Origin: Bacillota bacterium | GTDB taxonomy: Bacteria > Bacillota > Dethiobacteria > Dethiobacterales > Dethiobacteraceae | Reading direction: 5' to 3' | DNA: 64,000 bases | Assembly (NCBI GenBank): GCA_018725565.1 | Contig: QLUR01000002.1 | Coordinates: forward strand, 1-64,000 | Shown: positions 1 to 64,000 of the stretch, piece after piece | How positions within the stretch are numbered: position 1 is the first letter of the stretch | Layout of the letters: each line of letters begins with the position of its first letter | Notes under the pieces: model-generated | Told to the model about the DNA's origin: nothing | Seen by the model: the letters and a program-made list of their open reading frames with translations, nothing else | Database searches by the model: none | Program-made: the position numbers and the translations under genes

Positions 1-8
1 GGAAGCCT

Positions 9-1550
9 TTGGACATTGTGACGGGGGTTGAGATGCGGCGGGTGGATAATCGCGCCATGTCGGAGTTCGGCCTTCCCGGAATAGTGCTGATGGAAAACGC
101 CGGCCTGCGTGTGGCGGAAGCAATTCGCAACTTTAAGCGCTGCCGGCGGATAACTGTCCTGGCCGGGCGCGGCAACAACGGTGGTGACGGACTGGTGGCA
201 GCCCGTCACCTGCGGCGTGAAATGGAGGTCGGTGTCTGGCTGGCAGCTGCGCCTGCCGCTTACCGGGGAGATGCTCTGACCAATCTGACTATTTTACAGC
301 GGCTTGGGGCTGACTGCCGGGTGGCAGACAGCGAGCAGGCCCTGAAGGGCCTTGCCGCGGAGCTTGACAGAACCGACCTGGTGGTGGACGCACTGCTTGG
401 TACCGGACTTGCCCGCCGGCCTGAATCACCTTATGCGGAGATTATCAGGCTGGTCAACGCCTCAGGCGCAGCGGTCCTGGCGGTGGACATCCCTTCCGGT
501 GTCTGCGCCGATACCGGGCGAGTGGACGGTGAGGCTGTCAGGGCAGATCTAACCATTACTTTTGCGCTGCCCAAGCGCGGCTTGCTTTTTTTCCCGGGCG
601 CGGCCTGCACCGGACGTCTGGAAGTCGCTGACATTGGCATTCCTGAGCAGTTGCTTTCCGGTCACGGGCTGCGGTTTCTGACCAGGGAAGAAGCAAGCTG
701 CCTGCTGCCTTATCGCCTGCCTGACGGGCACAAAGGCAGCTTTGGCAAAGTATTGCTGGTATCCGGCTCTGCCGGCATGTCAGGGGCTGCAGTATTGGCG
801 GCCAGGGCGGTCCTGCGCGGCGGGGCCGGCATGGCTGTTGCGGCAGTGCCGCAGAGCATCCAGCCCCAGGTAGCTGTGCAGGTCCCGGAAGCGATCACCC
901 TGGCGCTGCCGGAGACGAAGCGCGGAACAATTGCACCTGAGGCGCTGGACAGCCTGCGCCGGCAATGGTCTGACTGCAACGTGGCAGCCGTGGGACCCGG
1001 CCTCTCCGTTGATGCTGAGATTGTGCCCATACTGGCCGGTATCTTACAGGAATGCCGGCAGCCGCTGGTCCTGGATGCCGATGCTTTGAACCTTCTGGCA
1101 CTGAATCCGGCAATTTCCTGCGGGCGTACCGCCGCTGCAGTGCTGACGCCGCATCCCGCTGAGGCGGCCAGGCTGCTTGGTTGTGATGCGGCAGCGGTGC
1201 AGGCCGACAGGCCGGCAGCTGCCAGGGAGCTGGCTTTGCGCTTTCAGAGCGTTGTGGTGCTGAAAGGTGCGCATACCCTGATCGCCGCACCAGAAGGAGC
1301 TGTGGTGCTTAATGTAACCGGCAACAGCGGCATGGCTACCGCCGGCAGCGGCGATGTGTTAACCGGACTGCTGGCGGCACTGCTGGCGCAACGGTCAGCG
1401 CCTTTTGATGCCGCGTGCCTTGCAGTCTACCTGCACGGTCTGGCCGGCGACCTGGCCGCTTCCGCAAAAGGCGAAGCAGGTTTAGTGGCGGGCGATATTG
1501 TGGAAGCGTTGCCGCAGGCATACCTGGAGATTAAAAAAATAAACATGTAA
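9..1550 (+). CDS. nnr: Bifunctional NAD(P)H-hydrate epimerase / ADP-dependent NAD(P)H-hydrate dehydratase
   Basis: Repairs hydrated NADH and NADPH: the N-terminal domain epimerises the R and S forms of NAD(P)HX and the C-terminal domain dehydrates the S form using ADP. The YjeF_N epimerase domain (about residues 1-215) shows the GRGNNGGDG loop at 53-61 and VDALLGTG with a likely catalytic Asp at 127. The ribokinase-like dehydratase domain (about 230-513) shows VLTPHPAEAARLL and NSGMATAGSGDVLTG. The length, 513 residues, is normal for the fused form. The start is TTG at 9; only eight bases lie upstream, so the ribosome site and any slightly longer N-terminus cannot be judged. The next gene begins 16 bases after the stop, probably in the same operon. 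Confidence 0.95.
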   Translation: MDIVTGVEMRRVDNRAMSEFGLPGIVLMENAGLRVAEAIRNFKRCRRITVLAGRGNNGGDGLVAARHLRREMEVGVWLAAAPAAYRGDALTNLTILQRLGADCRVADSEQALKGLAAELDRTDLVVDALLGTGLARRPESPYAEIIRLVNASGAAVLAVDIPSGVCADTGRVDGEAVRADLTITFALPKRGLLFFPGAACTGRLEVADIGIPEQLLSGHGLRFLTREEASCLLPYRLPDGHKGSFGKVLLVSGSAGMSGAAVLAARAVLRGGAGMAVAAVPQSIQPQVAVQVPEAITLALPETKRGTIAPEALDSLRRQWSDCNVAAVGPGLSVDAEIVPILAGILQECRQPLVLDADALNLLALNPAISCGRTAAAVLTPHPAEAARLLGCDAAAVQADRPAAARELALRFQSVVVLKGAHTLIAAPEGAVVLNVTGNSGMATAGSGDVLTGLLAALLAQRSAPFDAACLAVYLHGLAGDLAASAKGEAGLVAGDIVEALPQAYLEIKKINM

Positions 1551-1566
1551 AGGGGAGCTGTTCGCT

Positions 1567-2013
1567 ATGCTGGCCAGGGATTTGATGACCAGGGAAGTTG
1601 TCACGGTCAATCGGGAAACAACCGTCAAGGAAGTTGTCAGGCTGCTGCTGGAACACAAAATCAGCGGCTTGCCGGTGGTAGACAAAGAAAACCGTGTTAT
1701 CGGCATCGTCAGTGAAGGCGACCTGATATATCAGGATAAAAAACTTCACACTCCGGCATTTCTGGAAATCTTAGGCGGAATTATTTACTTGGAGAACCCT
1801 AACCGGCTTGGGCAGGACCTGATAAAAATGACGGCGGTCAAAGTAGGGGACCTGATGACTGCAAAGGTTTATACTGTCAGGGAGGAGGCCCAGCTGGAAG
1901 AAATTGCTACCATCATGGTAGAAAAAAAGGTAAATCGTATTCCTGTTGTTGACGGTGCCGGCCGGCTGGCCGGCATTATCAGCCGGCAGGACCTGGTAAG
2001 AGCGATGCTCTGA
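1567..2013 (+). CDS. Two-CBS-domain protein
   Basis: A stand-alone pair of CBS domains (148 residues). The first (about 1-55) begins LMTREVVTVNRETTVKEVV and contains GLPVVDKENRVIGIVSEGDL; the second (about 93-148) contains LMTAKVYTV and RIPVVDGAGRLAGIISRQDL. Such pairs dimerise and bind adenosine nucleotides (AMP, ATP or SAM) as energy or ligand sensors. No effector domain is attached, so the partner is unknown. A good ribosome site (GGGGAG) precedes the ATG. It sits directly downstream of nnr, and a link to cofactor status is only an inference from that position. Confidence 0.9.
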   Translation: MLARDLMTREVVTVNRETTVKEVVRLLLEHKISGLPVVDKENRVIGIVSEGDLIYQDKKLHTPAFLEILGGIIYLENPNRLGQDLIKMTAVKVGDLMTAKVYTVREEAQLEEIATIMVEKKVNRIPVVDGAGRLAGIISRQDLVRAML

Positions 2014-2039
2014 AAAAGTATACTTAAGGAGAGAGATAA

Positions 2040-3056
2040 TTGTCGCTGATGCGCCGGGCGCTCCCGCTGCTTGTCATGCTGCTGGTCCTGGCCGGTTGTG
2101 CCGCTGCACCGGAAAGTCTGTCAGCAAGAGTTTCCCGGAGGATGGCGACATTGCGGGGCTACTTCGCTGAAGTGGAAGCGCTGGTGTCAAGCCCCGGCGG
2201 CGAGCAGCGCTACAGTGTCCGGCAGTGGTTCAAGGCACCGGCACAGTGGCGCAGCGAGGTTGACTTTGCTTCTGAGCAGCAGATTTTTATCTTTGACGGA
2301 GAGCAAGTCTGGATTTACCAGCCTGGCCTGGACGACTATTTTCGCCTCGACAAACCTTGGGTCCGGGAAGTGTCTCCGCCCTTTTTTTTGTTAAGTTATC
2401 TGGAGGAGATGGTTCTGGCACCGTCGCTGCGTTTTGAAGGGCAGGAGGAAAAAGACGGACGTACACTTTATGTCCTGTATTATGCGCGGCCACAGATACC
2501 CGAGACAGTCAGGCTCTGGCTCGACCAAAAGTCGTTGTTTCCTTATGTAGTGGAAACGTACCGCGACGGAGAGCGCCTGTTGCGCCTGACCTGCAGCAGG
2601 CTGAAGCTGAATCCCCCTTTTACAGACAGCCTTTTTACCTTCAAGGCCCCGCCAGACAGTACGGCGGCCGCACATTACCTAATCCGCCCGCTTACCTTGG
2701 ATGAAGCGCAGCGGGAATGGCCGCTTCCGGTTTATACGCCGGCTTACCTCCCGCCGGGGACAGTGCTGCTTGCTATTTCCCGCGGGGAGGAAGAAGGCCG
2801 CGGCCGGTTGCTGTTTACCTTTAGCGGACGACACCCCTTTACGCTCATCCAGTGGCCGGCTGCCGGGACTCTGCCGCAGAGAACCGCCGGGATGCAGGAT
2901 TTGTTTGTTGGTGAGACCCCGGCGGTCGCCCTGAAAAACCGCCTTGGCGATTTGTATACGCTCTGGTGGAGCAATGAAACGAGCGACTTTATCTTAAGCG
3001 GCTCTCTGCCGCTGGCGGAACTGTTGCGCGTGGCCGCCTCGCTGACAGCGGACTGA
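2040..3056 (+). CDS. LolA/RseB-like lipoprotein with a DUF4367-like C-terminus
   Basis: A predicted lipoprotein of 338 residues. Basic residues, a hydrophobic stretch and the lipobox LAGC (Cys20) mark a type II signal peptide, placing it on the outer face of the membrane. Residues about 30-215 resemble the LolA/RseB fold used by outer-membrane-lipoprotein-sorting-type proteins of Gram-positives (RQWFKAPAQWRSEV, FDGEQVWIYQPGLDDYFRL). Residues about 225-335 resemble DUF4367 (VYTPAYLPPGTVLL and later LGDLYTLWWSNETSDFILSG). The start is TTG at 2040 behind GGAGAG. The substrate is unknown; sporulation or envelope-stress sensing are both possible for this class. Confidence 0.8.
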   Translation: MSLMRRALPLLVMLLVLAGCAAAPESLSARVSRRMATLRGYFAEVEALVSSPGGEQRYSVRQWFKAPAQWRSEVDFASEQQIFIFDGEQVWIYQPGLDDYFRLDKPWVREVSPPFFLLSYLEEMVLAPSLRFEGQEEKDGRTLYVLYYARPQIPETVRLWLDQKSLFPYVVETYRDGERLLRLTCSRLKLNPPFTDSLFTFKAPPDSTAAAHYLIRPLTLDEAQREWPLPVYTPAYLPPGTVLLAISRGEEEGRGRLLFTFSGRHPFTLIQWPAAGTLPQRTAGMQDLFVGETPAVALKNRLGDLYTLWWSNETSDFILSGSLPLAELLRVAASLTAD

Positions 3057-3110
3057 TTGTTGCGCACCATTTGCCCGCCCCTGTCATAAAGTAGAGACGG
3101 GGGTGATATC

Positions 3111-3299
3111 ATGGGTATTGACGAACTTCCTCCCTGCCCGACCAACATTTTCCTGGAAATCGGGCCGGGAGACACGCTCTTCCAGATTGCCAGCGAGCAA
3201 AATACAACTGTGGGGGAGATATTAGCCCTTAATCCCGGTCTGGACCCGGAAAATTTAGTTGTCGGCAGTTTTATCTGCCTGCCTGAGCCGCAATCATAG
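3111..3299 (+). CDS. LysM-domain mini-protein
   Basis: A 62-residue protein that is almost entirely one LysM module: FLEIGPGDTLFQIASEQNTT followed by VGEILALNPGLDPENLVVGS and ending ICLP. LysM binds N-acetylglucosamine glycans such as peptidoglycan. There is no signal peptide, so it would act inside the cell or mother cell, or be deposited during sporulation; single-LysM cytosolic proteins are common in spore formers. A strong GGGGGTGAT ribosome site lies before ATG 3111. A rho-independent terminator overlaps the stop codon. Confidence 0.85.
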   Translation: MGIDELPPCPTNIFLEIGPGDTLFQIASEQNTTVGEILALNPGLDPENLVVGSFICLPEPQS

Positions 3300-3309
3300 C
3301 GGCCTTTTT
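3287..3309 (+). terminator. Rho-independent terminator after the LysM gene
   Basis: A GCCGC / GCGGC stem (3287-3291 with 3299-3303) around a 7-base loop, followed by CTTTTTG. The right arm begins on the last base of the TAG stop. Confidence 0.6.
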
Positions 3310-3359
3310 GTTTGCATGGCAAAAACGTTAAGCCTAGCGTCGGAAAGTTAAATTGGAGC

Positions 3360-3388
3360 TTGCCAGACAGAGAGAGTGGTGGTATAAT
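3360..3388 (+). promoter_or_regulatory. Sigma-A promoter for the ACT protein-hom-lysC operon
   Basis: TTGCCA (3360-3365), a 17-base spacer, and a perfect TATAAT (3383-3388). It lies 50 bases before the ATG at 3439 and just downstream of the terminator after the LysM gene, so it should drive the aspartate-family genes. The leader is too short for a lysine riboswitch. Confidence 0.75.
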
Positions 3389-3438
3389 GTGTAGCGTGTG
3401 TAGATAAATGTCCATTGACCGTGAACAGGGGGTGAATA

Positions 3439-3882
3439 ATGTCAGGGAAGGATAAATATTTTTTGGTGCAGGAGGCAGTCTTGCCTGTCGTGCTGCGCAA
3501 GACGGTGTGGGCTAAAGAATTGCTGAAACGCGGCGAGGTCCGGACGGTTAACGATGCAGTCAGGGTCGCCGGAATCAGCAGGGGGGCGTTTTATAAGTAC
3601 CGTGAGGCAATTTTCCCTTTGGGGGAAGCCAGCCGGGGGAAAATAATCACTATCGCTCTGATTCTGGAGCATACAGCGGGGGTATTGTCAGAGGTCCTGA
3701 AAACAATTGCTGCGGTGCAGGGCAATATCCTGACCATCAACCAGGGGTTGCCGCTGCAGGGGGTAGCTAATGCTTCCATCTCTTTTGAGACGCCAGAACT
3801 TACAGTGGAGGTGGACGAGCTGCTGGATAACCTGACAAAGGTTATCGGCGTACAAAAACTGGAACTGGTAGGTCATAATTAA
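3439..3882 (+). CDS. ACT-domain regulatory protein (PheB/UPF0735 family)
   Basis: A 147-residue protein with an N-terminal helix-turn-helix-like region (about 10-55; AVRVAGISRGAFYKYREAI) and a C-terminal ACT domain (about 70-145; ITIALILEHTAGVLSEVLKT). ACT domains bind amino acids. Members of this family are routinely found just before homoserine dehydrogenase in Firmicutes, as here (14-base gap to hom). It probably senses an aspartate-family or aromatic amino acid and may bind DNA; which ligand cannot be told from the sequence. Start ATG 3439 with a GGGGGTG ribosome site. Confidence 0.88.
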   Translation: MSGKDKYFLVQEAVLPVVLRKTVWAKELLKRGEVRTVNDAVRVAGISRGAFYKYREAIFPLGEASRGKIITIALILEHTAGVLSEVLKTIAAVQGNILTINQGLPLQGVANASISFETPELTVEVDELLDNLTKVIGVQKLELVGHN

Positions 3883-3896
3883 GGAGGTAAGCAGCC

Positions 3897-5183
3897 ATGA
3901 AGAAAGAAATAATCGGTGTCGGCCTGCTGGGTCTGGGGACGGTGGGCAGCGGTGTGCTCCAGGTGTTTAACCGGAACGGAGCTGCAATAAGGCAGAAAGT
4001 GGGCTCAAAGCTTGAAATCAGGCGCATTGCCGTCCGCGACAGTCAAAAGGACCGTGCTGTGGCAGTGTCCCCTGAGTTGCTGGTGAACAACGTAAACCAT
4101 GTGCTGGACGACCCGCAGATTGATATCGTGGTGGAAGTGATGGGCGGGGTGGAACAGGCCAGGCTGGCGGTCAGGCGTGCCCTGGAAAACGGCAAGTATG
4201 TCGTAACGGCCAATAAGGACCTGATGGCCCAGCACGGCACGGAATTGTTGGAGAGAGCCAGAGCGGCGGAACGGAATATTTTTTATGAGGCCAGCGTAGG
4301 GGGCGGCATACCGCTTATCCGTCCGTTAAAGCATTGTCTGGCCGCCAACAGGATTATCCGGCTGATGGGAATTGTCAACGGCACCACCAATTACATCCTG
4401 ACTCAGATGACCTCTGCCGGCAAGGAACTGGAGGAAGCGTTGGCTGAGGCACAAGCCTTGGGTTTTGCGGAGGCAGACCCGTCCTCGGACGTAGAGGGGC
4501 GGGATGCGGCTTATAAGCTGGCCATCCTGGCCTCTCTGGCTTTTTCCAGCAAAATTAATCCCGGAGATATTTTTGTGGAAGGAATTTCCGGAGTCAAGTT
4601 GCGCGATATCCGCTATGCCCAAGAGTTGGGTTATGCCGTAAAGTTGCTGGCTATCGGCCGGGATACCGCCGAAGGCCTGGTATTGCGTGTCCACCCGGCG
4701 CTCATTCCGCTCGCCCACCCGCTTGCAGCGGTCAGCAATGAATTCAACGCCGTCTTCCTGGAAGGCGACGCTGTCGGAGAAGTGATGTTTTACGGCCGGG
4801 GGGCAGGTTCTTTGCCTACCGCCAGCGCCGTCTGTGCCGATATTATTGATGCGGCACGCACTATACGGCATGAAGTGGATAACGGCATCGTGGAGATTAC
4901 TTTCAGTCCCAGGCCGGTAGTGCCCCTTCCCAAGCAGTTTTCAAGTTTTTACCTGAGATTGAAGGCTAAGGACCAGCCTGGCGTTTTTGCCTCGCTGGCA
5001 ACCGCTTTTGGTGATGCCCGTGTCAGCCTGGATATGATCATCCAAAAGCGCAGCGATGCCCAGACGGCGGAGATAGTGCTCGTCACCCATGAAGTTGAGG
5101 AAGCCCGTTTTGCCGGGGCGCTGGAAGTAATCAGTGCGCTGCCGACAATACGTTCTATCAACAGTGTGCTGCGTGTCATCTGA
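3897..5183 (+). CDS. hom: Homoserine dehydrogenase
   Basis: Reduces aspartate 4-semialdehyde to homoserine with NAD(P)H, the branch point towards threonine and methionine. The 428 residues show an N-terminal Rossmann fold (GLLGLGTVGSGV, residues 9-20), VTANKDLMAQHG, the catalytic-domain signature NGTTNYILTQM and DPSSDVEGRDAAYKLAIL, and a C-terminal ACT domain from about residue 350 (KAKDQPGVFASLATAF) expected to mediate threonine feedback. AGGAGGT precedes ATG 3897. Followed 48 bases later by aspartate kinase in the same direction. Confidence 0.97.
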   Translation: MKKEIIGVGLLGLGTVGSGVLQVFNRNGAAIRQKVGSKLEIRRIAVRDSQKDRAVAVSPELLVNNVNHVLDDPQIDIVVEVMGGVEQARLAVRRALENGKYVVTANKDLMAQHGTELLERARAAERNIFYEASVGGGIPLIRPLKHCLAANRIIRLMGIVNGTTNYILTQMTSAGKELEEALAEAQALGFAEADPSSDVEGRDAAYKLAILASLAFSSKINPGDIFVEGISGVKLRDIRYAQELGYAVKLLAIGRDTAEGLVLRVHPALIPLAHPLAAVSNEFNAVFLEGDAVGEVMFYGRGAGSLPTASAVCADIIDAARTIRHEVDNGIVEITFSPRPVVPLPKQFSSFYLRLKAKDQPGVFASLATAFGDARVSLDMIIQKRSDAQTAEIVLVTHEVEEARFAGALEVISALPTIRSINSVLRVI

Positions 5184-5231
5184 GGGAAAAGCGGTTATAA
5201 TTATTGCCGGACTTTTAGGAGGGATTACGTT

Positions 5232-6464
5232 TTGGCTGTGATTGTGCAAAAATACGGAGGGACTTCCGTAGGCAATGCGGAGCGGATTTATAATGTGGCA
5301 CGCCGTGTGGGAGCTGCGGTGGAAGCGGGTCACCGTGTGGCGGCGGTAGTCTCGGCCATGGGTCATACGACAGACGAACTGATAGCTTTGGCCCACTCAG
5401 TGGCAGCAAGGCCCCCCGACCGGGAGATGGCGCTGCTGCTGGCCACCGGTGAACAGGTCAGCAGCGCGTTGCTGGCCATGGCCCTGAATAATCAGGGTTA
5501 TCAGGCTCTTTCTTTTACCGGACCGCAGGCCGGAATACTGACGGACGGGGTGTCACTTGGCAGTCGGATAGTTGAATTTAAGGCGCAGCGGATCCATGCT
5601 TGCCTGGCGGAAGGCAAAGTGGCCGTGGTGGCCGGGTTTCAGGGGCAGGACAGCAACGGGGAGATCAACACGTTGGGACGCGGAGGTTCGGATACCACGG
5701 CTGTGGCTCTGGCCGCCGCCCTAAAAGCTGATATCTGTGAAATTTACACTGACGTGGACGGCGTGTTTACAGTAGACCCGCGCCTGGTCGCGGAAGCGCG
5801 CAAAATGGAGGAAATAACCTATGATGAGATGCTGGAACTGGCCAGCCTTGGAGCCAAGGTGCTGCACCCGCGCGCGGTGGAGTGCGGCCGGGAACACGGG
5901 GTGGTAATCCACGTCCGTTCCAGCTTTCATTACAATCCGGGGACACTGGTGAAGGAGGCGGCAGATATGGAAATAGGTACTGTTGTACGGGGAATCGCCT
6001 GCGACACTGACCAGGCGAAAATTGCTATTATAGGCGTGCCGGACAGGCCGGGTGTGGCGGCACGCATCTTTTCAGCGATTGCCGGCGCCGGAGTAAATGT
6101 GGACCTGATTGTGCAAAGTATCAGGCGTAACGGTGAAAATGACATTCTTTTCACCATCGCTGTCGCTGACCTGGATAAGACACTGACTGTCCTTGAGCCT
6201 GTAGCCCGGGAGATAGGGGCAAGGAATGTTTTCCATCAGCGCGGTGTGGCCAAGGTTTCCATTGTCGGGGCAGGAATCGCCCATCACAGCGGTGTGGCGG
6301 CCGCCATGTTTGAGGCCCTTGCTGCGGAGGGCATCAATATTGAAATAATCTCCACTTCGGAAATTCGCATCTCTTGCCTGATTGCGGCCGAGCGGGTGGA
6401 AGAGGCTGTCCGCGCTGTTCACAGGCGCTTTAGCCTTGCTGGCTGCCCGGAGCTGAAAGTGTGA
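5232..6464 (+). CDS. lysC: Aspartate kinase
   Basis: Phosphorylates aspartate, the first step to lysine, threonine, methionine and diaminopimelate. The 410 residues are a class II-type aspartokinase: kinase signature VQKYGGTSVG near residue 5, TLGRGGSDTTAVALAAAL, and DVDGVFTVDPR, then two C-terminal ACT domains from about residue 265 (IGVPDRPGVAARIFSAIAGA) for lysine or threonine feedback. The start is TTG 5232, chosen because AGGAGGG lies just upstream. In Bacillus-type genes an internal start can yield a separate beta subunit; I did not identify one. Confidence 0.97.
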   Translation: MAVIVQKYGGTSVGNAERIYNVARRVGAAVEAGHRVAAVVSAMGHTTDELIALAHSVAARPPDREMALLLATGEQVSSALLAMALNNQGYQALSFTGPQAGILTDGVSLGSRIVEFKAQRIHACLAEGKVAVVAGFQGQDSNGEINTLGRGGSDTTAVALAAALKADICEIYTDVDGVFTVDPRLVAEARKMEEITYDEMLELASLGAKVLHPRAVECGREHGVVIHVRSSFHYNPGTLVKEAADMEIGTVVRGIACDTDQAKIAIIGVPDRPGVAARIFSAIAGAGVNVDLIVQSIRRNGENDILFTIAVADLDKTLTVLEPVAREIGARNVFHQRGVAKVSIVGAGIAHHSGVAAAMFEALAAEGINIEIISTSEIRISCLIAAERVEEAVRAVHRRFSLAGCPELKV

Positions 6465-6531
6465 AAGAGCCGCTATCAGCAGGAATAAGCAAAGATGCCG
6501 TGGAATAAAATAGCTACTGTAAGGATTGGTG

Positions 6532-7716
6532 GTGTCACATTTGCGCCCGTTCCCACTGCGTCCGACCTGGGCGGAAATTGAGCTGACAGCCATAGAACAT
6601 AATATGCGGGTATTTCTTCAGGCTGTCTCCCCCGGCACCAGGGTAATGGCTGTAGTTAAAGCCGACGGGTATGGTCACGGCGCCGTTGCGGTAGCCCGGG
6701 AGGCCGTGTCCGCCGGCGCTTCGTTTTTGGGAGTCGCTACAGTGGAAGAGGGCTTGGAACTGCGGGCCGGCGGTATCACCTCACCGATTCTTGTTCTGGG
6801 CTTTACTCCTGGTGACTACGCTCCGCTGCTGCTGGAGCACGATATTACGGCCACGGTTTTTACATGGGCAGAGGCGGAGACTTTTTCGCGGCAAGCGCTC
6901 CGCTTTGGCAGGAAACAGCCGGTTCATGTCAAAATAGATACCGGAATGAGCAGGGTAGGCTTGTTTCCCTGTGAAACAGCCGATCGGTTCATCAGACAGC
7001 TGGCAGACCTGCCAGGCTTGGTGCTGGAAGGAATATTTACCCATTTTGCGGCTGCCGACCAGGCGGACCTGTCCTATACCAGGTGGCAGCTGGCGCGCTT
7101 TTTGACTCTTTGTGACAAGCTGGCCTGCCAGGGTGTCCGCATACCGCTCAGGCACGCCGCTAACAGTGCCGCTGCTTTGCGGCTGCCGGAAACTCACCTG
7201 GAAATGGTGCGCGTGGGAATTGCCCTGTACGGGCTTAGCCCCGGCGGTGCGTTGCCGGGCAAAGAGGCTTTCTTGCGCCCGGCCATGGCCTTTAAGTCAA
7301 GAGTGGTTTTTCTGAAGAATGTGCCGGCCGGCACCAGCGTTTCTTATGGATGTACCTATACCGCCAACGAGCCGGCCCGGCTTGCCACTCTGCCCGTAGG
7401 GTATGGAGACGGTTATCCGCGAAAGCTGTCGAACCTCGGCCAGGTTCTCATCCGCGGTCAGCGCGCTCCGGTGGCGGGGCGGGTCTGTATGGACCAGGTT
7501 ATCGTCAGGGTTGATCATATTGAAGGGGTAGCGGCAGGCGATGAAGCGGTTCTTTTTGGCAGCCAGGAGGAGGCGGCTCTTTCCGCCGATGAAGTGGCTG
7601 CTTGGCTTGAAACAATCAACTATGAGGTCGTTACCGCCGTAAGCCGCCGTGTACCGCGGGTTTACCTGCGGCAGGGTAATCAGGAGTCCTTACGCGACTA
7701 TTTTTCCGGCCTTTAG
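6532..7716 (+). CDS. alr: Alanine racemase
   Basis: PLP enzyme making D-alanine for peptidoglycan. Shows the PLP-lysine motif VVKADGYGHGA near residue 40, DTGMSRVGLFP, and the opposite-face catalytic tyrosine region VSYGCTYTANEPARLATLP, with GRVCMDQ. Length about 394 residues is normal. Three in-frame starts follow an AAGGA box at 6521-6525: TTG 6526, GTG 6529 and GTG 6532; spacing favours 6532. Downstream lies a MazEF-type pair, the order alr-mazE-mazF seen throughout spore-forming Firmicutes. Confidence 0.95.
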   Translation: MSHLRPFPLRPTWAEIELTAIEHNMRVFLQAVSPGTRVMAVVKADGYGHGAVAVAREAVSAGASFLGVATVEEGLELRAGGITSPILVLGFTPGDYAPLLLEHDITATVFTWAEAETFSRQALRFGRKQPVHVKIDTGMSRVGLFPCETADRFIRQLADLPGLVLEGIFTHFAAADQADLSYTRWQLARFLTLCDKLACQGVRIPLRHAANSAAALRLPETHLEMVRVGIALYGLSPGGALPGKEAFLRPAMAFKSRVVFLKNVPAGTSVSYGCTYTANEPARLATLPVGYGDGYPRKLSNLGQVLIRGQRAPVAGRVCMDQVIVRVDHIEGVAAGDEAVLFGSQEEAALSADEVAAWLETINYEVVTAVSRRVPRVYLRQGNQESLRDYFSGL

Positions 7717-7745
7717 CGGGGGGTATTTTTTAGGAGGTGCTTGCG

Positions 7746-8018
7746 TTGGCGGAAATAAAGAGAATTATGATTAGCCTGCCCTTCAATCTGCTTCAGGAAG
7801 TAGACGGCATCATTGCCCTGGAAAACAGAAGCCGTTCTGAGTTTATCCGTGAAGCGATGCGTCTTTATTTGCTGGAGAGAGAAAAGAGCCGGATCAGGGA
7901 GAGCATGCGACGCGGTTATTTAGAGATGGGTACCCTGAACCTGCGTTTGTCCAATGAGGCACTGGCAGTGGAAAACGAGGCCAACTTGCTTTCCGAACTG
8001 CTGGTGGCTGGAAAGTGA
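7746..8018 (+). CDS. Ribbon-helix-helix antitoxin (MazE/EndoAI type)
   Basis: A 90-residue ribbon-helix-helix protein. The strand-helix-helix DNA-binding unit is at the N-terminus ([18 protein letters not shown], then [18 protein letters not shown]); the acidic C-terminus ([19 protein letters not shown]) is the toxin-neutralising part. The start is TTG 7746, eight bases after AGGAGG; an in-frame GTG at 7737 overlaps that ribosome site and is unlikely. It shares four bases with the toxin gene, the usual translational coupling. Expected to autorepress the pair. Confidence 0.9.
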
Positions 8019-8374
8019 ACCGCCTGGAAGTAAAGCGGGGCTACATTTTTTTTACCGACTTAAGCCCGGTGGTCGGATCAGAGCAGGGTGGCTACCGTCC
8101 CGTGCTGGTAGTCCAGAACGATATGGGGAACAAATACAGTCCTACTGTAATAGTGGCCGCGATTACTTCCCAGATTTCCAAAGCCAAACTGCCTACCCAC
8201 GTGGAAATAGAAGCCGGCGCACACGGGCTGGATAAAGACTCGGTAATTTTGCTGGAGCAGGTTCGTACCATTGATAAACAGCGCCTGCAGGATAAACTGA
8301 CCGAACTTGATGAAAAAATTATGCAGAAGGTTAACCAGGCACTGAAAATTTCGCTCGGCCTGATTGATTTTTGA
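8015..8374 (+). CDS. MazF/PemK-family mRNA interferase (EndoA type)
   Basis: A 119-residue endoribonuclease toxin. Typical features are [20 protein letters not shown] near the N-terminus, [20 protein letters not shown], and the central HVEIEA / [20 protein letters not shown] segment. Near-identical in layout to Bacillus NdoA, which cleaves mRNA at short U-rich sites; cleavage specificity here is not deducible. Starts with GTG inside the antitoxin stop (GTGA) and ends 28 bases before a terminator. Confidence 0.93.
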
Positions 8375-8401
8375 AATCAGCGACGGGTTGGTTATCATAG
8401 G

Positions 8402-8436
8402 AACGACGCGACTTGCTTAAGGCGGCGTCGTTTTTT
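8402..8436 (+). terminator. Rho-independent terminator after mazF
   Basis: An 8-bp perfect stem AACGACGC (8402-8409) with GCGTCGTT (8425-8432) followed by a run of Ts to 8436. Confidence 0.8.
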
Positions 8437-8457
8437 AAATGAGGGAGAGGTTAGTCG

Positions 8458-9183
8458 ATGCCGGTTTACATAGGTATTACCTGCAATTGCCTAGCTTCTG
8501 AAAACAGGCTTTCGAAAGCCTATGTCCGTGCTGTCTCACAAAGCGGGGCCGTACCGCTGCTGCTTCCGGTTACCGCTGCTCCCCGGCACTGGCGGGCGTA
8601 CCTGGAGATGATCGACGGGCTGGTGTTAAGCGGCGGCGGGGATGTGGACGCTTTCTGCTACGGCCAGGAAGCAATTCCTGCTCAAGGGCAGGTCCAGCCG
8701 GAACGGGACAGCATGGAAATTTACCTGGCCCGCCGCGCCCTGGCTGACGGGTTGCCCGTGTTGGGCATCTGTCGGGGTGCTCAGGTGTTGAATATCAGCG
8801 CCGGGGGCACTTTATACCAGGACTTGCAGGGGGTAGCCGCCCTGCAGCACAACCAGCGCGCTCCCTGCTCCTATCCCATTCACACTGTTCTTGTACGGCG
8901 TCCTTCCCTGCTTCACCGTCTTGTCGGGCAGGAGAGGATTAGGGTCAACAGCTTTCACCATCAGGCGATCCATCTTACCGGAGTTGGCTTGCATGTCAGC
9001 GCGGAGGCATCTGATGGCGTGATCGAAGCGGTGGAGGCGGCCGGACATCCTTTTGCTTTGGGGGTACAATGGCATCCGGAATGGCAGCTTGCGAGGCAGA
9101 GCGCGTCAGTGAAAATATTCACCGCGCTGAAAGAAGCGGCCGGCAAGAGCAGGAAAAGGGGGTTACGACAAAGAAGGTATTAA
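8458..9183 (+). CDS. Class I glutamine-amidotransferase-like hydrolase (peptidase C26, PuuD type)
   Basis: A 241-residue protein of the gamma-glutamyl-GABA hydrolase family. The nucleophile elbow LGICRGAQVLNISAGG contains the catalytic Cys, and GVQWHPEW supplies the His of the triad; GLVLSGGGDVDAF is the family's glycine loop. Family members cleave gamma-glutamyl bonds of small amides or process folate and polyamine intermediates; no polyamine genes are near, so the substrate is open. Its own terminator-bounded unit starts with GGGAGAGG before ATG 8458. Confidence 0.88.
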   Translation: MPVYIGITCNCLASENRLSKAYVRAVSQSGAVPLLLPVTAAPRHWRAYLEMIDGLVLSGGGDVDAFCYGQEAIPAQGQVQPERDSMEIYLARRALADGLPVLGICRGAQVLNISAGGTLYQDLQGVAALQHNQRAPCSYPIHTVLVRRPSLLHRLVGQERIRVNSFHHQAIHLTGVGLHVSAEASDGVIEAVEAAGHPFALGVQWHPEWQLARQSASVKIFTALKEAAGKSRKRGLRQRRY

Positions 9184-9324
9184 TAGCCAGGCAGGGTTGA
9201 CTCTTGCGCCTGCGGCAGTGCTGTGATATATAATAAAAAGAACAAAATAATTAAGGTTATTAAGTGTCGGGTATTCGGGCGGCTGCCTCATGCCGGGCCT
9301 TTAGGCTGAGAAGGAAGGTGGAAC

Positions 9325-10911
9325 TTGAATTTTATGAAAATACTTGTCAGCGACCAGATTTCGGAATTAGGAGTAGCAAAGCTTAAAGAGAAAGCCTCGG
9401 TGGACGTCCTGACCGAGCTGAGTCCGGAGGAGCTTATTGCCAGGATACCTGATTACGATGCCTTGGTTGTACGCAGTTCAACAAAGGTGACCCGGCAGGT
9501 GCTGGAGGCTGGTTCCAGGCTGAAAGTAGTGGGACGAGCCGGGGTAGGTGTGGACAATATTGATGTGCCTGCAGCCACGGAGCGGGGCATCATCGTCATC
9601 AATGCGCCTGAAGGCAATACTATTTCTGCGGCGGAGCATACCATTGCCCTGATGACTTCCCTGGCGCGCAATATCCCTGCCGCCGCCAGTTCTATGAGGG
9701 CCGGCGAGTGGAAGCGCACCAAGTTCATGGGCGTGGAGTTGTATAAAAAAACGTTGGGGGTCATTGGACTGGGCCGGATCGGCAGCGAGGTGGTCAAACG
9801 GGCCAAAGCCATGGACATGAATATTTTGGCCTATGACCCCTATATTTCAGTGGAAAAAGCGGAGAAGCTGGGTGTTACGCTGACCAGCCTGGAAGATATT
9901 TACCGTAAAGCTGACTTTATTACCCTGCATGCACCACTGACTAAAAGTACCCAGTATCTGATAGGGGAAAAAGAACTTTCTCTGATGAAAGACGGCGTAC
10001 GCATTATCAATTGTGCCCGTGGCGGCCTGATTAATGAACAGGCGCTGCAAAGGGCCTTGTGCTCCGGCAAGGTGGCCGGGGCAGCGCTGGACGTCTTTGA
10101 GAAGGAACCTGCGGTTGACAACCCGCTTTGTTCTTTGGAGAACGTGATAGTTACGCCGCACTTGGGCGCCTCCACCGAGGAAGCCCAGGTTAACGTGGCC
10201 GTTCAGGTGGCTGAGCAGGTGGTTAACGCCCTGCTCGGCGAGCCATTGGTCAGTGCCGTGAATGTACCGGTTATCCCGCCTGAAACGCTGGCGGACGTTA
10301 AGCCGTTTATTCCGCTGATGAGAATTTTGGGCTCATTTTACACTCAGGTTTTTAACGGCCAGGTGGAGGCAGTGGAAATTTACTATAACGGGGAAATTGC
10401 CGCTTACACGGTGACACCCCTGACTAACTCGTTCCTGATCGGCCTGCTTTCCGTTATGCTTCAGGAGACGGTTAATTATGTCAATGCACCGGTCATCGCT
10501 AAGCAGCGCGGCATAAAAGTCCGGGAGGTGGTCAGCCGGACGGTGGAGACATTTACCAATTTAATTACTGTTACCGTCAGAACGTCGGACGGCTGCCAAA
10601 CCATTGCCGGCACCCTGTTTAACAAAAATGATGTCCGTATCGTGCAGATCGGTAAATACCGCATAGAAGTAGTTCCGTCACAATATATGATCGTAAGTAC
10701 CTATATAGATATGCCTGGCGTGATCGGGCGCGTAGGCACGATACTTGGCGGCAGCAAGATTAATATTGCCGGGATGCAGGTCGGGCGTCAATCCATTGGC
10801 GGGGAAGCAGTGATGGTGCTGCAGGTTGACTCGCCCGTCTCTGAAGATGTGCTGTCCAGGGTCCAGGAGGTAGAGGCTATTCTGACGACACGTTTTGTTA
10901 AACTGGAGTAG
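9325..10911 (+). CDS. serA: D-3-phosphoglycerate dehydrogenase
   Basis: First enzyme of serine synthesis, oxidising 3-phosphoglycerate with NAD. The 528-residue long form has a split substrate domain, the NAD-binding motif GLGRIGSEV, the active-site Arg region NCARGGLINE, Glu of KEPAVDNPL, and His of VTPHLGAST, then an allosteric-substrate-binding domain and a C-terminal ACT domain (from about 455; VSTYIDMPGVIGRVGTIL) for serine feedback. TTG 9325 is favoured over ATG 9334 because GGAAGG lies six bases before it. The 141-base region upstream holds a weak promoter-like pair (TTGCGC at 9204, TATAAT at 9229, 19-base spacer) and no riboswitch I recognise. Confidence 0.97.
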   Translation: MNFMKILVSDQISELGVAKLKEKASVDVLTELSPEELIARIPDYDALVVRSSTKVTRQVLEAGSRLKVVGRAGVGVDNIDVPAATERGIIVINAPEGNTISAAEHTIALMTSLARNIPAAASSMRAGEWKRTKFMGVELYKKTLGVIGLGRIGSEVVKRAKAMDMNILAYDPYISVEKAEKLGVTLTSLEDIYRKADFITLHAPLTKSTQYLIGEKELSLMKDGVRIINCARGGLINEQALQRALCSGKVAGAALDVFEKEPAVDNPLCSLENVIVTPHLGASTEEAQVNVAVQVAEQVVNALLGEPLVSAVNVPVIPPETLADVKPFIPLMRILGSFYTQVFNGQVEAVEIYYNGEIAAYTVTPLTNSFLIGLLSVMLQETVNYVNAPVIAKQRGIKVREVVSRTVETFTNLITVTVRTSDGCQTIAGTLFNKNDVRIVQIGKYRIEVVPSQYMIVSTYIDMPGVIGRVGTILGGSKINIAGMQVGRQSIGGEAVMVLQVDSPVSEDVLSRVQEVEAILTTRFVKLE

Positions 10912-10916
10912 ATGAG

Positions 10917-11345
10917 CTAATAGATTTCCTGATTCAAATCTTTCAGCCTTGTGCCGTCGTCCTCGCAGAGCACAAAATGTAAAACGCGGCGCGGGAAATA
11001 TTTTTTGGTCAGGGCAAAGACATGGTAACTATTGACCATGCTTTCACCGATCAATTTGCAGGTCAGGTAGCGAAACAGTACCAGACGCACCTGAAAATTG
11101 AGAGCCAGCACATACAGCTCCTTGCCGGTGGCGGGAACTGTGGCGGGAGCCTGAAACCGCTCGAGAGCGCTTATGAGTGCCTGGGGGTCCTGAAAAAGAT
11201 AAAACTGTGCCTTGCCCTGATCAAAGGGGTTAGCCCAATTATCATCTTTGCCGAGAGTGCGGATGGACACAGGGATAAACTGGACGAGCGGGTATGGAAG
11301 GAAATGACTTGCCTTTTTCATGTACTGTAAAACCTGCCGAAACAA
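10917..11345 (-). CDS. Unrecognised 142-residue protein
   Basis: I do not recognise this protein. It opens on TTG 11345, seven bases after GAGGTG, which supports translation; an in-frame ATG lies eight codons further in. It is rich in aromatic and basic residues, has no signal peptide or membrane helix, and contains no metal-binding Cys pattern. Notable stretches are YLTCKLIGESMVNSYHVFAL and FPRRVLHFVLCEDDGTRL near the C-terminus, predicted mixed alpha/beta. It lies tail-to-tail with serA (5-base gap) and head-to-head with the FmdB-type gene, so it is a single-gene unit. Confidence 0.65.
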   Translation of the reverse strand: MFRQVLQYMKKASHFLPYPLVQFIPVSIRTLGKDDNWANPFDQGKAQFYLFQDPQALISALERFQAPATVPATGKELYVLALNFQVRLVLFRYLTCKLIGESMVNSYHVFALTKKYFPRRVLHFVLCEDDGTRLKDLNQEIY

Positions 11346-11391
11346 TCTTTTTCACCTCTGGCAGTTTGATTAATCTTCCTTGGGGGGTTCT

Positions 11392-11610
11392 ATGCCTGTT
11401 TATGAGTTTCGCTGCCGTCAATGCGGCAAAATTTCGGAGAAACTATGCCGCCTCGGGGAGCAGGGGGAGCATTTTGCCTGCCCGCATTGCGGCGGAAACG
11501 TGCAAAAAATATTTTCGCTGATCCAGCGGCCGGCCAGGCAAACTACAGGCTCTGCCGCAGGAAGCAGTTGCGGATCATGCAGCGGCGGGAGCTGCTCAAC
11601 CTGCCATTAA
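11392..11610 (+). CDS. FmdB-family zinc-ribbon protein
   Basis: A 72-residue putative regulatory protein. It begins MPVYEFRCRQCGK and continues to CPHCGG, giving the two CxxC knuckles of the FmdB zinc ribbon, and ends in the low-complexity Gly/Ser/Cys tail typical of the family (SCGSCSGGSCSTC). The function of the family is poorly known; regulation of formamidase gave it its name. ATG 11392 is used because the conserved MPVYEF begins there and TTGGGGGG precedes it. Confidence 0.9.
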   Translation: MPVYEFRCRQCGKISEKLCRLGEQGEHFACPHCGGNVQKIFSLIQRPARQTTGSAAGSSCGSCSGGSCSTCH

Positions 11611-11631
11611 GGCATGCCCGGAGGGACTAAA

Positions 11632-12387
11632 ATGCATTGGCTTCGTTTTCAGCATAACGGTGAGCAATTTGACGGTTACCTGGATGGTGAGAGGATCAAG
11701 GCGGTAAGCGGGGAGGTCTTTTCCGGCCGGTGCCGGGAGACGGGGCTGGTGGTACCGCTGGCAGAGGTTTCGCTTGATACGCCTTGCCGCCCGACAAAAA
11801 TCATCGGCATCGGGCTTAATTACCGTGACCATGCCGCTGAAATGAATTTGCCCCTGCCAAAAGAACCGGTGATGTTTCTAAAACCTCCTTCTTCCCTGCT
11901 GGCAGCGGGAAGGCCGGTGCTGCTGCCGGAAATTGCGCGCCGAGTGGATTATGAAGCTGAACTCGCTGTAGTCATAGGTAAGGCCGCCTGGCAGGTGCCG
12001 GCTAGTGAGGCGCCCGGTTTTATATTCGGGCTTACCTGCGGCAACGATGTGACGGCACGGGATTTACAGCAGGCTGACCAGCAATGGACCCGTGCCAAAT
12101 CTTTTGACACCTTCTGCCCCCTTGGCCCCTGGATTGTGACGGAACTTGATCCGGCCGATTTGGAAATTGTCCTTACCGTCAACGGCCAGGTGCGGCAGCA
12201 TTCCCGCACCTCCCGGATGCAGTTCGGCGTAGCCGAACTGGTAGCCTTCACTTCCCGGGTAATGACGCTGCTCCCCGGTGATGTAATTCTGACCGGCACG
12301 CCGGCCGGTATCGGCCAGCTGCACAGCGGCGATGCCGTCACGGTACGCATCTTAGGCATCGGTGAACTGACCAACCCGGTTTTTTGA
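11632..12387 (+). CDS. Fumarylacetoacetate hydrolase-family enzyme
   Basis: Mg2+-dependent C-C hydrolase, decarboxylase or isomerase of the FAH family (about 251 residues). Diagnostic pieces are GLNYRDHAAEM, the metal-ligand segment VDYEAELAVVIGKAAW, GNDVTARDLQ, KSFDTFCPLGPWIV and PGDVILTGTPAGIG. Annotated homologues act on 2-hydroxyhepta-2,4-diene-dioate or acylpyruvates; with no aromatic-degradation neighbours, an acylpyruvase or oxaloacetate-type activity is equally possible. ATG 11632 has GGAGGG seven bases upstream; an ATG at 11614 is less well placed. Confidence 0.9.
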   Translation: MHWLRFQHNGEQFDGYLDGERIKAVSGEVFSGRCRETGLVVPLAEVSLDTPCRPTKIIGIGLNYRDHAAEMNLPLPKEPVMFLKPPSSLLAAGRPVLLPEIARRVDYEAELAVVIGKAAWQVPASEAPGFIFGLTCGNDVTARDLQQADQQWTRAKSFDTFCPLGPWIVTELDPADLEIVLTVNGQVRQHSRTSRMQFGVAELVAFTSRVMTLLPGDVILTGTPAGIGQLHSGDAVTVRILGIGELTNPVF

Positions 12388-12472
12388 GCAATTGCTCCCC
12401 TGTCAGACTGTTTCACCTGCAGTGTATGAAAACGCATAACTTTTTGTGCCGAACCGAAAAAGCTGTATGGGC

Positions 12473-12508
12473 CCGCCCGGTGAACTGCCGCAGGGCGGTT
12501 TTTTTTTA
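12473..12508 (+). terminator. Rho-independent terminator after the FAH-family gene
   Basis: CCGCCC (12473-12478) pairs with GGGCGG (12493-12498), followed by ten Ts. Confidence 0.75.
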
Positions 12509-12558
12509 TTGCAGCGGGGATACTATCTGGGAAGGCACGAGTAGGAGGTTATGCGCAG

Positions 12559-13185
12559 ATGTATGTCACCAATGTGGGAATGCTGACACTCATTGTGGTT
12601 ACAGCGTTGGTTTTCCTCGGCTTTCTCCATCGCGTACTCGACAGGATGCGACTGACTAAGACTCAGGCGCTGACCATCCTCCTGGCAATGCTGGCGGCCG
12701 GGTTTTTGCCCAACATCCCGCTGGGCGGAGGCCTTTCCATGAACATCGGAGGCGCGCTGGTTCCGGTCGCGGTAGCCGTGTATCTGATCGTGACGGCAGA
12801 CGAGGCCCGGGAAAAGCGGCGGGCGCTGCTTACTACCGGGGTGGTGGCGGTCACCGCTTTCCTGTCGGAAAAAATTTTGCCGCTGCACGGTGAACTGCCG
12901 CTTGATGTTGACCCGTTGTTTGTGCCGGCCATTTTGGCGGCGGTTACCGCTTACGCCCTGGGGCGTTCCCGGCGTGCGGCCTTTGTGGGGGGTGTTTTTG
13001 GGGTAATTCTTACCGACCTGTTGGCCTGGAGCGAAAACTTGCTGCTGTACCGTTTGCATGTGCCCATTATTCTCGGCTCCACCGGTGTGTTCGGCGCTGC
13101 CGTCATCGCCGGTATGGGAGCGGTCTTGCTGGCGGAACTGTTGGGAGAAACACTGGAACGCATCAAAGGAGGACCGCAGCGATGA
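12559..13185 (+). CDS. DUF1614-family integral membrane protein
   Basis: A 208-residue membrane protein with about six hydrophobic helices, starting TLIVVTALVFLGFL, with a conserved LPNIPLGGGLSMNIGGALVP segment and a late VIAGMGAVLLAELLG helix. This matches DUF1614, a family of unknown function found in spore-forming Clostridia. Its stop overlaps the spoIIP start (ATGA, four bases), so the two are translationally coupled and probably work in the same stage of sporulation. Ribosome site AGGAGG before ATG 12559. Confidence 0.85.
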   Translation: MYVTNVGMLTLIVVTALVFLGFLHRVLDRMRLTKTQALTILLAMLAAGFLPNIPLGGGLSMNIGGALVPVAVAVYLIVTADEAREKRRALLTTGVVAVTAFLSEKILPLHGELPLDVDPLFVPAILAAVTAYALGRSRRAAFVGGVFGVILTDLLAWSENLLLYRLHVPIILGSTGVFGAAVIAGMGAVLLAELLGETLERIKGGPQR

Positions 13186-14507
13186 AGCGTCTTGGACTTG
13201 CCCTGTTCCTTTCCTGTGCCCTGGTTCTGGCCGGCGGCTATCTTTTGCAGGGAGCCTCGCCGGCTTCATTGGCCGTTGTCCAGGGCCTGCCGGGCTTTTT
13301 CGCCCGGCCGATGGAGGAGATTTCCCTGGAGGACATCATGGCCTCCAGGTTCTGGACGATGGTGGACGAGGAAAAGCAGGAACTAATGGTTACCGGCCGC
13401 TGGATTCATGCCGGCGACGAGTTCCTGACCGCAGACAACAGGCTTTACCGTGTTTTCCGTATCAGGGGACGTACCGCCTACGCCCGCTTTGTGCGGGAAG
13501 TCGGTGCCGTTTTCAGCGAGCAAAGAGAAAGCGTTCTGACAACCGTACTGGAACGGCTGGGTCTTGGAGCGCAGCCTGTCCAGCGGCCTGAAGCCGAAAA
13601 CGGCGGGTTAACACCGGCGCCGGCCCCGCAGCGGATGATAGGGATTTACCATACTCACAACGCCGAGTCATTTAAGCCGAGCGACGGTACGCACAGCATC
13701 TTTGGCAGAGGCGGTATCCATGAGGTAGGGGAGTCTATGGCCAGGGAGCTGGAAGCAAAAAACGTCCGGGTGGTGTTTGACGAAAGCAAGCATCTGCCGC
13801 ACGACCGCGGGGCCTACCGGCGCTCGCGGGCCACCACGGAACGACTGCTGGCCAAGGGGCCGGATGTGATCTTTGATGTGCACCGCGACGCGGCGCCGCG
13901 TCATGTCTATGCCGCGCAGATCGGCAACGAATGGGTAACACAAGTAAAATTCGTAGTGGGCCGGCAAAATCCGAACATGCAGGTAACCCGGCAATTTGCT
14001 TTAGATCTCAAGAGGGTAACGGACATGGTTCATCCCGGCCTGATCAGAGGTATCTTCCTGGCGCGCGGCAACTATAACCAGGATTTATCGCCGCTCAACC
14101 TGCTCCTGGAAATAGGGGCCCACACCAACTCCCGGGAGGCGGCCGAACGGGGCGCCGCTCTCTTTGCCGATGCCGTCGCCTTTTACTTCTATGGCCCCGA
14201 GGGGGCGCGCGCCGCACCGCCGGGAGCGCAGGTGGGCATAGCCAACCGGGCAGCCACCCGCTCCATCCTTTTCCTGCTCGGTGCAACCGTCGCCATTGTT
14301 ATCGGCTTCCTGCTGCTGAACACCGGCCGCTTTGCCGGATTGCAGACCGCGCTGACGCCCTGGCGCAAAGCCGCCCGCGGCCGTCTGGAGCAGGGAGAGC
14401 GCTATCTTGCCCCCTGGCAGGAAAAAATCAGGACCGGCTCCCAGGCTATCAGGGGGAGGTTGCGTGAGTTGGCCTCCCGTCTCCGTAACCGCAACAAGCT
14501 TGGTTGA
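13182..14507 (+). CDS. spoIIP: Stage II sporulation protein P (peptidoglycan hydrolase)
   Basis: With SpoIID and SpoIIM, SpoIIP degrades septal peptidoglycan to let the mother-cell membrane engulf the forespore; it acts as amidase and endopeptidase. The 441 residues show an N-terminal membrane anchor (about 5-24), a linker, and the catalytic amidase domain from about 150: the His motif IYHTHNAESF, HEVGESMARELE, VIFDVHRDAAPR, and NLLLEIGAHTNS with the catalytic Glu. Unusually there is a second hydrophobic segment near residues 363-387 (ILFLLGATVAIVIGFLLL) and a basic, amphipathic tail. Overlaps the upstream gene by four bases. Sporulation sigma-factor control is expected but no promoter is visible here. 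Confidence 0.95.
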   Translation: MKRLGLALFLSCALVLAGGYLLQGASPASLAVVQGLPGFFARPMEEISLEDIMASRFWTMVDEEKQELMVTGRWIHAGDEFLTADNRLYRVFRIRGRTAYARFVREVGAVFSEQRESVLTTVLERLGLGAQPVQRPEAENGGLTPAPAPQRMIGIYHTHNAESFKPSDGTHSIFGRGGIHEVGESMARELEAKNVRVVFDESKHLPHDRGAYRRSRATTERLLAKGPDVIFDVHRDAAPRHVYAAQIGNEWVTQVKFVVGRQNPNMQVTRQFALDLKRVTDMVHPGLIRGIFLARGNYNQDLSPLNLLLEIGAHTNSREAAERGAALFADAVAFYFYGPEGARAAPPGAQVGIANRAATRSILFLLGATVAIVIGFLLLNTGRFAGLQTALTPWRKAARGRLEQGERYLAPWQEKIRTGSQAIRGRLRELASRLRNRNKLG

Positions 14508-14540
14508 TTTGAATTAACTCAATATAGTTGGACCAACAAC

Positions 14541-14566
14541 AAAACGCCGGCAAAAGCCGGCGTTTT
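14541..14566 (+). terminator. Rho-independent terminator after spoIIP
   Basis: A perfect 11-bp stem, AAAACGCCGGC (14541-14551) and GCCGGCGTTTT (14556-14566), with an AAAA tetraloop; it could work in both directions. Confidence 0.85.
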
Positions 14567-14678
14567 GTCAGTTTATTTGCAGACATTGTCGGAACATGGC
14601 AGGATATTGAAATTATTGGTGGAATGTTCACATTGTTATATATCCTGATTATCTAAATTTGCCTGGGAGGGTTATTAG

Positions 14679-16625
14679 TTGCGCAAGAAAGCCGGTCTGC
14701 AGAGCAAGTTCGTGCTGATTTTTCTTCTGGTGGGCTTGATTCCGGTTATGGCTGTCACCATGCTGGCGTATTACAATGCCAAAGCCGGCCTTGAAGCGGA
14801 GAGCTTTAAGGCGCTGCAGCTGTACGCAGGCCAGGTGGCCTCCCGGATAACAACATTCTTGAGCGGGCGGGAAAGCAGTGCCCGGAGTTTCGCCGCCTCT
14901 GGAGACGTGTTGGACGCGCTGCATGTGTTGCGTCAGGTAGAAGGCGATGTGCAAAATCAGGCCTGGCTGGCGGAGAAAATTCACCTTGACCGTTACGTGC
15001 ACACTCTTAGAGAAGGGTACGGCTATATGGATGTGTCTATCACTGATCAGAACGGGAAAATAGTTTACAGCTCCACGCCCGGCTTAGAGGGGGTGGATTT
15101 ATCCGGACAGGAACACATCAAAGATGCGCTGACCGGACAGCTGAGCTGGTCGCCTCTTCACTATTCAGAGGTCATGCATCAGAATATCATTTCCGTCGCT
15201 GCCCCTATCAGGACGGACGGCCTTACAGGGGCGGTTTTCGGCACAGCCACTCTGGTGGTCGGCAATCATCAACTGACTGCTTATGTAACGGAGGGGCTTG
15301 ATGAATTGGGGAAAACGGCAGACGCTTACCTGCTTGATGCCCAGGGGCTATTGCTGACCGACACAAAACGGGGTGATTATGCCCTCAACGCCGCACTGCA
15401 AAAAACAGTAACATCAGAAGCCGTCTACAGGCTGGCCGGACCGCTCACTAATGGGGAGGCGGGCTTCTTCTGGAGAGGGTTGTACCGGAACTATTTAGGA
15501 GACAATGTGCTTGGCGCAGTAGAAGTTATTGGGTTCGGCGAAGGCTTTGCGGGGCTCGTGGTGGAAATTGCCTCGGCGGAAGCTTTTGCCGGTGTTTATT
15601 CGTTGAGAAATTATATGTTGATAGTACTCTTTGTCGCCGTTTTCCTGGTGGCAGGAGCGGGATATGCCATTGCCGGCGCCACGGCCAGGCCGATTGCTAA
15701 AATAGCGGAAACGGCCAGACAGGTGGCGGCGGGTGATTTTACCGTTTCTGCCGATATTAAAAGAAATGATGAAATCGGGGAGCTGGGTAACGCTTTTAAT
15801 ACGATGAACGAAAACCTGCGCCAGCTGTTCCGTCAGGCGGTGCAGACGGCCGCCGGGGTAAACGAAGGCAGCGAGGCGCTTTCGCAGGCGGTGGAATCGG
15901 TCAGCGCCTCCCTGCAGCAAGTAGCTGCCAGCACCAACCAGTTCGCCAGCAATACCCAGGAAATGAGTACAAATTCACAGCAAATGGCGGAACTATCCAG
16001 ACAGGTTGCCGACAGCGCCGCAAGCGGCAGTGCCGGCGTCGAAAACGCGGTCCGGCAAATGCAGGAAATCAGCACCATGGTGGAGGAGCTGCGCAAAGTC
16101 ATTGATGCCTTAGACAAGCGGTCACAGGATATCGGCGGTATTGTCAGGCTGATAACTGATGTCGCCGAGCAGACCAACCTGCTGGCCCTGAATGCCGCTA
16201 TTGAAGCGGCCCGGGCCGGCGAACAGGGGCGCGGTTTTGCCGTTGTGGCGGAAGAAGTGCGGAAACTGGCCGAACAGTCCCGCTCCGCAGCCGAGAAAAT
16301 AGCAAAACTGGTCAGCGAAACGCAGGAAGAAACAAAACACGCTGTGAGCGGTATGCAAAAAGGCGTGGCAACCGTGCGCAGCGGTTCCGAAGTGGTGCTG
16401 GCCAGCGGGGAAACATTTAAGGAAATAGTCAGTAAAGTAACCGGGATAGTCAAAAAAATCGAACTGGTCGCCTCGTCGGCGGAAGAGGTCAGCGCGGCCA
16501 GCGAAGAAATCGCCGCCTCAACGGAAGAGCAGTCCTCCGTGATGCAGGAAATCAATGCCTCCGCCGAAGAGCTGCGGGCCAACGCCGACGCGCTGATACA
16601 GGAGCTGAACCGCTTTAAATATTAA
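14679..16625 (+). CDS. Methyl-accepting chemotaxis protein (membrane)
   Basis: A 648-residue transmembrane chemoreceptor. TM1 lies near residues 10-31 ([20 protein letters not shown]); an extracellular dCache-like sensor follows (about 35-300; [20 protein letters not shown]); TM2 lies near 307-330; then a HAMP linker ([19 protein letters not shown]) and a signalling domain with the tip sequence [20 protein letters not shown] and the hairpin region [18 protein letters not shown]. The ligand is unknown. TTG 14679 is used, behind GGGAGGG. It is a single-gene unit between a terminator and proC; no chemotaxis kinase genes are nearby. Confidence 0.95.
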
Positions 16626-16730
16626 CAGATACACCGGGGAGGCCTTGGCAAGGGGAAAGGATGAGTCTTGAAAAGCAGTGCTGCCTGTAATATTATAGTG
16701 GTGAGCATTGCTGTACGGGAGATGAAACCT

Positions 16731-17534
16731 TTGCATAACAGAATCGGGGTTATTGGTCTTGGCGCCATGGGCGGCGCCCTGCTGAAAGGAATTATAGGGA
16801 CGGGAGCAAGTCCGGAAGGGATGATAGGAGCTGACGCGTCTGAGCTCCGGTTGCGGGAGGCGGCGGAGAGATATGGCATCGGTACCGCGTCCGCCAATCG
16901 GGAGGTAGCCGAGAAAGCACGCCTGATTTTTTTGGCTGTCAAGCCTCAGGATATGCGGGCGGTGCTGCAAAGTATTGACCCTGCCGTTAGCGGAGAGCAC
17001 CTGCTCATTTCTGTGGCTGCCGGTATTTCCATCTCGCAGATTGCCGGGTTAGTCAGTGAACAGGCCGGAATAATCCGTGTCATGCCCAATATCTGCTGCC
17101 TGGCGGGAGAGGGTGCCATTGCGCTCAGCCGGGGGCGCAATGTTAGTGATGATGACCTGAAGCTGGTTATTTCCTGGTTGGAGAGTCTGGGGATAGTGAG
17201 AATAGTTCCGGAAAAACTGCTGGATGCTGTAACCGGTTTGAGCGGCAGCGGACCCGCTTATATTTTTGCGATGATCGAGGCGTTGATGGATGGCGGAGTT
17301 TTAGTCGGACTGCCGCGTGACCTCGCCAGGGATTTGGCCGTCCAGACAGTTTTCGGTGCTGTCAAAATGGCGCGATCAAGCGGCGAACATCCCGCTGTGT
17401 TAAGAGAGATGGTTACTTCCCCGGGCGGTACCACAGCGGCCGGTTTGTTTGCACTGGAGGCCGGAGGATTCAGGGCTGCGGTAATGCAGGCTGTTAAAGC
17501 TGCGGCAATCCGTTCTGGGGAGTTGGGAAGCTGA
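16731..17534 (+). CDS. proC: Pyrroline-5-carboxylate reductase
   Basis: Last step of proline synthesis, reducing pyrroline-5-carboxylate with NAD(P)H. The N-terminal Rossmann motif is IGVIGLGAMGGALLKG; FLAVKPQDM, the AGISISQI region and the C-terminal signature ALSGSGPAY-like stretch (TGLSGSGPAYIFAMIEAL, then SPGGTTAAGL) are all present. The start is uncertain: TTG 16731 (eight bases after CGGGAGA) gives about 267 residues and puts the Rossmann loop at the family-typical place; TTG 16668, also behind a ribosome-like box, would add 21 unrelated residues. proB follows two bases after the stop. Confidence 0.95.
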   Translation: MHNRIGVIGLGAMGGALLKGIIGTGASPEGMIGADASELRLREAAERYGIGTASANREVAEKARLIFLAVKPQDMRAVLQSIDPAVSGEHLLISVAAGISISQIAGLVSEQAGIIRVMPNICCLAGEGAIALSRGRNVSDDDLKLVISWLESLGIVRIVPEKLLDAVTGLSGSGPAYIFAMIEALMDGGVLVGLPRDLARDLAVQTVFGAVKMARSSGEHPAVLREMVTSPGGTTAAGLFALEAGGFRAAVMQAVKAAAIRSGELGS

Positions 17535-17536
17535 CT

Positions 17537-18664
17537 ATGGAAAGTGACAATAGAAACCTTGCAGAGACTCAAACGATTGTAGTCAAGGTCGGCACCCGGC
17601 TGCTGACCTATGAGACAGGCAAACTAAACCTGCGGGCCATGGAAAAGGTGGTTCGTGAACTGGCTGATTTAAAGAACCAAGGCAAAGATGTTGTGCTGGT
17701 TTCCTCAGGGGCTGTCGGCGCCGGAATCGGCAGGCTGGGATTGCCGGGCAAGCCGCAGAGCACTCCGGAAAAGCAGGCGCTCGCTGCGATTGGCCAGGGA
17801 TTGCTAATTCAAATGTATGAAAAGCTGTTTGCGGAATACGGCCAGGTAGTTGCCCAAGTACTGCTGACCAGAGATGATTTTCAGGACAGAAAACGGTACC
17901 TTAACTCCCGTAACGCTTTGCTGGCTCTGTTAAGGCTAGGCGCTATACCGGTAATCAATGAAAACGATACGGTTGCCGTGGAAGAAATCGAGTTTGGGGA
18001 TAATGACACCCTGTCGGCGATGGTGGCCAGCACCCTTGATGCTGATTTGCTGGTAATTCTGACTGATATCGGAGGGCTGTATTCCGGGAACCCCAAGCTG
18101 GATCAGGCTGCCAGATTAATCAGCACAATAGGGGAAATTACTCCCGAGGTCAGAACTTGGGCCGGAACAAGCACTGAAGCACTGGCCACGGGTGGCATGG
18201 TCACCAAACTGCAAGCGGCCGAAATAGCAGTCAATTCGGGGATTCCGCTGGTTATCGCCGGCGGGCGGGAACCGGATATTTTGCACAGGATTCTGGCGGG
18301 CGAGAAAACAGGGACTTATTTTCGCGCCAGGGAGAAATCATTGGATTGCAGGAAGCGCTGGATCGCCTATGGGCAAGCGGCACACGGCCGGGTTACAGTT
18401 GACGACGGGGCCAGAAAAGCGCTGCTTGATGACGGAAAAAGCCTGCTGCCAAGCGGAATTTTAGAGGTGACCGGTGAATTTGAAGCCGGGGAGATGGTTG
18501 CTGTGGAGGACAGGGATGGTTTCGAATTTGCCCGGGGGCTGGCCGGCTACAGCGCTGGGGAGTTGAGGAAAATTAAAGGCCTGCGGACTGAAAAAGCAGC
18601 CAAAATCCTGCAAAAACAAGTCGGCGAGGCTATTCATCGCAACAATTTAGTGGTTTGCCGCTGA
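17537..18664 (+). CDS. proB: Glutamate 5-kinase
   Basis: Phosphorylates glutamate to gamma-glutamyl phosphate, first step of proline synthesis and the proline-feedback point. The 375 residues hold an amino-acid-kinase domain (VVKVGTRLLT near residue 13, VSSGAVGAGIGRLGL, NENDTVAVEEIEFGDNDTLS, GTGGM-like ATGGMVTKLQAAE) and a C-terminal PUA domain from about 285 (GRVTVDDGARKALLDDGKSL). Starts two bases after the proC stop; proA follows 27 bases downstream, making a proC-proB-proA operon. Confidence 0.97.
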   Translation: MESDNRNLAETQTIVVKVGTRLLTYETGKLNLRAMEKVVRELADLKNQGKDVVLVSSGAVGAGIGRLGLPGKPQSTPEKQALAAIGQGLLIQMYEKLFAEYGQVVAQVLLTRDDFQDRKRYLNSRNALLALLRLGAIPVINENDTVAVEEIEFGDNDTLSAMVASTLDADLLVILTDIGGLYSGNPKLDQAARLISTIGEITPEVRTWAGTSTEALATGGMVTKLQAAEIAVNSGIPLVIAGGREPDILHRILAGEKTGTYFRAREKSLDCRKRWIAYGQAAHGRVTVDDGARKALLDDGKSLLPSGILEVTGEFEAGEMVAVEDRDGFEFARGLAGYSAGELRKIKGLRTEKAAKILQKQVGEAIHRNNLVVCR

Positions 18665-18691
18665 TATTATCAGGCTTTGGGAGGATAAACA

Positions 18692-19942
18692 ATGAGCGAA
18701 ACAGCAAGGAGAGCCGCGGAGGCCAAGGAGGCCTCTCTGGTTTTGGCTGCGGCTGCCACGAAACAGAAAAACGCCGCTATTTTAGCCATGGCCAAGTTGA
18801 TCAAGGACAACAGGGAAGCGGTGCTGGCGGCAAACGAAGTTGATTTAGCCGCCCTTGCTGCCAAGGAAGGGTACAGTAAGGCCTTTTATGACAGGCTAAA
18901 GCTGACGCAGGGCCGAATCGCCGATATGGAGGAAGGTTTGCTGCAACTGGCAGGTTTGCCCGATCCTGTAGGGGAAGTGACAGGCATGACACTGAGACCA
19001 AACGGACTGCAGGTGGGACGTGTCAGGGTACCTCTGGGTGTCATCGGCATTATCTATGAGGCCCGGCCTAATGTAACGGTGGACGCGGCCGGACTGGCAC
19101 TGAAAGCGGGGAACGCGGTGGTGCTGAGGGGCAGTTCGGAAGCGATTCATTCCAACAAGGCGCTGGTCCGCCTGCTTCGTATGGCGGTAGAATCGGCAGC
19201 TTTGCCGGCGGGAGCAGTTACTTTGATAGAGGACACTGACAGGGCGGCAGTGCTGGAGCTGATGCGTCTGAACAACTACCTGGATGTGCTGATCCCGCGG
19301 GGAGGTGCCGCGCTGATTCAGTCAGTGGTGGAAAATGCCAGCGTACCGGTGATCGAAACGGGGATTGGCAATTGCCATACTTTTGTGGACGCGTCTGCCG
19401 ACCTGGAAATGGCCGGGATGATCGCCCTGAATGCCAAGACACAGCGGCCCGGGGTTTGCAATGCCATGGAGACACTGCTTGTACACAGCACTGTTGCTGA
19501 CGCTTTCCTGCCCCGTATGCTGGAGCGGCTGTTTGCCGCCGGGGTGGAGGTGCGGGGCTGTCCAAGGACGCGAAGCTATGACCAGCGTGTGTTTCCTGCC
19601 GGTGAGGAAGACTGGTATACCGAATATCTGGACTTAATCCTGGCGGTAAAGGTGGTAGATTCGCTGCAGGAGGCCATTGCTCATATTAACAGGTATGGCT
19701 CCAGGCATTCCGAAGCTATCGTTACCTCACAATATAAAAACGCCAGAGAATTTTTGTCTGCGGTTGACGCTGCCGCCGTTTACGTCAATGCTTCCACTCG
19801 TTTTACGGACGGGTTTGAGTTTGGACTGGGAGCGGAAATGGGTATTTCCACCCAGAAGCTGCATGCCCGCGGGCCGATGGGGTTGCAAGAACTGACTACC
19901 ACAAAGTTTATTATTTATGGGGACGGACAGGTACGGGGTTAG
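18692..19942 (+). CDS. proA: Gamma-glutamyl phosphate reductase
   Basis: Reduces gamma-glutamyl phosphate to glutamate semialdehyde. An aldehyde-dehydrogenase-fold protein of 416 residues with the conserved VPLGVIGIIYEARPNVTVDA, LRGSSEAIHSN, and the catalytic cysteine in NAKTQRPGVCNAMETLLVH; the C-terminus has ASTRFTDGFEFGLGAEMGIS. Normal length. AGGAGG-like GGGAGG precedes ATG 18692. No terminator is visible before the next promoter. Confidence 0.98.
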   Translation: MSETARRAAEAKEASLVLAAAATKQKNAAILAMAKLIKDNREAVLAANEVDLAALAAKEGYSKAFYDRLKLTQGRIADMEEGLLQLAGLPDPVGEVTGMTLRPNGLQVGRVRVPLGVIGIIYEARPNVTVDAAGLALKAGNAVVLRGSSEAIHSNKALVRLLRMAVESAALPAGAVTLIEDTDRAAVLELMRLNNYLDVLIPRGGAALIQSVVENASVPVIETGIGNCHTFVDASADLEMAGMIALNAKTQRPGVCNAMETLLVHSTVADAFLPRMLERLFAAGVEVRGCPRTRSYDQRVFPAGEEDWYTEYLDLILAVKVVDSLQEAIAHINRYGSRHSEAIVTSQYKNAREFLSAVDAAAVYVNASTRFTDGFEFGLGAEMGISTQKLHARGPMGLQELTTTKFIIYGDGQVRG

Positions 19943-19945
19943 CAG

Positions 19946-19974
19946 TTGACAATCTGAGGCAAAGTGGCTAAAAT
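19946..19974 (+). promoter_or_regulatory. Near-consensus sigma-A promoter for homocitrate synthase
   Basis: TTGACA (19946-19951), 17-base spacer, TAAAAT (19969-19974), beginning four bases after the proA stop. It separates the downstream gene from the proline operon. The roughly 90-base leader holds a small CTGTA/TACAG hairpin but no recognised riboswitch. Confidence 0.85.
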
Positions 19975-20069
19975 GAGCTTAGTGAAAAATTTCTTAAGTC
20001 TGTACTGCCGCAATACAGTATCGCGTTGAACTTTCGGTTGCTGCCCAAACTAACGAGGAGGAGAAGCAA

Positions 20070-21239
20070 ATGAAACGTTTTCTGGAAGGATTAGCTAAAA
20101 GAGAAGTGATGTTGGTTGATACTACCCTGAGGGATGGCGAGCAGACTGCCGGGGTGGTCTTTTCTAACAAAGAGAAGCTCCGCATTGCTCAAATGCTGGA
20201 TTCTCTGGGGGTACACCAGCTGGAGGTAGGAATACCCGTAATGGGCGGAGCCGAAAAAGAGGTCATCAAAGAAATTGCGGGTCTGGGGCTGGATGCCAGT
20301 ATCATGGCTTGGAACAGGGCTAATATATCTGATATAAAAGAGTCTCTTGACTGCGGAGTGGACTCCGTTGCTGTTTCAATTTCCACCTCGGACATTCATA
20401 TCGTTTACAAACTGCAGACCACCCGCGAATGGGTTCTGGACAATATGTCCAAGGCCTGCGAGTTTGCCAAAAAGCATCATAAGTATGTCTCCGTCAATGC
20501 TGAAGACGCCTCCCGCAGTGATTTAGAATTTCTGACCAAGTTTGCTCTGCGGGCCAGGGAATGCGGTGCCGACCGGCTTCGTTTCTGCGATACGGTGGGC
20601 GTTTTGGAGCCCTTTAAAACATACGAGATGATTAAACAATTGATTGCGGCTACCGGCATGGATATAGAAATGCATACCCATAACGACTTCGGCATGGCTA
20701 CCGCAACCTCGCTGGCCGGGGTCAGGGCGGGAGCGATGATGGTCGGCGTGACGGTAAACGGCCTTGGTGAGCGGGCTGGCAACGCGGTGTTGGCTGAAGT
20801 GGCAATGTCCTTGAAATACCTTTATAATATCGACGTTAAAGTAAATTCTCTTGAGCTGCGGGAGCTTTCTGAGTATGTGGCGCTTGCTTCCGGCCGGCAC
20901 TTGCCGGTCTGCAAACCTATCATCGGGAGCAATATGTTTGCACATGAGTCGGGGATCCACGCTGACGGTGTCCTCAAGCATCCGTCCACCTATGAGGTCA
21001 TCCAGCCGGAGGAAATCGGCCTGCAGCGCCAAATCATTATCGGCAAACATTCCGGCAGCCGGGCCATCGAAATTAAGTTTCAGGAGTATGGTATTGAACT
21101 TAGCGGCGAGGAGGCCTCGGAGATCCTTCCCTTGGTACGCGCGGCGGCCATTGACCTGAAAAGGACCCTGTTTGATAAAGAGTTGGTGTATATCTACGAG
21201 GATTACCGGAAAGCGAAGAGTAAAAGGCTGGGAGCTTAA
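20070..21239 (+). CDS. Homocitrate synthase-family protein (NifV / isopropylmalate synthase-like)
   Basis: Claisen condensation enzyme of the DRE-TIM metallolyase family, 389 residues. It shows the metal/acid signature LVDTTLRDGEQTAGVVFS near residue 16, the metal-ligand motif EMHTHNDFGMATATSLAG, and NGLGERAGNAVLAEVAMSLK, and a C-terminal HADGVLKHPSTYEV / GKHSGSRAIEIKF region typical of NifV-like homocitrate synthases. Likely joins acetyl-CoA to 2-oxoglutarate, but 2-isopropylmalate, citramalate or (R)-citrate-type specificity cannot be excluded. No nif genes are nearby. AGGAGGAG precedes ATG 20070; promoter just upstream and terminator just downstream make it monocistronic. Confidence 0.88.
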   Translation: MKRFLEGLAKREVMLVDTTLRDGEQTAGVVFSNKEKLRIAQMLDSLGVHQLEVGIPVMGGAEKEVIKEIAGLGLDASIMAWNRANISDIKESLDCGVDSVAVSISTSDIHIVYKLQTTREWVLDNMSKACEFAKKHHKYVSVNAEDASRSDLEFLTKFALRARECGADRLRFCDTVGVLEPFKTYEMIKQLIAATGMDIEMHTHNDFGMATATSLAGVRAGAMMVGVTVNGLGERAGNAVLAEVAMSLKYLYNIDVKVNSLELRELSEYVALASGRHLPVCKPIIGSNMFAHESGIHADGVLKHPSTYEVIQPEEIGLQRQIIIGKHSGSRAIEIKFQEYGIELSGEEASEILPLVRAAAIDLKRTLFDKELVYIYEDYRKAKSKRLGA

Positions 21240-21243
21240 TGCC

Positions 21244-21272
21244 AAGGCACCGGTCACGCCGGTGCCTTCATA
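21244..21272 (+). terminator. Rho-independent terminator after homocitrate synthase
   Basis: Ten-base-pair stem AAGGCACCGG (21244-21253) with CCGGTGCCTT (21259-21268), TCACG loop. Only a short T stretch is present, at the end of the right arm. Confidence 0.7.
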
Positions 21273-21273
21273 G

Positions 21274-21305
21274 ATGACGTCGAAAATCCGTCCTGGATTT
21301 TCGAC
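21274..21305. repeat. 32-bp palindromic repeat, copy 1
   Basis: An 11-bp perfect stem, GTCGAAAATCC (21279-21289) with GGATTTTCGAC (21295-21305), around GTCCT, preceded by ATGAC. The 32 bases match 30 of 32 bases of 59649-59680, 38 kb away, in the same orientation; both copies are intergenic. Looks like a REP-type dispersed element. It lies just after the homocitrate synthase terminator. Confidence 0.7.
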
Positions 21306-21342
21306 AAGGTCTTGCGATGTTGCGGAGGGCTGCGCACTGACA

Positions 21343-22479
21343 TCAGAGGTGACTGTTTTTGCTGCGATATGGCGGGACAACCAGCTGCCGGATGTCTGCC
21401 AGCACCGATAAGTCAGCCAGTGGGTTTCCCCGCACTGCGATCAGGCAAGCGTCTTTCCCCGGGGAAAGCTCACCGCGTTCGGCTGAAACCCCACAGACAG
21501 CAGCGGCTACCGAGGTGGCGGAGCGGAGCGCATCTGCAGCTGTCAGGCCTGATTCCCGCAATAGTTCAAGCTCGCGCAACAGGGATGGGCCATGCTTTAC
21601 CCCTGAAGCGCCTGCGTCAGTGCCTGCAGCAATTTTTACGCCTGCCGCTGCGCCAAGCCCCACCATTTTCATCTGCTGGTCCAGGGAACGCCGGACAACG
21701 CTTTGCTGTCGGCCGTCAAGCCTGACTGCCAGTGATTCGGTTTCCAGCCAGGCCGCTACCGGCGCCAGCGTCGGTACCCAGAATATTTCTTGTTCAGCCA
21801 TCAGCTGCAATGTTTCCTCAGTCAGGAAATAACCGTGTTCAACGGAGTGGACACCGGCTTCCAGGCAGCGCCGGACCGCCTCGTCCCCGCTGGCATGAGC
21901 CATTACTGGCAGGTCATGACGCCGGGCCCGCCGGACAATCTCTGTCAGTTCGGCGGTAGTGAAAGGTGAGGGCCCAACCCGGCCATATTCCGAAAAACTA
22001 AAAATGCCGGAGGTGATCACCTTAACCTGCGCAACACCCCGGGAGGCCAAAGAATCAATCATTTCTCCGGCTTCGGCCGCCGAGCGGACCGGCAGGCTCA
22101 GATGAGAGCCATAGAAGTTGACTTTGCTGATTGCCTGGCCGGTAGAGACAACGCATAGCGGCGGGAGGGTAAACTCAGTCTGCTCTTTGCTTCCGGCATC
22201 GCGGACGGTGGCAATGCCGCTTGCCAGAAGTGCGGCTGCTTTTGCTGCCAGTTGTTCATTTCCGCCGTCTGGCAAAGTAAGATGTAAATGGCAGTCGATC
22301 AGGGACGGCATAATAGTCAGGCCGGCAAAATCCCAGACCGGGAGTGTTTCATCTCCAGGCACACTGGGGGTAATTTTGCCGGATTTTATTTTCAGCATAC
22401 CCGGGCCGTCAAATTTACCCGACCGGCCGTCCCACAACGCAGTATACCGAATAAGTGCATCAACGCCTGTTTGCAGCAA
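21343..22479 (-). CDS. Amidohydrolase-family metal-dependent hydrolase
   Basis: A TIM-barrel amidohydrolase of about 378 residues, imidazolonepropionase/prolidase-like subgroup. Metal ligands are visible: the HxH of DCHLHLTLPDGG, a likely carboxylated Lys in QVKVITSG, His in VMAHASGDEA and SVEHGYFLTEE, and Asp in AAGTDAGASGVKHG. Substrate is unknown; related enzymes hydrolyse cyclic amides, dipeptides or triazines. TTG 22479 is chosen because TTGGAGGT sits eight bases before it, though an in-frame TTG at 22494 starts inside that ribosome site. It reads leftward, converging on homocitrate synthase. Confidence 0.88.
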   Translation of the reverse strand: MLQTGVDALIRYTALWDGRSGKFDGPGMLKIKSGKITPSVPGDETLPVWDFAGLTIMPSLIDCHLHLTLPDGGNEQLAAKAAALLASGIATVRDAGSKEQTEFTLPPLCVVSTGQAISKVNFYGSHLSLPVRSAAEAGEMIDSLASRGVAQVKVITSGIFSFSEYGRVGPSPFTTAELTEIVRRARRHDLPVMAHASGDEAVRRCLEAGVHSVEHGYFLTEETLQLMAEQEIFWVPTLAPVAAWLETESLAVRLDGRQQSVVRRSLDQQMKMVGLGAAAGVKIAAGTDAGASGVKHGPSLLRELELLRESGLTAADALRSATSVAAAVCGVSAERGELSPGKDACLIAVRGNPLADLSVLADIRQLVVPPYRSKNSHL

Positions 22480-22608
22480 ATTGACAACCTCCAATCGTTC
22501 TGGTTTTCTTAATTAACCTTACCTGTTTTGGAGACCTGTGTAAAGAGTTATGCAGCGCTTACGCAAAGTATAAACTTTAGAATACCTTATAATTTATAGG
22601 CCGTATTT

Positions 22609-22636
22609 ACTCCTCATAAAAAGGAGTTTTATTATT
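22609..22636 (+). terminator. Terminator-like hairpin in the CoA-transferase leader
   Basis: ACTCCT (22609-22614) pairs with AGGAGT (22622-22627), followed by the T-rich run TTTATTATTTATTT. No rightward gene precedes it within 200 bases, so it may be a fortuitous structure, an attenuator of a longer leader, or the end of a small RNA. It is the main structure in the AT-rich 225-base gap between the divergent amidohydrolase and CoA-transferase genes. Confidence 0.35.
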
Positions 22637-22648
22637 TATTTCGAATAG

Positions 22649-22677
22649 TTGCATATTACACTCTATACAGAATATTA
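22649..22677 (+). promoter_or_regulatory. Candidate promoter of the CoA-transferase gene
   Basis: TTGCAT (22649-22654), 17-base spacer, ATATTA (22672-22677), 28 bases before the start codon. The -10 is a weak match; the assignment rests on spacing and the AT-rich context. No sigma-54-type GG/GC pair was found here. Confidence 0.35.
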
Positions 22678-22704
22678 AGACTAAATACAGAAAGGGAGAA
22701 TAAT

Positions 22705-24042
22705 ATGTCCTGGAGCGAGGAATACAAGAGAAAGTTGATCTCCTTGGAGGAAGCCGCCAAACTTGTTAAAAATGGAGACACCGTTTGTACCGGCCTGGCA
22801 GTGGGAGCCTGCTCCGCCGACATGTATCACGCCATCCTCGACCGCAATGAGGAGCTGGTTGACGTTAGAATCAGCGACACCGTGCAGGTGAGGCCCACCA
22901 GGCTCTATGACCCCGAGTATATGGCTGGGCTTGACGGGCGGATAAACCACATGCCCGTCTTCAGCATCGCCACTGCGCGAAAGGTGAATAACGCCCGGAT
23001 GACCGATTTCTACCCCAGCGCCAGCAGCGATATGGCTGACAAGTTCGCGGCAAAGGCGGACATCTTTATCGCCATGATCACTCCGCCCAACCAGCAGGGA
23101 TTCATCAACCTCGGTCTGACCAACTTTTACAGCATGGAGGCCATCCGCAAGGGCCGTGCTTCCGGTAAACAGCGGGTCACCATAGGCGAGGTCAACGAGA
23201 ATATGCCCGTTATCTACGGCAACAACTGGATGCACGTCTCCGAATTCGACGCTTTTGTCGAGCACAACACCCCTATCCCTACCTTTGGCCGCGGGCAGCC
23301 CTCCGAGATAGACAAGACCATCGCCAAATACGTCCTGGAGCTGATCAACGACGGTGATACCATCCAGATGGGCATCGGCGGGATTCCCGAGGCGGTCGTC
23401 AGCGGTCTGGAAGGCAAGCACGACCTGGGAGTGCTGACCGAGATGTTCCCCATCGGGCTTCCCCAGCTAGTACAGAAAGGGATAATCTCAAACACCAAAA
23501 AACCTTTCCACAGGGGAATTACCGTGGCAACCTTCTGTATGGGCGACCAGACTATGTACGACTATGTGCGGGAGAACCCCGCCTGCGAGTTTTACCCCGC
23601 GTCCTACACCAATAATCCCGGCTTCATTGCCCAGCACCCCAACATGGTGGCGATGAATATGGCTCTGCTGGTAGACCTCTCGGGGCAGATAGTTTCTGAG
23701 GGGATAGGGCACACCCAGATAAGCGGCACTGGCGGTCAGCTCGACTTCATGCTCGGCTCGCACTGGTCGAAAGGCGGCAAGGGGCTGACACTGATAAGCT
23801 CTGCCCGCAAGATGAAGGACGGCTCGCTTTCCTCCTCCATAGTACCCGAATTCCCTGCCGGCAGCCCTGTCACCGTGCCGCGCACCTTTGCCCAGTATGT
23901 AATAACCGAGTACGGAGTCGCCAATCTGAGATTCAAAAGCAGGAGAGAGCGCGCCGAAGAGCTAATCGCCGTCGCCCACCCCGACCTGCGCGGCGAACTG
24001 CGCGGCGCTTTAAAGAAAAACTTCTATCCGAAGAGCAATTGA
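22705..24042 (+). CDS. 4-hydroxybutyrate / butyryl-CoA:acetate-type CoA-transferase
   Basis: Family I CoA-transferase (acetyl-CoA hydrolase/transferase family), 445 residues. Characteristic segments are SLEEAAKLVKNGDTVCTGLA at the N-terminus, GIGGIPEAVVSGLEGK and LGVLTEMFPIGLPQL, whose Glu (near residue 245) is the predicted CoA-thioester-forming nucleophile, and GTGGQLDFMLGSHWSKGGKG near the C-terminus. Such enzymes move CoA between acetate and butyrate, 4-hydroxybutyrate or related acids in fermentation. Codon choice differs from the neighbours: proline is mostly CCC rather than CCG, and other C-ending codons are common, suggesting high expression or recent acquisition. AAGGGAG ribosome site; single-gene unit. 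Confidence 0.93.
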   Translation: MSWSEEYKRKLISLEEAAKLVKNGDTVCTGLAVGACSADMYHAILDRNEELVDVRISDTVQVRPTRLYDPEYMAGLDGRINHMPVFSIATARKVNNARMTDFYPSASSDMADKFAAKADIFIAMITPPNQQGFINLGLTNFYSMEAIRKGRASGKQRVTIGEVNENMPVIYGNNWMHVSEFDAFVEHNTPIPTFGRGQPSEIDKTIAKYVLELINDGDTIQMGIGGIPEAVVSGLEGKHDLGVLTEMFPIGLPQLVQKGIISNTKKPFHRGITVATFCMGDQTMYDYVRENPACEFYPASYTNNPGFIAQHPNMVAMNMALLVDLSGQIVSEGIGHTQISGTGGQLDFMLGSHWSKGGKGLTLISSARKMKDGSLSSSIVPEFPAGSPVTVPRTFAQYVITEYGVANLRFKSRRERAEELIAVAHPDLRGELRGALKKNFYPKSN

Positions 24043-24101
24043 ACGCCTAAGCTCGGAAAAAACTTAGACTGAGAAAAAGACGTAGTTTTTAAACAAGCGG
24101 G

Positions 24102-24127
24102 GCCGGCTTGGCACAAAACAAGCCGGC
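24102..24127. terminator. Bidirectional terminator between convergent genes
   Basis: GCCGGCTTG (24102-24110) and CAAGCCGGC (24119-24127) form a 9-bp perfect stem over GCACAAAA. It lies between the ends of the CoA-transferase gene and the leftward ATP-grasp gene and could serve either; T tracts are short on both sides. Confidence 0.65.
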
Positions 24128-24128
24128 T

Positions 24129-25175
24129 CTAAATTTGCAGCATTGGATAGCTGTCAATCAGCGGCGGCAGCGCTGAATCAAAGCGTTCGGCGAAAGTAGC
24201 AGCCAGTTTGTTGCTCTCCAGATAGCGTGGAATACCGTCCCCGGGAACGAGGAAATCAACTGAAAAGATGAGCCTGCTTTGGCCGTGAAATTCTAGCTGG
24301 CGCGTTAACTCCGCAAAGCCGGGAATTTTGTCGGCCAGCCCCGGCTTAAGCAGGGGCTGGCCGGTGTAGTCGGTTAGAGGCAGCTTCTTGTGCAGCTGGA
24401 GCAGGTCATGCCGGCAGCGGTAGAGGAAACGCTGACATACCGAGCCGTACGGACGGACAGCAAAGGCGGAAGAAGTACGCTCCGAAAAAAAAGGCATTTT
24501 ATGGACTACATGATCGGCCGGGCAGGCGTAGGGGTCACGATGATGAATAAATTCGCTGGCAATAAGCTGTCTGCCTGCAGGAAGTGCGGCCAGCAAAGAC
24601 GGAAGTTTGGCGTCAAGTTCGGCTTTTTGCCAGACGGTATAGGGGTGTCCCCCGTGACAGCGCCCTGCTGAACCAAAGGGATATTTCACAATCCAGACCT
24701 CTGCTTCGGACGGCGGCAGCAAGGGCTCACTATAACTGAAGTAATGCCTCTGCACCGGCAGCAAACGGAACAAGCTCTGCCGGTACAAAGCATCTGCCTG
24801 GTTTATTTTGCTGGAGAATTCCACCGGCAGAAAGCCGGAAAGGAGCGGGGCCCGGGAAGGTTTGCCAGGCGGCAGGCGGAGTGTGCAGAATTGAACGTCC
24901 AGCAGGGCAAACTTCTGCAGCTCCAGGGTCGGGAGGGCACTCTCCCGGCACAGTGTAACCTGCAAACCCTGAGCGGAGTATTGCTTGAACAGACCGGAAA
25001 TATTTTTTTGCTCAGAACCGAAAAGATACCAGGATGGATAAGGAGTGTTTTCTGCCCGGTATCTTTCAGCTCTGATGCGTTGTAAGTCCAGGTGCCGGTA
25101 AAGAGGTTCGGCCGATTTAACCCCTAAGGCGGCTGCCAGCAAACCGTCATGAACCGCAAGAACAACGCCTGCCAC
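24129..25175 (-). CDS. ATP-grasp-like protein (YheC/YheD-like, probably spore coat-associated)
   Basis: A 348-residue protein with an ATP-grasp core in the second half: the lysine/glycine-loop segment WIVKYPFGSAGRCHGGHPY near residue 165, LIASEFI, and the metal-binding end SVDFLVPGDGIPRYLESNKL with acidic D and E/N ligands near 310-330. The first half resembles the N-terminal region of YheC/YheD-type endospore coat proteins. The substrate is unknown. It starts on GTG 25175, four bases after the stop of a 53-residue gene, which implies translational coupling because no clear ribosome site precedes it. Spore coat genes lie immediately upstream, supporting a sporulation role by context. Confidence 0.7.
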   Translation of the reverse strand: MAGVVLAVHDGLLAAALGVKSAEPLYRHLDLQRIRAERYRAENTPYPSWYLFGSEQKNISGLFKQYSAQGLQVTLCRESALPTLELQKFALLDVQFCTLRLPPGKPSRAPLLSGFLPVEFSSKINQADALYRQSLFRLLPVQRHYFSYSEPLLPPSEAEVWIVKYPFGSAGRCHGGHPYTVWQKAELDAKLPSLLAALPAGRQLIASEFIHHRDPYACPADHVVHKMPFFSERTSSAFAVRPYGSVCQRFLYRCRHDLLQLHKKLPLTDYTGQPLLKPGLADKIPGFAELTRQLEFHGQSRLIFSVDFLVPGDGIPRYLESNKLAATFAERFDSALPPLIDSYPMLQI

Positions 25176-25180
25176 CGGGG

Positions 25181-25342
25181 TTAGCGTCCCAGCAACTTCT
25201 CCCAGTAGCGGCGGAAGACAGAACTATGACTCTTGCTTGGCGGCGCTGGTACCGGTTCTGCGGCTTTCATGGGCCACATCTCCTGAGCGATCTCCAGATC
25301 CGCATCATCTGCAGAACTCCATGGTTCGGGATAGAAGGCCAC
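25181..25342 (-). CDS. Small 53-residue protein coupled to the ATP-grasp gene
   Basis: An open frame from GTG 25342 to TAA 25181-25183, behind GAGGGGGG with nine bases of spacing. The product begins VAFYPEPWSSADDADLEIAQ, has a proline-rich middle (EPVPAPPSK) and a basic aromatic end (SSVFRRYWEKLLGR). No membrane helix or Cys. Its stop lies five bases before the GTG of the downstream ATP-grasp gene, so it probably drives that gene's translation. I do not recognise the family; composition, ribosome site and tight spacing argue that it is real. It could be a coat peptide or the ATP-grasp substrate, both speculative. Confidence 0.6.
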   Translation of the reverse strand: MAFYPEPWSSADDADLEIAQEMWPMKAAEPVPAPPSKSHSSVFRRYWEKLLGR

Positions 25343-25428
25343 CTTAATCCACCCCCCTCGTTTGCGAAAAGTTGGCTGCTGCCACTTAGTATTCGCATTT
25401 TTTATTGAAATAATTTTGTATTTAAAAT

Positions 25429-25452
25429 AAAAAAGGGCCTCCGCCCTTTTTT
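25429..25452. terminator. Bidirectional rho-independent terminator
   Basis: AAAAAAGGGC (25429-25438), CTCC loop, GCCCTTTTTT (25443-25452): symmetrical A and T tracts. It ends the leftward CotF-type transcript and separates it from the 53-residue/ATP-grasp pair. Confidence 0.85.
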
Positions 25453-25459
25453 ATTTGCT

Positions 25460-25726
25460 CTACTGCAGCTGATTGGGAGAAAACTGGTTCTGGGCCTGGC
25501 TGATTTGCTGCATATCAGCTTTGGCCGGAGAGTACCAGCCTTTTTGGTTCATCGCGTCAAAGACCTGTTTTTGCACGCGGTAAGAACCTTGCTGGCAGTT
25601 CATCCAGTCACGGCGCAGATTATCACTTGAAGCTTCCAGGATGGAAGTATTGATCATGCCGCAGATGAATTTCTCATCTCTCAGGATGCACTGGGCAATA
25701 TCCTGGTCGGTTAATTTTTGTGCCAC
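25460..25726 (-). CDS. Spore coat protein, CotF family
   Basis: An 88-residue helical protein matching the CotF-type spore coat family: KLTDQDIAQCILRDEKFICG, then INTSILEASSDNLRRDWMN, and a Gln-rich end (MQQISQAQNQF). CotF-type proteins are assembled into the spore coat by the mother cell. GTG 25726 has AAAGGAGG eight bases upstream. It is 18 bases downstream of a related coat-like gene and ends at a strong terminator. Confidence 0.88.
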   Translation of the reverse strand: MAQKLTDQDIAQCILRDEKFICGMINTSILEASSDNLRRDWMNCQQGSYRVQKQVFDAMNQKGWYSPAKADMQQISQAQNQFSPNQLQ

Positions 25727-25744
25727 TTTATTTTCCTCCTTTTG

Positions 25745-25945
25745 TTACTGCAGTGTTCCGGCAGCAAGGTGTTTTACCATAGTCTGGTAATTTTGGCGGT
25801 GAGATTGGGCGCTGTCCTGGCAAAGTCGCTTGATTGAGGGGTCGGTACACTGGTCCGCAAAAAAGTTCATTGATTTGTAAGCCAGTTGCTCCGCCTTTAA
25901 AAAGTCCTCCAGATACAGCAGCTCGCGCTGGGTCAGATGATGCAT
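25745..25945 (-). CDS. Small helical protein related to spore coat CotF
   Basis: A 66-residue, all-helical protein (LTQRELLYLEDFLKAEQLAY and SIKRLCQDSAQSHRQNYQTM). The layout resembles the ferritin-like helical pair of CotF-type and other small coat proteins, and it precedes the CotF gene in the same direction with an 18-base gap. Start ATG 25945 behind AAGGAGGAG. A TATAAT lies about 60 bases upstream on this strand without a clear -35, as expected if a sporulation sigma factor is used; that is an inference. Confidence 0.75.
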   Translation of the reverse strand: MHHLTQRELLYLEDFLKAEQLAYKSMNFFADQCTDPSIKRLCQDSAQSHRQNYQTMVKHLAAGTLQ

Positions 25946-26129
25946 AAAATCTCCTCCTTGTCACGAAATTTCCTTTCTAGTATCTGAAGTTGCCACCTGA
26001 TTATACATTTTAGCAAAAAATATTTTGCTTCAGGAGGGGAAAAAGTTGCCGGCGGTAGAATTAAATAGGAGGAATCTGCGTTAACTGCTCAGGCCGCCAT
26101 GGAGTATCTATCTGACGGGAGGGCTGCTG

Positions 26130-26876
26130 ATGCTAAACGAAATTGCAAAATTAATCCGTCAAAGCCGCCGTTGTTTTGCGCTGACGGGAGCCGGCATTTC
26201 CACGGAAAGCGGGATTCCGGACTTTCGCTCTCCCGGGACAGGGCTTTGGGAAACAATGGATCCATTAAAGTACGCTACTGCCGAGGTGTTGAGGGATAAT
26301 CCGGAACAGTTCTGGCAGTATGGTTTTGCCCGATTTAAGAACTTGTTTGCTGCACAACCTAACAGCGGGCATCTGGCGCTGGCCCAGCTGGAGGAACTTG
26401 GAATGCTGCAGGGGCTGATTACCCAAAATATTGATAATCTTCATTTTCTTGCTGGTTCACGGCGGCTGTACGAGGTTCACGGCCATACCCGCTCCTGCCG
26501 CTGCACGCGCTGCCAGGCTGTTTATCCGTTCAACGAGTTATTGAGGCAGCTGGACGGTGAGATCATTCCCCCGCTGTGCAGTGTTTGCGGCAAGCCTTTG
26601 CGTCCAAACGTCGTGCTCTTCGGCGATGCCATGTCTGAAGACTACTTCCTGGCTTTGGACGACCTCTCTGCCGGATGTGACCTGATGCTGGTTGTCGGCA
26701 CCAGTCTTGCCGTCTACCCTGTAGCAGACCTGCCGCGGTTTGCCGAAAAGCTGGTCATTATCAACTTGCAGCCCACCCCCCTTGACCGGCAGGCGCAATT
26801 TGTGGTGCGTGAAAAAACGGGAGCGGTGTTAAGCGGGATTGCAGCGGCCCTGAAAAATCCGGACAGCGGGGGATGA
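26130..26876 (+). CDS. cobB: NAD-dependent protein deacylase (sirtuin)
   Basis: Removes acyl groups from protein lysines using NAD. The 248 residues carry LTGAGISTESGIPDFRSPG near residue 17, TQNIDNLH, the catalytic His in EVHGHTRS, four zinc cysteines (CRCTRC-type pair and CSVCGKPL), and VVGTSLAVYPVADLP. Full length. Start ATG 26130 behind GGGAGGG. The stop overlaps the next gene (ATGA), so it is coupled to an FtsA-like protein, which makes that protein or the downstream protease a possible partner or substrate. Confidence 0.95.
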   Translation: MLNEIAKLIRQSRRCFALTGAGISTESGIPDFRSPGTGLWETMDPLKYATAEVLRDNPEQFWQYGFARFKNLFAAQPNSGHLALAQLEELGMLQGLITQNIDNLHFLAGSRRLYEVHGHTRSCRCTRCQAVYPFNELLRQLDGEIIPPLCSVCGKPLRPNVVLFGDAMSEDYFLALDDLSAGCDLMLVVGTSLAVYPVADLPRFAEKLVIINLQPTPLDRQAQFVVREKTGAVLSGIAAALKNPDSGG

Positions 26877-29023
26877 GGATGGAAGCGGGCAATAAACATC
26901 TGCTGGCCCTTGACATCGGCACCCGCAAAGTTACCGGGTTGCTGCTCGATATATCTGCGGGCGGCAGGCGGATTATGGCCATAGAAACACAGGAGCACCG
27001 GACGCGGGCCATGCTGGACGGGCAAATACAAGATATTCCCAAAGTAGCGGAAGTAGTGAGCCAAGTCCGTTCCAGGCTTGAACTGCAGGCCGGCGGCCCG
27101 CTGCAGGCGGCAGCCGTGGCGGCAGCCGGCCGCATGCTTTGCACCATGCGCGGCAAGGTCAGTCACCGGGTTGATTCTTCTAAGCGCTTGCAGGAACAGG
27201 ACATCCTGCAACTGGAGTATGCCGCTGTCCTTGAAGCGCAGCAACAACTGCTTTCCGCACCTGGCGGCAAACGTCCCTTCACGGAACAGTTTCATTGTGT
27301 CGGGTTCAGTGTTTCCGGCTACTTTCTGGATGAGGCACCTATCGGCAACCTGCTTGGCCAGCAAGGCTCTCTGGCTAGCTGCGAAGTAATCGCCACCTTC
27401 CTGCCAAGAGTGGTGGTAGACTCTTTGCGCGGTGTGCTTGACGCGGCGGGCCTTCGCCTGCAGAGCCTTACGCTGGAACCGATTGCCGCCCTGCGCATGG
27501 TTGTTCCTGAAACCATGCGCAAGCTTAATCTGGCTTTAGTTGACGTAGGGGCAGGAACTTCCGACATTGCCATTACCCGCGAGGGTACTGCTATTGCTTA
27601 TGATATGGTGCCGCTGGCCGGCGACGAAATCACAGAATCCCTGTGTCAGTGCATTTTGCTGGACTTTATGACTGCCGAAGCGTTGAAAAGGAAACTGGCG
27701 AGAAGCACCAGGGTAACATTCAAGAATATTTTAGGCAAAAAAATAACTCTTACAGCCGCAGAAGTCCGGGAAGCATTGACACCGGTGCTCGATGAACTGG
27801 GGCAAAAGATTGCCGCTGCTATTCTCCGTCATAACGGCACCGCTCCACAGGCCGTTTTTTGCGTCGGCGGCGGCAGCCTTTTACCCGGTCTGCCTGAGAC
27901 GATTGCCAGGTATTTGGGGCTTGACCCGGCAAAAGTGAGTGTCAAAGGCAAAGAGATGATCAGTTTGCTGCCGTGCTCGCCAAGGCAATACCGGGGGCCG
28001 GAACTGGTTACGCCGCTGGGTATCGCTTACACTGCTTTGCAGCGGGAAGCCCTGCATTTTTGGCGTGTTTCTGTCAACGGGCAAAATATTGATGTCATGG
28101 ATCTGGGCCGCGGTACAGTGGCCGATGCTTTGCTGGCGGCCGGCATCGGTCCCCGCGAACTGGTTGGCAGATTTGGCGCCGGCGCCAGTATAGAGGTAAA
28201 CGGCCAGTTGCTTACTTTCCCCGGAGAAAGGGGAGAGCCGGCCCGCATTACAGTCAACGGCTTGCCTTCTTCATTAGATGCCAGGATCAGCCAGGGGGAT
28301 GAGATTACCTGTCAGCCGGGAAAAGACGGGGCCTCCGCCAGGGTCAGCGTTACTGAGCTCCTGTCCAGGCTGACTCCTATTAGTATCCGTCTGAACGGTA
28401 CATGGTACCGGCTGGCACCGCCGGTCTATCGTGGCGGCCGCCTGCTGGCGGCTGACGCCTGGCTCCGTGACAGGGACAAGTTGCGTGTTCTGAAAACAGT
28501 GCCGCTTTCATGGGTGCTGGAGCAATTAAACCTTGCACAGGAACTGGACGGCGGGACAATTAAGGTCAGGGTAAACGGTACGGAACGGGAAGTGCCTTAC
28601 GGGCCAAAAACGATCAGGGTAAACGGCCGGGCGGCCGTCCGCGACACGCCCGTTTGCGAAGGCGATTTGCTCGAAACCTGTTTTGACGGTTCTTACCCTA
28701 CGGTCAGCAGCCTGACAGAGAACAAACCGGCGCAAATTAAATTGCAGGTCAACGGGGCGCCGCTGCCGGTGCCGGTCAGAGAAATCTTTTTTCTCAGGAA
28801 TGGGCGTGACGTGCCGGCTGAGGCGCCGCTTAACGACGGCGACCAGGTGGAAATAAGGGAAGAGGTCCATGAGATTACGGTTGCCGACCTCCTGAACCTG
28901 ATAGAATGGCAAAGCAAACCGCCGTCCGGCAGCAACCGCCTTGTCCTGCTGCTTAACGGCCGCGACGCGCAGTTTACCACTGCTGTTAAAGACGGTGATC
29001 AGTTTAAAGTTGGCTGGGCATGA
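26873..29023 (+). CDS. FtsA/PilM-like actin-fold protein with a long repetitive beta-rich C-terminus
   Basis: Residues 1-395 form an FtsA/PilM-type actin ATPase: phosphate-1 loop LLALDIGTRKVTGLLLD, phosphate-2 LALVDVGAGTSDIAI, the adenosine loop VFCVGGGSLLPGLPE, and an FtsA-specific 1C-like insert. Residues about 396-716 are unlike FtsA: nine occurrences of hydrophobic-x-V/L-N-G (near 400, 439, 459, 504, 565, 581, 623, 639 and 690), with segments closing in GDE, GDLL, GDQV or GDQF. I read these as several tandem beta-grasp-like modules (MoaD/ThiS or SLBB-like), an inference. It lacks the C-terminal amphipathic membrane helix of cell-division FtsA. Coupled to the sirtuin upstream; the protease gene follows 17 bases later. 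Function unknown. Confidence 0.85.
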   Translation: MRMEAGNKHLLALDIGTRKVTGLLLDISAGGRRIMAIETQEHRTRAMLDGQIQDIPKVAEVVSQVRSRLELQAGGPLQAAAVAAAGRMLCTMRGKVSHRVDSSKRLQEQDILQLEYAAVLEAQQQLLSAPGGKRPFTEQFHCVGFSVSGYFLDEAPIGNLLGQQGSLASCEVIATFLPRVVVDSLRGVLDAAGLRLQSLTLEPIAALRMVVPETMRKLNLALVDVGAGTSDIAITREGTAIAYDMVPLAGDEITESLCQCILLDFMTAEALKRKLARSTRVTFKNILGKKITLTAAEVREALTPVLDELGQKIAAAILRHNGTAPQAVFCVGGGSLLPGLPETIARYLGLDPAKVSVKGKEMISLLPCSPRQYRGPELVTPLGIAYTALQREALHFWRVSVNGQNIDVMDLGRGTVADALLAAGIGPRELVGRFGAGASIEVNGQLLTFPGERGEPARITVNGLPSSLDARISQGDEITCQPGKDGASARVSVTELLSRLTPISIRLNGTWYRLAPPVYRGGRLLAADAWLRDRDKLRVLKTVPLSWVLEQLNLAQELDGGTIKVRVNGTEREVPYGPKTIRVNGRAAVRDTPVCEGDLLETCFDGSYPTVSSLTENKPAQIKLQVNGAPLPVPVREIFFLRNGRDVPAEAPLNDGDQVEIREEVHEITVADLLNLIEWQSKPPSGSNRLVLLLNGRDAQFTTAVKDGDQFKVGWA

Positions 29024-29040
29024 AAGGAAGGTATAAATAA

Positions 29041-29883
29041 GTGGAATTTGATTTTTTCCAGCTTTTATGGTTGTTTTTGATTTTTTCTGCTTTAACTCCG
29101 ATGTTTAAACAGGCGCGGCTGGAGGCCGCCCGTATCCGCCTGATTCGCGAACTGGAACGCAAACGGGGAACCAGAGTCATTACCATCATTCACCGCCAGG
29201 AATCGCTTTCACTGCTTGGCATCCCGCTGACCAAATTTATTAATATTGAGGATTCCGAACAGGTGCTGCGTGCTATCCGGCTCACGCCGCTGGACATGCC
29301 TATCGACTTGCTGCTGCACACGCCAGGCGGGCTGGTACTGGCTTCAGAGCAGATTGCTCACGCCATAAAGAACCACCAGGCCAAGGTAACGGTTTTTGTC
29401 CCCCATTATGCCATGTCGGGCGGCACTCTTATTGCTTTGGCTGCCGATGAGATTGTAATGGACGGCAACGCGGTGCTTGGTCCGGTTGACCCGCAAATCG
29501 GGCGTTTTCCCGCTGTATCGATACTTAAGGCTGTAAAAGCCAAGGATGTCAATGAACTGGATGATGAAACGCTGATTCTTGGAGATGTGGCGGAAAAGGC
29601 GATCAGACAGGTGAAAAGCACGGTGACAGAGATTCTCGTCGAAAAGCTGGGGGAGGAAAAAGCCCTTGAGGTTGCCGTCCAGCTGACCGAGGGGCAATGG
29701 ACCCACGATCATCCCATTACTTGCCGGGAGCTGTCCGCTATGGGGCTGATTGCCTGCGGAATTTTGCCCAAAGAAATTTACGAACTGATGGATCAGTACC
29801 CCCAGCCGCTGCGCAGCCGTTTGTCGGTCCAGTACATCCCGGTACCTTACGAAAAACCGGGCAGGGGGAACAAGTCGGGCTGA
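29041..29883 (+). CDS. Membrane-anchored Clp-fold serine protease (SDH_sah family)
   Basis: A 280-residue protein of the SDH-type serine proteinase family related to SppA and ClpP. It has an N-terminal membrane helix (about 5-22; FFQLLWLFLIFSALTPMF), then the crotonase/Clp fold with PIDLLLHTPGGLVLASEQIA, the probable nucleophile Ser in HYAMSGGTLIALAADEIVM near residue 125, and DPQIGRFPAVS. Expected to cleave membrane or membrane-proximal proteins from the cytosolic side. GTG 29041 follows AAAGGAAGG. Last gene of the sirtuin / FtsA-like / protease operon. Confidence 0.9.
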   Translation: MEFDFFQLLWLFLIFSALTPMFKQARLEAARIRLIRELERKRGTRVITIIHRQESLSLLGIPLTKFINIEDSEQVLRAIRLTPLDMPIDLLLHTPGGLVLASEQIAHAIKNHQAKVTVFVPHYAMSGGTLIALAADEIVMDGNAVLGPVDPQIGRFPAVSILKAVKAKDVNELDDETLILGDVAEKAIRQVKSTVTEILVEKLGEEKALEVAVQLTEGQWTHDHPITCRELSAMGLIACGILPKEIYELMDQYPQPLRSRLSVQYIPVPYEKPGRGNKSG

Positions 29884-29901
29884 TGTCCGGAATAAGCTAT
29901 G

Positions 29902-31182
29902 TCAGCAGCTGCGGGGCTGCTTTGCGAGACGTTCAGCAGCCTGGGCCAACTCGACAGGCGAGGTGCCAAGCAGGCCGAGAAAAGCTTCTCTGCCTGGCCC
30001 CCCCCGGCTGAAAACAAGCCGGGGGAAAGCCTGTAATGCCAGGCTGCCCGGGGGGGCAGGAATTAAGGTTTGTGCTTCCGCGGCTGCATATGTTTCTTCC
30101 GTAAAACGCAGCAGCAGCAAGGAACGCGCAGAGGCATTCCGCCGGTGGGCGGACAACAGCAGGTCTGCGGCCCATGACTGCTGCCCGAACTGTGGCCCGT
30201 CAACAGCAATGATTTGACCGCCGCGCACAATAAAGGGACCGGAGAAGGAAGCGACATCGCCGGCAGTTTTAGCCTCCTCCAGGCAGAAATAGAGATTGGA
30301 CAAACCGGGAGCGAGAAGTTTTCCGGCGCCCGGTGTTCTTTGCAAGAGCAAAAAAGCCCGGCAAACAGAGTCGGTGGCCTTTGCTTCAGCTAATTCACGC
30401 AGCAGGCCGCCCATCGGGTCGGTCGGTCCATAGCCGTGTCCAATATTAAGTCCGTAGCTGATGGCTGTCGTAATGAACCTTTTGGCCTGCCTGACAGCTT
30501 CCAGCGGCGGGCAGCCCCGGGCCAAAAAGGCGGTGATTGCCGCCGCGTAAGTGCAGCCGGTGCCGTGAGTATGGGAGGTGTTGATTTTAGCAGCGGAAAA
30601 ATAATGCATTGTTTTGCCGTCGTAGAAGATATCAACCATCTCGTCGCCTGGCAGGTGTCCGCCTTTGATCAATACATGGCGGGGACCCAACAGGCGGATA
30701 TCTCTGGCCGCTGTTTCCATTGCTTCGGTGTCGGAGATATTCCTGTTCAGCAGCATACCCGCTTCGGGCAGGTTTGGCGTGACAAGCAGAGCCATGGGCA
30801 GCAATTCGTCACGCAGGACAGCTGCGGCCTCCGGCGCGAGTAAGGAGTCGCCGCTCTGCGCGACCATGACCGGGTCGACCACCAGCAGGTCCTGACTGTA
30901 TTTTTTTAAACCCCGGACAATTTCCCGGATAGCCGGCGCTTCCCCCAGCATTCCCGTTTTTGCCGCCTGTACCGGGATGTCGCTGAGTACGGCTTCCAGT
31001 TGGCTGGCGATAAAGGCGGCCGGTACCTGGTGGATGCCGCGCACCCCGCAAGTGTTCTGCGCCGTCAGCGCGGTAATCACGCTGGTTCCATACACCCCTA
31101 GGGCGGCAAAGGTCTTCAGGTCGGTTTGTATGCCGGCTCCGCCCCCGGAATCAGAGCCGGCGATGGTTAACGCCTTATACAT
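29902..31182 (-). CDS. thiD: Hydroxymethylpyrimidine/phosphomethylpyrimidine kinase fused to a ThiN-like thiamine-phosphate synthase domain
   Basis: Residues about 1-262 are ThiD, phosphorylating HMP and [49 protein letters not shown], and [14 protein letters not shown]. Residues about 270-426 match ThiN, the thiamine-phosphate synthase usually found fused to ThiD in archaea and some Clostridia: [19 protein letters not shown] followed by [20 protein letters not shown]. The usual MNIRY-like active-site string reads LLLLRF here, so catalytic competence is uncertain. The fusion would give two consecutive thiamine steps. Lies nine bases downstream of pfkA on the same strand; no TPP riboswitch is visible. 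Confidence 0.9.
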
Positions 31183-31191
31183 CCTGCCTCC

Positions 31192-32289
31192 CTAATCTCC
31201 GAAAGAAATGCCGACCGCCTTGGCGGTTCTGACCAGTTCGTCTGCGGGGTCAACAAGTTTTTGCCTGGCCACGGCTTGGGACAGCAGCACCGAGTTGATG
31301 CGGTTGCCGCACAGGCAGACCATCTGCCCGAATTCGCCCGCCAGGGCCAGCTCGACAGCCTTAACTCCAAAACGTGTCCCGAGGTTCCTGTCAAAAGGTG
31401 TCGGGGTTCCGCCGCGCTGCAGGTGCCCCAGCACGGTAACGCGGGTTTCAACGCCTGAACGCAGCTCTATTTCGCGGCCGATGACAGCAGCCACGCCGCC
31501 GAGCTTGTCCAGCAGCGGATTATCAGCCACCTGCTGCTGGTAGACATGCTGACCGCCTGGGAGCAAGGCTCCTTCGGCCACCACAATAATGGAAAAGTTT
31601 TTGCCCCGGCTCTGCCTCTCTTGAATTTTCCGCAATACCGACTCATAGCTGAAAGGAATTTCGGGAATCAAAATTACGTCCGCGCCGCCGGCCATGCCGG
31701 AGTGCAGGGCGATCCAGCCCGCATTCCGCCCCATTACCTCCAGTACCATGACACGGTGGTGCGATTCGGCGGTGGTGTGCAGCTTGTCTATGGCGTCGGT
31801 GGCCGTATGCAGGGCGGTGTCAAAACCGAAGGTCACATCGGTCGCCGAGAGGTCGTTATCGATAGTTTTCGGAATACCGACTACACGCACTCCTTTGTTG
31901 TACAGCTCCCCGGCGATACTCAGGCTGCCGTCGCCTCCCACTACCACCAGAACATCCACGCCCATTTCCTCCAGGTTGGCAATAGCCCGGCCTGAAACAT
32001 CGCCGTATACGACGCGGCCGTTTTCCCGTCCGACAGGATAACGAAACGGGTTGTCCCGGTTAGTAGTGCCAAGGATAGTTCCGCCGCGGTGCAGGATGCC
32101 CGAAACATGCCTGTCGTTCAACAGAAAATATTCAAGTTCGATCATGCCGCGAAAACCGCTTGTAATTCCGACTACTTCCAGGTCGTAACGGTTAAAAGAG
32201 GTCTTGGCCACAGCCCTGATAACCGCGTTCAGCCCTGGGCAGTCACCTCCGCCGGTCAGAATGCCAAGACGCTTCAGCTCGTTTTGCAT
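31192..32289 (-). CDS. pfkA: 6-phosphofructokinase (group III, probably ATP-dependent)
   Basis: Phosphorylates fructose 6-phosphate in glycolysis. About 365 residues, with [69 protein letters not shown], and [16 protein letters not shown]. The GGDG motif has Gly at the position that decides phosphoryl donor in the E. coli enzyme (104), favouring ATP, while PKTIDND has Lys at 124, typical of the mixed group III. Start ATG 32289 follows GGAGGGG; an upstream in-frame start at 32328 is not needed. thiD follows nine bases later. Confidence 0.93.
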
Positions 32290-32368
32290 AATACCCCTCC
32301 AGGTTGTTTTTGCAGTACCTTTCCACATTGCCTTAGGAATTCCTCGTTTTGTAAAGAAAAAACGAAAA

Positions 32369-32417
32369 TTAACATTAACTTAACATTAAGTTGCTTTTAA
32401 CTTAACATTGTTATAAT
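32369..32417 (+). promoter_or_regulatory. PHO box and promoter before pstB
   Basis: TTAACA occurs at 32369-32374, 32380-32385 and 32402-32407, on an 11-bp ladder with a degenerate TTGCTT step at 32391. This matches PhoP-binding boxes of Gram-positives (TT(A/T/C)ACA repeats about 11 bp apart on one face of the helix). A perfect TATAAT follows at 32412-32417, with no good -35, as in PhoP-activated promoters. The regulator genes phoP and phoR lie downstream, implying autoregulation on phosphate starvation. Confidence 0.75.
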
Positions 32418-32456
32418 ATAATCAAAGCAGTCATTGCCAGAACGCAGGAGGAAACG

Positions 32457-33218
32457 ATGCCAAAGCAGCTAAAAATACTGGTCGAAAAGTTCAACCTGCA
32501 CTACGGAACCTTTCAGGCTTTGAAGAATATCGACCTAGATGTACGGGAAAGAGAAATAACAGCCTTAATCGGTCCTTCCGGGTGTGGTAAATCGACTTTT
32601 TTGCGCTCCTTGAACCGCTTAAACGATTTGATCGACAGCGTACGCTGCGAGGGCAAAATTGTAATTGACAATCAGGAAATTTACAGCAAGAACTGCGATG
32701 TGGTACGCTTGCGGAAAAAAGTTGGCATGGTTTTTCAAAAGCCTAATCCTTTTCCAAAAACCATCTATGAAAACGTGGCATACGGGCCGCGTATCCATAG
32801 GGTCAAAGAGCGAAAAAAACTGGACATGATTGTGGAAAAGAGCCTGCGTGAAGCCGCCCTGTGGGACGAAGTAAAAGACGACCTGAACCGCTCGGCGCTG
32901 CGCCTTTCCGGTGGACAGCAGCAGCGGCTTTGCATTGCCAGGGTATTGGCGGTGGAGCCGGAAGTACTGTTGATGGATGAGCCCACTTCGGCTTTAGACC
33001 CTATCGCCACGCAGAAAATTGAGGATTTAATCCGTTCCCTGAAGAATAAGCTTACTATAGTTATTGTGACTCACAATATGCAGCAGGCGGCGCGTGTTTC
33101 CGATGCCACCGCCTTTTTTCTGCTCGGAGAAGTGGTGGAAATTGGCAGTACGGGAATGTTGTTTACCAAGCCGAAGGACCGCCGCACGGAGGATTATATC
33201 ACCGGAAAATTCGGTTGA
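32457..33218 (+). CDS. pstB: Phosphate ABC transporter ATP-binding protein
   Basis: Energises high-affinity phosphate uptake. The 253 residues show Walker [21 protein letters not shown] near residue 38, the Q-loop [23 protein letters not shown] signature [16 protein letters not shown], Walker [14 protein letters not shown] and H-loop [15 protein letters not shown]; the LNRLND and PNPFP strings are diagnostic for PstB. The permeases PstC and PstA and binding protein PstS are not in this window, so pstB here is separated from its complex. CAGGAGG before ATG 32457; PHO-box promoter upstream. Confidence 0.97.
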
Positions 33219-33247
33219 AAACAGTAATTGACAGGAGGCGAACAGCA

Positions 33248-33904
33248 ATGCAGCGTATCGAGTTTCAGAAAGCCCTGTATGCGCTTCAGCAGGAGATACT
33301 GAAAATGGGGGGGCTGGTGGAAGAAAATATAGCCCGCTCTATTGACGCACTGGCCAAGCAGGACCTGGACCTGGCGGACAAGGTCTTCGAAGTGGAGGAA
33401 GCTATTGACCGCCTGGAGATGCAGGTCGAGGAAACGTGCCTGCGGCTGATTGCCACACAACAGCCGGTGGCCGAAGACTTGCGCAAGATCAGCGCCGCCT
33501 TTAAAATTATCACTGACCTGGAACGCATGGGCGACTATTCGGTAGACATAGCCAAAGTTGCCAAGCGGATCGGCAAGGAACCGCTGATCAAGCCTCTGAT
33601 CGACCTGCCGCGCATGGCGCTGCTGGCACAAAAAATGGTCAAGAATGCTTTGGATGCTTATGTTTCAGAGGACCAGGAGCTGGCGGCAAGCGTGGGGCAG
33701 GCCGATGACGAAGTGGACAGTTTGCACAACCAGGTTTTCCGGGAACTGCTAGTTTTGATGATGGAAAATCCCCGAACCATTACCCAAGCCACCTATTTGC
33801 TGTTTGTCAGCCGCTCTCTGGAGCGGATTGCCGACCATGCCACGAATATCAGCGAGCGGGTAATTTACCTGGTTTCCGGACAGCGTATTGACCTGAATGT
33901 CTGA
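33248..33904 (+). CDS. phoU: Phosphate signalling complex protein PhoU
   Basis: A 218-residue protein of two three-helix bundles, each with the PhoU metal motif (E/DxxxD): DKVFEVEEAIDRLEMQVEE in the first and VGQADDEVDSLHNQVFREL in the second, followed by SRSLERIADHATNISERV. PhoU links the Pst transporter to PhoR and represses the phosphate regulon in phosphate-replete cells. ATG 33248 follows AGGAGG directly; an in-frame TTG at 33215 would overlap pstB without a ribosome site. Confidence 0.96.
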   Translation: MQRIEFQKALYALQQEILKMGGLVEENIARSIDALAKQDLDLADKVFEVEEAIDRLEMQVEETCLRLIATQQPVAEDLRKISAAFKIITDLERMGDYSVDIAKVAKRIGKEPLIKPLIDLPRMALLAQKMVKNALDAYVSEDQELAASVGQADDEVDSLHNQVFRELLVLMMENPRTITQATYLLFVSRSLERIADHATNISERVIYLVSGQRIDLNV

Positions 33905-33939
33905 GCGGCACAGAGCTTCAACCTGTATAAAAAGCGGGG

Positions 33940-33959
33940 TGCCACGAATTGCCACGAAT
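33940..33959. repeat. 10-bp tandem duplication across the phoP start codon
   Basis: TGCCACGAAT occurs twice head to tail (33940-33949 and 33950-33959). The TTG start begins on the last base of the first copy. The duplication sets the distance between the GGGGTG ribosome site and the start. Confidence 0.8.
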
Positions 33960-34659
33960 CCTGGTTGTTGACGATGAAGAAACGATCCTTGAGCTGATCG
34001 CTTACAATCTGCAAAAAGAAGGCTTCCAGGTAGAAAAGGCGGTGGATGGTTGGGATGCCCTGGAAAAAGTGGCCGCCAATCCGCCGGATCTGCTGGTTCT
34101 TGACTGGATGTTGCCGGGGGTTGACGGATTGGAAGTGTGCCGCCGCTTGCGCGACAACCAGGAAACCAGGGGATTGCCGATAATTATGCTTACAGCGCGC
34201 GGTGAAGAAGTGGACAAGGTCCTGGGGCTTGAGCTCGGTGCCAATGACTATGTGACCAAACCTTTTTCACCGCGTGAATTGTTGGCGCGCATCAAGGCCC
34301 ATCTGCGGGTCAGGCAGCTCCAGGTTCAGTTTAAGGCTGAGTCGGGGGAAAGCGTGATCAGTCAGGGCGGGTTGCGCTTGGATGCTGAGAAGTACCAGGT
34401 AAAGAAGAACGATCGGCTGCTGGAACTCCCGCCCAAAGAGTTTGAACTTCTTTTCCTGCTTGCTTCACACCCGGGAAAAGTCTTTCGGCGGGAAGAGATA
34501 TTGAACAGGATCTGGGGATATGACTATCCGGCAGACACGCGGACTGTTGATGTCCACATCCGTTACCTCCGCCAAAAGATAGAAGATGACCCCAATAATC
34601 CGACACTGTTGGTGACAATACGCGGTGTCGGCTATAAGTTCAGGGAGCAGAAACGGTGA
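33949..34659 (+). CDS. phoP: Phosphate-regulon response regulator (PhoP/PhoB type)
   Basis: An OmpR-family regulator, 236 residues. The receiver domain has the acidic pocket VVDDE, phospho-acceptor Asp in LLVLDWMLPG (near 53), Thr/Ser in IIMLTARGEE and Lys in YVTKPFSPRELLARI; the C-terminal winged helix (about 135-235) includes ELPPKEFELLFLLASHPGKV and TVDVHIRYLRQKIEDD. The start is TTG 33949, seven bases after GGGGTG. A perfect 10-bp tandem duplication (33940-33959) spans this start. Overlaps phoR by four bases. Confidence 0.95.
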   Translation: MPRILVVDDEETILELIAYNLQKEGFQVEKAVDGWDALEKVAANPPDLLVLDWMLPGVDGLEVCRRLRDNQETRGLPIIMLTARGEEVDKVLGLELGANDYVTKPFSPRELLARIKAHLRVRQLQVQFKAESGESVISQGGLRLDAEKYQVKKNDRLLELPPKEFELLFLLASHPGKVFRREEILNRIWGYDYPADTRTVDVHIRYLRQKIEDDPNNPTLLVTIRGVGYKFREQKR

Positions 34660-36068
34660 AAGGCATCCGCCGCACTCTTTTGCTGACCTATTTTGGCTTA
34701 TACCTGCTGAACCTGTTGGTGCTCGCGGCGATTCTTTTTTACCCTGCCCGTTACTTTTTACCTGAGATGCTCCGCCGGCTTGGGGAAGGTCAGGTCTGGC
34801 TGCTGTTGTCTGCAGCTCTGGCAGCCGTTGTTACCACGCTGCTTGTTGTCCGCAAGGTTGGCAGCGGGATGACAGAACGGCTGAGCCAGATCGCGGAGAC
34901 AGTGGAGCGTATTTCCGCCGGAGAAATGACAGGGCATACTTATCTTGGCGGCCGGGATGAAATCGGGCAGGTGGCAGAGGCGGTTAACCGTATGGCTGCT
35001 TCTTTGCGGGAGCAGGTGAAGGAAATTTCTGCTAACAGTAACCGTTTGGAGACGATTCTGTCCACAATGGTAGAAGGCGTGATTGTTTTTAATGAGGAGG
35101 GCAGGACTGTTCTGACTAACCCGGCGGCAAAAAAAATGCTCTCTAAAAGAGAGGAAAACTGGGTGGGCCGCAGCGATCTGGAATTGATCCGCAATGCCGA
35201 GCTGCATGACAAAATCATGATTGCGTGCCTGGGAAAAAGGGTACAGGAACACGAACTCAAGACGGTTTTCCCGGAAGAAAAGCTGCTTAGCGCGAGCATT
35301 GTCCCGCTAAAACCCGGTGAGCCGGGCAAGTCCGGCGTACTTGTTGTCTTTCGTGATATTACAAGGCTCAGGCGGCTGGAGGAAATCCGCGCCGATTTTG
35401 CGGCCAATGTCTCTCATGAGATGCGTACTCCGCTGACGGCAATCAGAGGGTATGCCGAAACTCTCCTGGATGGGGCGTACCGGGACACGGAGACGGCTGT
35501 CCGCTTTCTGAAAATCATTCACCGTGAGTCGGAGCGCCTGAACAACCTGATTGAAGACGTACTGATGCTTTCTCAGATCGAAAGCGGCAGGGCTGATATG
35601 GAGCTTGTCCCGGTAAATGTCGCCGGACTTGCTGAGGAAGTGCTGGAAAGCCTGCTGGACCGCTTAAGCACTCATAAATTGAAGCTGGAGGTAAGCCCCG
35701 GCCTGCCTCCGGTTACCGGTGACCGCGGCCTGCTTCGGCAGGCACTGTTCAACCTCCTTGATAATTCTTTGAAATATACACCGGCGTATGGTGAAATTAC
35801 GCTGGGCGCCGTAAGGGAAGAACACTCGATACGTATTTATGTTGCCGATAATGGGATTGGCATTCCTCTTGCCGCGCAGGCCCGTATTTTTGAGCGTTTT
35901 TACCGGGTTGACCGGGCGCGCTCCAGGAGTCTCGGCGGAACCGGGCTGGGGCTGGCAATAGTAAAACATATCGTAGAAGCTCATCATGGCCGTTTGAAAC
36001 TTGAAAGCAAGGAAGGGCAGGGCACAACGGTTAGTTTATATATCCCCGTTTATCCGCCGGACAGGTAA
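34656..36068 (+). CDS. phoR: Phosphate-regulon sensor histidine kinase
   Basis: A 470-residue membrane kinase: TM1 about 9-31 (LTYFGLYLLNLLVLAAILFY), a very short external loop, TM2 about 46-64, HAMP (about 65-118), PAS (about 122-235; ILSTMVEGVIVFNEEGRTVL), HisKA with the phospho-accepting His in FAANVSHEMRTPLTAIRGYA, and HATPase_c with N box LLDNSLKYTP, DNGIGI and GTGLGLAIVKHIVEAH. The minimal external region fits PhoR sensing through PhoU/Pst rather than by ligand binding. Start GTG 34656 overlaps the phoP stop. Confidence 0.95.
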   Translation: MKGIRRTLLLTYFGLYLLNLLVLAAILFYPARYFLPEMLRRLGEGQVWLLLSAALAAVVTTLLVVRKVGSGMTERLSQIAETVERISAGEMTGHTYLGGRDEIGQVAEAVNRMAASLREQVKEISANSNRLETILSTMVEGVIVFNEEGRTVLTNPAAKKMLSKREENWVGRSDLELIRNAELHDKIMIACLGKRVQEHELKTVFPEEKLLSASIVPLKPGEPGKSGVLVVFRDITRLRRLEEIRADFAANVSHEMRTPLTAIRGYAETLLDGAYRDTETAVRFLKIIHRESERLNNLIEDVLMLSQIESGRADMELVPVNVAGLAEEVLESLLDRLSTHKLKLEVSPGLPPVTGDRGLLRQALFNLLDNSLKYTPAYGEITLGAVREEHSIRIYVADNGIGIPLAAQARIFERFYRVDRARSRSLGGTGLGLAIVKHIVEAHHGRLKLESKEGQGTTVSLYIPVYPPDR

Positions 36069-36105
36069 AAAGGCGGCTTTCGCGTTTGCTGCGAAAGCCG
36101 CCTTT
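36069..36105. terminator. Terminator between phoR and rubredoxin
   Basis: A perfect 15-bp stem, AAAGGCGGCTTTCGC (36069-36083) with GCGAAAGCCGCCTTT (36091-36105), beginning immediately after the phoR stop codon. The T tract is better on the leftward side, so it may mainly end the rubredoxin transcript while stopping phoR transcription as well. Confidence 0.8.
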
Positions 36106-36114
36106 GGGGTGCGG

Positions 36115-36273
36115 TTATTCTTTTTCGAACATGTCTTTGTCTGCGCCGCAGTCCGGGCAGACCCAATCATCCGGCAGGTCCTCAAAAGCGGTGCCTGGGC
36201 TGATCCCGTTGTCGGGGTCTCCTTCGGCCGGATTGTAAAGATAGCCGCAAACCGTGCAAACCCATTTTTCCAT
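36115..36273 (-). CDS. Rubredoxin
   Basis: A 52-residue one-iron electron carrier. The Fe(Cys)4 ligands are in [16 protein letters not shown] and [14 protein letters not shown], with the family's [15 protein letters not shown] loop between. Rubredoxins feed electrons to superoxide reductase, rubrerythrin or oxygen-reducing flavoproteins in anaerobes. ATG 36273 is chosen: six bases after GGGGGG, and gives the standard length; the ATG codon just before it is too close. Confidence 0.97.
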
Positions 36274-36362
36274 CATTAACCCCCCTGTTCCTGAATTATA
36301 CGCGTACATCCCCGGAGGTATTATTCCCCGGCGGCAATTAAATCAGCCGGGGTGTTTTGCGT

Positions 36363-36617
36363 TTAGTCCAGAAGATCAAATATTCTTTTAAATGTTGATT
36401 TCTGCTGGCGCCTGAACTTGTCATGGTAGTCCCTCTTTTCACTGAACAGCGAGCGGAATTCATCATCCAGCGAAGTCTCAGCCTGCTTTATCTGACCGAT
36501 GATCTTAGCCATTTCGCCTTTATCAAGCCAAATGCCGCCGCAGGCGGAGCAATTATCGAGGACTACACCATGCTTGACAACTTCAGTCAGCTGACATTCA
36601 CACCTAGGACATTCCAT
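36363..36617 (-). CDS. TFIIB-type zinc-ribbon protein
   Basis: An 84-residue zinc-ribbon protein starting MECPRCECQLTEVVKHGVVL and continuing DNCSACGGIWLDKGEM, the zf-TFIIB pattern (CxxC, then CxxCGGxWLDxGE). The rest is charged and helical (LDDEFRSLFSEKRDYHDKFR). Function unknown; the family is common in bacteria. Start ATG 36617 lies six bases after GGAGGG. The same frame stays open further upstream to 36788, but those residues lack conservation and the Cys pattern begins exactly at the chosen start. Confidence 0.82.
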   Translation of the reverse strand: MECPRCECQLTEVVKHGVVLDNCSACGGIWLDKGEMAKIIGQIKQAETSLDDEFRSLFSEKRDYHDKFRRQQKSTFKRIFDLLD

Positions 36618-36914
36618 ACCCAGCCCTCCTCTTGAAGTTTTACTGCATGTTATTCTGTGTTTGCAGTATATTTCCTGCCGGTTCAGGAAAATGTCTCCTT
36701 TCAGGGCGATTTTTTCTGCGGAGCGTTTTCCGGTATCCAGTGTTGAGCCCGGACGCCTACGTTTGCAAAAATTATGGATTTTTGGCATATCTTCGATTAT
36801 AATGTTGACTTAGAACAGTAAGTTCATTGTAACCGCTCAGGTCATCATTTATAGTCGCCGGAAACAAACACTGCTTTGGCAAAAGGATAAGAAAGCGAAA
36901 GCGAGGTGAAACTG
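36618..36914. other. Intergenic gap between divergent zinc-ribbon and desulforedoxin-like genes
   Basis: About 300 bases without a convincing gene. The leftward zinc-ribbon frame is open as far as 36788 without a better start. A TTGACT at 36805-36810 preceded by TATAAT is not in promoter order for either strand. The last 20 bases hold the GCGAGGTG ribosome site of the rightward gene. I see no RNA gene. Confidence 0.4.
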
Positions 36915-37040
36915 ATGGTTGCCAGGTCGGAAGAAGCATACCTGTGCTACATTTGCGGCATTAAAGTAAAGGTTATCGAAGGCGGTGCCGGTACGCTTGT
37001 CTGCTGCGGTGAAGCGATGACCAAGCTGGACAAAGAATAA
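36915..37040 (+). CDS. Desulforedoxin-like small iron protein
   Basis: A 41-residue protein starting ATG 36915, seven bases after GAGGTG. It contains LCYICGIKVKVIEGG and TLVCCGEAMTKL, matching the FeS4 desulforedoxin / desulfoferrodoxin N-terminal domain (CxxCG, then CCG). The free-standing form binds one iron in a four-cysteine site and normally dimerises. The catalytic superoxide-reductase domain is absent. Placed between rubredoxin and superoxide dismutase, it fits an oxygen-defence electron-transfer role by inference. Confidence 0.85.
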   Translation: MVARSEEAYLCYICGIKVKVIEGGAGTLVCCGEAMTKLDKE

Positions 37041-37047
37041 GCTGGGC

Positions 37048-37638
37048 TTATTTCACCAGGCGGAGCAGGCGCTCATTTACCACTTCCCAGTCGATATTGT
37101 TCATGAAAGCCTCGATATAAGGCGCCCGCTTGACGCCGTAGTCGATCATGTAGGCGTGTTCGTAAGTATCCATGACCAGGACAGGAACGGCGTTCCAGAT
37201 GGGCCCCAGGTTGTGGGAATCACTGCCGTAGTTGTACAGAGCGCCATAGTCAAGGTCATAGGACAGTACGACCCAGCCGCGCACGGCAAGACCGGTAGCT
37301 TTAAAGTCGCTTTCCCATCTTTCAAAGGAGCCGAAGTCGCGTTCCAGCAGGGAGTAGGCGGGGCCGGTAGCTTTGCCGCCTTTCCCCCCCAGGTTGTCAA
37401 AATAAGCTTCGTGCAGCTTAATGCCGTTAAGGGCAAACGTTTCTTCGATCTTTAAGGCCCGCAGGTCGCTGTAGGTTTGATTGGCCTTGCTGTGCTCAAC
37501 AGTCAGTTGCAGTTTGCGAATTTCGTTTAATTTAAGCACATAGCCCTTATAGAGTACGCCGTGGTGCTCTGTCAGCTGCCTTTCCGAAAAGCCGGTCATT
37601 TCTTTCTTTTTCAGTTCTTTTGGCTGCAGTTCAAGCAT
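37048..37638 (-). CDS. Superoxide dismutase, Fe/Mn family
   Basis: Converts superoxide to hydrogen peroxide and oxygen. A 196-residue Fe/Mn-type enzyme with metal-ligand regions RQLTEHHGVLYKGYV (first His), GIKLHEAYFDNLGGKGG (second His), and VLVMDTYEHAYMIDYGV (Asp and His), and NNIDWEVVNERL at the end. Which metal is used cannot be told with certainty. The N-terminal LTEHH differs from classical enzymes but is common in Clostridia. Convergent with the desulforedoxin-like gene (7-base gap). GGGAGGG before ATG 37638. Confidence 0.93.
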   Translation of the reverse strand: MLELQPKELKKKEMTGFSERQLTEHHGVLYKGYVLKLNEIRKLQLTVEHSKANQTYSDLRALKIEETFALNGIKLHEAYFDNLGGKGGKATGPAYSLLERDFGSFERWESDFKATGLAVRGWVVLSYDLDYGALYNYGSDSHNLGPIWNAVPVLVMDTYEHAYMIDYGVKRAPYIEAFMNNIDWEVVNERLLRLVK

Positions 37639-37783
37639 TAAATTCCCTCCCGACTACATTTTACTTCAATTATAGCAGTGCCGGGACGAGACGTAAAGCG
37701 CTCCTTCGCGGACGATCAGGCAGCCGGTGTGCCTGACGGGTTTTTCTCCCGGATAAACAGACAGAAGGTGGAGTAACAAGATA

Positions 37784-37870
37784 ATGGACACAGGTTTGCC
37801 GCTGGCGACATATCTGCTGTTGGCCGTTGCCGTCATTGCCCTGTTGCTGGTACGCGGCGGCGGTTGCTGA
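37784..37870 (+). CDS. Possible 28-residue single-helix membrane peptide
   Basis: A short frame from ATG 37784 to TGA 37868-37870 with GGTGGAG ten bases upstream. The product starts MDTGLPLATYLL and is one hydrophobic helix (LLLAVAVIALLLVRGGGC end). It resembles, in size and make-up only, small hydrophobic sporulation proteins of the YjcZ type. It sits 57 bases before endonuclease IV. No independent evidence of expression. Confidence 0.4.
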   Translation: MDTGLPLATYLLLAVAVIALLLVRGGGC

Positions 37871-37927
37871 AAGTAAAATTTGCCTGCTGTAAGCAGGCTG
37901 TTTTAAGGAAAACATCAAGGAGGAAGC

Positions 37928-38776
37928 ATGCTGCGTCTTGGCTGTCATTTGCCGATTACAAGCGGGTTTGTTAGTGCCACTATGCTGGCCAGGGCGCTTG
38001 CTGCCAACACCTTCCAGTTTTTTACGCGCAACCCGCGTGGGAGCGGCGCCCGGAACATCCCTGCCGGTGAAATCAGTGAAGCCCAAAAAGCGCGTTTGTC
38101 TTTTGATATTGCGCCTATTATCGGCCATTTGCCGTACACGGTAAACATGGCTTCTCCGTCGGAAGGCTCCTACGCTTTCGCCGGAATGGTTGTGGCTGCC
38201 GACCTGCAGCGCATGGAGGCCGCCGGAGCAGAATTCCTGGTAACCCATCCCGGTTCTCATGCTAAAGCGGGAAGGGAAGCGGGCCTGAAACGAATTATTG
38301 CCTGCCTGGAGTCAAATTTTTTGCCTAAGGCCGGGAAAATCGACCTGCTGCTGGAAACAATGGCCGGCCAGGGCTCAGAAATCGGAACGCTGGAAGACTT
38401 AGCCGAGATTATCAGCGCCTTGGGACATCCTGCCAATCTTGGCGTATGCCTTGACTCCTGCCACCTGACCGGGGCAGGCTATGATTTTTTGCGTACTGAC
38501 GAAGTGGAGCGCCTGATTGCCGTAGTGGAGAAGACAGTCGGCCTGCCCAGAGTAAAGGCGCTGCATCTGAATGACTCCAAATTTCCCCCGGGCTCCCGCC
38601 GGGACCGCCACGAGCGAATCGGGAAAGGGTACCTTGGCAGGGACGGCCTGATAAACCTGATTTGTCACCCGCAGCTGCGCCATTTGCCGATGATCCTGGA
38701 AACGCCGGTTGACAGATATGAGCAGTACGGAGAAGAAATAGCCCTGATCCGCTCCTGGCTGGCGGAGTTTAATTAA
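37928..38776 (+). CDS. nfo: Endonuclease IV (AP endonuclease)
   Basis: Zn-dependent TIM-barrel enzyme that nicks DNA 5' of abasic sites in base-excision repair. The 282 residues show LGCHLPITSGFVSA at the N-terminus, FQFFTRNPRG, IIGHLPYTVNMASPS, FLVTHPGSHAKAG, LLLETMAGQGSEIG, VCLDSCHLTGAGYDF, ALHLNDSKFPPGSRRDRHER and MILETPVD, supplying the His, Glu and Asp zinc ligands. Full length. AGGAGG before ATG 37928. Spore formers use it to repair dormant-spore DNA; adjacency to oxygen-defence genes is suggestive. Confidence 0.95.
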   Translation: MLRLGCHLPITSGFVSATMLARALAANTFQFFTRNPRGSGARNIPAGEISEAQKARLSFDIAPIIGHLPYTVNMASPSEGSYAFAGMVVAADLQRMEAAGAEFLVTHPGSHAKAGREAGLKRIIACLESNFLPKAGKIDLLLETMAGQGSEIGTLEDLAEIISALGHPANLGVCLDSCHLTGAGYDFLRTDEVERLIAVVEKTVGLPRVKALHLNDSKFPPGSRRDRHERIGKGYLGRDGLINLICHPQLRHLPMILETPVDRYEQYGEEIALIRSWLAEFN

Positions 38777-38843
38777 TTGCCGCCTGCGGCAGGTGTCAGC
38801 TGCCGCAGGGCGAAAATAAGCAAAAACTGCCGGCGGTGAAAAC

Positions 38844-39983
38844 ATGCAGGAATTTAAACGGCTGGATGAAGTAATCAGTACTACGATCAAAGCAGTGGAG
38901 CAAGGTCGCGAACAAATTTACGACATTGCCGACAACGCGCGCTTAGAGCGGGATGAGCTGCAGAGGAGAACAGCTGAGCTGAAGCAGCAGGTGCTGACAG
39001 TGATTGACGAAGTTGATCTGATGGAAGCGCAGGAGAGAGCGGCCAGGCTGCGCTTAATGGAAGTCAGCCGCAACTTCTACCGTTACAGGGAAAAAGATGT
39101 GCGGCTGGCTTATGAGGATGCTCAGCATATCCAGGTCGGCTTAGGCCTGCTGCGGGAACGGGAAAAGCAACTGCGTCAGCAGCGCGATGAAATGGAACTG
39201 CTGCTGCGCCGGATAAGCTCCACGGTGGAGAAGGCGGAACAGTTGGTTGCCCAGGTCGGCATGGCCCTGAGCATGCTTTCCGGCAACCTGCAGGGGGTAG
39301 CCGTCAGGCTGGAGGAGATGCATCAGCGCCAGCAGCTGAGCTTGCGGATTATTAAGGCGCAGGAAGAAGAGCGGCTGCGCGTGGCCAGGGAAATCCATGA
39401 CGGCCCGGCGCAGTCCATGGCCAATGTGGTGCTTTGCGCCGAAATCTGTGAAAAACTGCTGGAGGTGGCACCTGAGCAGGTCAAAGGCGAACTGCGCAAC
39501 CTGAAGGAAACGGTTAAAGAAAGCCTGCAGGAAGTCAGAAAAATAATTTTTGACCTGCGCCCCATGGTTCTTGACGATTTGGGCCTGGTTCCGACGCTGC
39601 GGCGCTTTATTGCCGAGCAGCAAAAAAGAACTGCTACCGTGCTGGAGCTGGTGGTCCTGAACAGCTCCGAGCGGCGCTTTCCGGAGGCCGTGGAAGTGAC
39701 GGTTTTCAGGGTAGTCCAGGAAGCGTTGAACAATATCTGCAAGCATGCCCGGGCACAGCACGCTCTCGTCAGGCTGGAGCTGCTTCCCCGCAAGGTTAAC
39801 CTTTTCGTCAGTGACGACGGGTGCGGTTTTGATGCGGAGACGGTTTTGCATGCCGACGGCAAGGAGAGCTACGGGCTGCTCGGGATGAGGGAAAGAGTAG
39901 AGCTGCTGCAGGGTAAACTTAAAGTTTCGTCCGTGCCGGGCAAGGGTTCGGAGATTAACGTCTATTTACCTGTTCAGGAGTGA
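38844..39983 (+). CDS. DegS-type sensor histidine kinase
   Basis: A soluble 379-residue kinase. Residues about 1-165 are a charged coiled coil of the DegS sensor type (EQIYDIADNARLERDELQRR); HisKA_3 follows with the phospho-His in RVAREIHDGPAQSMANVVL; the HATPase_c domain has VFRVVQEALNNICKHARA and SDDGCGFD / YGLLGMRERVELLQG. No membrane segment, so it senses a cytosolic signal. Directly followed by a DegU-type regulator, and 0.8 kb upstream of the pilin gene, so it is a plausible controller of the Tad locus. Confidence 0.93.
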   Translation: MQEFKRLDEVISTTIKAVEQGREQIYDIADNARLERDELQRRTAELKQQVLTVIDEVDLMEAQERAARLRLMEVSRNFYRYREKDVRLAYEDAQHIQVGLGLLREREKQLRQQRDEMELLLRRISSTVEKAEQLVAQVGMALSMLSGNLQGVAVRLEEMHQRQQLSLRIIKAQEEERLRVAREIHDGPAQSMANVVLCAEICEKLLEVAPEQVKGELRNLKETVKESLQEVRKIIFDLRPMVLDDLGLVPTLRRFIAEQQKRTATVLELVVLNSSERRFPEAVEVTVFRVVQEALNNICKHARAQHALVRLELLPRKVNLFVSDDGCGFDAETVLHADGKESYGLLGMRERVELLQGKLKVSSVPGKGSEINVYLPVQE

Positions 39984-39988
39984 AAGCC

Positions 39989-40636
39989 ATGACTTTGCCG
40001 GGGAAGATACGCTTGCTGATTGTTGATGACCATGCCCTGCTCCGTGAGGGCCTGAAAAAAATTTTGGCTCTGCAAAATGATATTGACATCCTGGCCGCTG
40101 CTGCCGACGGCCGGGAGGCTCACCGGCTGGCTGTGGAACTGCTGCCCGATGTTGTGCTGATGGATGTTAATATGCCGCACCTGAACGGCATTGAGGCCAC
40201 CCGCCTGATAACGGCCGAATGTCCGGGAGTTAAAATTATTGCCCTGACCATCCACGACGAGGAAGAGTATGTGCATGAACTGGTCAGGGCCGGGGTGTCC
40301 GCCTATGTCTTAAAAGACATTGAAGCCGACTCCCTGGTGGAAACGATCCGCGCCGTGTTCCGGGGCGAAGCAGTCTTTCACCCCAGGATTGCCCGCAAGT
40401 TGCTGGACGGGGTGCAGCGCCTGCGCGGCCAGGAGGCGGAGCGCCTGTCCGTGCGGGAGTCGGAAGTGCTGAGCCTGCTGGCCGGCGGACGCAGCAACAA
40501 AGAAATCGCCCGGGAGCTGTTTGTCAGTGAGAAAACGGTTAAGTACCATATCAGCAATATTTTTCGGAAGATCAATGTTTCCGACCGCACGCAGGCGGCG
40601 CTGTATGCCGTGAAAAACCGCCTGGTCAAGCTGTAA
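39989..40636 (+). CDS. DegU/NarL-type response regulator
   Basis: About 215 residues. Receiver domain with LLIVDDHALLREGLKKIL, phospho-Asp in VVLMDVNMPHLNGIEA, Thr in IIALTIHDEEEYV and Lys in AYVLKDIEADSLV; C-terminal LuxR/GerE helix-turn-helix (LSVRESEVLSLLAGGRSNKE then IARELFVSEKTVKYHISNIF). Partner of the upstream DegS-type kinase. ATG 39989 is eight bases after CAGGAG; a GTG at 39980 overlaps the kinase stop but lacks a spaced ribosome site. Ends at a terminator. Confidence 0.94.
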   Translation: MTLPGKIRLLIVDDHALLREGLKKILALQNDIDILAAAADGREAHRLAVELLPDVVLMDVNMPHLNGIEATRLITAECPGVKIIALTIHDEEEYVHELVRAGVSAYVLKDIEADSLVETIRAVFRGEAVFHPRIARKLLDGVQRLRGQEAERLSVRESEVLSLLAGGRSNKEIARELFVSEKTVKYHISNIFRKINVSDRTQAALYAVKNRLVKL

Positions 40637-40639
40637 GGC

Positions 40640-40660
40640 ACCGCCGAAGGCGGTTTTTTA
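40640..40660 (+). terminator. Rho-independent terminator after the DegU-type gene
   Basis: ACCGCC (40640-40645) and GGCGGT (40649-40654) around GAA, then a run of six Ts. Confidence 0.75.
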
Positions 40661-40685
40661 TTTGCCAAAACCGGACCAAAGTCTA

Positions 40686-40716
40686 GGAGATATCTGGACT
40701 TGCGCCTGATATCTCC
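40686..40716. promoter_or_regulatory. 9-bp inverted repeat upstream of the pilin gene
   Basis: GGAGATATC (40686-40694) and GATATCTCC (40708-40716) are perfect inverted halves separated by 13 bases. They lie 49 bases before the pilin ATG and downstream of the DegU-type gene's terminator. No T tract follows, and half-site centres are 22 bp apart (two helical turns), so an operator for a dimeric regulator is the best reading; the adjacent DegU-type protein is the obvious candidate, by inference. Confidence 0.5.
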
Positions 40717-40764
40717 GTGCTGAAAATCATGTTAAATTAGAAACAAAAAGCGGAGGTGAAAACA

Positions 40765-40944
40765 ATGAAAAACTTCCTCAGAAAGCTGCTGCGGGACGAG
40801 TCCGGCCAGGGCATGACGGAATACGCGCTGATTCTGGCTTTGGTGGCGATCGGAGCGATACTGGCTATGACCGCGTTGCGTGTAGAAATTGTCGCCGTTT
40901 TTGAAGCTATTGTAGAAGCTTTAGAAGGCGCTACAGGATCTTAG
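40765..40944 (+). CDS. flp: Flp-family type IVb pilin
   Basis: A 59-residue prepilin. A basic leader ends in SGQGMTEYALILALVAIGAI, fitting the Flp motif G/xxxxEY: the prepilin peptidase would cut after the Gly before QGMTEY, with Glu at +5 of the mature protein, followed by a hydrophobic helix and an acidic tail (VEALEGATGS). ATG 40765 follows GGAGGTG by seven bases. First gene of the Tad cluster. No prepilin peptidase gene is in the window. Confidence 0.93.
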   Translation: MKNFLRKLLRDESGQGMTEYALILALVAIGAILAMTALRVEIVAVFEAIVEALEGATGS

Positions 40945-40969
40945 TAAAATTTGTTGTCCTCTTGATTTG

Positions 40970-40993
40970 GGCCTTGCCTGAGAAGGTAAGGCC
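40970..40993 (+). terminator. Stem-loop between pilin and tadE
   Basis: GGCCTTGCCT (40970-40979) and AGGTAAGGCC (40984-40993), ten pairs including one G-U, GAGA loop, followed by only a broken T stretch. Probably a leaky terminator or mRNA-stabilising hairpin that keeps pilin mRNA in excess over the assembly genes. Confidence 0.5.
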
Positions 40994-41092
40994 GCTTTGT
41001 TAAACAAGAGGCAGACATCCCGAGCCACCAAGAGGCACGGAGGAAGACGAAGTCAGGGCGGGGCTATTTTATTAAGCAGGAGGCGGTCGGCG

Positions 41093-41488
41093 ATGAGCAT
41101 GACAAGACTAAAACGGGATTGCCGCGGGCAGGCCGTCACGGAACTGGCCCTGGTGCTGCCGCTCCTGCTTCTGCTCCTGTTTGGCATCATCGAGGGCGGA
41201 CGGCTGGGCAACGCCTACCTGGCGGTGACTCACGCCGCCCGCCACGGTGCCCGTCACGGCGCCGTGGGCGCCAGCGACGGTGAAATCGCGGCCCATGTGC
41301 GGGCGGCGGCCGTCCAGCTGGCCGCGGAAAATTTAAACGTGGAAATCCGCCCTGCCCTGCGGCGGGCCGGCCAGGACATTACGGTGACGGTAAATTATCC
41401 GCTGACCCTGTATATGCCTTTTGCCAGCCTGGTCTTTGGCGGCAATCCTGTTGTGGTGAGCAGTTCCCTGACCATGAGGGTGGAGTGA
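41093..41488 (+). CDS. TadE-like pseudopilin
   Basis: A 131-residue TadE-family protein with a short basic leader, then GQAVTELALVLPLLLLLLF, in which G/QAVTELAL fits the pseudopilin cleavage pattern with Glu at +5. The rest is a small exported alpha/beta domain ending in YPLTLYMPFASLVFGG. TadE proteins are minor components at the pilus base or tip. AGGAGG precedes ATG 41093; the frame is open further upstream but without a ribosome site. Confidence 0.87.
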   Translation: MSMTRLKRDCRGQAVTELALVLPLLLLLLFGIIEGGRLGNAYLAVTHAARHGARHGAVGASDGEIAAHVRAAAVQLAAENLNVEIRPALRRAGQDITVTVNYPLTLYMPFASLVFGGNPVVVSSSLTMRVE

Positions 41489-41500
41489 GGTGGACAAAAG

Positions 41501-42484
41501 ATGAAGATTTTCGCAAAATGGAAGGAAAATAATGCTGTTTGGTTCCGGCTGTACCGGGCTGGGCAGGAGGAAAAAGGTTCGGTTGTGGTTATCCTGTCGC
41601 TGGCGATCAGCGTCCTGGCCGGAGCCGCGGCCCTGGTGGCCGATATAGGGGTGGCGTATGTCACGCAGCAGCGTCTGGCGGTGGCGGCTGACGCCGCGGC
41701 CTTTGCCGGTGGGCAGGAATTGCACCTGGGCGCCGCGCAGGCCAGGCAGGCCGCCCTGGAAAACGCGGCCAGGAACGGCGTCGACCCCGCGGATATCGTG
41801 GTTGCCGTGGAGCAGGACAACCGCGCCCTGGCTGTCAGGATCGCCTCCCCCATGACAGTTTTTTTCGCTCGCGTGCTGGGAATTGACGAGGGAGGAGAAC
41901 TCTCGGCCGACGCCCGGGTGGTGAGCAGTATACCCACCGCCCTGCAGGGGGTGGCTCCCCTGGGCATCAGAAATCAACCCCTGACCATCGGACAGGAATA
42001 TACGCTTAAAGTCGGCGCCGGCGAGAAGGATGAGGCGCTTGGCCTCGGTTCCGGAAATTTCGGGGCGCTGGCCCTGGGGGGGCCGGGTGCCAGTACCTAC
42101 GGACGGAACCTGAAATACGGTTACCCCGGCCTGCTGGAGGTAGGAGATATAGTTGAGACGCAAACCGGCAATATTTCAGGGCGTACCAGAAAGGCCATAA
42201 AATTTCGCCTGGCACAACCCAAGCCTCCGCACTGCTCCCCTGACAGCAGGGTGCGGGATTGCCCGCGCGTCTTGCTGGTGCCGGTCTATGAGCCGGTTGA
42301 AAGCAAGGGTAACCAGGTCAAAGCTGTGCGCGTGGTAGGGTTTGCCGCCTTTTATGTGGAGAGGGCGCCGGGGTCGGGAAGGGAGAGTCGCGTGACCGGC
42401 CGCTTTGTGAAAACTTTTCACGGGGGACAGGCCAGTGCGGCGGGAAGCGGGTTTGGCATCAGGGGCGCCATACTGGTGGAATAG
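41501..42484 (+). CDS. TadG-like pilus assembly protein
   Basis: A 327-residue protein with the Tad N-terminal module: EEKGSVVVILSLAISVLAGAA, a membrane helix near residues 27-50, then the conserved VADIGVAYVTQQRLAVAADA and AAAFAGGQEL. The remainder is predicted extracytoplasmic and poorly conserved. TadG-like proteins are minor pilins or anchors. It starts 12 bases after tadE and is followed by cpaB nine bases later, so the cluster is a single operon. Confidence 0.85.
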   Translation: MKIFAKWKENNAVWFRLYRAGQEEKGSVVVILSLAISVLAGAAALVADIGVAYVTQQRLAVAADAAAFAGGQELHLGAAQARQAALENAARNGVDPADIVVAVEQDNRALAVRIASPMTVFFARVLGIDEGGELSADARVVSSIPTALQGVAPLGIRNQPLTIGQEYTLKVGAGEKDEALGLGSGNFGALALGGPGASTYGRNLKYGYPGLLEVGDIVETQTGNISGRTRKAIKFRLAQPKPPHCSPDSRVRDCPRVLLVPVYEPVESKGNQVKAVRVVGFAAFYVERAPGSGRESRVTGRFVKTFHGGQASAAGSGFGIRGAILVE

Positions 42485-42493
42485 GAGTGTGCC

Positions 42494-43198
42494 ATGAAAA
42501 ACAAAAAGATGCTCTTGCTTTCAGTAATCCTGGCAGTGCTGGCAGGGCTGGCGGTTTTCCGCTTCCTGGCCGAGTTGGAGCGGAAAAGCGAGTTGGAAGC
42601 CAATCTGGGGCCGGTATTGGTGGCCAAAGCGGATATCCCGCCCCGCAGCAGGCTGAATGAAGGAATGTTTGCTCTTGTGCAGCAGCCAAAAGAGTTTATC
42701 CATCCGCAGGCGCTTACAGAGCAGTCACAGGTCAAGGGTGCTTTTGCCCGCGAACGGCTGGCGGCCGGCGAACAGGTGCTGGCCTCCCGCCTGGTAGCGG
42801 CCGGCGAGGTCAGGGCCGGTCTCGCTTATCTGATTTCACTCGGGCACCGCGCTATGTCGGTGCCGGTAGACAGCGTCTCCGGAGTGGGCGGCTTTATCCT
42901 GCCGGGGGACAGGGTGGACGCCCTGGTCACTATTGATGTGGAAGAAAATGACACAAGCATAGTCACGACAACGCTGGTGGCGGAAAACCTGCTGGTCCTG
43001 GCAGCGGGGACAATAATTCGCTCAACGGAGCAGGAACAACTGGCGGTGGACCATGTAACACTTGAGGTTCCGGCTAATAAGGTTGCCGCGCTGACACAGG
43101 CCGGGGACAGGGGTGCCCTGCGTCTTACCCTGCGGGCGGCCGGCGAGAAAGCTGCCACCACGGTAAGGCATCATCTGCCGCGGGAATTCTTGCCCTAG
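42494..43198 (+). CDS. cpaB: CpaB/RcpC-type Flp pilus assembly protein (SAF domain)
   Basis: A 234-residue protein with an N-terminal membrane anchor (about 5-22; LLLSVILAVLAGLAVFRFL), a SAF domain (about 40-105; VLVAKADIPPRSRLNEGMFA) and the RcpC/CpaB region with MSVPVDSVSGVGGFILPGDR, VDALVTID and the C-terminal beta-clip (VTLEVPANKVAALTQAGDRG). In Gram-negatives CpaB supports the secretin; no secretin is present, so here it probably acts at the cell wall. Confidence 0.93.
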   Translation: MKNKKMLLLSVILAVLAGLAVFRFLAELERKSELEANLGPVLVAKADIPPRSRLNEGMFALVQQPKEFIHPQALTEQSQVKGAFARERLAAGEQVLASRLVAAGEVRAGLAYLISLGHRAMSVPVDSVSGVGGFILPGDRVDALVTIDVEENDTSIVTTTLVAENLLVLAAGTIIRSTEQEQLAVDHVTLEVPANKVAALTQAGDRGALRLTLRAAGEKAATTVRHHLPREFLP

Positions 43199-43228
43199 CA
43201 GGCGACAACGGCGCGAGGAGGGCGAAAA

Positions 43229-44473
43229 ATGAGCACGGAAAAAATAAAAGTGCTGATTGTTGATGATATACAACAGACGCGCAAAGACATTGCCCGCCTG
43301 TTGTACTTTGAAGAAGACCTGGAAGTGATTGGGGAAGCCGCTGATGCTGCCGAGGCTCTGCAAAAAATCGGCGGGCTTTCTCCGGATATTGTTCTGATGG
43401 ATATCAATATGCCCGGGATGGACGGCATTACGGCCACGGAACACGCCGGCCGGCTGTACCCGGGGGTGGCGGTAATCATTATCTCCATCCAGGGTGAAGC
43501 GGAATATCTGAAGAAGGCCATGGTTTCCGGAGCCAGAGATTACCTGACAAAACCGCTGAACAGTGAGGAGATGGCCGCTACGATCCGCAATGTTTACCGC
43601 TCACAAAAACAGCGCCAGATTCCGGCTGCGGCGGAAAAACTGAGCGTCTTGCCGCCTCCGCCGCCCCCAAAAGAGAAGCCCTCAGGTGTGCTGAGCGTAA
43701 TTTTCTGCGGCAAGGGAGGCTTAGGCAAGACAACTGTGTCGGTGAACCTGGCCGTGGCGCTGGCTCAACAGCTGCGACCAAAAGTGGTGCTTGTTGATTT
43801 GGACCTGTCGTTTGGCGATGTCGGAGTGGTGCTTAACCTGACGGAGGGGAAAACTATTTACGACCTTTTGCGGGAAAACAGCCCCTTCACTCCGGAAATA
43901 CTGGGGAACTACCTGCTCCGGCATTTCAGCGGCATTGATATCCTGCCCGCACCGCTTTCGCCTCAGGATGCGGAATATATCTCTGCCGGGCAGGTAGCCG
44001 GATTGCTTAAAGCGCTGCAAGAACAGTATGATTACGTGATTGTTGATACGCCTGCCAACTTTCAGGAAATTAACCTGCAGGTACTGGAACTGGCCGACGA
44101 GATTTTAATGCTGCTGACCAGGGACATCGCCGCTATCAAAAACACCAGGACATGTCTCTCCATCTTTGATTCCCTGCACTTGCGCGGGAAGATACGTTTT
44201 GTACTCAACCGCTGCGAGCAAAATCTGGGGGTAGAGGTCCCGGAGCTGGAAAAAAGCCTTGGCATAACCGTATATCACCAGCTTCCCGGCGACGACCGTA
44301 CGGTGCCGGTGTCGCTTAACAAAGGCATACCGTTTATGGTCAGCAGCCCGCAGGCAGAAATTTCCCGCTCTTTCAGGCGGCTGGCGGGACGGCTGGCCAA
44401 CGGGCGCAGCCATGTGAACAGTGAAGAAAAGCAGGGCAGGAAGTTGTTGCTGAACCGCATCTTCAGCCTGTAA
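43229..44473 (+). CDS. cpaE: CpaE/TadZ-like protein: receiver domain fused to a MinD/ParA-type ATPase
   Basis: Residues 1-125 are a complete receiver domain (VLIVDDIQQTRKDIARLL, phospho-Asp in IVLMDINMPGMDG, Lys in YLTKPLNSEEM). A proline-rich linker (LPPPPPPKEKP near 140-150) leads to a MinD-like ATPase with the deviant Walker A CGKGGLGKTTVSVNLAVAL, LVDLDLSFGDVGVVL and VIVDTPANF. CpaE/TadZ places the pilus machine in the cell. In many homologues the receiver is degenerate; here the acidic pocket, Asp and Lys are all intact, so phosphorylation is possible. AGGAGG precedes ATG 43229. Confidence 0.93.
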   Translation: MSTEKIKVLIVDDIQQTRKDIARLLYFEEDLEVIGEAADAAEALQKIGGLSPDIVLMDINMPGMDGITATEHAGRLYPGVAVIIISIQGEAEYLKKAMVSGARDYLTKPLNSEEMAATIRNVYRSQKQRQIPAAAEKLSVLPPPPPPKEKPSGVLSVIFCGKGGLGKTTVSVNLAVALAQQLRPKVVLVDLDLSFGDVGVVLNLTEGKTIYDLLRENSPFTPEILGNYLLRHFSGIDILPAPLSPQDAEYISAGQVAGLLKALQEQYDYVIVDTPANFQEINLQVLELADEILMLLTRDIAAIKNTRTCLSIFDSLHLRGKIRFVLNRCEQNLGVEVPELEKSLGITVYHQLPGDDRTVPVSLNKGIPFMVSSPQAEISRSFRRLAGRLANGRSHVNSEEKQGRKLLLNRIFSL

Positions 44474-44487
44474 GGAGGGAAGAAAGC

Positions 44488-45858
44488 GTGTCTTTGCTGA
44501 AACGTTTGGAACGTGCCCGGCAGGAGGAGCAGGCCGGAGTGAAAACTCCAAGCGCGATGGCGGCCAGGAAAACTGAAGCTGCCGCCAGGGTTGACCCGTA
44601 CAGCAAATTGAAGGTAAAGGTTCACCAACAAGTCGTGGAAACCCTGGGCAAGCTGAAACCGGAGGACAAGGCGGGGCAAAGTGTGGAAACACAACTGGAA
44701 AATTTGGTTTCAGCAGCTGTTGAACAGGAAACTACTCTTATTCCGCATACGGAAAAAAAGCGCGTGATCGCGGAAATCGTGGCGGAAGCAGTAGGCTTTG
44801 GACCGATCCAGCCGCTCCTGGAGGACGACAGTATTTCAGAAATAATGATTAACGGTCCCAAACAGGTGTATGTGGAAAGAGCCGGCAAACTGGAGCCAAC
44901 CGGTGTGAGTTTCAGGGATGACAGCCATGTCTTGCACCTGATTGAGAAAATAGTGGCCCCGCTCGGGCGAAGGATCGATGAAGGGATGCCGATGGTGGAT
45001 GCGCGCCTGCCTGACGGTTCCAGGGTTAACGCCGTGATCCCTCCGCTGGCGCTGAACGGCCCCACTGTCACTATCCGAAAATTTACCAGAGATCCGCTGA
45101 CCTGTGATGACCTGCTGAATTTTGGCACATGGAGCCGGGAGATGGCTGTCTTTCTGGAAGCGGCGGTTAAAGGCCGCCTGAATATTATTGTGTCCGGCGG
45201 CACAGGTTCCGGCAAAACAACCACGTTGAATGTCCTCTCCGCCTTTATCCCGGATGATGAGCGCATTGTCACCATCGAAGATGCCGCTGAGCTGCAGCTA
45301 CGTCAGGAACACGTAGTTCCCCTGGAAACGAGGCCTCCCAATATTGAGGGTAAGGGGGCCATAACTATACGTGATCTGGTCAGAAACTCGCTGCGCATGC
45401 GCCCGGAGCGCATTGTGGTGGGCGAAGTGCGGGGAGGCGAAGCGCTGGACATGCTGCAGGCTATGAATACGGGGCATGACGGTTCCCTGACCACGGGGCA
45501 CGCCAATTCACCGCGTGACATGCTGGCTCGCCTGGAGACCATGGTGCTGATGGCCGGGATGGACTTGCCGGTCAGGGCTATCCGGGAGCAGATTTCCTCA
45601 GCCATTGATCTGATTGTCCAGCAAAGCCGCCTGAGGGACGGCTCAAGAAAAATAACCCATCTAACCGAGGTGCAGGGAATGGAGGGCGAAGTAATTGTTC
45701 TTCAGGACCTGTTTGTCTTTGAGCAGTCCGGTGTGGATGAAAAAGGACACTGCCGCGGTCAGTTCCGCTCTACGGGGATCAGGCCCAAGTTTTCAGAGCA
45801 ACTGCTGGCCTCCGGGATAAATCTGCCTCCCTCCGTCTTTTCTCCGTCCAGCTTTTAA
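44488..45858 (+). CDS. cpaF: CpaF/TadA-type secretion ATPase
   Basis: Hexameric motor of pilus assembly. The 456 residues have a charged N-terminal region, then the VirB11-like ATPase with FGPIQPLLEDDSISEIMING, GMPMVDARLPDGSRVNAVIP, Walker A IVSGGTGSGKTTTLNVLS near residue 240, VTIEDAAELQL, the Walker B region MRPERIVVGEVRGGEALDML and GHDGSLTTGHANSPRDML. Nearly all CpaF hallmarks are present. GTG 44488 behind AAGGAGGG; tadB follows. Confidence 0.96.
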   Translation: MSLLKRLERARQEEQAGVKTPSAMAARKTEAAARVDPYSKLKVKVHQQVVETLGKLKPEDKAGQSVETQLENLVSAAVEQETTLIPHTEKKRVIAEIVAEAVGFGPIQPLLEDDSISEIMINGPKQVYVERAGKLEPTGVSFRDDSHVLHLIEKIVAPLGRRIDEGMPMVDARLPDGSRVNAVIPPLALNGPTVTIRKFTRDPLTCDDLLNFGTWSREMAVFLEAAVKGRLNIIVSGGTGSGKTTTLNVLSAFIPDDERIVTIEDAAELQLRQEHVVPLETRPPNIEGKGAITIRDLVRNSLRMRPERIVVGEVRGGEALDMLQAMNTGHDGSLTTGHANSPRDMLARLETMVLMAGMDLPVRAIREQISSAIDLIVQQSRLRDGSRKITHLTEVQGMEGEVIVLQDLFVFEQSGVDEKGHCRGQFRSTGIRPKFSEQLLASGINLPPSVFSPSSF

Positions 45859-45875
45859 AGACAGGGGTGAACTTA

Positions 45876-46838
45876 TTGAGCGAGCAACAAATTGCCCTGC
45901 TGACAGCCGTAAGTGTCTTCTCGGCCCTGCAGGCTGTGATCATGCACACAGGCCGCCACCGGGAAGAGCTGAGGCAGAGGCTCCACTTCCTTGCCGACGA
46001 AAAAAAAGCGGCCCTTTCGCCCGCGGCGGGCGAAAAAGAAGGGGTTGCGCGTACGCGGCTGTCGGTTGCCCTGCGGCTGAGGCCTCTGCAAAAAATGCTG
46101 GAGGCGACTGAACAGGAATTGGCCCGGGCCGACATCCTGCTGCGGGCAGAGGAACTGGTGGCGCTGCAGTTGGCCGCCGTGGCGCTGCTGCCCCTGTTAA
46201 GCCTGTATCTTTTCAATAATTTCTTTCTTGCTCTGGCCATGGCAGTTTTTGCGGCCGTCTTCCCCGTGCTGCTTATCAGAAATTCCAAATTACGCCGCAG
46301 AAGAAAATTCTCCGGCCAGCTGGAAGAGGCTCTCACTACCATGACCTCTTCATTGCGGGCGGGCTTCTCATTGTTGCAGACTCTTGATGCCCTGCAGCAA
46401 GAATCGTCTGCGCCGCTCGCCAGTGAACTCAGGCAGACCCTGCAAGAGATTAAGTTCGGCCTCCCGACGGAAGAGGCCTTAAAAAACATGGCCCGCCGGG
46501 TGCAATGCGATGACCTGGAGTTGATTGTCACAGCAATCAATATCCAGCACCAGGTAGGAGGCAACCTGGCCGAAGTTTTGGACAACATTACCCACACAAT
46601 CAGGGAGCGGATCCGGATCAAGGGCGAGGTAAGAACGCTGACCGCCCAGGGCAGAATTTCCGGGACTATTGTGGCCCTGCTCCCCTTGTTCCTGGCCGCG
46701 TTTCTGCTGATCGTCAACCCGTCTTACCTGTTGGTGCTGTTCCGTCACCCGCTGGGGCTGGCCCTGACGGGTGCGGCAATTATTTCCGGCATAATCGGGG
46801 GACTGATGATCAGGAAGATAGTCGACATTGAGTATTGA
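45876..46838 (+). CDS. tadB: TadB-like inner-membrane platform protein
   Basis: About 320 residues of the T2SF (GspF) family. Membrane helices lie near the N-terminus, at about 105-150 (LVALQLAAVALLPLLSLYLF and the following hydrophobic pair), and at the C-terminus (about 265-315). The cytosolic GspF segment has SLRAGFSLLQTLDALQQES, FGLPTEEALKNMARRV and NIQHQVGGNLAEVLDNITHT. TTG 45876 is used, seven bases after AGGGGTG; GTG 45867 lies inside that site. Partners TadC and the CpaF motor. Confidence 0.92.
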   Translation: MSEQQIALLTAVSVFSALQAVIMHTGRHREELRQRLHFLADEKKAALSPAAGEKEGVARTRLSVALRLRPLQKMLEATEQELARADILLRAEELVALQLAAVALLPLLSLYLFNNFFLALAMAVFAAVFPVLLIRNSKLRRRRKFSGQLEEALTTMTSSLRAGFSLLQTLDALQQESSAPLASELRQTLQEIKFGLPTEEALKNMARRVQCDDLELIVTAINIQHQVGGNLAEVLDNITHTIRERIRIKGEVRTLTAQGRISGTIVALLPLFLAAFLLIVNPSYLLVLFRHPLGLALTGAAIISGIIGGLMIRKIVDIEY

Positions 46839-46855
46839 TAAAGGAGGCGGGAAGT

Positions 46856-47773
46856 TTGTCTGCTGTCCCTGCCCTGCTTGTTTCCGCACTGGTTTTCAGT
46901 GTTCTGCTGACTTTTCTGAAGAAGCTTGCTCCGGAGCGCATCGATCTGGCAGCCCGCTTAAAACAGGCTAGCGATGACAGCCCGACGGCAGATGCCAGAA
47001 AGATGGAGCTGAAAAAAACCTTCGGCGAGCGGCTGCTTCGCCCTTTGCTGCTGAAGACCAGCAGTCTTGCCGGACATTTGCTGCCTGTCAGGATTATGCT
47101 TGTGCTTGCCCCCAAAATTGAAAAGGCCGGCCTGTCCTGGAAACTGACGGCCAGTGAGTTTCTGGGGATTAAAGTGCTGCTGACCGTATCCCTGCCGGTT
47201 CTGCTCTACGGCGGACTCAGGAGCGCCGGCGTCATACCGCCGCTGTATCTTCTATTCCTGTTCCTGATAGCCGGATGGAAACTTCCCGATTATTATCTGC
47301 ATCAAAAAATCGCCGGCAGAGCCAGTCAGCTGGAAAAGAATTTCCCTGATACTTTAGACCTGTTGACGGTCAGCGTGGAAGCAGGGCTGGGGTTTGACGG
47401 GGCATTAGCCAAAGTGGCGGAGAAAAGCAGCGGGCTGATCGCCGGGGAATTCCGCCGGCTGTTGCAGGAAATCAGGATGGGCAAGTCCCGTCGTGAGGCG
47501 CTGAAACTTTTTGGGGAACGGACGGCGGTGGAAGATATCCGCTCCTTTGTCAGCGCGGTTATACAGGCGGAACAGCTGGGCCTGGGCCTGCGCAAAACGT
47601 TGCGCCAGCAGTCCGGGCAGATGCGGCTTAAGAGGCGGCAGCGGGTGGAGGAGCAGGCCATGAAGGCCCCGGTAAAAATGTTGCTGCCTCTCGTTTTCTT
47701 TATCTTCCCGACCATCTTTCTCGTGCTGCTTGGTCCGGCAGTCATTCAGATCATGGAAAGTCTGGGGAGATGA
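46856..47773 (+). CDS. tadC: TadC-like inner-membrane platform protein
   Basis: About 305 residues, second T2SF-family platform protein: an N-terminal helix, a helix pair near 100-150 (LLTVSLPVLLYGGLRSAGVI), the cytosolic segment KNFPDTLDLLTVSVEAGLGF / ALAKVAEKSSGLIAGEFRRL / MGKSRREALKLFGERTAV, and a C-terminal membrane helix (MLLPLVFFIFPTIFLVLLG). TTG 46856 follows AGGAGG by eight bases; an in-frame ATT/ATA-rich stretch from 46835 is not needed. The DUF192 gene begins three bases after the stop. Confidence 0.92.
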   Translation: MSAVPALLVSALVFSVLLTFLKKLAPERIDLAARLKQASDDSPTADARKMELKKTFGERLLRPLLLKTSSLAGHLLPVRIMLVLAPKIEKAGLSWKLTASEFLGIKVLLTVSLPVLLYGGLRSAGVIPPLYLLFLFLIAGWKLPDYYLHQKIAGRASQLEKNFPDTLDLLTVSVEAGLGFDGALAKVAEKSSGLIAGEFRRLLQEIRMGKSRREALKLFGERTAVEDIRSFVSAVIQAEQLGLGLRKTLRQQSGQMRLKRRQRVEEQAMKAPVKMLLPLVFFIFPTIFLVLLGPAVIQIMESLGR

Positions 47774-47776
47774 AAG

Positions 47777-48181
47777 GTGCTCTATAACCTGACAAAGCAG
47801 AAAATTATCGCCCGGCAGCCGTTGACGGCCGGCGGCTTCGGCGGCCGGCTGCGCGGGCTGATGTTCCGTGCTTCTTTTCCTGCCGGCTGCGATGCCCTGC
47901 TGCTTTATCCCTGCCGGGCCGTGCATACCTTTTTTATGCGCTTTTCTATCGATGTCCTGCTGCTGGACAAGAACCTGCGCGTAATCGGCCTTTACGCGCC
48001 GCTGCCGCCTGGCAGGTGCAGCGCTTGCTACAGCGGCGCCGTATGCTGCGTTGAGCTGCCGGCGGGTGTAATCGAAAACAGTTTGACCTCTGCCGGTGAC
48101 CAGCTGGCCTTGATCGACAGTGCCAGAAGCTGCAGTATCTCTGCTTCTTTTGAGAAAAACAGGCGGCCGCAAACAAAATAA
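47777..48181 (+). CDS. DUF192-family protein at the end of the Tad operon
   Basis: A 134-residue protein with the DUF192 core: GRLRGLMFRASFPAGCDALL, the conserved AVHTFFMRFSIDVLLLDKNL, and ELPAGVIENSLTSAGDQL. Function unknown. Unlike many DUF192 proteins it has no signal peptide, and it carries extra cysteines (CSACYSGAVCC). It starts on GTG three bases after tadC, so it is co-transcribed and coupled; small DUF192 genes do recur at the end of Tad clusters in Clostridia and Actinobacteria, to my knowledge. Confidence 0.85.
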   Translation: MLYNLTKQKIIARQPLTAGGFGGRLRGLMFRASFPAGCDALLLYPCRAVHTFFMRFSIDVLLLDKNLRVIGLYAPLPPGRCSACYSGAVCCVELPAGVIENSLTSAGDQLALIDSARSCSISASFEKNRRPQTK

Positions 48182-48276
48182 GGCGCTGCCGGATATAGTT
48201 GCAGGAATTTTCAGAAGTTCACAGAAAGAAACAGAAAAGCGGTTTTAGCATAGTGCATTATTCTAAGGAGGAAAGT

Positions 48277-49113
48277 ATGCAGAATCCAAACATAACTTTA
48301 CTTGATAGCTTCCTGCAAGCAGCGCCGCTGATCAGCGAACTGGTCTTCGGGGATCTGGCTATTGGAATTTGTGATACTGAAAAAATACTTGCCTATTATC
48401 CTGGGAAAACGATTGATCACGGGATACGGGCCGGAGATCCTGTCAAGGAAGGTTCGTTAGTCGGAACGGCGCTTGCCGGCGGGAAACGGGTTGTCCGGGT
48501 AGTGGGCAAGGAAGTCTTTGGTTTCCCGTATGTCGGCATCGGCCTTCCTATCCGTGACAAAAGCGGTAAAACAATTGGCGCCGTATCATTTAGTGAAAGC
48601 ATGGAGCGCCAGGAAATATTGATGGGGATGGCTGACAGCCTGTTTTCTGCCGTAAAAGAAGTGACCGATACAACCGGGTCCTTGTCGGTCAAAGCCGAGA
48701 CGCTGGCTGTTGTCGGAAAACAGTTGCGTGAGCTGGGCGACTATCTTGACAACAGCGTGACAGAAGCGAACAGCATGATCAGAACAATGCAGAAGGTCGC
48801 CTCACAGACAAACCTGCTGGGGCTGAACGCCTCCATCGAGGCGGCCAGAGTCGGAGAAAAAGGCAAAGGGTTCGGGGTTGTGGCTGATGAAATCCGCAAA
48901 CTGGCAGATAACAGCGCGAAAGCGCTGAAGGAAATTGAAGGCAACATGGCCTCGCTAAACGCGGCAAACGGCAGCCTGCGCACAGAAATAGAACGGATAA
49001 CCAGCGTTTCAACGGAGCAGGTAAGCTCCGCGCAGAATGTGCTGGCAGCCATGCAGGAAATAAATGCCATGGCGCAGTCTCTCCTGCAATATGCGGAAAA
49101 TATGATGAAATAA
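48277..49113 (+). CDS. Soluble methyl-accepting chemotaxis-type transducer
   Basis: A 278-residue cytosolic receptor without membrane segments. The N-terminal half (about 1-125) is a GAF-like sensor seen in YfmS-type receptors (FLQAAPLISELVFGDLAIGI, VGKEVFGFPYVGIGLPIRDK). The C-terminal half is a short MCP signalling domain with QKVASQTNLLGLNASIEAAR and GKGFGVVADEIRKLADNSAK. Ligand unknown. ATG 48277 follows AAGGAGG; a longer in-frame opening from 48199 lacks a ribosome site. Confidence 0.92.
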   Translation: MQNPNITLLDSFLQAAPLISELVFGDLAIGICDTEKILAYYPGKTIDHGIRAGDPVKEGSLVGTALAGGKRVVRVVGKEVFGFPYVGIGLPIRDKSGKTIGAVSFSESMERQEILMGMADSLFSAVKEVTDTTGSLSVKAETLAVVGKQLRELGDYLDNSVTEANSMIRTMQKVASQTNLLGLNASIEAARVGEKGKGFGVVADEIRKLADNSAKALKEIEGNMASLNAANGSLRTEIERITSVSTEQVSSAQNVLAAMQEINAMAQSLLQYAENMMK

Positions 49114-49129
49114 GAGCATAGCAAGGCGG

Positions 49130-50185
49130 CTAAATATTAAAGCGAAAGTTAATGATATCGCCATCCTGTACCGGATATTCTTTCCCTTCCAGGCGTAGCT
49201 TGCCCTGTTCCCGCGCTTGTTTCAGCGAGCCGCCCATAGTCAGAAAATCTTCATAGCCAATGACTTCCGCACGGATGAAGCCGCGTTCCATGTCGGAGTG
49301 AACTTTGCCGGCCGCTTTGCGGGCGACGGTACCGGTCTTGATGGTCCAGGAACGTACTTCTTCATCGCCGATTGTGAAAAAAGAACAAAGGCCCAGCAGC
49401 TTATAGGCCCCGCTGACTAAGCGGGTAACGCCGGATTCTTTTAAGCCGTACGCAGCCAGGAAGTCCTGCTGTTCCTCGGGCCTCATACGGCTTATTTCCT
49501 GTTCGAGCGTACCGCAAAATTCTATCAGCGGATAACCGGCGGCGGCACAAAGGGCTTGCAGTTCCCGGCGGTGAACATAGTCGCCTTGCAGCAGCTGCTC
49601 CTCATCCAGATTAACTGCAACCAGAACGGGGCGCGAGGAAAGGAAGGCGAAGTTGCGCAAAACACGCTGGTCAGCTTCTTCCCATTCCGCGGAAAACAAA
49701 GGCCGCGACGCTTCCAGCAAAGCTTTGCCGGCCAAAAGCGTCTGAATTTCATTACTGCTTAACTTGCTGTCCCTGGCGCGCTTCAGCAGCGCTTCCGCCT
49801 GGCATAGGTCATTAAGCAGCATTTCATTAAAAAAATCTGAAAAAGATAGATTGGGCGGCACCGGCAGCCGCGGCCACGGCACATCGGGACTGCCGTGGGC
49901 TCTGATGACCACAGCCAGCGCATCGCAGGTCTTCAGCCTGGCAGCCGCTTCGCCGGTAATTTCGCAAGCGTGTCCGAGTGCGGGAAAATCGGCAAACTCC
50001 ACCAGTGCGTAAGTTAACTTGCGTTTCCTGAAAATCTCAGCCAGGCGCTCCAGTCGGCAATCAGGCACCCGCGCCGCAGCCTGGGGCACGCCGCCCTTGG
50101 CGGCAGTTGACTGTGCAGAGCCCGTGAGCAGCCGGAACAATGTTGTTTTCCCTGACAGTCGCGGGCCGATCAGGCCTATTTTCAT
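49130..50185 (-). CDS. Divergent YchF/Obg-like NTPase with a TGS domain
   Basis: A 351-residue relative of YchF (OLA1). G1 is intact (GLIGPRLSGKTTLF at the N-terminus) and the G4-like motif reads VAVNLDEE, the NxxE form that makes YchF prefer ATP. The G3 DxxG motif is lost: the expected place reads LVEFADFPALG. The C-terminal TGS domain is typical (FFTIGDEEVRSWTIKTGTVA, FIRAEVIGYEDFLTMGG, LEGKEYPVQDGDIINFRFN). Probably binds ribosomes or stress factors like YchF; hydrolysis may be impaired. ATG 50185 follows GAGGTGG. Confidence 0.85.
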   Translation of the reverse strand: MKIGLIGPRLSGKTTLFRLLTGSAQSTAAKGGVPQAAARVPDCRLERLAEIFRKRKLTYALVEFADFPALGHACEITGEAAARLKTCDALAVVIRAHGSPDVPWPRLPVPPNLSFSDFFNEMLLNDLCQAEALLKRARDSKLSSNEIQTLLAGKALLEASRPLFSAEWEEADQRVLRNFAFLSSRPVLVAVNLDEEQLLQGDYVHRRELQALCAAAGYPLIEFCGTLEQEISRMRPEEQQDFLAAYGLKESGVTRLVSGAYKLLGLCSFFTIGDEEVRSWTIKTGTVARKAAGKVHSDMERGFIRAEVIGYEDFLTMGGSLKQAREQGKLRLEGKEYPVQDGDIINFRFNI

Positions 50186-50353
50186 TTTTCCACCTCGTCT
50201 AACATCATAGCGCAGCAGGCCGGAAAATGTCAACGGCTTGCCGGCGGGCGGCCCGCCTTTTTGACGGCTGATTTTGCCGCTGTGGCAGGAAAAGCAATTG
50301 CGACAGGAGAACTAAGCAGTTATCTGCTAAACTGATATGCCGAGGAGGGCGCA

Positions 50354-50980
50354 ATGGATAAAATCCTTGTGCTGGGTGCCGGACGTTTCGGTGCAAGAGC
50401 AGTCAGGGCTTTAGCCGGGGAAGCCCGTCAACTTGTGCTTGTGGATTATGACCCGGCTGCGCTGCCGTTATCTGTAAACGAGGGGATTGTGCCTGTTTGC
50501 GCTGAGGGCATTTCTTATCTGGCCGGCATGGACTACCCTGAATTCGACTGGATTGTTCCGGCGCTGCCGTTGCATACAGCCTTTGCCTGGCTGCTTGCTA
50601 AGCTGAAAAACACCGGGATCCGGGCTGCGGCTGTCCCGCCCGGGCTTGATGTTCCCGGTTGCTGTTACTTTGAGAACAGCACAGTCTATGCCTCTTTGTC
50701 CGCTCAGACTTGTCCGGAAGACTGTCCTGAGCCGGAAGGCTTTTGCTACCTGACCGGCGCAGGGCGTACACTGCCGCTGCACCAGGAATTGTCAGGGCTT
50801 CACGTCGAAGGCTATATTACCCATGTGCTCCGCAGCTGCCAACTTGCGCCCGGTGTCGGAGGCTTTACCCCGCTGCAGCTGGAGAGGCTGTCAGCGGCTG
50901 TTTCCGTCAGTCGCCTGCCCGGTCTTGTCGTTACTTCCTGCGCCTGCCATGCGGTGATCAATGCTTATTATTTTGTTTGA
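50354..50980 (+). CDS. Rossmann-fold protein with a cysteine-rich centre, function unknown
   Basis: A 208-residue protein. The N-terminus is a dinucleotide-binding fold (ILVLGAGRFGARAVRALAGE, then LVLVDYDPAALPL with the acidic residue ending strand 2), like TrkA-N or homologous dehydrogenase halves. The C-terminal half is cysteine-rich: GCCYF, TCPEDCPEPEGFCYL, RSCQ and SCACH, which could bind a metal or an iron-sulphur cluster. No catalytic motif of a known dehydrogenase is visible. AGGAGGG before ATG 50354; the tRNA nucleotidyltransferase-family gene follows 18 bases later in the same direction. Confidence 0.75.
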   Translation: MDKILVLGAGRFGARAVRALAGEARQLVLVDYDPAALPLSVNEGIVPVCAEGISYLAGMDYPEFDWIVPALPLHTAFAWLLAKLKNTGIRAAAVPPGLDVPGCCYFENSTVYASLSAQTCPEDCPEPEGFCYLTGAGRTLPLHQELSGLHVEGYITHVLRSCQLAPGVGGFTPLQLERLSAAVSVSRLPGLVVTSCACHAVINAYYFV

Positions 50981-50998
50981 TATGGGGAGAGGTCGCCA

Positions 50999-52411
50999 GT
51001 GCAAACAACGTTGCGGTCCTTGGCGGAGATCGCCCGGAAGGAAGGCAGAGAGCTGCACATTGTCGGAGGCTTTGTCCGCGATGCGCTGCTAGGCCGGGAA
51101 AGCCGCGACCTGGACTTCGTGGTCAGCGAAAATGCTGATTCCTTTGCCCGGCGTGCCGCCTTTTTGCTGCGCGGCAGCTATGACCCGCTTGACTCCGGCC
51201 CCCAGCTTGCCCGTGTAAGTTTAATCGCTGATGATGGTCTGCCGCTGGTCCTTGATTTTTCACTGCGGCGTGGGCGACAAATAGCTGAGGATTTGTGCCG
51301 GCGTGATTTTACGGTTAATGCCATGGCCATTTCACTGGACAGTTACCTGAACGAGCGGGATTGGCCCGGGAAAATTATCGACCCTTGCGGAGGCAAGAGC
51401 GACCTGGCAGCCGGCATGCTTAGACTGACTTCCGAGGAATCCGTGCGTGACGACCCGGTCAGGTTGCTGCGTGCCGTCCGCTTCCGGCATAAACTGAACC
51501 TGGAATTTGCTCCCGGAACAGCGCAGATCTTGCGGCGCAACGCCCGGCTGATACGGTACGCGTACAGCCAAAAGCTGTCAATAGAGTTCTTTAAGCTGCT
51601 GTCCGGCACGCGTGCGGCCGGCAACCTGCGTCTGCTTTTTGAGGACCTGCAGGTGCTTCCGGCACTGTATCAGCCATTTGCCGCTATGGCTGATACCAAG
51701 TTTGACGGAGAAAATCTGCTGACACGCGGTCTGCGAAACTGCGAGTTCCTGGAGACATTCTTACTGGGTGATTCCGTGTTCCCTCCCGGACTGTCAGCCG
51801 GACTGCAGGCCCATCTGCAGCAGGAATTAGCGGCAGGCCGCCCCCGTATTGCTTATCTTAAACTGGCCTGTATCCTTCATGAAGCGGAGAAAATTAACAC
51901 CCGCTGCGCGGGCAAAGCACACAGCCTGCGGATTTTCAAGTTTGAAACGTCAGGGGAAATGTATATCAGCCATTTGGCCAAACGCCTCTGTCTCTCAGCC
52001 GCGGAGCGCAACTATCTGGTGGCACTGGTAAACAACCGTTTTCGCCCTCTTTATATCCGCATGGATGAAGGCATGTCGCCTCCCTTGCAGCGGTTTTTCT
52101 TCCAATTCCGCGACTGTGCGCCGGAATTGGTGTTGTTGGCTATGGCTTGCCAGCAAGCCGACGGGGGGAAGAAGAGCCAGACTGCTTCTTTTGCCGGGAT
52201 CCTGGAGTTGTTTTTTGCCGGCGCGGCTGAGCACCTGCCTAAACCACTGCTGTCAGCTGAGGAAGTAATGGAGTTTTTTAACCTGCCGCCTGCGCGTCAG
52301 GTGGGGTCCTTGCTGGAAGCAGCCTACGCTGCACAGATAGAGGGAAAAGTTACCAGGCGGTCGGAGGCGCTGTCGCTGATATCGACCCTGTTGGAACAGG
52401 TTGAGCGGTAG
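50999..52411 (+). CDS. tRNA nucleotidyltransferase / poly(A) polymerase-family protein
   Basis: A 470-residue class II nucleotidyltransferase. The head has LHIVGGFVRDALLGRESRDL with the two catalytic aspartates in RDLDFVV, then RDFTVNAMAI, LDPCGGK-like IIDPCGGKSDLAAGMLRL and EESVRDDPVRLLRAVRFRHK, the nucleotide-recognition motifs. The tail is helical with an HD-like region. It adds CCA or A residues to RNA 3' ends; whether it is the CCA enzyme, an A-adding half or a poly(A) polymerase is not decidable by eye. GTG 50999 behind GGGGAGAGG. Confidence 0.88.
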   Translation: MQTTLRSLAEIARKEGRELHIVGGFVRDALLGRESRDLDFVVSENADSFARRAAFLLRGSYDPLDSGPQLARVSLIADDGLPLVLDFSLRRGRQIAEDLCRRDFTVNAMAISLDSYLNERDWPGKIIDPCGGKSDLAAGMLRLTSEESVRDDPVRLLRAVRFRHKLNLEFAPGTAQILRRNARLIRYAYSQKLSIEFFKLLSGTRAAGNLRLLFEDLQVLPALYQPFAAMADTKFDGENLLTRGLRNCEFLETFLLGDSVFPPGLSAGLQAHLQQELAAGRPRIAYLKLACILHEAEKINTRCAGKAHSLRIFKFETSGEMYISHLAKRLCLSAAERNYLVALVNNRFRPLYIRMDEGMSPPLQRFFFQFRDCAPELVLLAMACQQADGGKKSQTASFAGILELFFAGAAEHLPKPLLSAEEVMEFFNLPPARQVGSLLEAAYAAQIEGKVTRRSEALSLISTLLEQVER

Positions 52412-52440
52412 AGCAGTAAATTCGGCGGGGATGTGAAAAC

Positions 52441-53556
52441 GTGCGCTTATTGCATCTTGCTGACCTGCACCTGGGATGGGAGCCGGTTTTCCTGGGTGAG
52501 CTGGCCGCACAACGGGCCAGGGAACGCGACAGCTTGCTGGAGCGGGCTGTGGACTTTGCTCTTGATAAACGCCATGAAATTCGTGCCGTGCTGATAGCAG
52601 GCGACCTTTTTGAGACGCACCGCCCGTCCTGGGCGGTGCTGGAGCCGGCGTTGCGGCAGCTGCGGCGCTTGGTTCGGGAAGGTCTTTTCCTCCTGACAGT
52701 GCCCGGAAACCATGATGAAATTTCCTATCATGATTCTGTGTACCGCGTTGAAGCCGGTCGTTGGCCGGGAGTCCTGGTGCAGCAGCCAATGCTCGGGGAG
52801 GCAGCCCGGTTGGAGTATGACGGGCAGGTTTACGCCTTTTACAGCCTGGCCTACCAAGCAGGTTTGACCAAAACCTCGCCTCCGCTGGGGGAATTCTGCC
52901 GCGGGCAGGCAGACCGCCATGTAGGCGTACTGCACGGCACTATCGACTGGAGCAGGAGCGACCGCAGCCTGCCTGTTTCCGGGGAGGCCGTCGCCGCCTC
53001 CGGTTATGACTGCCTGGCGCTGGGCCATTTGCATTCCCATTCAGCACGTTTTCTGGGTGAGACTCTTTCCGTATACGCCGGAGCGTGCGAGGCCAAGACC
53101 TTTTCCGATCCCGGCACAGGCAGTTTCACGGTTATCAGTCTGGATAAACAGGCGGCTGCCGTTTCTTATCCGGCGGGCTGCCGTCCCTGCCTGACCAAAG
53201 AAGTTGAACTGAATTTCTGCCGGAATGAAGCTGAGCTGGTTTCGGTTATCCAGCATTTGGCAGGCCATCAGTCCATGCTGAGGGTGGTTCTTAAAGGTCA
53301 GACCTCTTTCCGTGTCGATATTGATAAAATACAGGCCCAGTGCTCGCCGTTGTTTTACTTCCTGCAGCTGGACAGCGAGAGTGTGTATATTGATTTTGAA
53401 CACCTGCGGCGTATGGCCGGGGAGCCGACAATACTCGGGCTTTTTGTAAAAAATCTGCTTTCCCGGCTGGAGGAGGCGACAGATGAAGAGCAGCGGGAAA
53501 TACTCAGGCGCGCCCTGATGCGCGGGGTAGGGTCCCTGGCCGGAGGTATCAGCTGA
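52441..53556 (+). CDS. SbcD/YhaO-like DNA-repair metallophosphoesterase
   Basis: A 371-residue Mre11/SbcD-family nuclease subunit. Metal-binding motifs are present in order: LHLADLHLG (D, H), LIAGDLFETH (GD), VPGNHDE (GNHD), GVLHGTIDW (H), and ALGHLHSHSA (GHLH). It partners the ATPase encoded immediately downstream, whose start overlaps this stop by one base. Length and partner resemble Bacillus YhaO/YhaN more than classical SbcD. Start GTG 52441. Confidence 0.93.
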   Translation: MRLLHLADLHLGWEPVFLGELAAQRARERDSLLERAVDFALDKRHEIRAVLIAGDLFETHRPSWAVLEPALRQLRRLVREGLFLLTVPGNHDEISYHDSVYRVEAGRWPGVLVQQPMLGEAARLEYDGQVYAFYSLAYQAGLTKTSPPLGEFCRGQADRHVGVLHGTIDWSRSDRSLPVSGEAVAASGYDCLALGHLHSHSARFLGETLSVYAGACEAKTFSDPGTGSFTVISLDKQAAAVSYPAGCRPCLTKEVELNFCRNEAELVSVIQHLAGHQSMLRVVLKGQTSFRVDIDKIQAQCSPLFYFLQLDSESVYIDFEHLRRMAGEPTILGLFVKNLLSRLEEATDEEQREILRRALMRGVGSLAGGIS

Positions 53557-56500
53557 TGAAAGTTCAATGGCTCAAGTTAAGTCTTAAAGGGTTCGGCCGC
53601 TTTCGCGAGACGGTGGCAGTTGATTTTGCCCCAGGAGTCAACATTTGCCTGGCAGCCAACGAGCAGGGTAAATCAACGGTGGCGGCCGGCCTGGCAGGCG
53701 TTATTTTTGGGCTGCCTTCTTCCTCCGACCCAAAAGCTTTCAGCCAGGAACGCTTTCGTAACTGGCACGGTCCGGCACAATTTTCGGGGGAGCTGGAGTT
53801 TGCGGCTGGTGGTGAGTTGTTTCGCCTGCAACGCAACTTTGACAATCACCGCGTTTCTTTGCAGAGGTTCGTTAACGGCAGCTGGCAGGAGGAAATCGGC
53901 GGTGAGCACAACCCGCGGGCCCAAAAACGCAATATGCGCTACGAAGAAAGAATTACTCAGTTATTAGGGGTAGGTAACCGCGAACTGTTTACAGCTACTT
54001 TTCAGGTTACGCAGCCTTTGCCGGAGGGTGAAAAAATTGTCCCCGGCATTCAACAGCTGCTGTCGGGCGCAGGAGCCCACTATAAAGAAGCTCTGGACGA
54101 TTTGGGCGAAGCGTTGAAAAAAATTACCCGTTATACCGGGAAACGGGAAATTTCACCCCGTGATATGAATCAGGACAGAATGTTGGAGATTTGCGACAAG
54201 GAAATATTTAAATTGGAGCAGGAACTGTCGGCCGCGGCCCAGTTGCTGAACGATGTCCGCGAAACGGCGGCGGCCCTGGAGAATATGCAGGACCGTTTTA
54301 ATAAGCAATCCGAAGAACTGGCGGGAAAAGAGCGCCTGCTGCCGGCCTGGCAGAAGTGGCGCCTTTTACGCGACCGCTACCAGCAGGCAGCAGCACGGCA
54401 AGCCGCCCTTGCCGCTTCTCTGGAAAAGGCAGCGATGCTGGAGCGCTCAGTGGAAAATATAACGGAGACACTGGCTGCAAAGTATGAAAGGTATAAAGAC
54501 TGTCCGCCTGATACCGGGGAAGCGTTAATTGTTTTTTCTTCTGCCAACGAAGAAATGACCGTAATTTTATCGGCGTTTCAGGAAACAGCCGGTGAAATCT
54601 CCCGGGAAAGTCAGGCCGCGGAGGGTCTGGAAGAGCTTTTGAACGGGGAGCTGGCCGCTGTGCGCGGTCGTGCTGAGCTGCCCCATACCTGCCGCGAGCT
54701 GAGGAGAAAGGAACTGGAACTCCAAGATTTGCAGAAAATGAAGCTGCAGCTTTCCGAACGCCTGGCTGACCTGGAAAAGCAGCTTCAGAGCTTCCCTTCC
54801 CTTGACCGTCTTGGTAAATCCCCGCTCCAGTCCGTGCAGACGCTGCGTGAGCAATGCAAGGCTATTCTGGCTCAGTGGCAGCAGTTTGCCAAAGAGCGGG
54901 CAGGCCTGGCGCAAATCACGGCGCAGCTTGAGGAATATGCGCCTTTTCACTGCGCCAGCGAGGAAGAACTGGCGGTGCTTTCTGTTTACGAAACGCGGAA
55001 AATGCGACTGGAACGGGAGCTTGAGCGCCTGAACAACGCTCGTTCCGATGTTTTGCGAAAAGTTGAGGAAGTACAACTGGCGCACAAGGCAATGATACGA
55101 GAATATGGTGAAATGGAACGGCTGGGTGACGACGCTGAAGCCCACGTGGAACGCAAACTGGAATTGCTTGCCGCAAAAAAAGAGCAGGAAGAAAAGCTGC
55201 GGCATACAACTATCAAAATTGCGCCGCGAGAATGGCCGCGTCGTGCAGTTATCGCTTTAGCCGCTTTAATCAGCGGTATTATCGCCTCCTATGCGGGTGC
55301 AAACCTGCCTGTGGCTTTCGCGGCCGCCGCTGTCACAGTCCTGCTGACAATTTTGCTTACAGGCTTTCTCGGCCAGCGGAAAGAGCGTTCCAGACCCCAG
55401 GCCAGACTCGGTGAGATCAATATCGAACTAAGGCAGGTCGATGCTTTGCTTGGCTCCTTTTCCGTCTGCGGTGAAGCTCAGCTTGGGGCGCTGCGTCAAA
55501 AGCTGCGTGAGCGTCTGGAGAGGCGCAAACAGTTAACTGAGATGCGGGAAGCTCTTCCCGGAGAGGAGCTGCTGCGGCCGCTCAAAGCCGAGCTGGAGGC
55601 AGCAAAAGAGGAGTGGCGGCTTTTTAAGGAACTGGTATCCAAGGCTGAAAGCGTGTACCCGGACGTTTCCGCTGCCTTTAATCAGTGGCGCGAACTGGAG
55701 CGGGAAGCCGCCCAACTGCAAGCGCGAACTGATGATTTTGCCTCTCTTCAGGCGCCGGCTGTCCAAGCCGGTATGCTTTTAGATGCACCGCCGGACGCCC
55801 TGCGGGCCCCGTGGCCTGAAATAGTTGCGCTTGGCGAACTGATGGGTACTGACACAAGTACTGTCAAGGCTCTTTTGTCCTGGCTGGAAACCATGGATGA
55901 CGCCTGGTGGAACCAGACCGAAAGCATCGCCCGCTCTTTTGAGCAAATACTGGAGGATACGGCTGTTGTCAAAAGAGAGCTGACCGCGCTGACCGCGCCG
56001 GGTGCGGACGGTGCGCGGCGCTTCGATGCCCTGCAGCAGGAAATTGCCTCCTTAACCCTTCAGGTGTTCCCGTTCGATAGTCAGACAGACCCCATGTGGC
56101 TGGAGTCGCTGCTGGCCAGAGCCCGTGAAGCGGAAGAAGGGTTGGTCCGGCATCGCGCCGCTCTAGAGGCGTTGGATAAGCAGCGGCTGGACCTGGAGGA
56201 GAAACGCCGGATGACAGAAGAAAAACTGCGCCCGCTTCAGGAACGCCTCTCGCCTTTGCTGGCTGAGGGAGCACCAACCGAGGTCTTGCAGCGCTGGCAG
56301 GAGTACAGCCGTCTTTGCCGCATGCGGGCTGAACAAGGGAAAGAACTGGCCGGCCTTCTTTCTGCCTATGAAGTAAAGTCCCCGGGGGAATTGCGAACCA
56401 AGGTCGCAGACAGCACCAATCAGGCGGTAAATATCTTAAAACAGCGGGAAGAATTGCTGGTGTCTTTTCCTGCTTTGCCTTCATTTGAAAATGAAGATAC

Positions 56501-57155
56501 CCAGGCCCTCGACAGCCGTTACCGGGAATTGGAGGTCAGTATAGCCCGGCTGCGGGAGGAGCAGGATTTACTGCAGGTCAGCATCAGGCAGGAGGAACTG
56601 CGCCTGGCGAAACTGCAGGGGCAGGCACCTCATAACATTGCCGGCGGAGAGCTTAGGCTGGAGGAATTGCGTAAGGAAAGCCACCGTCTGCGAGTGGAAG
56701 CCGCAGCCCTCGAAGTGGCGTACAAAGAACTTTCCAATGCTATCAGTCTTTTCTCCGAAACCTACCGTCAGGGACTGGCTGACACGGCTACCAGATATTT
56801 TTCACTTTTTACCGGCAATCAGCTGAGGGAAGTCTTGCTTGATGACCAATTCAATGTGCTTGTCAAAGAAAACGGCAAGCCCTATGCTATCGCGCAACTC
56901 AGCCAAGGCGCGCGCGACCAGCTTTACCTGGCGTTGCGCCTTGCCGTAGCCGATCTGTTGTCTGATGATATTCAACTGCCGTTTATTTTCGATGACCCGT
57001 TCTTAAACTGGGATGAAGCGAGACTGGCGATGATGCAGCAGACATTGGACACGCTGCCCGCCGGCCGGCAGGTACTGCTTTTTTCTCACCGCCGGGAATT
57101 TGCTTCCTGGGGTATCGCCTGCCGCCTGGAGTTATCAGAAACGCCGGCCGGCTAA
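53556..57155 (+). CDS. SbcC/YhaN-like SMC-type ATPase with a membrane hairpin in the coiled coil
   Basis: A 1199-residue Rad50-type ATPase partnering the upstream nuclease. N-terminal Walker A reads CLAANEQGKSTVAAGLAGVI near residue 30; long coiled coils follow to about residue 1060; the C-terminal half-site has the signature QLSQGARDQLYLALRLAVAD and Walker B PFIFDDPFLNWDEARLAM. In the middle (near residues 563-610) lie two hydrophobic segments, VIALAALISGIIASYAGANL and VAFAAAAVTVLLTILLTGFL, separated by a short turn, as in YhaN-type proteins. This suggests tethering to the membrane at the coiled-coil tip instead of a zinc hook (no CxxC is seen there). Ends overlapping the convergent mscS-type gene. 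Confidence 0.92.
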   Translation: MKVQWLKLSLKGFGRFRETVAVDFAPGVNICLAANEQGKSTVAAGLAGVIFGLPSSSDPKAFSQERFRNWHGPAQFSGELEFAAGGELFRLQRNFDNHRVSLQRFVNGSWQEEIGGEHNPRAQKRNMRYEERITQLLGVGNRELFTATFQVTQPLPEGEKIVPGIQQLLSGAGAHYKEALDDLGEALKKITRYTGKREISPRDMNQDRMLEICDKEIFKLEQELSAAAQLLNDVRETAAALENMQDRFNKQSEELAGKERLLPAWQKWRLLRDRYQQAAARQAALAASLEKAAMLERSVENITETLAAKYERYKDCPPDTGEALIVFSSANEEMTVILSAFQETAGEISRESQAAEGLEELLNGELAAVRGRAELPHTCRELRRKELELQDLQKMKLQLSERLADLEKQLQSFPSLDRLGKSPLQSVQTLREQCKAILAQWQQFAKERAGLAQITAQLEEYAPFHCASEEELAVLSVYETRKMRLERELERLNNARSDVLRKVEEVQLAHKAMIREYGEMERLGDDAEAHVERKLELLAAKKEQEEKLRHTTIKIAPREWPRRAVIALAALISGIIASYAGANLPVAFAAAAVTVLLTILLTGFLGQRKERSRPQARLGEINIELRQVDALLGSFSVCGEAQLGALRQKLRERLERRKQLTEMREALPGEELLRPLKAELEAAKEEWRLFKELVSKAESVYPDVSAAFNQWRELEREAAQLQARTDDFASLQAPAVQAGMLLDAPPDALRAPWPEIVALGELMGTDTSTVKALLSWLETMDDAWWNQTESIARSFEQILEDTAVVKRELTALTAPGADGARRFDALQQEIASLTLQVFPFDSQTDPMWLESLLARAREAEEGLVRHRAALEALDKQRLDLEEKRRMTEEKLRPLQERLSPLLAEGAPTEVLQRWQEYSRLCRMRAEQGKELAGLLSAYEVKSPGELRTKVADSTNQAVNILKQREELLVSFPALPSFENEDTQALDSRYRELEVSIARLREEQDLLQVSIRQEELRLAKLQGQAPHNIAGGELRLEELRKESHRLRVEAAALEVAYKELSNAISLFSETYRQGLADTATRYFSLFTGNQLREVLLDDQFNVLVKENGKPYAIAQLSQGARDQLYLALRLAVADLLSDDIQLPFIFDDPFLNWDEARLAMMQQTLDTLPAGRQVLLFSHRREFASWGIACRLELSETPAG

Positions 57156-58222
57156 GGTTTGGAGGCCGGCTCACCCTGACAGGCGGCAGAGCATAAACCG
57201 TTTTTCAGGTAGACTGTGCGGGTAGGGAAGGGGATTACTATTCCTTCTTCGGCGTAACGCCGGTGCAGGCGCTTGATCAGCTCATGAATAATTAAAAAAC
57301 GGTTGGTAAATTCGCGGACCTGCAGTACCACATTGAAGCTGATGCCGAAATCAGCAAAGGCGGTGTAGCGGATTAGCGGCTCAAATTCACTTACTCCGCC
57401 TTCTATTTCTTCCAAAACTGACTTTGCCACCTCCAAAGTTACGCGCTCTACCTTTTCCAGGTCACTGTCATAACTGATGTTCAGCGGCACCAGTGTCGTC
57501 GTTTCTTTTTCGGGCAAATGAAAATTAGTAATTCTGGATCTGGCCAGCGTAGCGTTTGGCACTACGATCAAATTGTTGGGAAGCGCCCTGATAATGGTGT
57601 TCCGCCAGGTAATGTCCGTAACATAACCCTCTTCTCCGGTTTCCAGGCGAATGAAATCACCAACCTTGAACTGCTTGGACAAGATAATTTGCAGTCCGGA
57701 AAAAAAATTAGAAAGCGTATCCTGCAACGCCAAAGCTACGGCCAGCCCGCCGACACCAAAGGCCGTGAGGAGCGGCAGGATAGATACTCCCAGAGTCTGC
57801 AGCACGACCAGTAAACCGATAAGCAGCACCAGCAACTTGGTCAAGGCGGCAAGGATGGTAGTAGCCGGGATCATCCCCCCGGCTTTTCTGGCATACAGGT
57901 TGACGAAACCAACGGCTGTTCTGGCTGCAAACCACGTTACCGAGAGGATCAACACTACAAGCAATACCCTGAAGAAGATGTTCAGGTAAGCCGGAGCCAG
58001 CGGCAAGCCCAACAGCGCTCCGTAGATGCCGGCAACTACGAACCAGAGCGCGACTGTCCCCGGGAGAGCGCCGACAATTATTTCGTAACCTTCCCACCTT
58101 GTTTTTGCGGCTGACGACTTTAACTTTACAAGAAGGAATTTCTCAAACAACAGTCCGAGAAAAATTCCGCCTAAGACCCAACTCAGGGATGCCGCCCAGG
58201 CGTTGACTGACATATCTGACAT
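57152..58222 (-). CDS. MscS-family mechanosensitive ion channel
   Basis: A 356-residue small-conductance channel. Several N-terminal membrane helices (LSWVLGGIFLGLLFEKFLLV first), then the pore helix region LTAFGVGGLAVALALQDTLS with the Gly/Ala zipper, and the beta domain QIILSKQFKVGDFIRLETGE and GYVTDITWRNTIIRALPNNL. Opens under membrane tension to release solutes. ATG 58222 follows GGGGGATAAAG. Convergent with, and overlapping by four bases, the YhaN-like gene. Confidence 0.95.
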   Translation of the reverse strand: MSDMSVNAWAASLSWVLGGIFLGLLFEKFLLVKLKSSAAKTRWEGYEIIVGALPGTVALWFVVAGIYGALLGLPLAPAYLNIFFRVLLVVLILSVTWFAARTAVGFVNLYARKAGGMIPATTILAALTKLLVLLIGLLVVLQTLGVSILPLLTAFGVGGLAVALALQDTLSNFFSGLQIILSKQFKVGDFIRLETGEEGYVTDITWRNTIIRALPNNLIVVPNATLARSRITNFHLPEKETTTLVPLNISYDSDLEKVERVTLEVAKSVLEEIEGGVSEFEPLIRYTAFADFGISFNVVLQVREFTNRFLIIHELIKRLHRRYAEEGIVIPFPTRTVYLKNGLCSAACQGEPASKP

Positions 58223-58320
58223 CTTTATCCCCCCAGCAGGTGTCTGCTTTTGGTGATGAGCCTGTATAATCTGTTCCTGTCTACTAGATGCTAGCTTGTG
58301 AGTGCAAACCCGGCTGATAC

Positions 58321-58336
58321 AACTGCTTTAGCAGTT
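58321..58336. repeat. AACTGC-TTTA-GCAGTT inverted repeat upstream of the rhomboid promoter
   Basis: A perfect 6-bp inverted repeat (58321-58326 and 58331-58336), with another GAGCAGTT half-site at 58343-58350, 8-22 bases before the -35. Could be an operator; may be chance. Confidence 0.35.
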
Positions 58337-58357
58337 GCGTCTGAGCAGTTACAGGAA

Positions 58358-58386
58358 CTGACGCGTTCATGGAGAAATAGTATAAT
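58358..58386 (+). promoter_or_regulatory. Sigma-A promoter for the rhomboid gene
   Basis: CTGACG (58358-58363), 17-base spacer, perfect TATAAT (58381-58386), 45 bases before the TTG start. Confidence 0.6.
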
Positions 58387-58430
58387 AAAGATAACGCTTG
58401 TCGCAGTTTGTTTGAAGGAGGTTAAGGCGG

Positions 58431-59099
58431 TTGATTCCGCTGAGAGATTCCCCGGTTTCGCGTCGCTTTCCTTATATCAATATAGCCCTGATCCTGGCTA
58501 ACGTGGTGGTTTTTTATCAGCAGCTGGGTATGACTGAGGGTCAGTTGCAGGCTGCAGTTGTTGCTCATGGACTGATACCGGTACGCCTGTTCGAAAGTCT
58601 GGCCCAAGGAGAGCTGGCATTGGCTCTGGTGCCGCTGTTCTCTTATCAGTTTTTGCACGGCGGCTGGCTGCACATCGGCAGCAATATGCTTTATCTCTGG
58701 GTTTTCGGTGATAACATTGAGGACCGGCTGGGTCATGTGCGGTACCTGATTTTTTACCTTCTGACGGGTGCTCTTGCCGGAATGGCACAGTCGCTGACTG
58801 GTCCTGCCAGCGGCGTGCCGGTTATCGGCGCCAGCGGCGCGGTAGCAGGCATACTCGGAGCGTATCTGATCAGTTGCCCGCGTGCCAGGGTGCTGGCACT
58901 GATACCGGTCTTTTTCTTTCTGACGGTGGCAGAAGTACCCGCAGTTATCTTTCTTGGGTTCTGGTTTATCCTGCAGATTTTTTCCGGCGTCGCCTCTATC
59001 GGCATGGAGCTTCCTGTCGCCTGGTGGGCGCATATCGGCGGCTTTGTGGCCGGTTTGCTGCTGGTCAATATTTTCGGGAAAAAAATTGAATGCAGTTAA
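58431..59099 (+). CDS. Rhomboid-family intramembrane serine protease
   Basis: A 222-residue six-helix protease. The N-terminal helix is NIALILANVVVFY; conserved loop-1 and helix-2 features HGGWLHIGSNMLYLWVFG; the catalytic Ser is in IGASGAVAGILGAYL and the catalytic His in WWAHIGGFVAGLL. It cleaves transmembrane substrates, unknown here. TTG 58431 lies eight bases after AAGGAGGT. Ends at a bidirectional terminator. Confidence 0.95.
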   Translation: MIPLRDSPVSRRFPYINIALILANVVVFYQQLGMTEGQLQAAVVAHGLIPVRLFESLAQGELALALVPLFSYQFLHGGWLHIGSNMLYLWVFGDNIEDRLGHVRYLIFYLLTGALAGMAQSLTGPASGVPVIGASGAVAGILGAYLISCPRARVLALIPVFFFLTVAEVPAVIFLGFWFILQIFSGVASIGMELPVAWWAHIGGFVAGLLLVNIFGKKIECS

Positions 59100-59114
59100 G
59101 CCAAGAGTTTGCTT

Positions 59115-59138
59115 ACGGGCACCCGAGAGGGTGCCCGT
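59115..59138. terminator. Bidirectional terminator between the rhomboid and DUF456 genes
   Basis: ACGGGCACCC (59115-59124), GAGA, GGGTGCCCGT (59129-59138), ten perfect pairs, then AAATTTTTAG. Confidence 0.85.
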
Positions 59139-59144
59139 AAATTT

Positions 59145-59618
59145 TTAGATACTGATAAAAAACCAAATAATCATCAGCGCAGCAATCACAAACTTTAACG
59201 CTGTGCCCCCGACAAAACCAATCAAAGTGCCAACCCCGGCGCGGACTGCTTGCTCCAGCTGTTTACCGCCTGTTAACTCAGCCAGGATTGCCCCTAAAAA
59301 CGGCCCGATAATAATGCCAAAAGGACCCAGGAATAACCCAAACAAGACGCCGGCTGCCGCGCCCCAGGCAGCCCGGCGGCTGCCGCCGTAACGGCGTGTA
59401 CCGGTTGATGCGGCCAGGTAGTCGATAAAAAAAGTCAGCAAGAGGGCCATTCCCTGCAAAAGGTAAAAGTTAGTGTCGAGAGCTGCAAAACCGGTCATTA
59501 TCCCGTAGAGTAACATTCCGGCATAAATGAGGATTACGCCTGGCAGAATCGGCAGGACTATCCCCGCCAACCCCAGGAGGAAAAGGAGAACCGTTAGTAC
59601 CAAAGCGACCGTTGCCAT
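59145..59618 (-). CDS. DUF456-family membrane protein
   Basis: A 157-residue protein with four to five hydrophobic helices and Gly-rich turns: LVLTVLLFLLGLAGIVLPIL, GTRRYGGSRRAAWGAAAGVL, and FGLFLGPFGIIIGPFLGAIL followed by AELTGG. This fits DUF456, of unknown function. ATG 59618. Divergent from the phosphorylase gene across a region containing two palindromes. Confidence 0.9.
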   Translation of the reverse strand: MATVALVLTVLLFLLGLAGIVLPILPGVILIYAGMLLYGIMTGFAALDTNFYLLQGMALLLTFFIDYLAASTGTRRYGGSRRAAWGAAAGVLFGLFLGPFGIIIGPFLGAILAELTGGKQLEQAVRAGVGTLIGFVGGTALKFVIAALMIIWFFISI

Positions 59619-59630
59619 CTTACTGCCTCC

Positions 59631-59652
59631 TCATGTATTTTTTTATACATGA
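59631..59652. repeat. TCATGTAT-6-ATACATGA inverted repeat
   Basis: A perfect 8-bp inverted repeat (59631-59638 and 59645-59652) around TTTTTT, 12 bases upstream of the DUF456 start and running directly into the 32-bp palindromic repeat. Could be an operator or part of the mobile palindrome. Confidence 0.5.
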
Positions 59653-59680
59653 CGTCGAAAATCCCTCCTGCATTTTCGAC
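59649..59680. repeat. 32-bp palindromic repeat, copy 2
   Basis: Matches 30 of 32 bases of 21274-21305. Here the stem extends outward by two pairs (ACGTCGAAAAT with ATTTTCGACGT, 59652-59662 and 59672-59682), and the two substitutions (59665 and 59671) break one inner pair. Located between divergent genes. Confidence 0.7.
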
Positions 59681-59765
59681 GTTGCGTATAATACAATATT
59701 CTGTCAAAAGCTGTCGGTTCCTGCGCCGTAGTATAATCTTGCCGCTTGCCGGAGCAAAATAAACA

Positions 59766-61493
59766 ATGCAAACAAAATATCGAGGACGGTGCAAAGTGGT
59801 ACAACCAGCGACTGGATTGCCTCGCGTGGCCTATTTTTGCATGGAATACGGCTTAAGCGCACGTTTACCTATATATGCCGGAGGGCTCGGAGTGTTGGCC
59901 GGCGACTATCTGAAAGCGGCTAGAGAATTGCACCTGCCTGTAATTGGGATAGGCATCCTCTGGAGACATGATTACACGGAGCAATTCATTGGGGAGAACG
60001 GCTGGCCTTACGACATCTATCCCAACTACGACTATCGCTTCGTCAAGGACACGGGGCTTACAGTAACCGTCAACATCCAGGGGAAGGACATTGCCTGCAG
60101 AGTCAGGCTGGTTGACCAGTATGAAAACGCTCCGCTCTATCTGCTGGATACCAACTTTCCGGGCAGCAGTCACGGCTGGATAACCGGGCGCCTGTACGGC
60201 GGCGGCACTCGCGAGCGCATTGCACAGGAAATGGTTTTAGGTATCGCGGGGATGCGGGCTTTGCGTGCTCTGAGCATAGAAGTTGATGTTTATCATTTTA
60301 ATGAGGGACACGCGGTGCTCGGCGGACTGGAACTGATCCGTGAACAACTGGATAAGGGCAGTTCCTTTGACGAAGCATGGCGGAGCGTTCGCCGCAAGAT
60401 TATTTTTACCACTCACACGCCGGTGGAGGCAGGAAACGAAAAACATGCGCCTGCAGAGCTGATGATGATGGGGGCGAACAATGGGTTGACAGAGGAACAG
60501 ATGAGGCGCCTGGGCGGCGAACCGTTTAACATGACTGAGGCAGCCTTGCGCCTATGCCAGGCAGCCAACGCAGTTTCCAAACTGCATGGTTACACGGCGC
60601 GTGCCATGTGGCGCCATGTTGCCGGTACCGGGCCGATTTTCTCCGTCACGAACGGAGTTCATACCCGCACCTGGCAGTCGGTGGAGATACGCCGTGCTTT
60701 TGAACTGGGGGAGGACCTCTGGCAGCCGCATATGCGGGCAAAAGAAAGATTAATAACTTATGCCTGTCAGCACACGGACGCGCTTCTTAACCCCGAAGCC
60801 CTGCTGGTGGGATTTGCCAGGCGTGCTGCCAGCTATAAACGGTCTGACCTTATTTTTCGTGATGCGGAAGTAATTGAGCCGCTCTTGCGGGCAGGCAAGC
60901 TGCAGCTTATTTTTTCGGGCAAGGCGCACCCGGATGATGAGTACGGCAAACGGATTATCCGGGACCTTGTCATAATGGACCGCAAGTTCAAAAATTCCGT
61001 TATTTTCTTGGAAAATTACAGTATGGAAATTGCGTTGTTGATGATCCAGGGGTGCGATGTCTGGCTGAACAACCCGCTCAGACCGTTTGAAGCATCCGGC
61101 ACCTCCGGGATGAAGGCGGCTATGAACGGAGTTCTGAATTTAAGCGTGGTAGACGGGTGGATAGGTGAAGGACCTCAACACGGTATCTCCGGCTGGCTGC
61201 TGGATCAGCTCACAAATCCTGGCAGCGCCGAGGAGCAGAACAGTCACGACCTTCAGCAGCTCTATAAAGTGCTGTTGCATGAAGTATTGCCGACTTACTA
61301 TCACGACCGGGAAAAATGGACGGACATGATGCGGGCCAGTATCGACATGTCGCATTATAAATTTTCTGCTTCCAGAATGATCAGGGAGTATTACGACCTC
61401 CTGTATCACCGGGTAACGGAAGCGCAGGCAGATATTACAGCCCCGTGGATGATTCCGGGACTGCACAACACAGAACAGTATTACCGGCAATAA
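59766..61493 (+). CDS. glgP: Alpha-glucan (glycogen/maltodextrin) phosphorylase
   Basis: Releases glucose 1-phosphate from alpha-1,4-glucans. The 575-residue short form shows RVAYFCMEYGLSARLPIYAG, GGLGVLAGDYLKAA, VDVYHFNEGHAVLGGLELI, FTTHTPVEAGNEKH, VTNGVHTRTWQS, GFARRAASYKRSDLI, IFSGKAHPDDEYGK, and the PLP-lysine motif EASGTSGMKAAMNGVLNLS. Of the GT35 family, thermophile/AlgP-like subgroup. Start is uncertain: ATG 59766, or GTG 59796 eight bases after GAGGAC, both plausible. No other glycogen genes are in the window. Confidence 0.95.
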   Translation: MQTKYRGRCKVVQPATGLPRVAYFCMEYGLSARLPIYAGGLGVLAGDYLKAARELHLPVIGIGILWRHDYTEQFIGENGWPYDIYPNYDYRFVKDTGLTVTVNIQGKDIACRVRLVDQYENAPLYLLDTNFPGSSHGWITGRLYGGGTRERIAQEMVLGIAGMRALRALSIEVDVYHFNEGHAVLGGLELIREQLDKGSSFDEAWRSVRRKIIFTTHTPVEAGNEKHAPAELMMMGANNGLTEEQMRRLGGEPFNMTEAALRLCQAANAVSKLHGYTARAMWRHVAGTGPIFSVTNGVHTRTWQSVEIRRAFELGEDLWQPHMRAKERLITYACQHTDALLNPEALLVGFARRAASYKRSDLIFRDAEVIEPLLRAGKLQLIFSGKAHPDDEYGKRIIRDLVIMDRKFKNSVIFLENYSMEIALLMIQGCDVWLNNPLRPFEASGTSGMKAAMNGVLNLSVVDGWIGEGPQHGISGWLLDQLTNPGSAEEQNSHDLQQLYKVLLHEVLPTYYHDREKWTDMMRASIDMSHYKFSASRMIREYYDLLYHRVTEAQADITAPWMIPGLHNTEQYYRQ

Positions 61494-61516
61494 TCCTTCC
61501 CGCAGCCTCATGACCG

Positions 61517-61556
61517 AAGGGGTGCCCCTGCGCAGGAGTACCCCTTTGTTTTTTTG
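61517..61556 (+). terminator. Rho-independent terminator after the phosphorylase gene
   Basis: AAGGGGT (61517-61523) pairs with ACCCCTT (61540-61546), followed by TGTTTTTTT. Confidence 0.75.
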
Positions 61557-61615
61557 TCAGGCGGCAGGAAATCAAAGGGCTTGGTCGAAAGAATTCTCCA
61601 ACTGGAAAAGGAAGG

Positions 61616-62410
61616 ATGCCGCCGGACATGAAAAAAGTTCTTGTAGCGGATTCATATGACACAGCCTGCCGTCACTTATCTAAAGCCCTCAACGAGGAGG
61701 GATACCAGGTTGTATGTGCCAGGGACAACAGGGAATTTGAAGAGGCGCTGGATTCCACTATCGATCTGATTTTGCTGGGGCTTGAGCCTGATGAACAGTA
61801 CTTTGACATTATCCGTTACGCCAAAAACGGCTGTTTTGCCCAAGTCCCGCTGCTTGTTCTGGCGCGTCCGGCTGACAAGCAGGCTGTGCTTCGGGCGCTG
61901 GCCTACGGCGCAGATGATTATATTATCAAACCGGTTCACGATACTTTATTAACGGCAAGGCTGGCTCAGCTGCTCAAAATGGAACAACGCGAAAAAGATA
62001 CGCTGACTGAATACATAACGTTTAACTGCTACGAATTGCTGGAGCTGGAGCTTAAACGGGCCTACCGGGGGAAACAATCCCTCTCTTTGCTGTTGATCTC
62101 CTTCCTGTTCCCGTTAAAGTCGGGGGCAGGACAACTTGTCAGCGTATTGGAAGGGCTGTTACGGGATATTGATGTAGTCGTCCGCTATAGCCTCCATGAA
62201 CTGCTGCTTATTCTGCCCATGACCGGAAAGGACGGGGCGCTGCATGTTTTGGGAAAAGTTACTAGGGCCCTTGATTCCCTGGAGTATTTAACCGAGACAA
62301 CCGGATACAGCCGCTTTGTTGCTGCAGTCGCTACTTTCCCCGAGGACGCCATTGATAAGAAAGGGCTCTTTGTCCGCCTGGAACAGCAACTTCGCCAAAA
62401 AGAATTGTAA
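61616..62410 (+). CDS. Degenerate receiver plus GGDEF-like protein
   Basis: A 264-residue protein. Residues about 5-120 are a receiver domain (KKVLVADSYDTACRHLSKAL; YIIKPVHD gives the Lys), but the phospho-acceptor position reads LILLGLEPDE: Gly replaces the Asp. Residues about 130-264 resemble a GGDEF domain (KQSLSLLLISF; DVVVRYSLHELLLILP) in which the GGDEF signature is replaced by YSLHE, so diguanylate cyclase activity is not expected. Likely a binding or scaffold protein. ATG 61616 is close to its AAGGAAGG; ATG 61628 is the alternative. Confidence 0.75.
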   Translation: MPPDMKKVLVADSYDTACRHLSKALNEEGYQVVCARDNREFEEALDSTIDLILLGLEPDEQYFDIIRYAKNGCFAQVPLLVLARPADKQAVLRALAYGADDYIIKPVHDTLLTARLAQLLKMEQREKDTLTEYITFNCYELLELELKRAYRGKQSLSLLLISFLFPLKSGAGQLVSVLEGLLRDIDVVVRYSLHELLLILPMTGKDGALHVLGKVTRALDSLEYLTETTGYSRFVAAVATFPEDAIDKKGLFVRLEQQLRQKEL

Positions 62411-62433
62411 TCGGTTTTATGTGGGGGTTTAGT

Positions 62434-62949
62434 ATGCACGCTCTGCTGGTGATCGACATGTTAAATGATTTTTTGCTGCCGGAAGGCAAGTTGTATGTGG
62501 GAAGCGCAGGACGAAACATTATTTCATTTATCCGTGACCGGATCAAGGAATGCCGCAAAACCGGAGGAAAGGTTGTCTATATCTGTGACAGCCACAGGAA
62601 TGATGATGCTGAGTTTGCGATGTTTCCGCCGCATTGCCTCCAGGGAACGGCCGGAAGCCAAGTGGTTGACGAATTGGCGCCGTCCCAGGAAGACATTCTT
62701 ATCGTAAAGCGCCGCTACAGTGCTTTTTTTGCCACTGACCTGGACCCTACCCTGCGGGAGCTTGGCCTCACTCACCTTGTGCTGACCGGGGTATGCACCA
62801 ACATTTGTGTCTTATATACCGCGGCAGACGCCCGCAACCTGGGCTATCAGGTTACCGTTTTCCGTGAAGGTGTCGCCAGTTTCAGTACAGAAGCCCATAG
62901 TTTTGCCTTGGGAGAAATGGGGCAAGTGCTTGGTGTTACCGTAAAATAA
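62434..62949 (+). CDS. Isochorismatase-family cysteine hydrolase (nicotinamidase-like)
   Basis: A 171-residue hydrolase with the Asp-Lys-Cys triad: VIDMLNDFLLPEGKL (Asp), IVKRRYSAFF (Lys) and the nucleophile in LTGVCTNICVLYTAADA. A cis-peptide-type VLTGVCT segment is typical. Substrate could be nicotinamide, pyrazinamide, a ureido or N-carbamoyl compound; not decidable. ATG 62434 follows GGGGG; an upstream ATG at 62419 precedes that ribosome site. Confidence 0.9.
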   Translation: MHALLVIDMLNDFLLPEGKLYVGSAGRNIISFIRDRIKECRKTGGKVVYICDSHRNDDAEFAMFPPHCLQGTAGSQVVDELAPSQEDILIVKRRYSAFFATDLDPTLRELGLTHLVLTGVCTNICVLYTAADARNLGYQVTVFREGVASFSTEAHSFALGEMGQVLGVTVK

Positions 62950-63052
62950 ATTTATTCTCCGGGTCCAAGTTTCGTCAGGGGAATAAAAACAGCCTGTCTG
63001 TACATATTATATGCTTGTAACGAAGTAACTAATGAGCAATGAGTGGTGAAAA

Positions 63053-63649
63053 ATGCCTGACGAATTCCCCCAGGAACAGCTTTCAGAAGCTGAGCAGCTT
63101 TTTTATGCCTCGACGAGCAAAAAGAACCTCAGCGGGGTTCGCGGCCGCGCTTCCAGAACCGGGCGCACCGGTGCAATCATGACCCCTGTGGATTTCCTTA
63201 AAGGAAAAGCAAAAAAAGATTACATGAAGAACAGTGAGGTGATTTTATACAACATGTACGACAGTCAGATTATTCCCTACGACGAATTTAAGACTCTGCC
63301 TGTGGAAAAGCAGGTAGCACTGATGACCAGATGGAGAGAGGAGATAGGGACCAACAATATTATCAAGGAACTCAGAATTTCCCGCAAAAAATTTTATGAG
63401 GAAGTTCTGAAAACCCTGGGGATTGAGACAAAGCCCCGGGGCAGCGGCAGGCGTCAGCCGAAGAAAGGGGAAACTGTACTCAGTGAAACAATAATTCAGC
63501 CGATTTTCATGATTGTAGCCGAAGGTCATTATCCGGGCAGATCTCTGGCCGCAAAAATGGCGGGACTGGCCGGTGCCCTTGACAGTGACGGTGAATACGC
63601 GGTTAAAATAGAAATAAAGGAGCTAAAGACTGGAGTTGGTATTGTATAA
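63053..63649 (+). CDS. Unrecognised 198-residue protein
   Basis: I do not recognise this protein. It is basic in the first third (VRGRASRTGRTGAIMTP) and has a predicted helix-turn-helix-like middle (PVEKQVALMTRWREEIGTNN, then IIKELRISRKKFYEEVLKTL), suggesting nucleic-acid binding. The C-terminal third (ETIIQPIFMIVAEGHYPGRS and YAVKIEIKELK) is predicted beta-rich. No membrane helix, signal peptide or Cys pattern. Start ATG 63053 has only a weak ribosome site (GAGTGG). It lies between a hydrolase and a RidA-type gene; a role in sporulation or transcription would be a guess. Confidence 0.7.
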   Translation: MPDEFPQEQLSEAEQLFYASTSKKNLSGVRGRASRTGRTGAIMTPVDFLKGKAKKDYMKNSEVILYNMYDSQIIPYDEFKTLPVEKQVALMTRWREEIGTNNIIKELRISRKKFYEEVLKTLGIETKPRGSGRRQPKKGETVLSETIIQPIFMIVAEGHYPGRSLAAKMAGLAGALDSDGEYAVKIEIKELKTGVGIV

Positions 63650-63670
63650 TCCCAGCCGCTATTGTATGAT
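63642..63670 (+). promoter_or_regulatory. Candidate sigma-A promoter for the RidA gene
   Basis: TTGTAT (63642-63647), 17-base spacer, TATGAT (63665-63670). The -35 overlaps the last codons of the upstream gene. Confidence 0.45.
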
Positions 63671-63696
63671 ATTCGTGAGTGACTGGGGGATTTATG

Positions 63697-64000
63697 ATGA
63701 CGGTCGAGGAAAAACTTAAAACGTCAGGTTTATCGCTGCCACCGGCTCCAATGCCTGTCGGTGCTTATGTGCCGGCGGTGCTGGCTGGCAAACTGCTGTT
63801 TACTTCGGGGCAACTGCCCCTGCAGGACGGCGTTTTACGGTACAGCGGCAAAATAGGGGTTGACCTAACGGAGAAGGAAGGCTGCGAGGCGGCGCGCCTC
63901 TGCGCGATTAACGCGCTGGCTGCGGCCGGAAGCGTAGTGGAACTTTCCCGTTTGAAGCGGGTGCTTAAGGTGACCGGTTATGTAAACTGCCTGCCGGAAT
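63697..64000 (+). CDS. RidA/YjgF-family protein (cut by the window end)
   Basis: At least 101 residues of a RidA-family deaminase, running off the right edge. It starts MTVEEKLKTSGLSLPPAPMP and shows the family segments VGAYVPAVLAGKLLFTSGQL and CAINALAAAGSVVELSRLKR. RidA proteins hydrolyse reactive enamine/imine intermediates from PLP enzymes; the LPPAPMPVGAY opening matches the larger YjgF subgroup rather than classical RidA. ATG 63697 is six bases after GGGGGA. The usual C-terminal Arg and Glu active-site residues lie beyond the window. Confidence 0.88.
   Translation, partial: MTVEEKLKTSGLSLPPAPMPVGAYVPAVLAGKLLFTSGQLPLQDGVLRYSGKIGVDLTEKEGCEAARLCAINALAAAGSVVELSRLKRVLKVTGYVNCLPE

Follow-up and report, generated by a model that had tools for sequence, protein, structure and literature searches.

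A conserved small gene strictly paired with a divergent, predicted ATP-grasp gene in the Dethiobacter family and probably expressed in the forespore

A small gene upstream of an ATP-grasp gene

A 53-codon frame on the minus strand (25342..25181, GTG start and TAA stop) of the 64,000-nt stretch of DNA analysed here (the window) is a real gene. It adjoins every ortholog found of the downstream gene, whose product has a predicted ATP-grasp fold, and our tentative preference is to read the two as one forespore operon, encoding a new ATP-grasp ligase and a small protein that serves as its dedicated substrate.

In the window sequence the small-gene GTG is preceded by a strong ribosome site, ACGAGGGGGGTGGATTAAG; the ribosome-binding site GAGGGGGG, as read from the sequence, occupies 25352..25359 (minus strand). 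The stop codon is followed after 5 nt by the GTG (25175) of the 348-codon ATP-grasp frame. A sequence-only reading had described this arrangement and proposed an unannotated, coupled small gene next to an ATP-grasp protein; the arrangement was confirmed on the sequence and the proposal gained support from the relatives, where the small-gene ribosome site was AGGGGGTG or GGAGGTG. Neither protein has a Pfam or NCBIfam family model (for the peptide, neither database returned anything relevant at E ≤ 1), and the small gene is therefore likely to be overlooked by annotation.

Conservation of the frame beside orthologs was the point on which the earlier proposal turned, and on this point it held. 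No internal stop or frameshift was found in the small frame of any of the 17 other family genomes having the ATP-grasp gene, and over the 18 aligned rows the peptide was 52–57 residues long, its length changing only in multiples of three. Synonymous and non-synonymous differences were counted, and pN was lower than pS in 153 of 153 peptide pairs, with a mean pN/pS of 0.31; an exception was the close, little-diverged pair L015/L017, with a ratio of nearly 0.7. The mean for the enzyme was 0.44 over 136 pairs, so purifying selection is stronger on the peptide than on the enzyme.

In most relatives the peptide ends in AGG TGA or AGG TAA and the likely enzyme start follows about 1–8 nt later, so that the last peptide codons carry the ribosome site of the enzyme, which makes translational coupling plausible. 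For alignment the enzyme start was taken, by our judgement, as the next one after the GTG inside AGGTG, the latter being the first pick of the script in many relatives. In the window the AGGTGA is lost and a poor GGGA is kept within the last peptide codons. The ATP-grasp GTG, described earlier as lacking a ribosome site, thus has just the weak GGGA in the window; the relatives have a decent one.

Distribution of the pair

Both genes were present in 18 of the 19 genomes of the Dethiobacter family (Dethiobacteraceae). The 19th (G018, in 500 contigs) had neither gene and also no Spo0A match, so this gap may be an assembly artefact. In the first search of relatives the ATP-grasp gene was matched in 18 of 59 genomes, that of the window included, and a frame with a PEPW motif lay just upstream of it in all 18. 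When 97 genomes of the class were searched with profiles, 18 matched the peptide (E 6e-25 to 2e-34, one copy per genome) and the same 18 matched the enzyme; the 78 genomes outside the family gave no convincing match to either profile. Six genomes of a phylum sample of 398 matched both profiles well, all within the Dethiobacter family.

A separate scan of named genomes, in which a single-protein query found nothing and an alignment-based query gave 17 loci, had the peptide in 17 of 17. Sixteen of these were genomes already counted; the extra one, L067 (UBA3936), carries both genes and is in neither alignment. At L018, L019 and L074 (G011) unknown bases break into the ATP-grasp gene, so that the gene is probably split by a gap in the assembly and not truly broken; G011 was excluded from the ATP-grasp alignment because of this run of N and kept in the peptide alignment.

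Several weak matches outside the family were set aside. Two peptide-profile matches in the class (E 0.06–0.08) look like chance, and three in the phylum sample (E 0.004–0.006, among 398 genomes) were weak; these out-of-family matches span 19–27 profile positions, and the ORF lists of two such loci (L078 and L079) showed neither an ATP-grasp gene nor a small gene of this sort. Matches to the ATP-grasp profile in G265, outside the family (E 0.008, positions 64–115), and in G009, where a second contig gave E 0.066, were treated as chance. The small frames upstream of PF14398 paralogs, listed mechanically, included nothing resembling the PEPW peptide by eye.

Genomic neighbourhood

Two genes lie upstream of the small gene on the same strand: a Coat_F domain gene (PF07875, 25726..25460, E 3.6e-18) and a second small gene that matches Coat_F weakly (25945..25745, E 0.041). 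A terminator-like symmetric hairpin on the minus strand (25425..25456; 14 pairs, −17.7 kcal/mol and z −5.5 by direct folding), not reported by a simple terminator scan, separates the Coat_F gene from the small gene and the ATP-grasp gene, and these two therefore probably constitute a separate unit. The two Coat_F-type genes were beside the pair in L005, in the window and in 7 of the 17 named loci; they went undetected in the available DNA of the other 10, where the pair was still together. The two genes thus keep to each other more than to coat genes, and the close association with coat genes on which the sequence-only reading had drawn is not supported.

Upstream of the two Coat_F-type genes (25745–25945 and 25460–25726) is a promoter-like GTATA-17-GATACTA site resembling that of SASP genes, which suggests that these two ‘coat’ proteins may be expressed in the forespore rather than in the mother cell. 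In the wider neighbourhood thiD, a membrane protein gene at 29041 and an amidohydrolase gene, named from their translations, accompany the pair in an order that is broadly conserved; the label sdpA for the membrane protein gene is a guess.

Promoter and probable timing of expression

A conserved −10-like element, AATACTAA, is located at 25386..25393 (minus strand) upstream of the small gene and is common to the promoters of SASP and Coat_F genes; no recognisable −35 was seen with it in the window. The pattern [ACG]ATA[AC]TA was found upstream of the small gene in 18 of 18 cases (16 RATACTA, and GATAATA in L006 and L010). As controls, upstream regions of ORFs of at least 220 codons with a ribosome site were collected from the fetched loci and exact duplicates removed; of these 109 regions, 9 had the broad pattern and 1 had RATACTA (Fisher p 3e-17, a value that ignores relatedness).

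The upstream regions of the family's SASP genes had G[ACT]ATA, 16–18 nt and then the same −10 in 19 of 29. Of the ten without the full site, a single one belonged to the first 20; the others were the nine members of a second group, for which the choice of start may be wrong. The full site was also present at the Coat_F gene pair in 8 of 9. None of the 18 small-gene promoters had the strict −35, G[ACT]ATA, at 16–18 nt; a looser G-H-A-N-N at that distance, a pattern picked post hoc, was found in 14 of 18 against 2 of 109 controls, and the window was without it. Direct control of SASP genes by sigma-G in C. difficile, and an A right after the −10 as a mark of sigma-G over sigma-F, are described in PMC3789822. 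By eye, such an A followed 14 of the 16 RATACTA sites.

The −10 common to SASP and Coat_F genes suggests forespore expression (of the sigma-G/sigma-F type) rather than expression with mother-cell coat genes, and by this likeness of promoters the pair is probably transcribed in the forespore. It also weakens the spore-coat location proposed earlier for the peptide, the promoter signature being that of forespore genes. As the strict −35 is missing, membership in the sigma-G/sigma-F regulon is a lead only. SASP matches were found in 19 of 19 family genomes and Spo0A matches in 18 of 19, so the pair occurs along with the potential to sporulate, and the two are not separable here.

Two further blocks were noticed in these upstream regions. 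Before the small gene's −35 region, at a distance of about 10–15 nt, most of L002–L019 have by eye a second conserved block, approximately TGCCAAAG followed by TTTA, which could be an activator site; it is absent from the window, L006 and L010. A conserved GGAAAACAATACTA lies about 65 nt upstream of the SASP genes at L100–L102, L105, L109, L115, L117 and L119, besides the sigma-G-like site.

The small protein

Sixteen positions are invariant over the 18 aligned peptides, among them those of P-E-P-W, E-I-A and S..RR.WE.L, the last with S41, R44, R45, W47 and E48. The window peptide combines an acidic N-terminal part, with F-x-P-E-P-W and (D)xEIA, and a basic C-terminal helix, S..RRYWEKLL. It is among the most divergent of the 18 copies: it departs from the usual residue at Q20 (E in 17 of the 18 rows), W23 (S in 16) and K26 (E in 17). 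Over all rows the first 34 residues carry a net charge of −6 to −11, the remainder +2 to +6 and the whole −2 to −6. No row has a Cys, and the last residue is R in 16, I in one and G in one. Acids kept in 18 of 18 peptides are E6, E17 and E48, together with D/E columns at window residues 15 and 21; S41 is the sole Ser or Thr kept in all, and no Lys or Thr is conserved among the 18 rows.

Modelled alone, the peptide was mostly unstructured with one helix at 42–52 (pLDDT 66.8, pTM 0.22), which fits a peptide whose folding depends on a partner. A likeness, seen by eye, of its C-terminal S-L-F-R-R-Y-W-E to the microviridin leader motif PFFARFL, as given in PMC8939145, was set aside, since it covers eight residues and lies at the opposite end of the peptide.

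The ATP-grasp enzyme

The 348-residue product of the second gene (25175..24129, minus strand) had no meaningful match in Pfam or NCBIfam, and a sequence-profile search of the PDB was empty at E ≤ 10. Its AlphaFold model (pLDDT 85.6, pTM 0.83) gave 403 PDB matches at E ≤ 0.001 with Foldseek. The best 50 of the 403 were ATP-grasp proteins, as judged by title or by the identity of the chain (chain F of the tubulin complexes is tubulin tyrosine ligase); the microviridin ligase MdnC with its peptide ranked 49 among them. Structural comparison gave Z scores of 17.8 for ArgX (over 249 residues), 17.7 for RimK, 16.6 for glutathione synthetase, 16.5 for LysX and 15.8 for tubulin tyrosine ligase. Entries within 1 Z tie, so this ranking says ‘protein or peptide ligase type’ and not which. 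The enzyme is thus predicted to have an ATP-grasp fold nearest to protein-modifying ligases, and it is as a predicted fold that its naming as an ATP-grasp protein was borne out.

All 17 aligned enzymes share K123, K164, E208, D307, E320 and N322, which we presume to be ATP- or metal-binding residues. The D-13-E-2-N spacing is that of 16 YheC/D paralogs; the invariant D-x-R of these paralogs reads D-H-V in the enzyme (aligned by eye), so the substrate chemistry may differ. None of the 17 enzymes exceeded the cut-off of PF14398 (best E 0.09, in one member), and hhalign of the enzyme profile against the 16 paralogs gave 5% probability with E 0.0073. With both comparisons falling short, the enzyme is placed outside the YheC/D family as modelled, and the earlier description of it as YheC/D-like is not upheld.

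PF14398 genes themselves were abundant in G008, G010, G004, G011 and G021, with up to 13 matches per genome and several clustered on one contig. The genome of the window had just two such matches, adjacent to each other on contig C58.

Proposed function and alternatives

The operon of two genes, probably transcribed in the forespore, would make a protein of 52–57 residues and a dedicated ATP-grasp ligase. The small protein would be translated first, from its strong ribosome site, and ribosomes finishing it would be placed to start the enzyme, so that more small protein than enzyme would probably be made. The ligase would probably activate a carboxylate with ATP as an acyl phosphate and join it to an amine or a hydroxyl. 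The small protein would be its dedicated protein substrate or carrier, with the basic C-terminal helix as a putative docking part and the modified site possibly close to one of the invariant acids E6, E17 and E48 or to the PEPW segment of the N-terminal part. We place this reading first, at a little less than an even chance, because the class of fold, the strict pairing, the conserved peptide, modelled as disordered, with its docking-like helix and the order with the small gene first are as expected from it.

The same four features are also compatible with the small protein as a subunit that is not itself modified but stabilises, activates or localises the enzyme, whose real substrate would be elsewhere in the forespore or spore. 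We regard this as a serious possibility, at roughly one chance in three. In favour of a subunit, the pairing is strictly 1:1 and the peptide is strongly conserved from end to end, with no variable core; the basic helix would suit docking, and ATP-grasp enzymes that depend on a partner exist, as PMC13097080 reports. The strong small-gene site of the window against its weak enzyme site suggests an excess of small protein, which is better for a substrate; this argument is weakened by the decent enzyme ribosome site of the relatives.

A graspetide precursor, in which the ATP-grasp enzyme joins side chains into macrolactone or macrolactam rings, is improbable. As in microviridin-type systems, a peptide gene adjoins an ATP-grasp gene, MdnC is among the Foldseek matches listed, and an invariant Ser (S41) occurs with invariant Glu (E6, E17 and E48). 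In contrast to those systems, the peptide is conserved along its whole length, with no evident variable C-terminal core or repeated pairs of nucleophile and acid; another column of Ser/Thr is interrupted by the Trp of the window (W23), conserved Lys or Thr residues are absent, and neither protein matches a graspetide model at E ≤ 1 in NCBIfam or Pfam. The neighbours annotated were those of the window, so a peptidase or exporter gene is conceivable among the other genes of the relatives. Graspetide membership, whose classic features (a variable core and several nucleophile/acid pairs) are not evident, is left unsupported.

Still less probable is a LysW-like carrier, on which the ligase and further enzymes would build amino acids. 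LysW has zinc-binding cysteines, an acidic tail and a C-terminal Glu. The pair resembles LysX/ArgX-LysW in that ArgX (Z 17.8) and LysX (Z 16.5) are among the nearest folds and a dedicated, small acidic partner is present (52–57 residues, net charge −2 to −6; LysW has about 55). It differs in the absence of any Cys for the LysW zinc site from the 18 rows, in a C-terminal Arg instead of Glu, in its probable expression during sporulation and, as far as the window genes traced show, in the lack of an accompanying amino-acid biosynthesis operon. Finally, it is scarcely credible that the small frame is a mere leader by which translation of the enzyme is tuned, or that it arose by chance: the end of the small frame does overlap the enzyme ribosome site, but amino-acid-level purifying selection along the whole frame, the invariant motifs and the length steps of three stand against it.

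Relation to known systems

An ATP-grasp enzyme with a cognate small protein is an already known kind of system; what is new is that both proteins lack a family model and that the control is probably of the forespore type. RimK, a glutamate ligase acting on ribosomal protein S6, is a precedent for the modification of a protein tail by an ATP-grasp enzyme and shares the fold of the pair's enzyme (Z 17.7), but the latter has no sequence match to it (Pfam, NCBIfam, PDB profile) and its candidate substrate gene is adjacent and tiny. YheC and YheD (PF14398) are likewise ATP-grasp proteins of spore-formers, with the same D-13-E-2-N spacing and many paralogs in the same genomes. The pair's enzyme differs from them in falling short of PF14398, and in B. 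subtilis the genes of the mother-cell sigma-E/SpoIIID set include yheC and yheD (PMC517825), so that the pair would act in the opposite compartment.

With the coupled protein of about 55 residues as the substrate, the system could represent a sporulation-specific modification in which a forespore ATP-grasp ligase covalently modifies that protein, neither side having a described family and the setting unlike that of mother-cell YheC/D. This wider reading is somewhat doubtful. No publication on such a sporulation pair of small protein and ATP-grasp enzyme was found in the open-access PMC literature, and for the ATP-grasp proteins of spore-formers in PF14398 we know of no substrate. In the Dethiobacter family, a divergent ATP-grasp protein comes with a strictly co-inherited small protein, a ready-made candidate for its substrate or subunit.

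Follow-up and report, generated by a model that had tools for sequence, protein, structure and literature searches.

Only a few classes of bacterial actin-like proteins are known, each of which organizes a central process in the cell: division, shape, plasmid segregation or magnetosomes. FtsA (TIGR01174/PF14450) and PilM (TIGR01175/PF11104) share a fold that includes a 1C domain, and both work by self-association or by the reading of short peptides through the 1C side; FtsA additionally ends in a membrane-targeting helix, which PilM lacks. A separate set of described proteins is built on the β-grasp fold, in which the canonical order of elements is a hairpin, then a helix, then the last strands. 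This class includes the MoaD/ThiS, TGS, Ub-Mut7C and SLBB domains, and bacterial multi-ubiquitin proteins (structures 9cd2, 9d5a and 8u38) carry several ubiquitin-like domains per chain; these multi-ubiquitin proteins are not known to bear an actin-like ATPase. A survey of the β-grasp fold (PMC1949818) reports tandem and circularly permuted versions and, among the terms searched, mentions neither interlocking nor fusion to an actin-like ATPase.

The protein described here, which we name UBL-FtsA, is encoded in a window of 64,000 nucleotides from a Bacillota bacterium (the whole stretch of DNA that was analysed) and combines an FtsA-type ATPase half with a C-terminal rod of β-grasp domains. Its gene is closely packed between two others: the stop codon of the upstream deacylase gene overlaps its start codon by 4 bp, and the downstream protease gene begins 17 bp past its stop.

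26130..26876, + strand: upstream neighbour, SIR2-family NAD-dependent protein deacylase (Pfam/family profiles)
26873..29023, + strand: UBL-FtsA gene, 716 codons (open reading frame)
26873..28036, + strand: FtsA-type actin-fold ATPase with 1C (SHS2) domain, residues 1-388 (TIGR01174, Foldseek, motifs)
29041..29883, + strand: downstream neighbour, SDH-type ClpP-fold serine proteinase (NF047768, 413 bits)

PADLOC returned no match for the UBL-FtsA gene or for either flanking gene. Relatives align with UBL-FtsA over its full length, with 57-60% identity for the nearest and about 35-44% across Bacillota. The searched open-access literature yielded no paper on this family, an absence that is not proof, and the family was not found in papers on sporulation genes and OLE-RNA-correlated proteins (PMC3533761, PMC11332333). 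The components are each of a known kind, and it is their combination and the interleaved chain that appear to be new.

The ATPase half and its relationship to FtsA and PilM

Examination of residues 1-388 reveals the phosphate 1 (D14-x-GTR), phosphate 2 (D224-x-GAGTSD) and adenosine (GGGS, residues 332-335) motifs of an actin-fold ATPase. Given that these three motifs are kept in 185-194 of the 194 family members, ATP binding is very likely retained by UBL-FtsA and by its family. The FtsA profile TIGR01174 matches with 79.1 bits over model positions 2-344 (74-119 bits in relatives), and its equivalog cut-off of 175.85 bits is not reached by UBL-FtsA; the curated cut-off of the PilM profile TIGR01175 (54.2 bits against 133) and that of the EutJ model are likewise missed. 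A full-length AlphaFold model was obtained with a pLDDT of 91.5. In Foldseek searches the ATPase half finds FtsA structures foremost (E. coli 7q6d, TMt 0.82; T. maritima 1e4g, TMt 0.83; 0.76-0.83 overall, across about 400 columns), with alignments that pass through the FtsA-specific 1C domain, followed by PilM (2ych, TMt 0.78), with EutJ and MreB lower. Together these observations strongly support a complete FtsA-type ATPase with subdomains in the order 1A, 1C, 2A, 2B. The initial annotation had named a complete FtsA-type ATPase domain from the letters alone. It had also noted that the membrane helix of FtsA is missing, and in the full-length model the C-terminus is indeed a strand and not an amphipathic membrane-targeting helix; furthermore, no transmembrane or signal-like segment was found in UBL-FtsA (maximum 19-residue hydropathy 1.38).

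A canonical ftsA gene immediately adjacent to ftsZ lies on a different contig from UBL-FtsA, and the genome further contains two MreB-type genes and a PilM match on contig C13. The UBL-FtsA gene itself is neither beside ftsZ nor in a pilM-pilN-pilO operon, its neighbours being the SIR2 and SDH protease genes. As ftsA beside ftsZ, MreB and PilM are thus all present in addition, sequence comparison identifies UBL-FtsA as a separate FtsA/PilM-type paralogue. Its identity to genuine FtsA is about 25%, and in a phylogenetic tree the family is split from FtsA with a support of 98-99%. The fast-evolving PilM sequences fall among the UBL sequences in this tree, on a long branch, and UBL forms one group in 51% of bootstrap trees, a result that does not fix the branching order of UBL-FtsA and PilM. 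The tree replaced a smaller one in which PilM was represented by too few sequences, some of them doubtful.

PilM being the next best structural match after FtsA, and likewise devoid of a membrane helix, UBL-FtsA might be a PilM-like partner of an envelope machine, namely a cytosolic ATP sensor that binds the N-terminal peptide of a membrane protein and uses its rod as a spacer. However, the genome has its own PilM elsewhere, pilus genes were not recognized next to UBL-FtsA in the loci inspected, and the TIGR01175 score is below the cut-off for that family; we consider this role improbable.

Composition and element order of the C-terminal rod

The chain continues after the ATPase half with the rod, residues 396-716 (28058-29020), in agreement with the span of 28060-29023 first given for a C-terminal extension of the 716-residue protein. 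The nine recurring hydrophobic-x-V/L-NG motifs reported for this extension are borne out: the pattern [hydrophobic]-x-[VLIR]-NG occurs exactly nine times, at residues 399, 440, 459, 505, 565, 581, 624, 640 and 692, and in 10,000 shuffles of residues 396-716 it turns up 0.2 times on average and at most four times. Each unit also has one closing motif, namely GDE (476), RDK (535), GDLL (598), GDQV (657) and GDQF (709), all of which except RDK had been listed before. The nine NG turns comprise five hairpin turns and four of the five turns between the last strands, the second unit having GG at this position. In profile comparison the five units match one another with probabilities of 97-99%, the lowest being 96.7%, and controls with shuffled columns stay at 10% or below.

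The extension matches the Pfam families ThiS (PF02597; 48.1 bits against a gathering threshold of 22.5, 1.7e-12) and Ub-Mut7C (PF14451; 36.8 bits against 23, 3.8e-9), and among 99 family members ThiS is matched in 71, Ub-Mut7C in 52 and TGS in 42. An AlphaFold model of the rod, built from the 99-sequence alignment (pLDDT 95.2, pTM 0.71), contains five hairpins, five helices and five sets of last strands, and therefore five β-grasp domains; a pTM of only about 0.7 means that prediction does not fix how the ATPase is placed against the rod or how stiff the rod is. In Foldseek searches the only fold matches of the rod with E below 1e-3 are multi-ubiquitin structures, but their whole-chain superposition is poor (TMt 0.18-0.22), and Multi_ubiq (PF14452) is matched in one of 99 family members and not in UBL-FtsA of the window. 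These lines of evidence strongly support a rod of five homologous β-grasp domains of the ThiS/TGS type, with repeated domains throughout the model and no match to one single characterized domain. Of the earlier suggestion of about four tandem modules of MoaD/ThiS or SLBB type, the repeated β-grasp character and the MoaD/ThiS affinity hold, while the count becomes five and the simple tandem gives way to an apparently interleaved series. The SLBB alternative is not supported, with no SLBB Pfam match in UBL-FtsA or in any of the 99 family members and no secretion signal in UBL-FtsA. A PDB-sequence profile search with the rod gave only two matches, neither of which was accepted as homology: a match to the S4-type protein YabO (E 0.0076), which reflects a generic NG...GD turn, and a weak S-layer match.

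The predicted elements of the rod are listed below, abbreviated as hp (β-hairpin with an NG turn), h (helix) and b (strand-turn-strand set ending in GDxI).

28049..28108, + strand: hp1, first hairpin of domain 1, residues 393-412 (AlphaFold DSSP; VSVNG motif)
28109..28165, + strand: h1, helix of domain 1, residues 413-431 (DSSP)
28175..28228, + strand: hp2, first hairpin of domain 2, residues 435-452, probably inside domain 1 (DSSP; coevolution with b2)
28238..28321, + strand: b1, last strands of domain 1 (VNG...GDE), residues 456-483 (DSSP; coupling A419-I472 with h1)
28334..28369, + strand: h2, helix of domain 2, residues 488-499 (DSSP; couplings V493-V518 and L496-L531 with b2)
28370..28420, + strand: hp3, first hairpin of domain 3, residues 500-516 (DSSP; no coupling with b2 above Z 3)
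28421..28495, + strand: b2, last strands of domain 2 (GG...RDK), residues 517-541 (DSSP; unit homology)
28496..28546, + strand: h3, helix of domain 3, residues 542-558 (DSSP)
28547..28606, + strand: hp4, first hairpin of domain 4, residues 559-578 (DSSP)
28607..28687, + strand: b3, last strands of domain 3 (VNG...GDLL), residues 579-605 (DSSP; unit homology)
28688..28720, + strand: h4, short helix of domain 4, residues 606-616 (DSSP)
28721..28774, + strand: hp5, first hairpin of domain 5, residues 617-634 (DSSP; contiguous with h5-b5 in linker-bearing relatives)
28775..28870, + strand: b4, last strands of domain 4 (RNG...GDQV), residues 635-666, holding the Ub-Mut7C/MoaD match (Pfam, DSSP, unit homology)
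28871..28927, + strand: h5, helix of domain 5, residues 667-685 (DSSP; best Pfam ThiS stretch 662-710)
28934..29020, + strand: b5, last strands of domain 5 (NGRDAQFTTAVKDGDQFKVGW), residues 688-716, no terminal GG (Pfam, DSSP)

The order of elements assigned by DSSP is hp1 h1 hp2 b1 h2 hp3 b2 h3 hp4 b3 h4 hp5 b4 h5 b5, an arrangement (INTERLEAVING) that always places hairpin i+1 between helix i and last strands i. We strongly infer that the domains of the rod are threaded into one another, since the element order, the fold match, coevolution and natural variants all point the same way. As for the fold match, the 64-residue TGS domain 3hvz superposes on the rod model with a TMt of 0.73 and an rmsd of 2.2 Å across 93 alignment columns; the roughly 29 gap columns are the size of one inserted hairpin and hence support interleaving.

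With 99 sequences, coevolution over the whole chain gave too much noise to be read directly, and we therefore pooled the signal by unit and used a set of 194 sequences for the first two domains (effective number 166, a modest depth). In the latter, hp2 and b2 are coupled despite the intervening b1, h2 and hp3 (E441-K536, Z 5.5; V442-L531, 5.0; P450-D535, 4.3; I440-L537, 3.9), and no coupling above Z 3 links hp3 to b2, though hp3 directly precedes it. No coupling above Z 3 was seen between hp1 and b1 in this set either. When pooled over the domains of the 99-sequence set, the signal between hairpin i and last strands i is 4.4, against 2.8 between hairpin i+1 and last strands i. Among natural variants, the last domain is a contiguous run of hairpin, helix and last strands in linker-bearing relatives (L062, L044, L014, L223). 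Chains of 3, 4 or 5 domains correspond to extensions of about 200, 270 or 330 residues, and in the members read by eye they finish with a helix and last strands and have no spare hairpin. We rejected an alternative parse, in which each domain would be permuted to the order helix, next hairpin, last strands, as it orphans hp1 and the last helix-strand set and also predicts the hp3:b2 coupling, which is absent; the interleaved parse is favoured because it alone leaves no element unpaired.

Proposed function

In light of these features, we consider it rather probable that UBL-FtsA is an FtsA paralogue with five interleaved ThiS-like domains that serves as a cytosolic, ATP-gated scaffold. By analogy with its relatives, a scaffold function with a partner-binding rod is the most likely one that we can infer. 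In the manner of FtsA and PilM, the ATPase would either associate with itself or dock a short peptide of a partner next to its 1C domain, and the chain of five interleaved domains, which stands directly after the ATPase and would replace the membrane-targeting helix of FtsA, could project from it as a rod that keeps one or several partner proteins at a defined distance. The number of domains would set that distance, and interleaving would make the rod mechanically continuous. Both polymerization and partner binding are proposed for UBL-FtsA as analogies.

Unlike MoaD/ThiS carriers, the family has its β-grasp domains in a putatively interleaved series fused to an actin-like ATPase, and a C-terminal GG occurs in one of 194 members, UBL-FtsA itself terminating in GWA. 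As this GG is lacking, UBL-FtsA would be neither a sulfur carrier nor a protein modifier. Given the lack of a transmembrane or signal-like segment, contact with the cell wall is also unlikely, and a cytosolic protein or polymer is a possible partner for the rod.

More tentatively, UBL-FtsA could represent an undescribed class of bacterial actin-fold proteins, in which a chain of β-grasp domains that cannot be detached from one another forms a rod of 3-5 domains on a polymerizing ATPase, and which is encoded by roughly half of the genomes sampled in the phylum and is the only FtsA-family protein in many. In such an architecture, which would itself be undescribed, the first hairpin of each domain would be made before the preceding domain closes. 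If the interleaved chain is confirmed, its domains are joined so that separation needs unfolding, which would be useful for load-bearing rods, and ubiquitin-like folds would serve as building material outside conjugation. This widespread and apparently uncharacterized family could represent a novel type of scaffold protein in bacteria.

Distribution and genomic context

Of 398 genomes sampled from the phylum, 215 (54%) carry UBL-FtsA at E below 1e-50. Among the 60 nearest genomes, full-length versions are encoded by part of the window's own family and by several further genomes. A single-protein scan of named genomes found nothing, and an alignment query was therefore used for these; it recovered carriers in Brevibacillus, Anoxybacillus, Niallia, Halalkalibacter, Heliobacterium, Desulfosporosinus, Sporomusa and Ruminiclostridium. 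These data strongly support a distinct family spread through Bacillota.

Canonical FtsA occurs in 134 of the 215 carriers and in 81 of the 183 non-carriers, a mild positive association (odds ratio 2.1), and was not found in the remaining 81 carriers. Because this phylum-wide scan had been limited to a handful of top candidates per genome, we searched 18 FtsA-less carriers, many of them single-contig assemblies, a second time and scored all candidates. UBL-FtsA proved the sole FtsA-family protein in 16 of the 18, where the remaining matches are of MreB length and cover only the second half of the model; the other two have a short FtsA. A further FtsA-derived family in 54% of the sampled genomes of a phylum, often as the sole FtsA-type protein, would be a sizeable gap in what is described. 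Regardless of UBL-FtsA, canonical FtsA escaped detection at this threshold in 183 of the 398 sampled genomes; a role of SepF as FtsZ anchor would be consistent with that.

The FtsA-less carriers, the 1C topology of the ATPase and the FtsZ-tail-like or amphipathic peptide at the end of two homologues (L153, L154) would fit UBL-FtsA as a replacement or second tether of FtsZ, doing the division-ring job of FtsA with a rod in place of the membrane helix. We regard this as unlikely: UBL-FtsA of the window ends in a strand, with neither a membrane helix nor a transmembrane segment, its own genome has ftsA next to ftsZ, the association between the two proteins runs opposite to that expected of replacement, and SepF, which also anchors FtsZ, occurs in each of the 21 genomes that were checked for it. 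UBL-FtsA is not simply the FtsA of these cells, because it coexists with FtsA, has no anchor and shows no compensatory distribution.

SpoIVA is commoner in carriers (196 of 215) than in non-carriers (139 of 183; odds ratio 3.3, not corrected for phylogeny), the window's own genome has it, and a coat-F gene lies nearby in some lineages, all of which might point to a protein of spore formation. This has a low probability in our estimate, as 19 carriers lack SpoIVA, including all sampled f35 carriers, and 139 genomes with SpoIVA lack UBL-FtsA.

The neighbourhood of the gene suggests yet another role, in which the rod, akin to ubiquitin, would present clients to a protease such as the SDH-type ClpP-fold protease encoded downstream. 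The two genes lie side by side in the same orientation in the window and in two further loci (L146, L147), but this adjacency is confined to close relatives in the window's family and other inspected lineages have different neighbours, making such delivery highly improbable. The scaffold reading that we prefer draws no support from genomic context, as no operon conserved throughout the family was found among the loci inspected. In Bacillaceae, UBL-FtsA lies between a DAHP synthase gene and a BrxC/YtxH/DUF948/Mur-ligase group, and elsewhere the neighbours differ.

Several further observations concern individual lineages and loci. In Bacillaceae loci such as L084, L074 and L132 the homologue adjoins brxC (ytxJ) and ytxH, and the Foldseek results also included 9a51, a PDB model of a B. 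subtilis Mbl-YtxH crosslink, a possible hint at a link to the actin-like protein Mbl. The two homologues with an unusual C-terminus (L153 and L154, from genomes G087 and G322; 866 and 877 residues) carry a Pro/Ala-rich tail after the five units, ending VRKSI(S/A)DFIRRD, which resembles the FtsZ C-terminal peptide or a short amphipathic helix. In seven loci (L117, L118, L123, L072, L082, L094, L119) the next gene downstream of the homologue codes for a protein that clusters with a GGDEF (diguanylate cyclase) protein; it is co-directional in three clostridial loci and convergent in the other four. Genes of a single cluster, whose representative has a 3D domain (PF06725), recur near the homologue in several lineages (L150, L152, L157, L158, L162 and L079). 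Finally, twelve phage-labelled metagenomic records in a phage collection (e.g. MT835546, MT835512) match UBL-FtsA, six of them over at least 80% of its length at about 30% identity; these may be bacterial contigs or prophage-borne copies.
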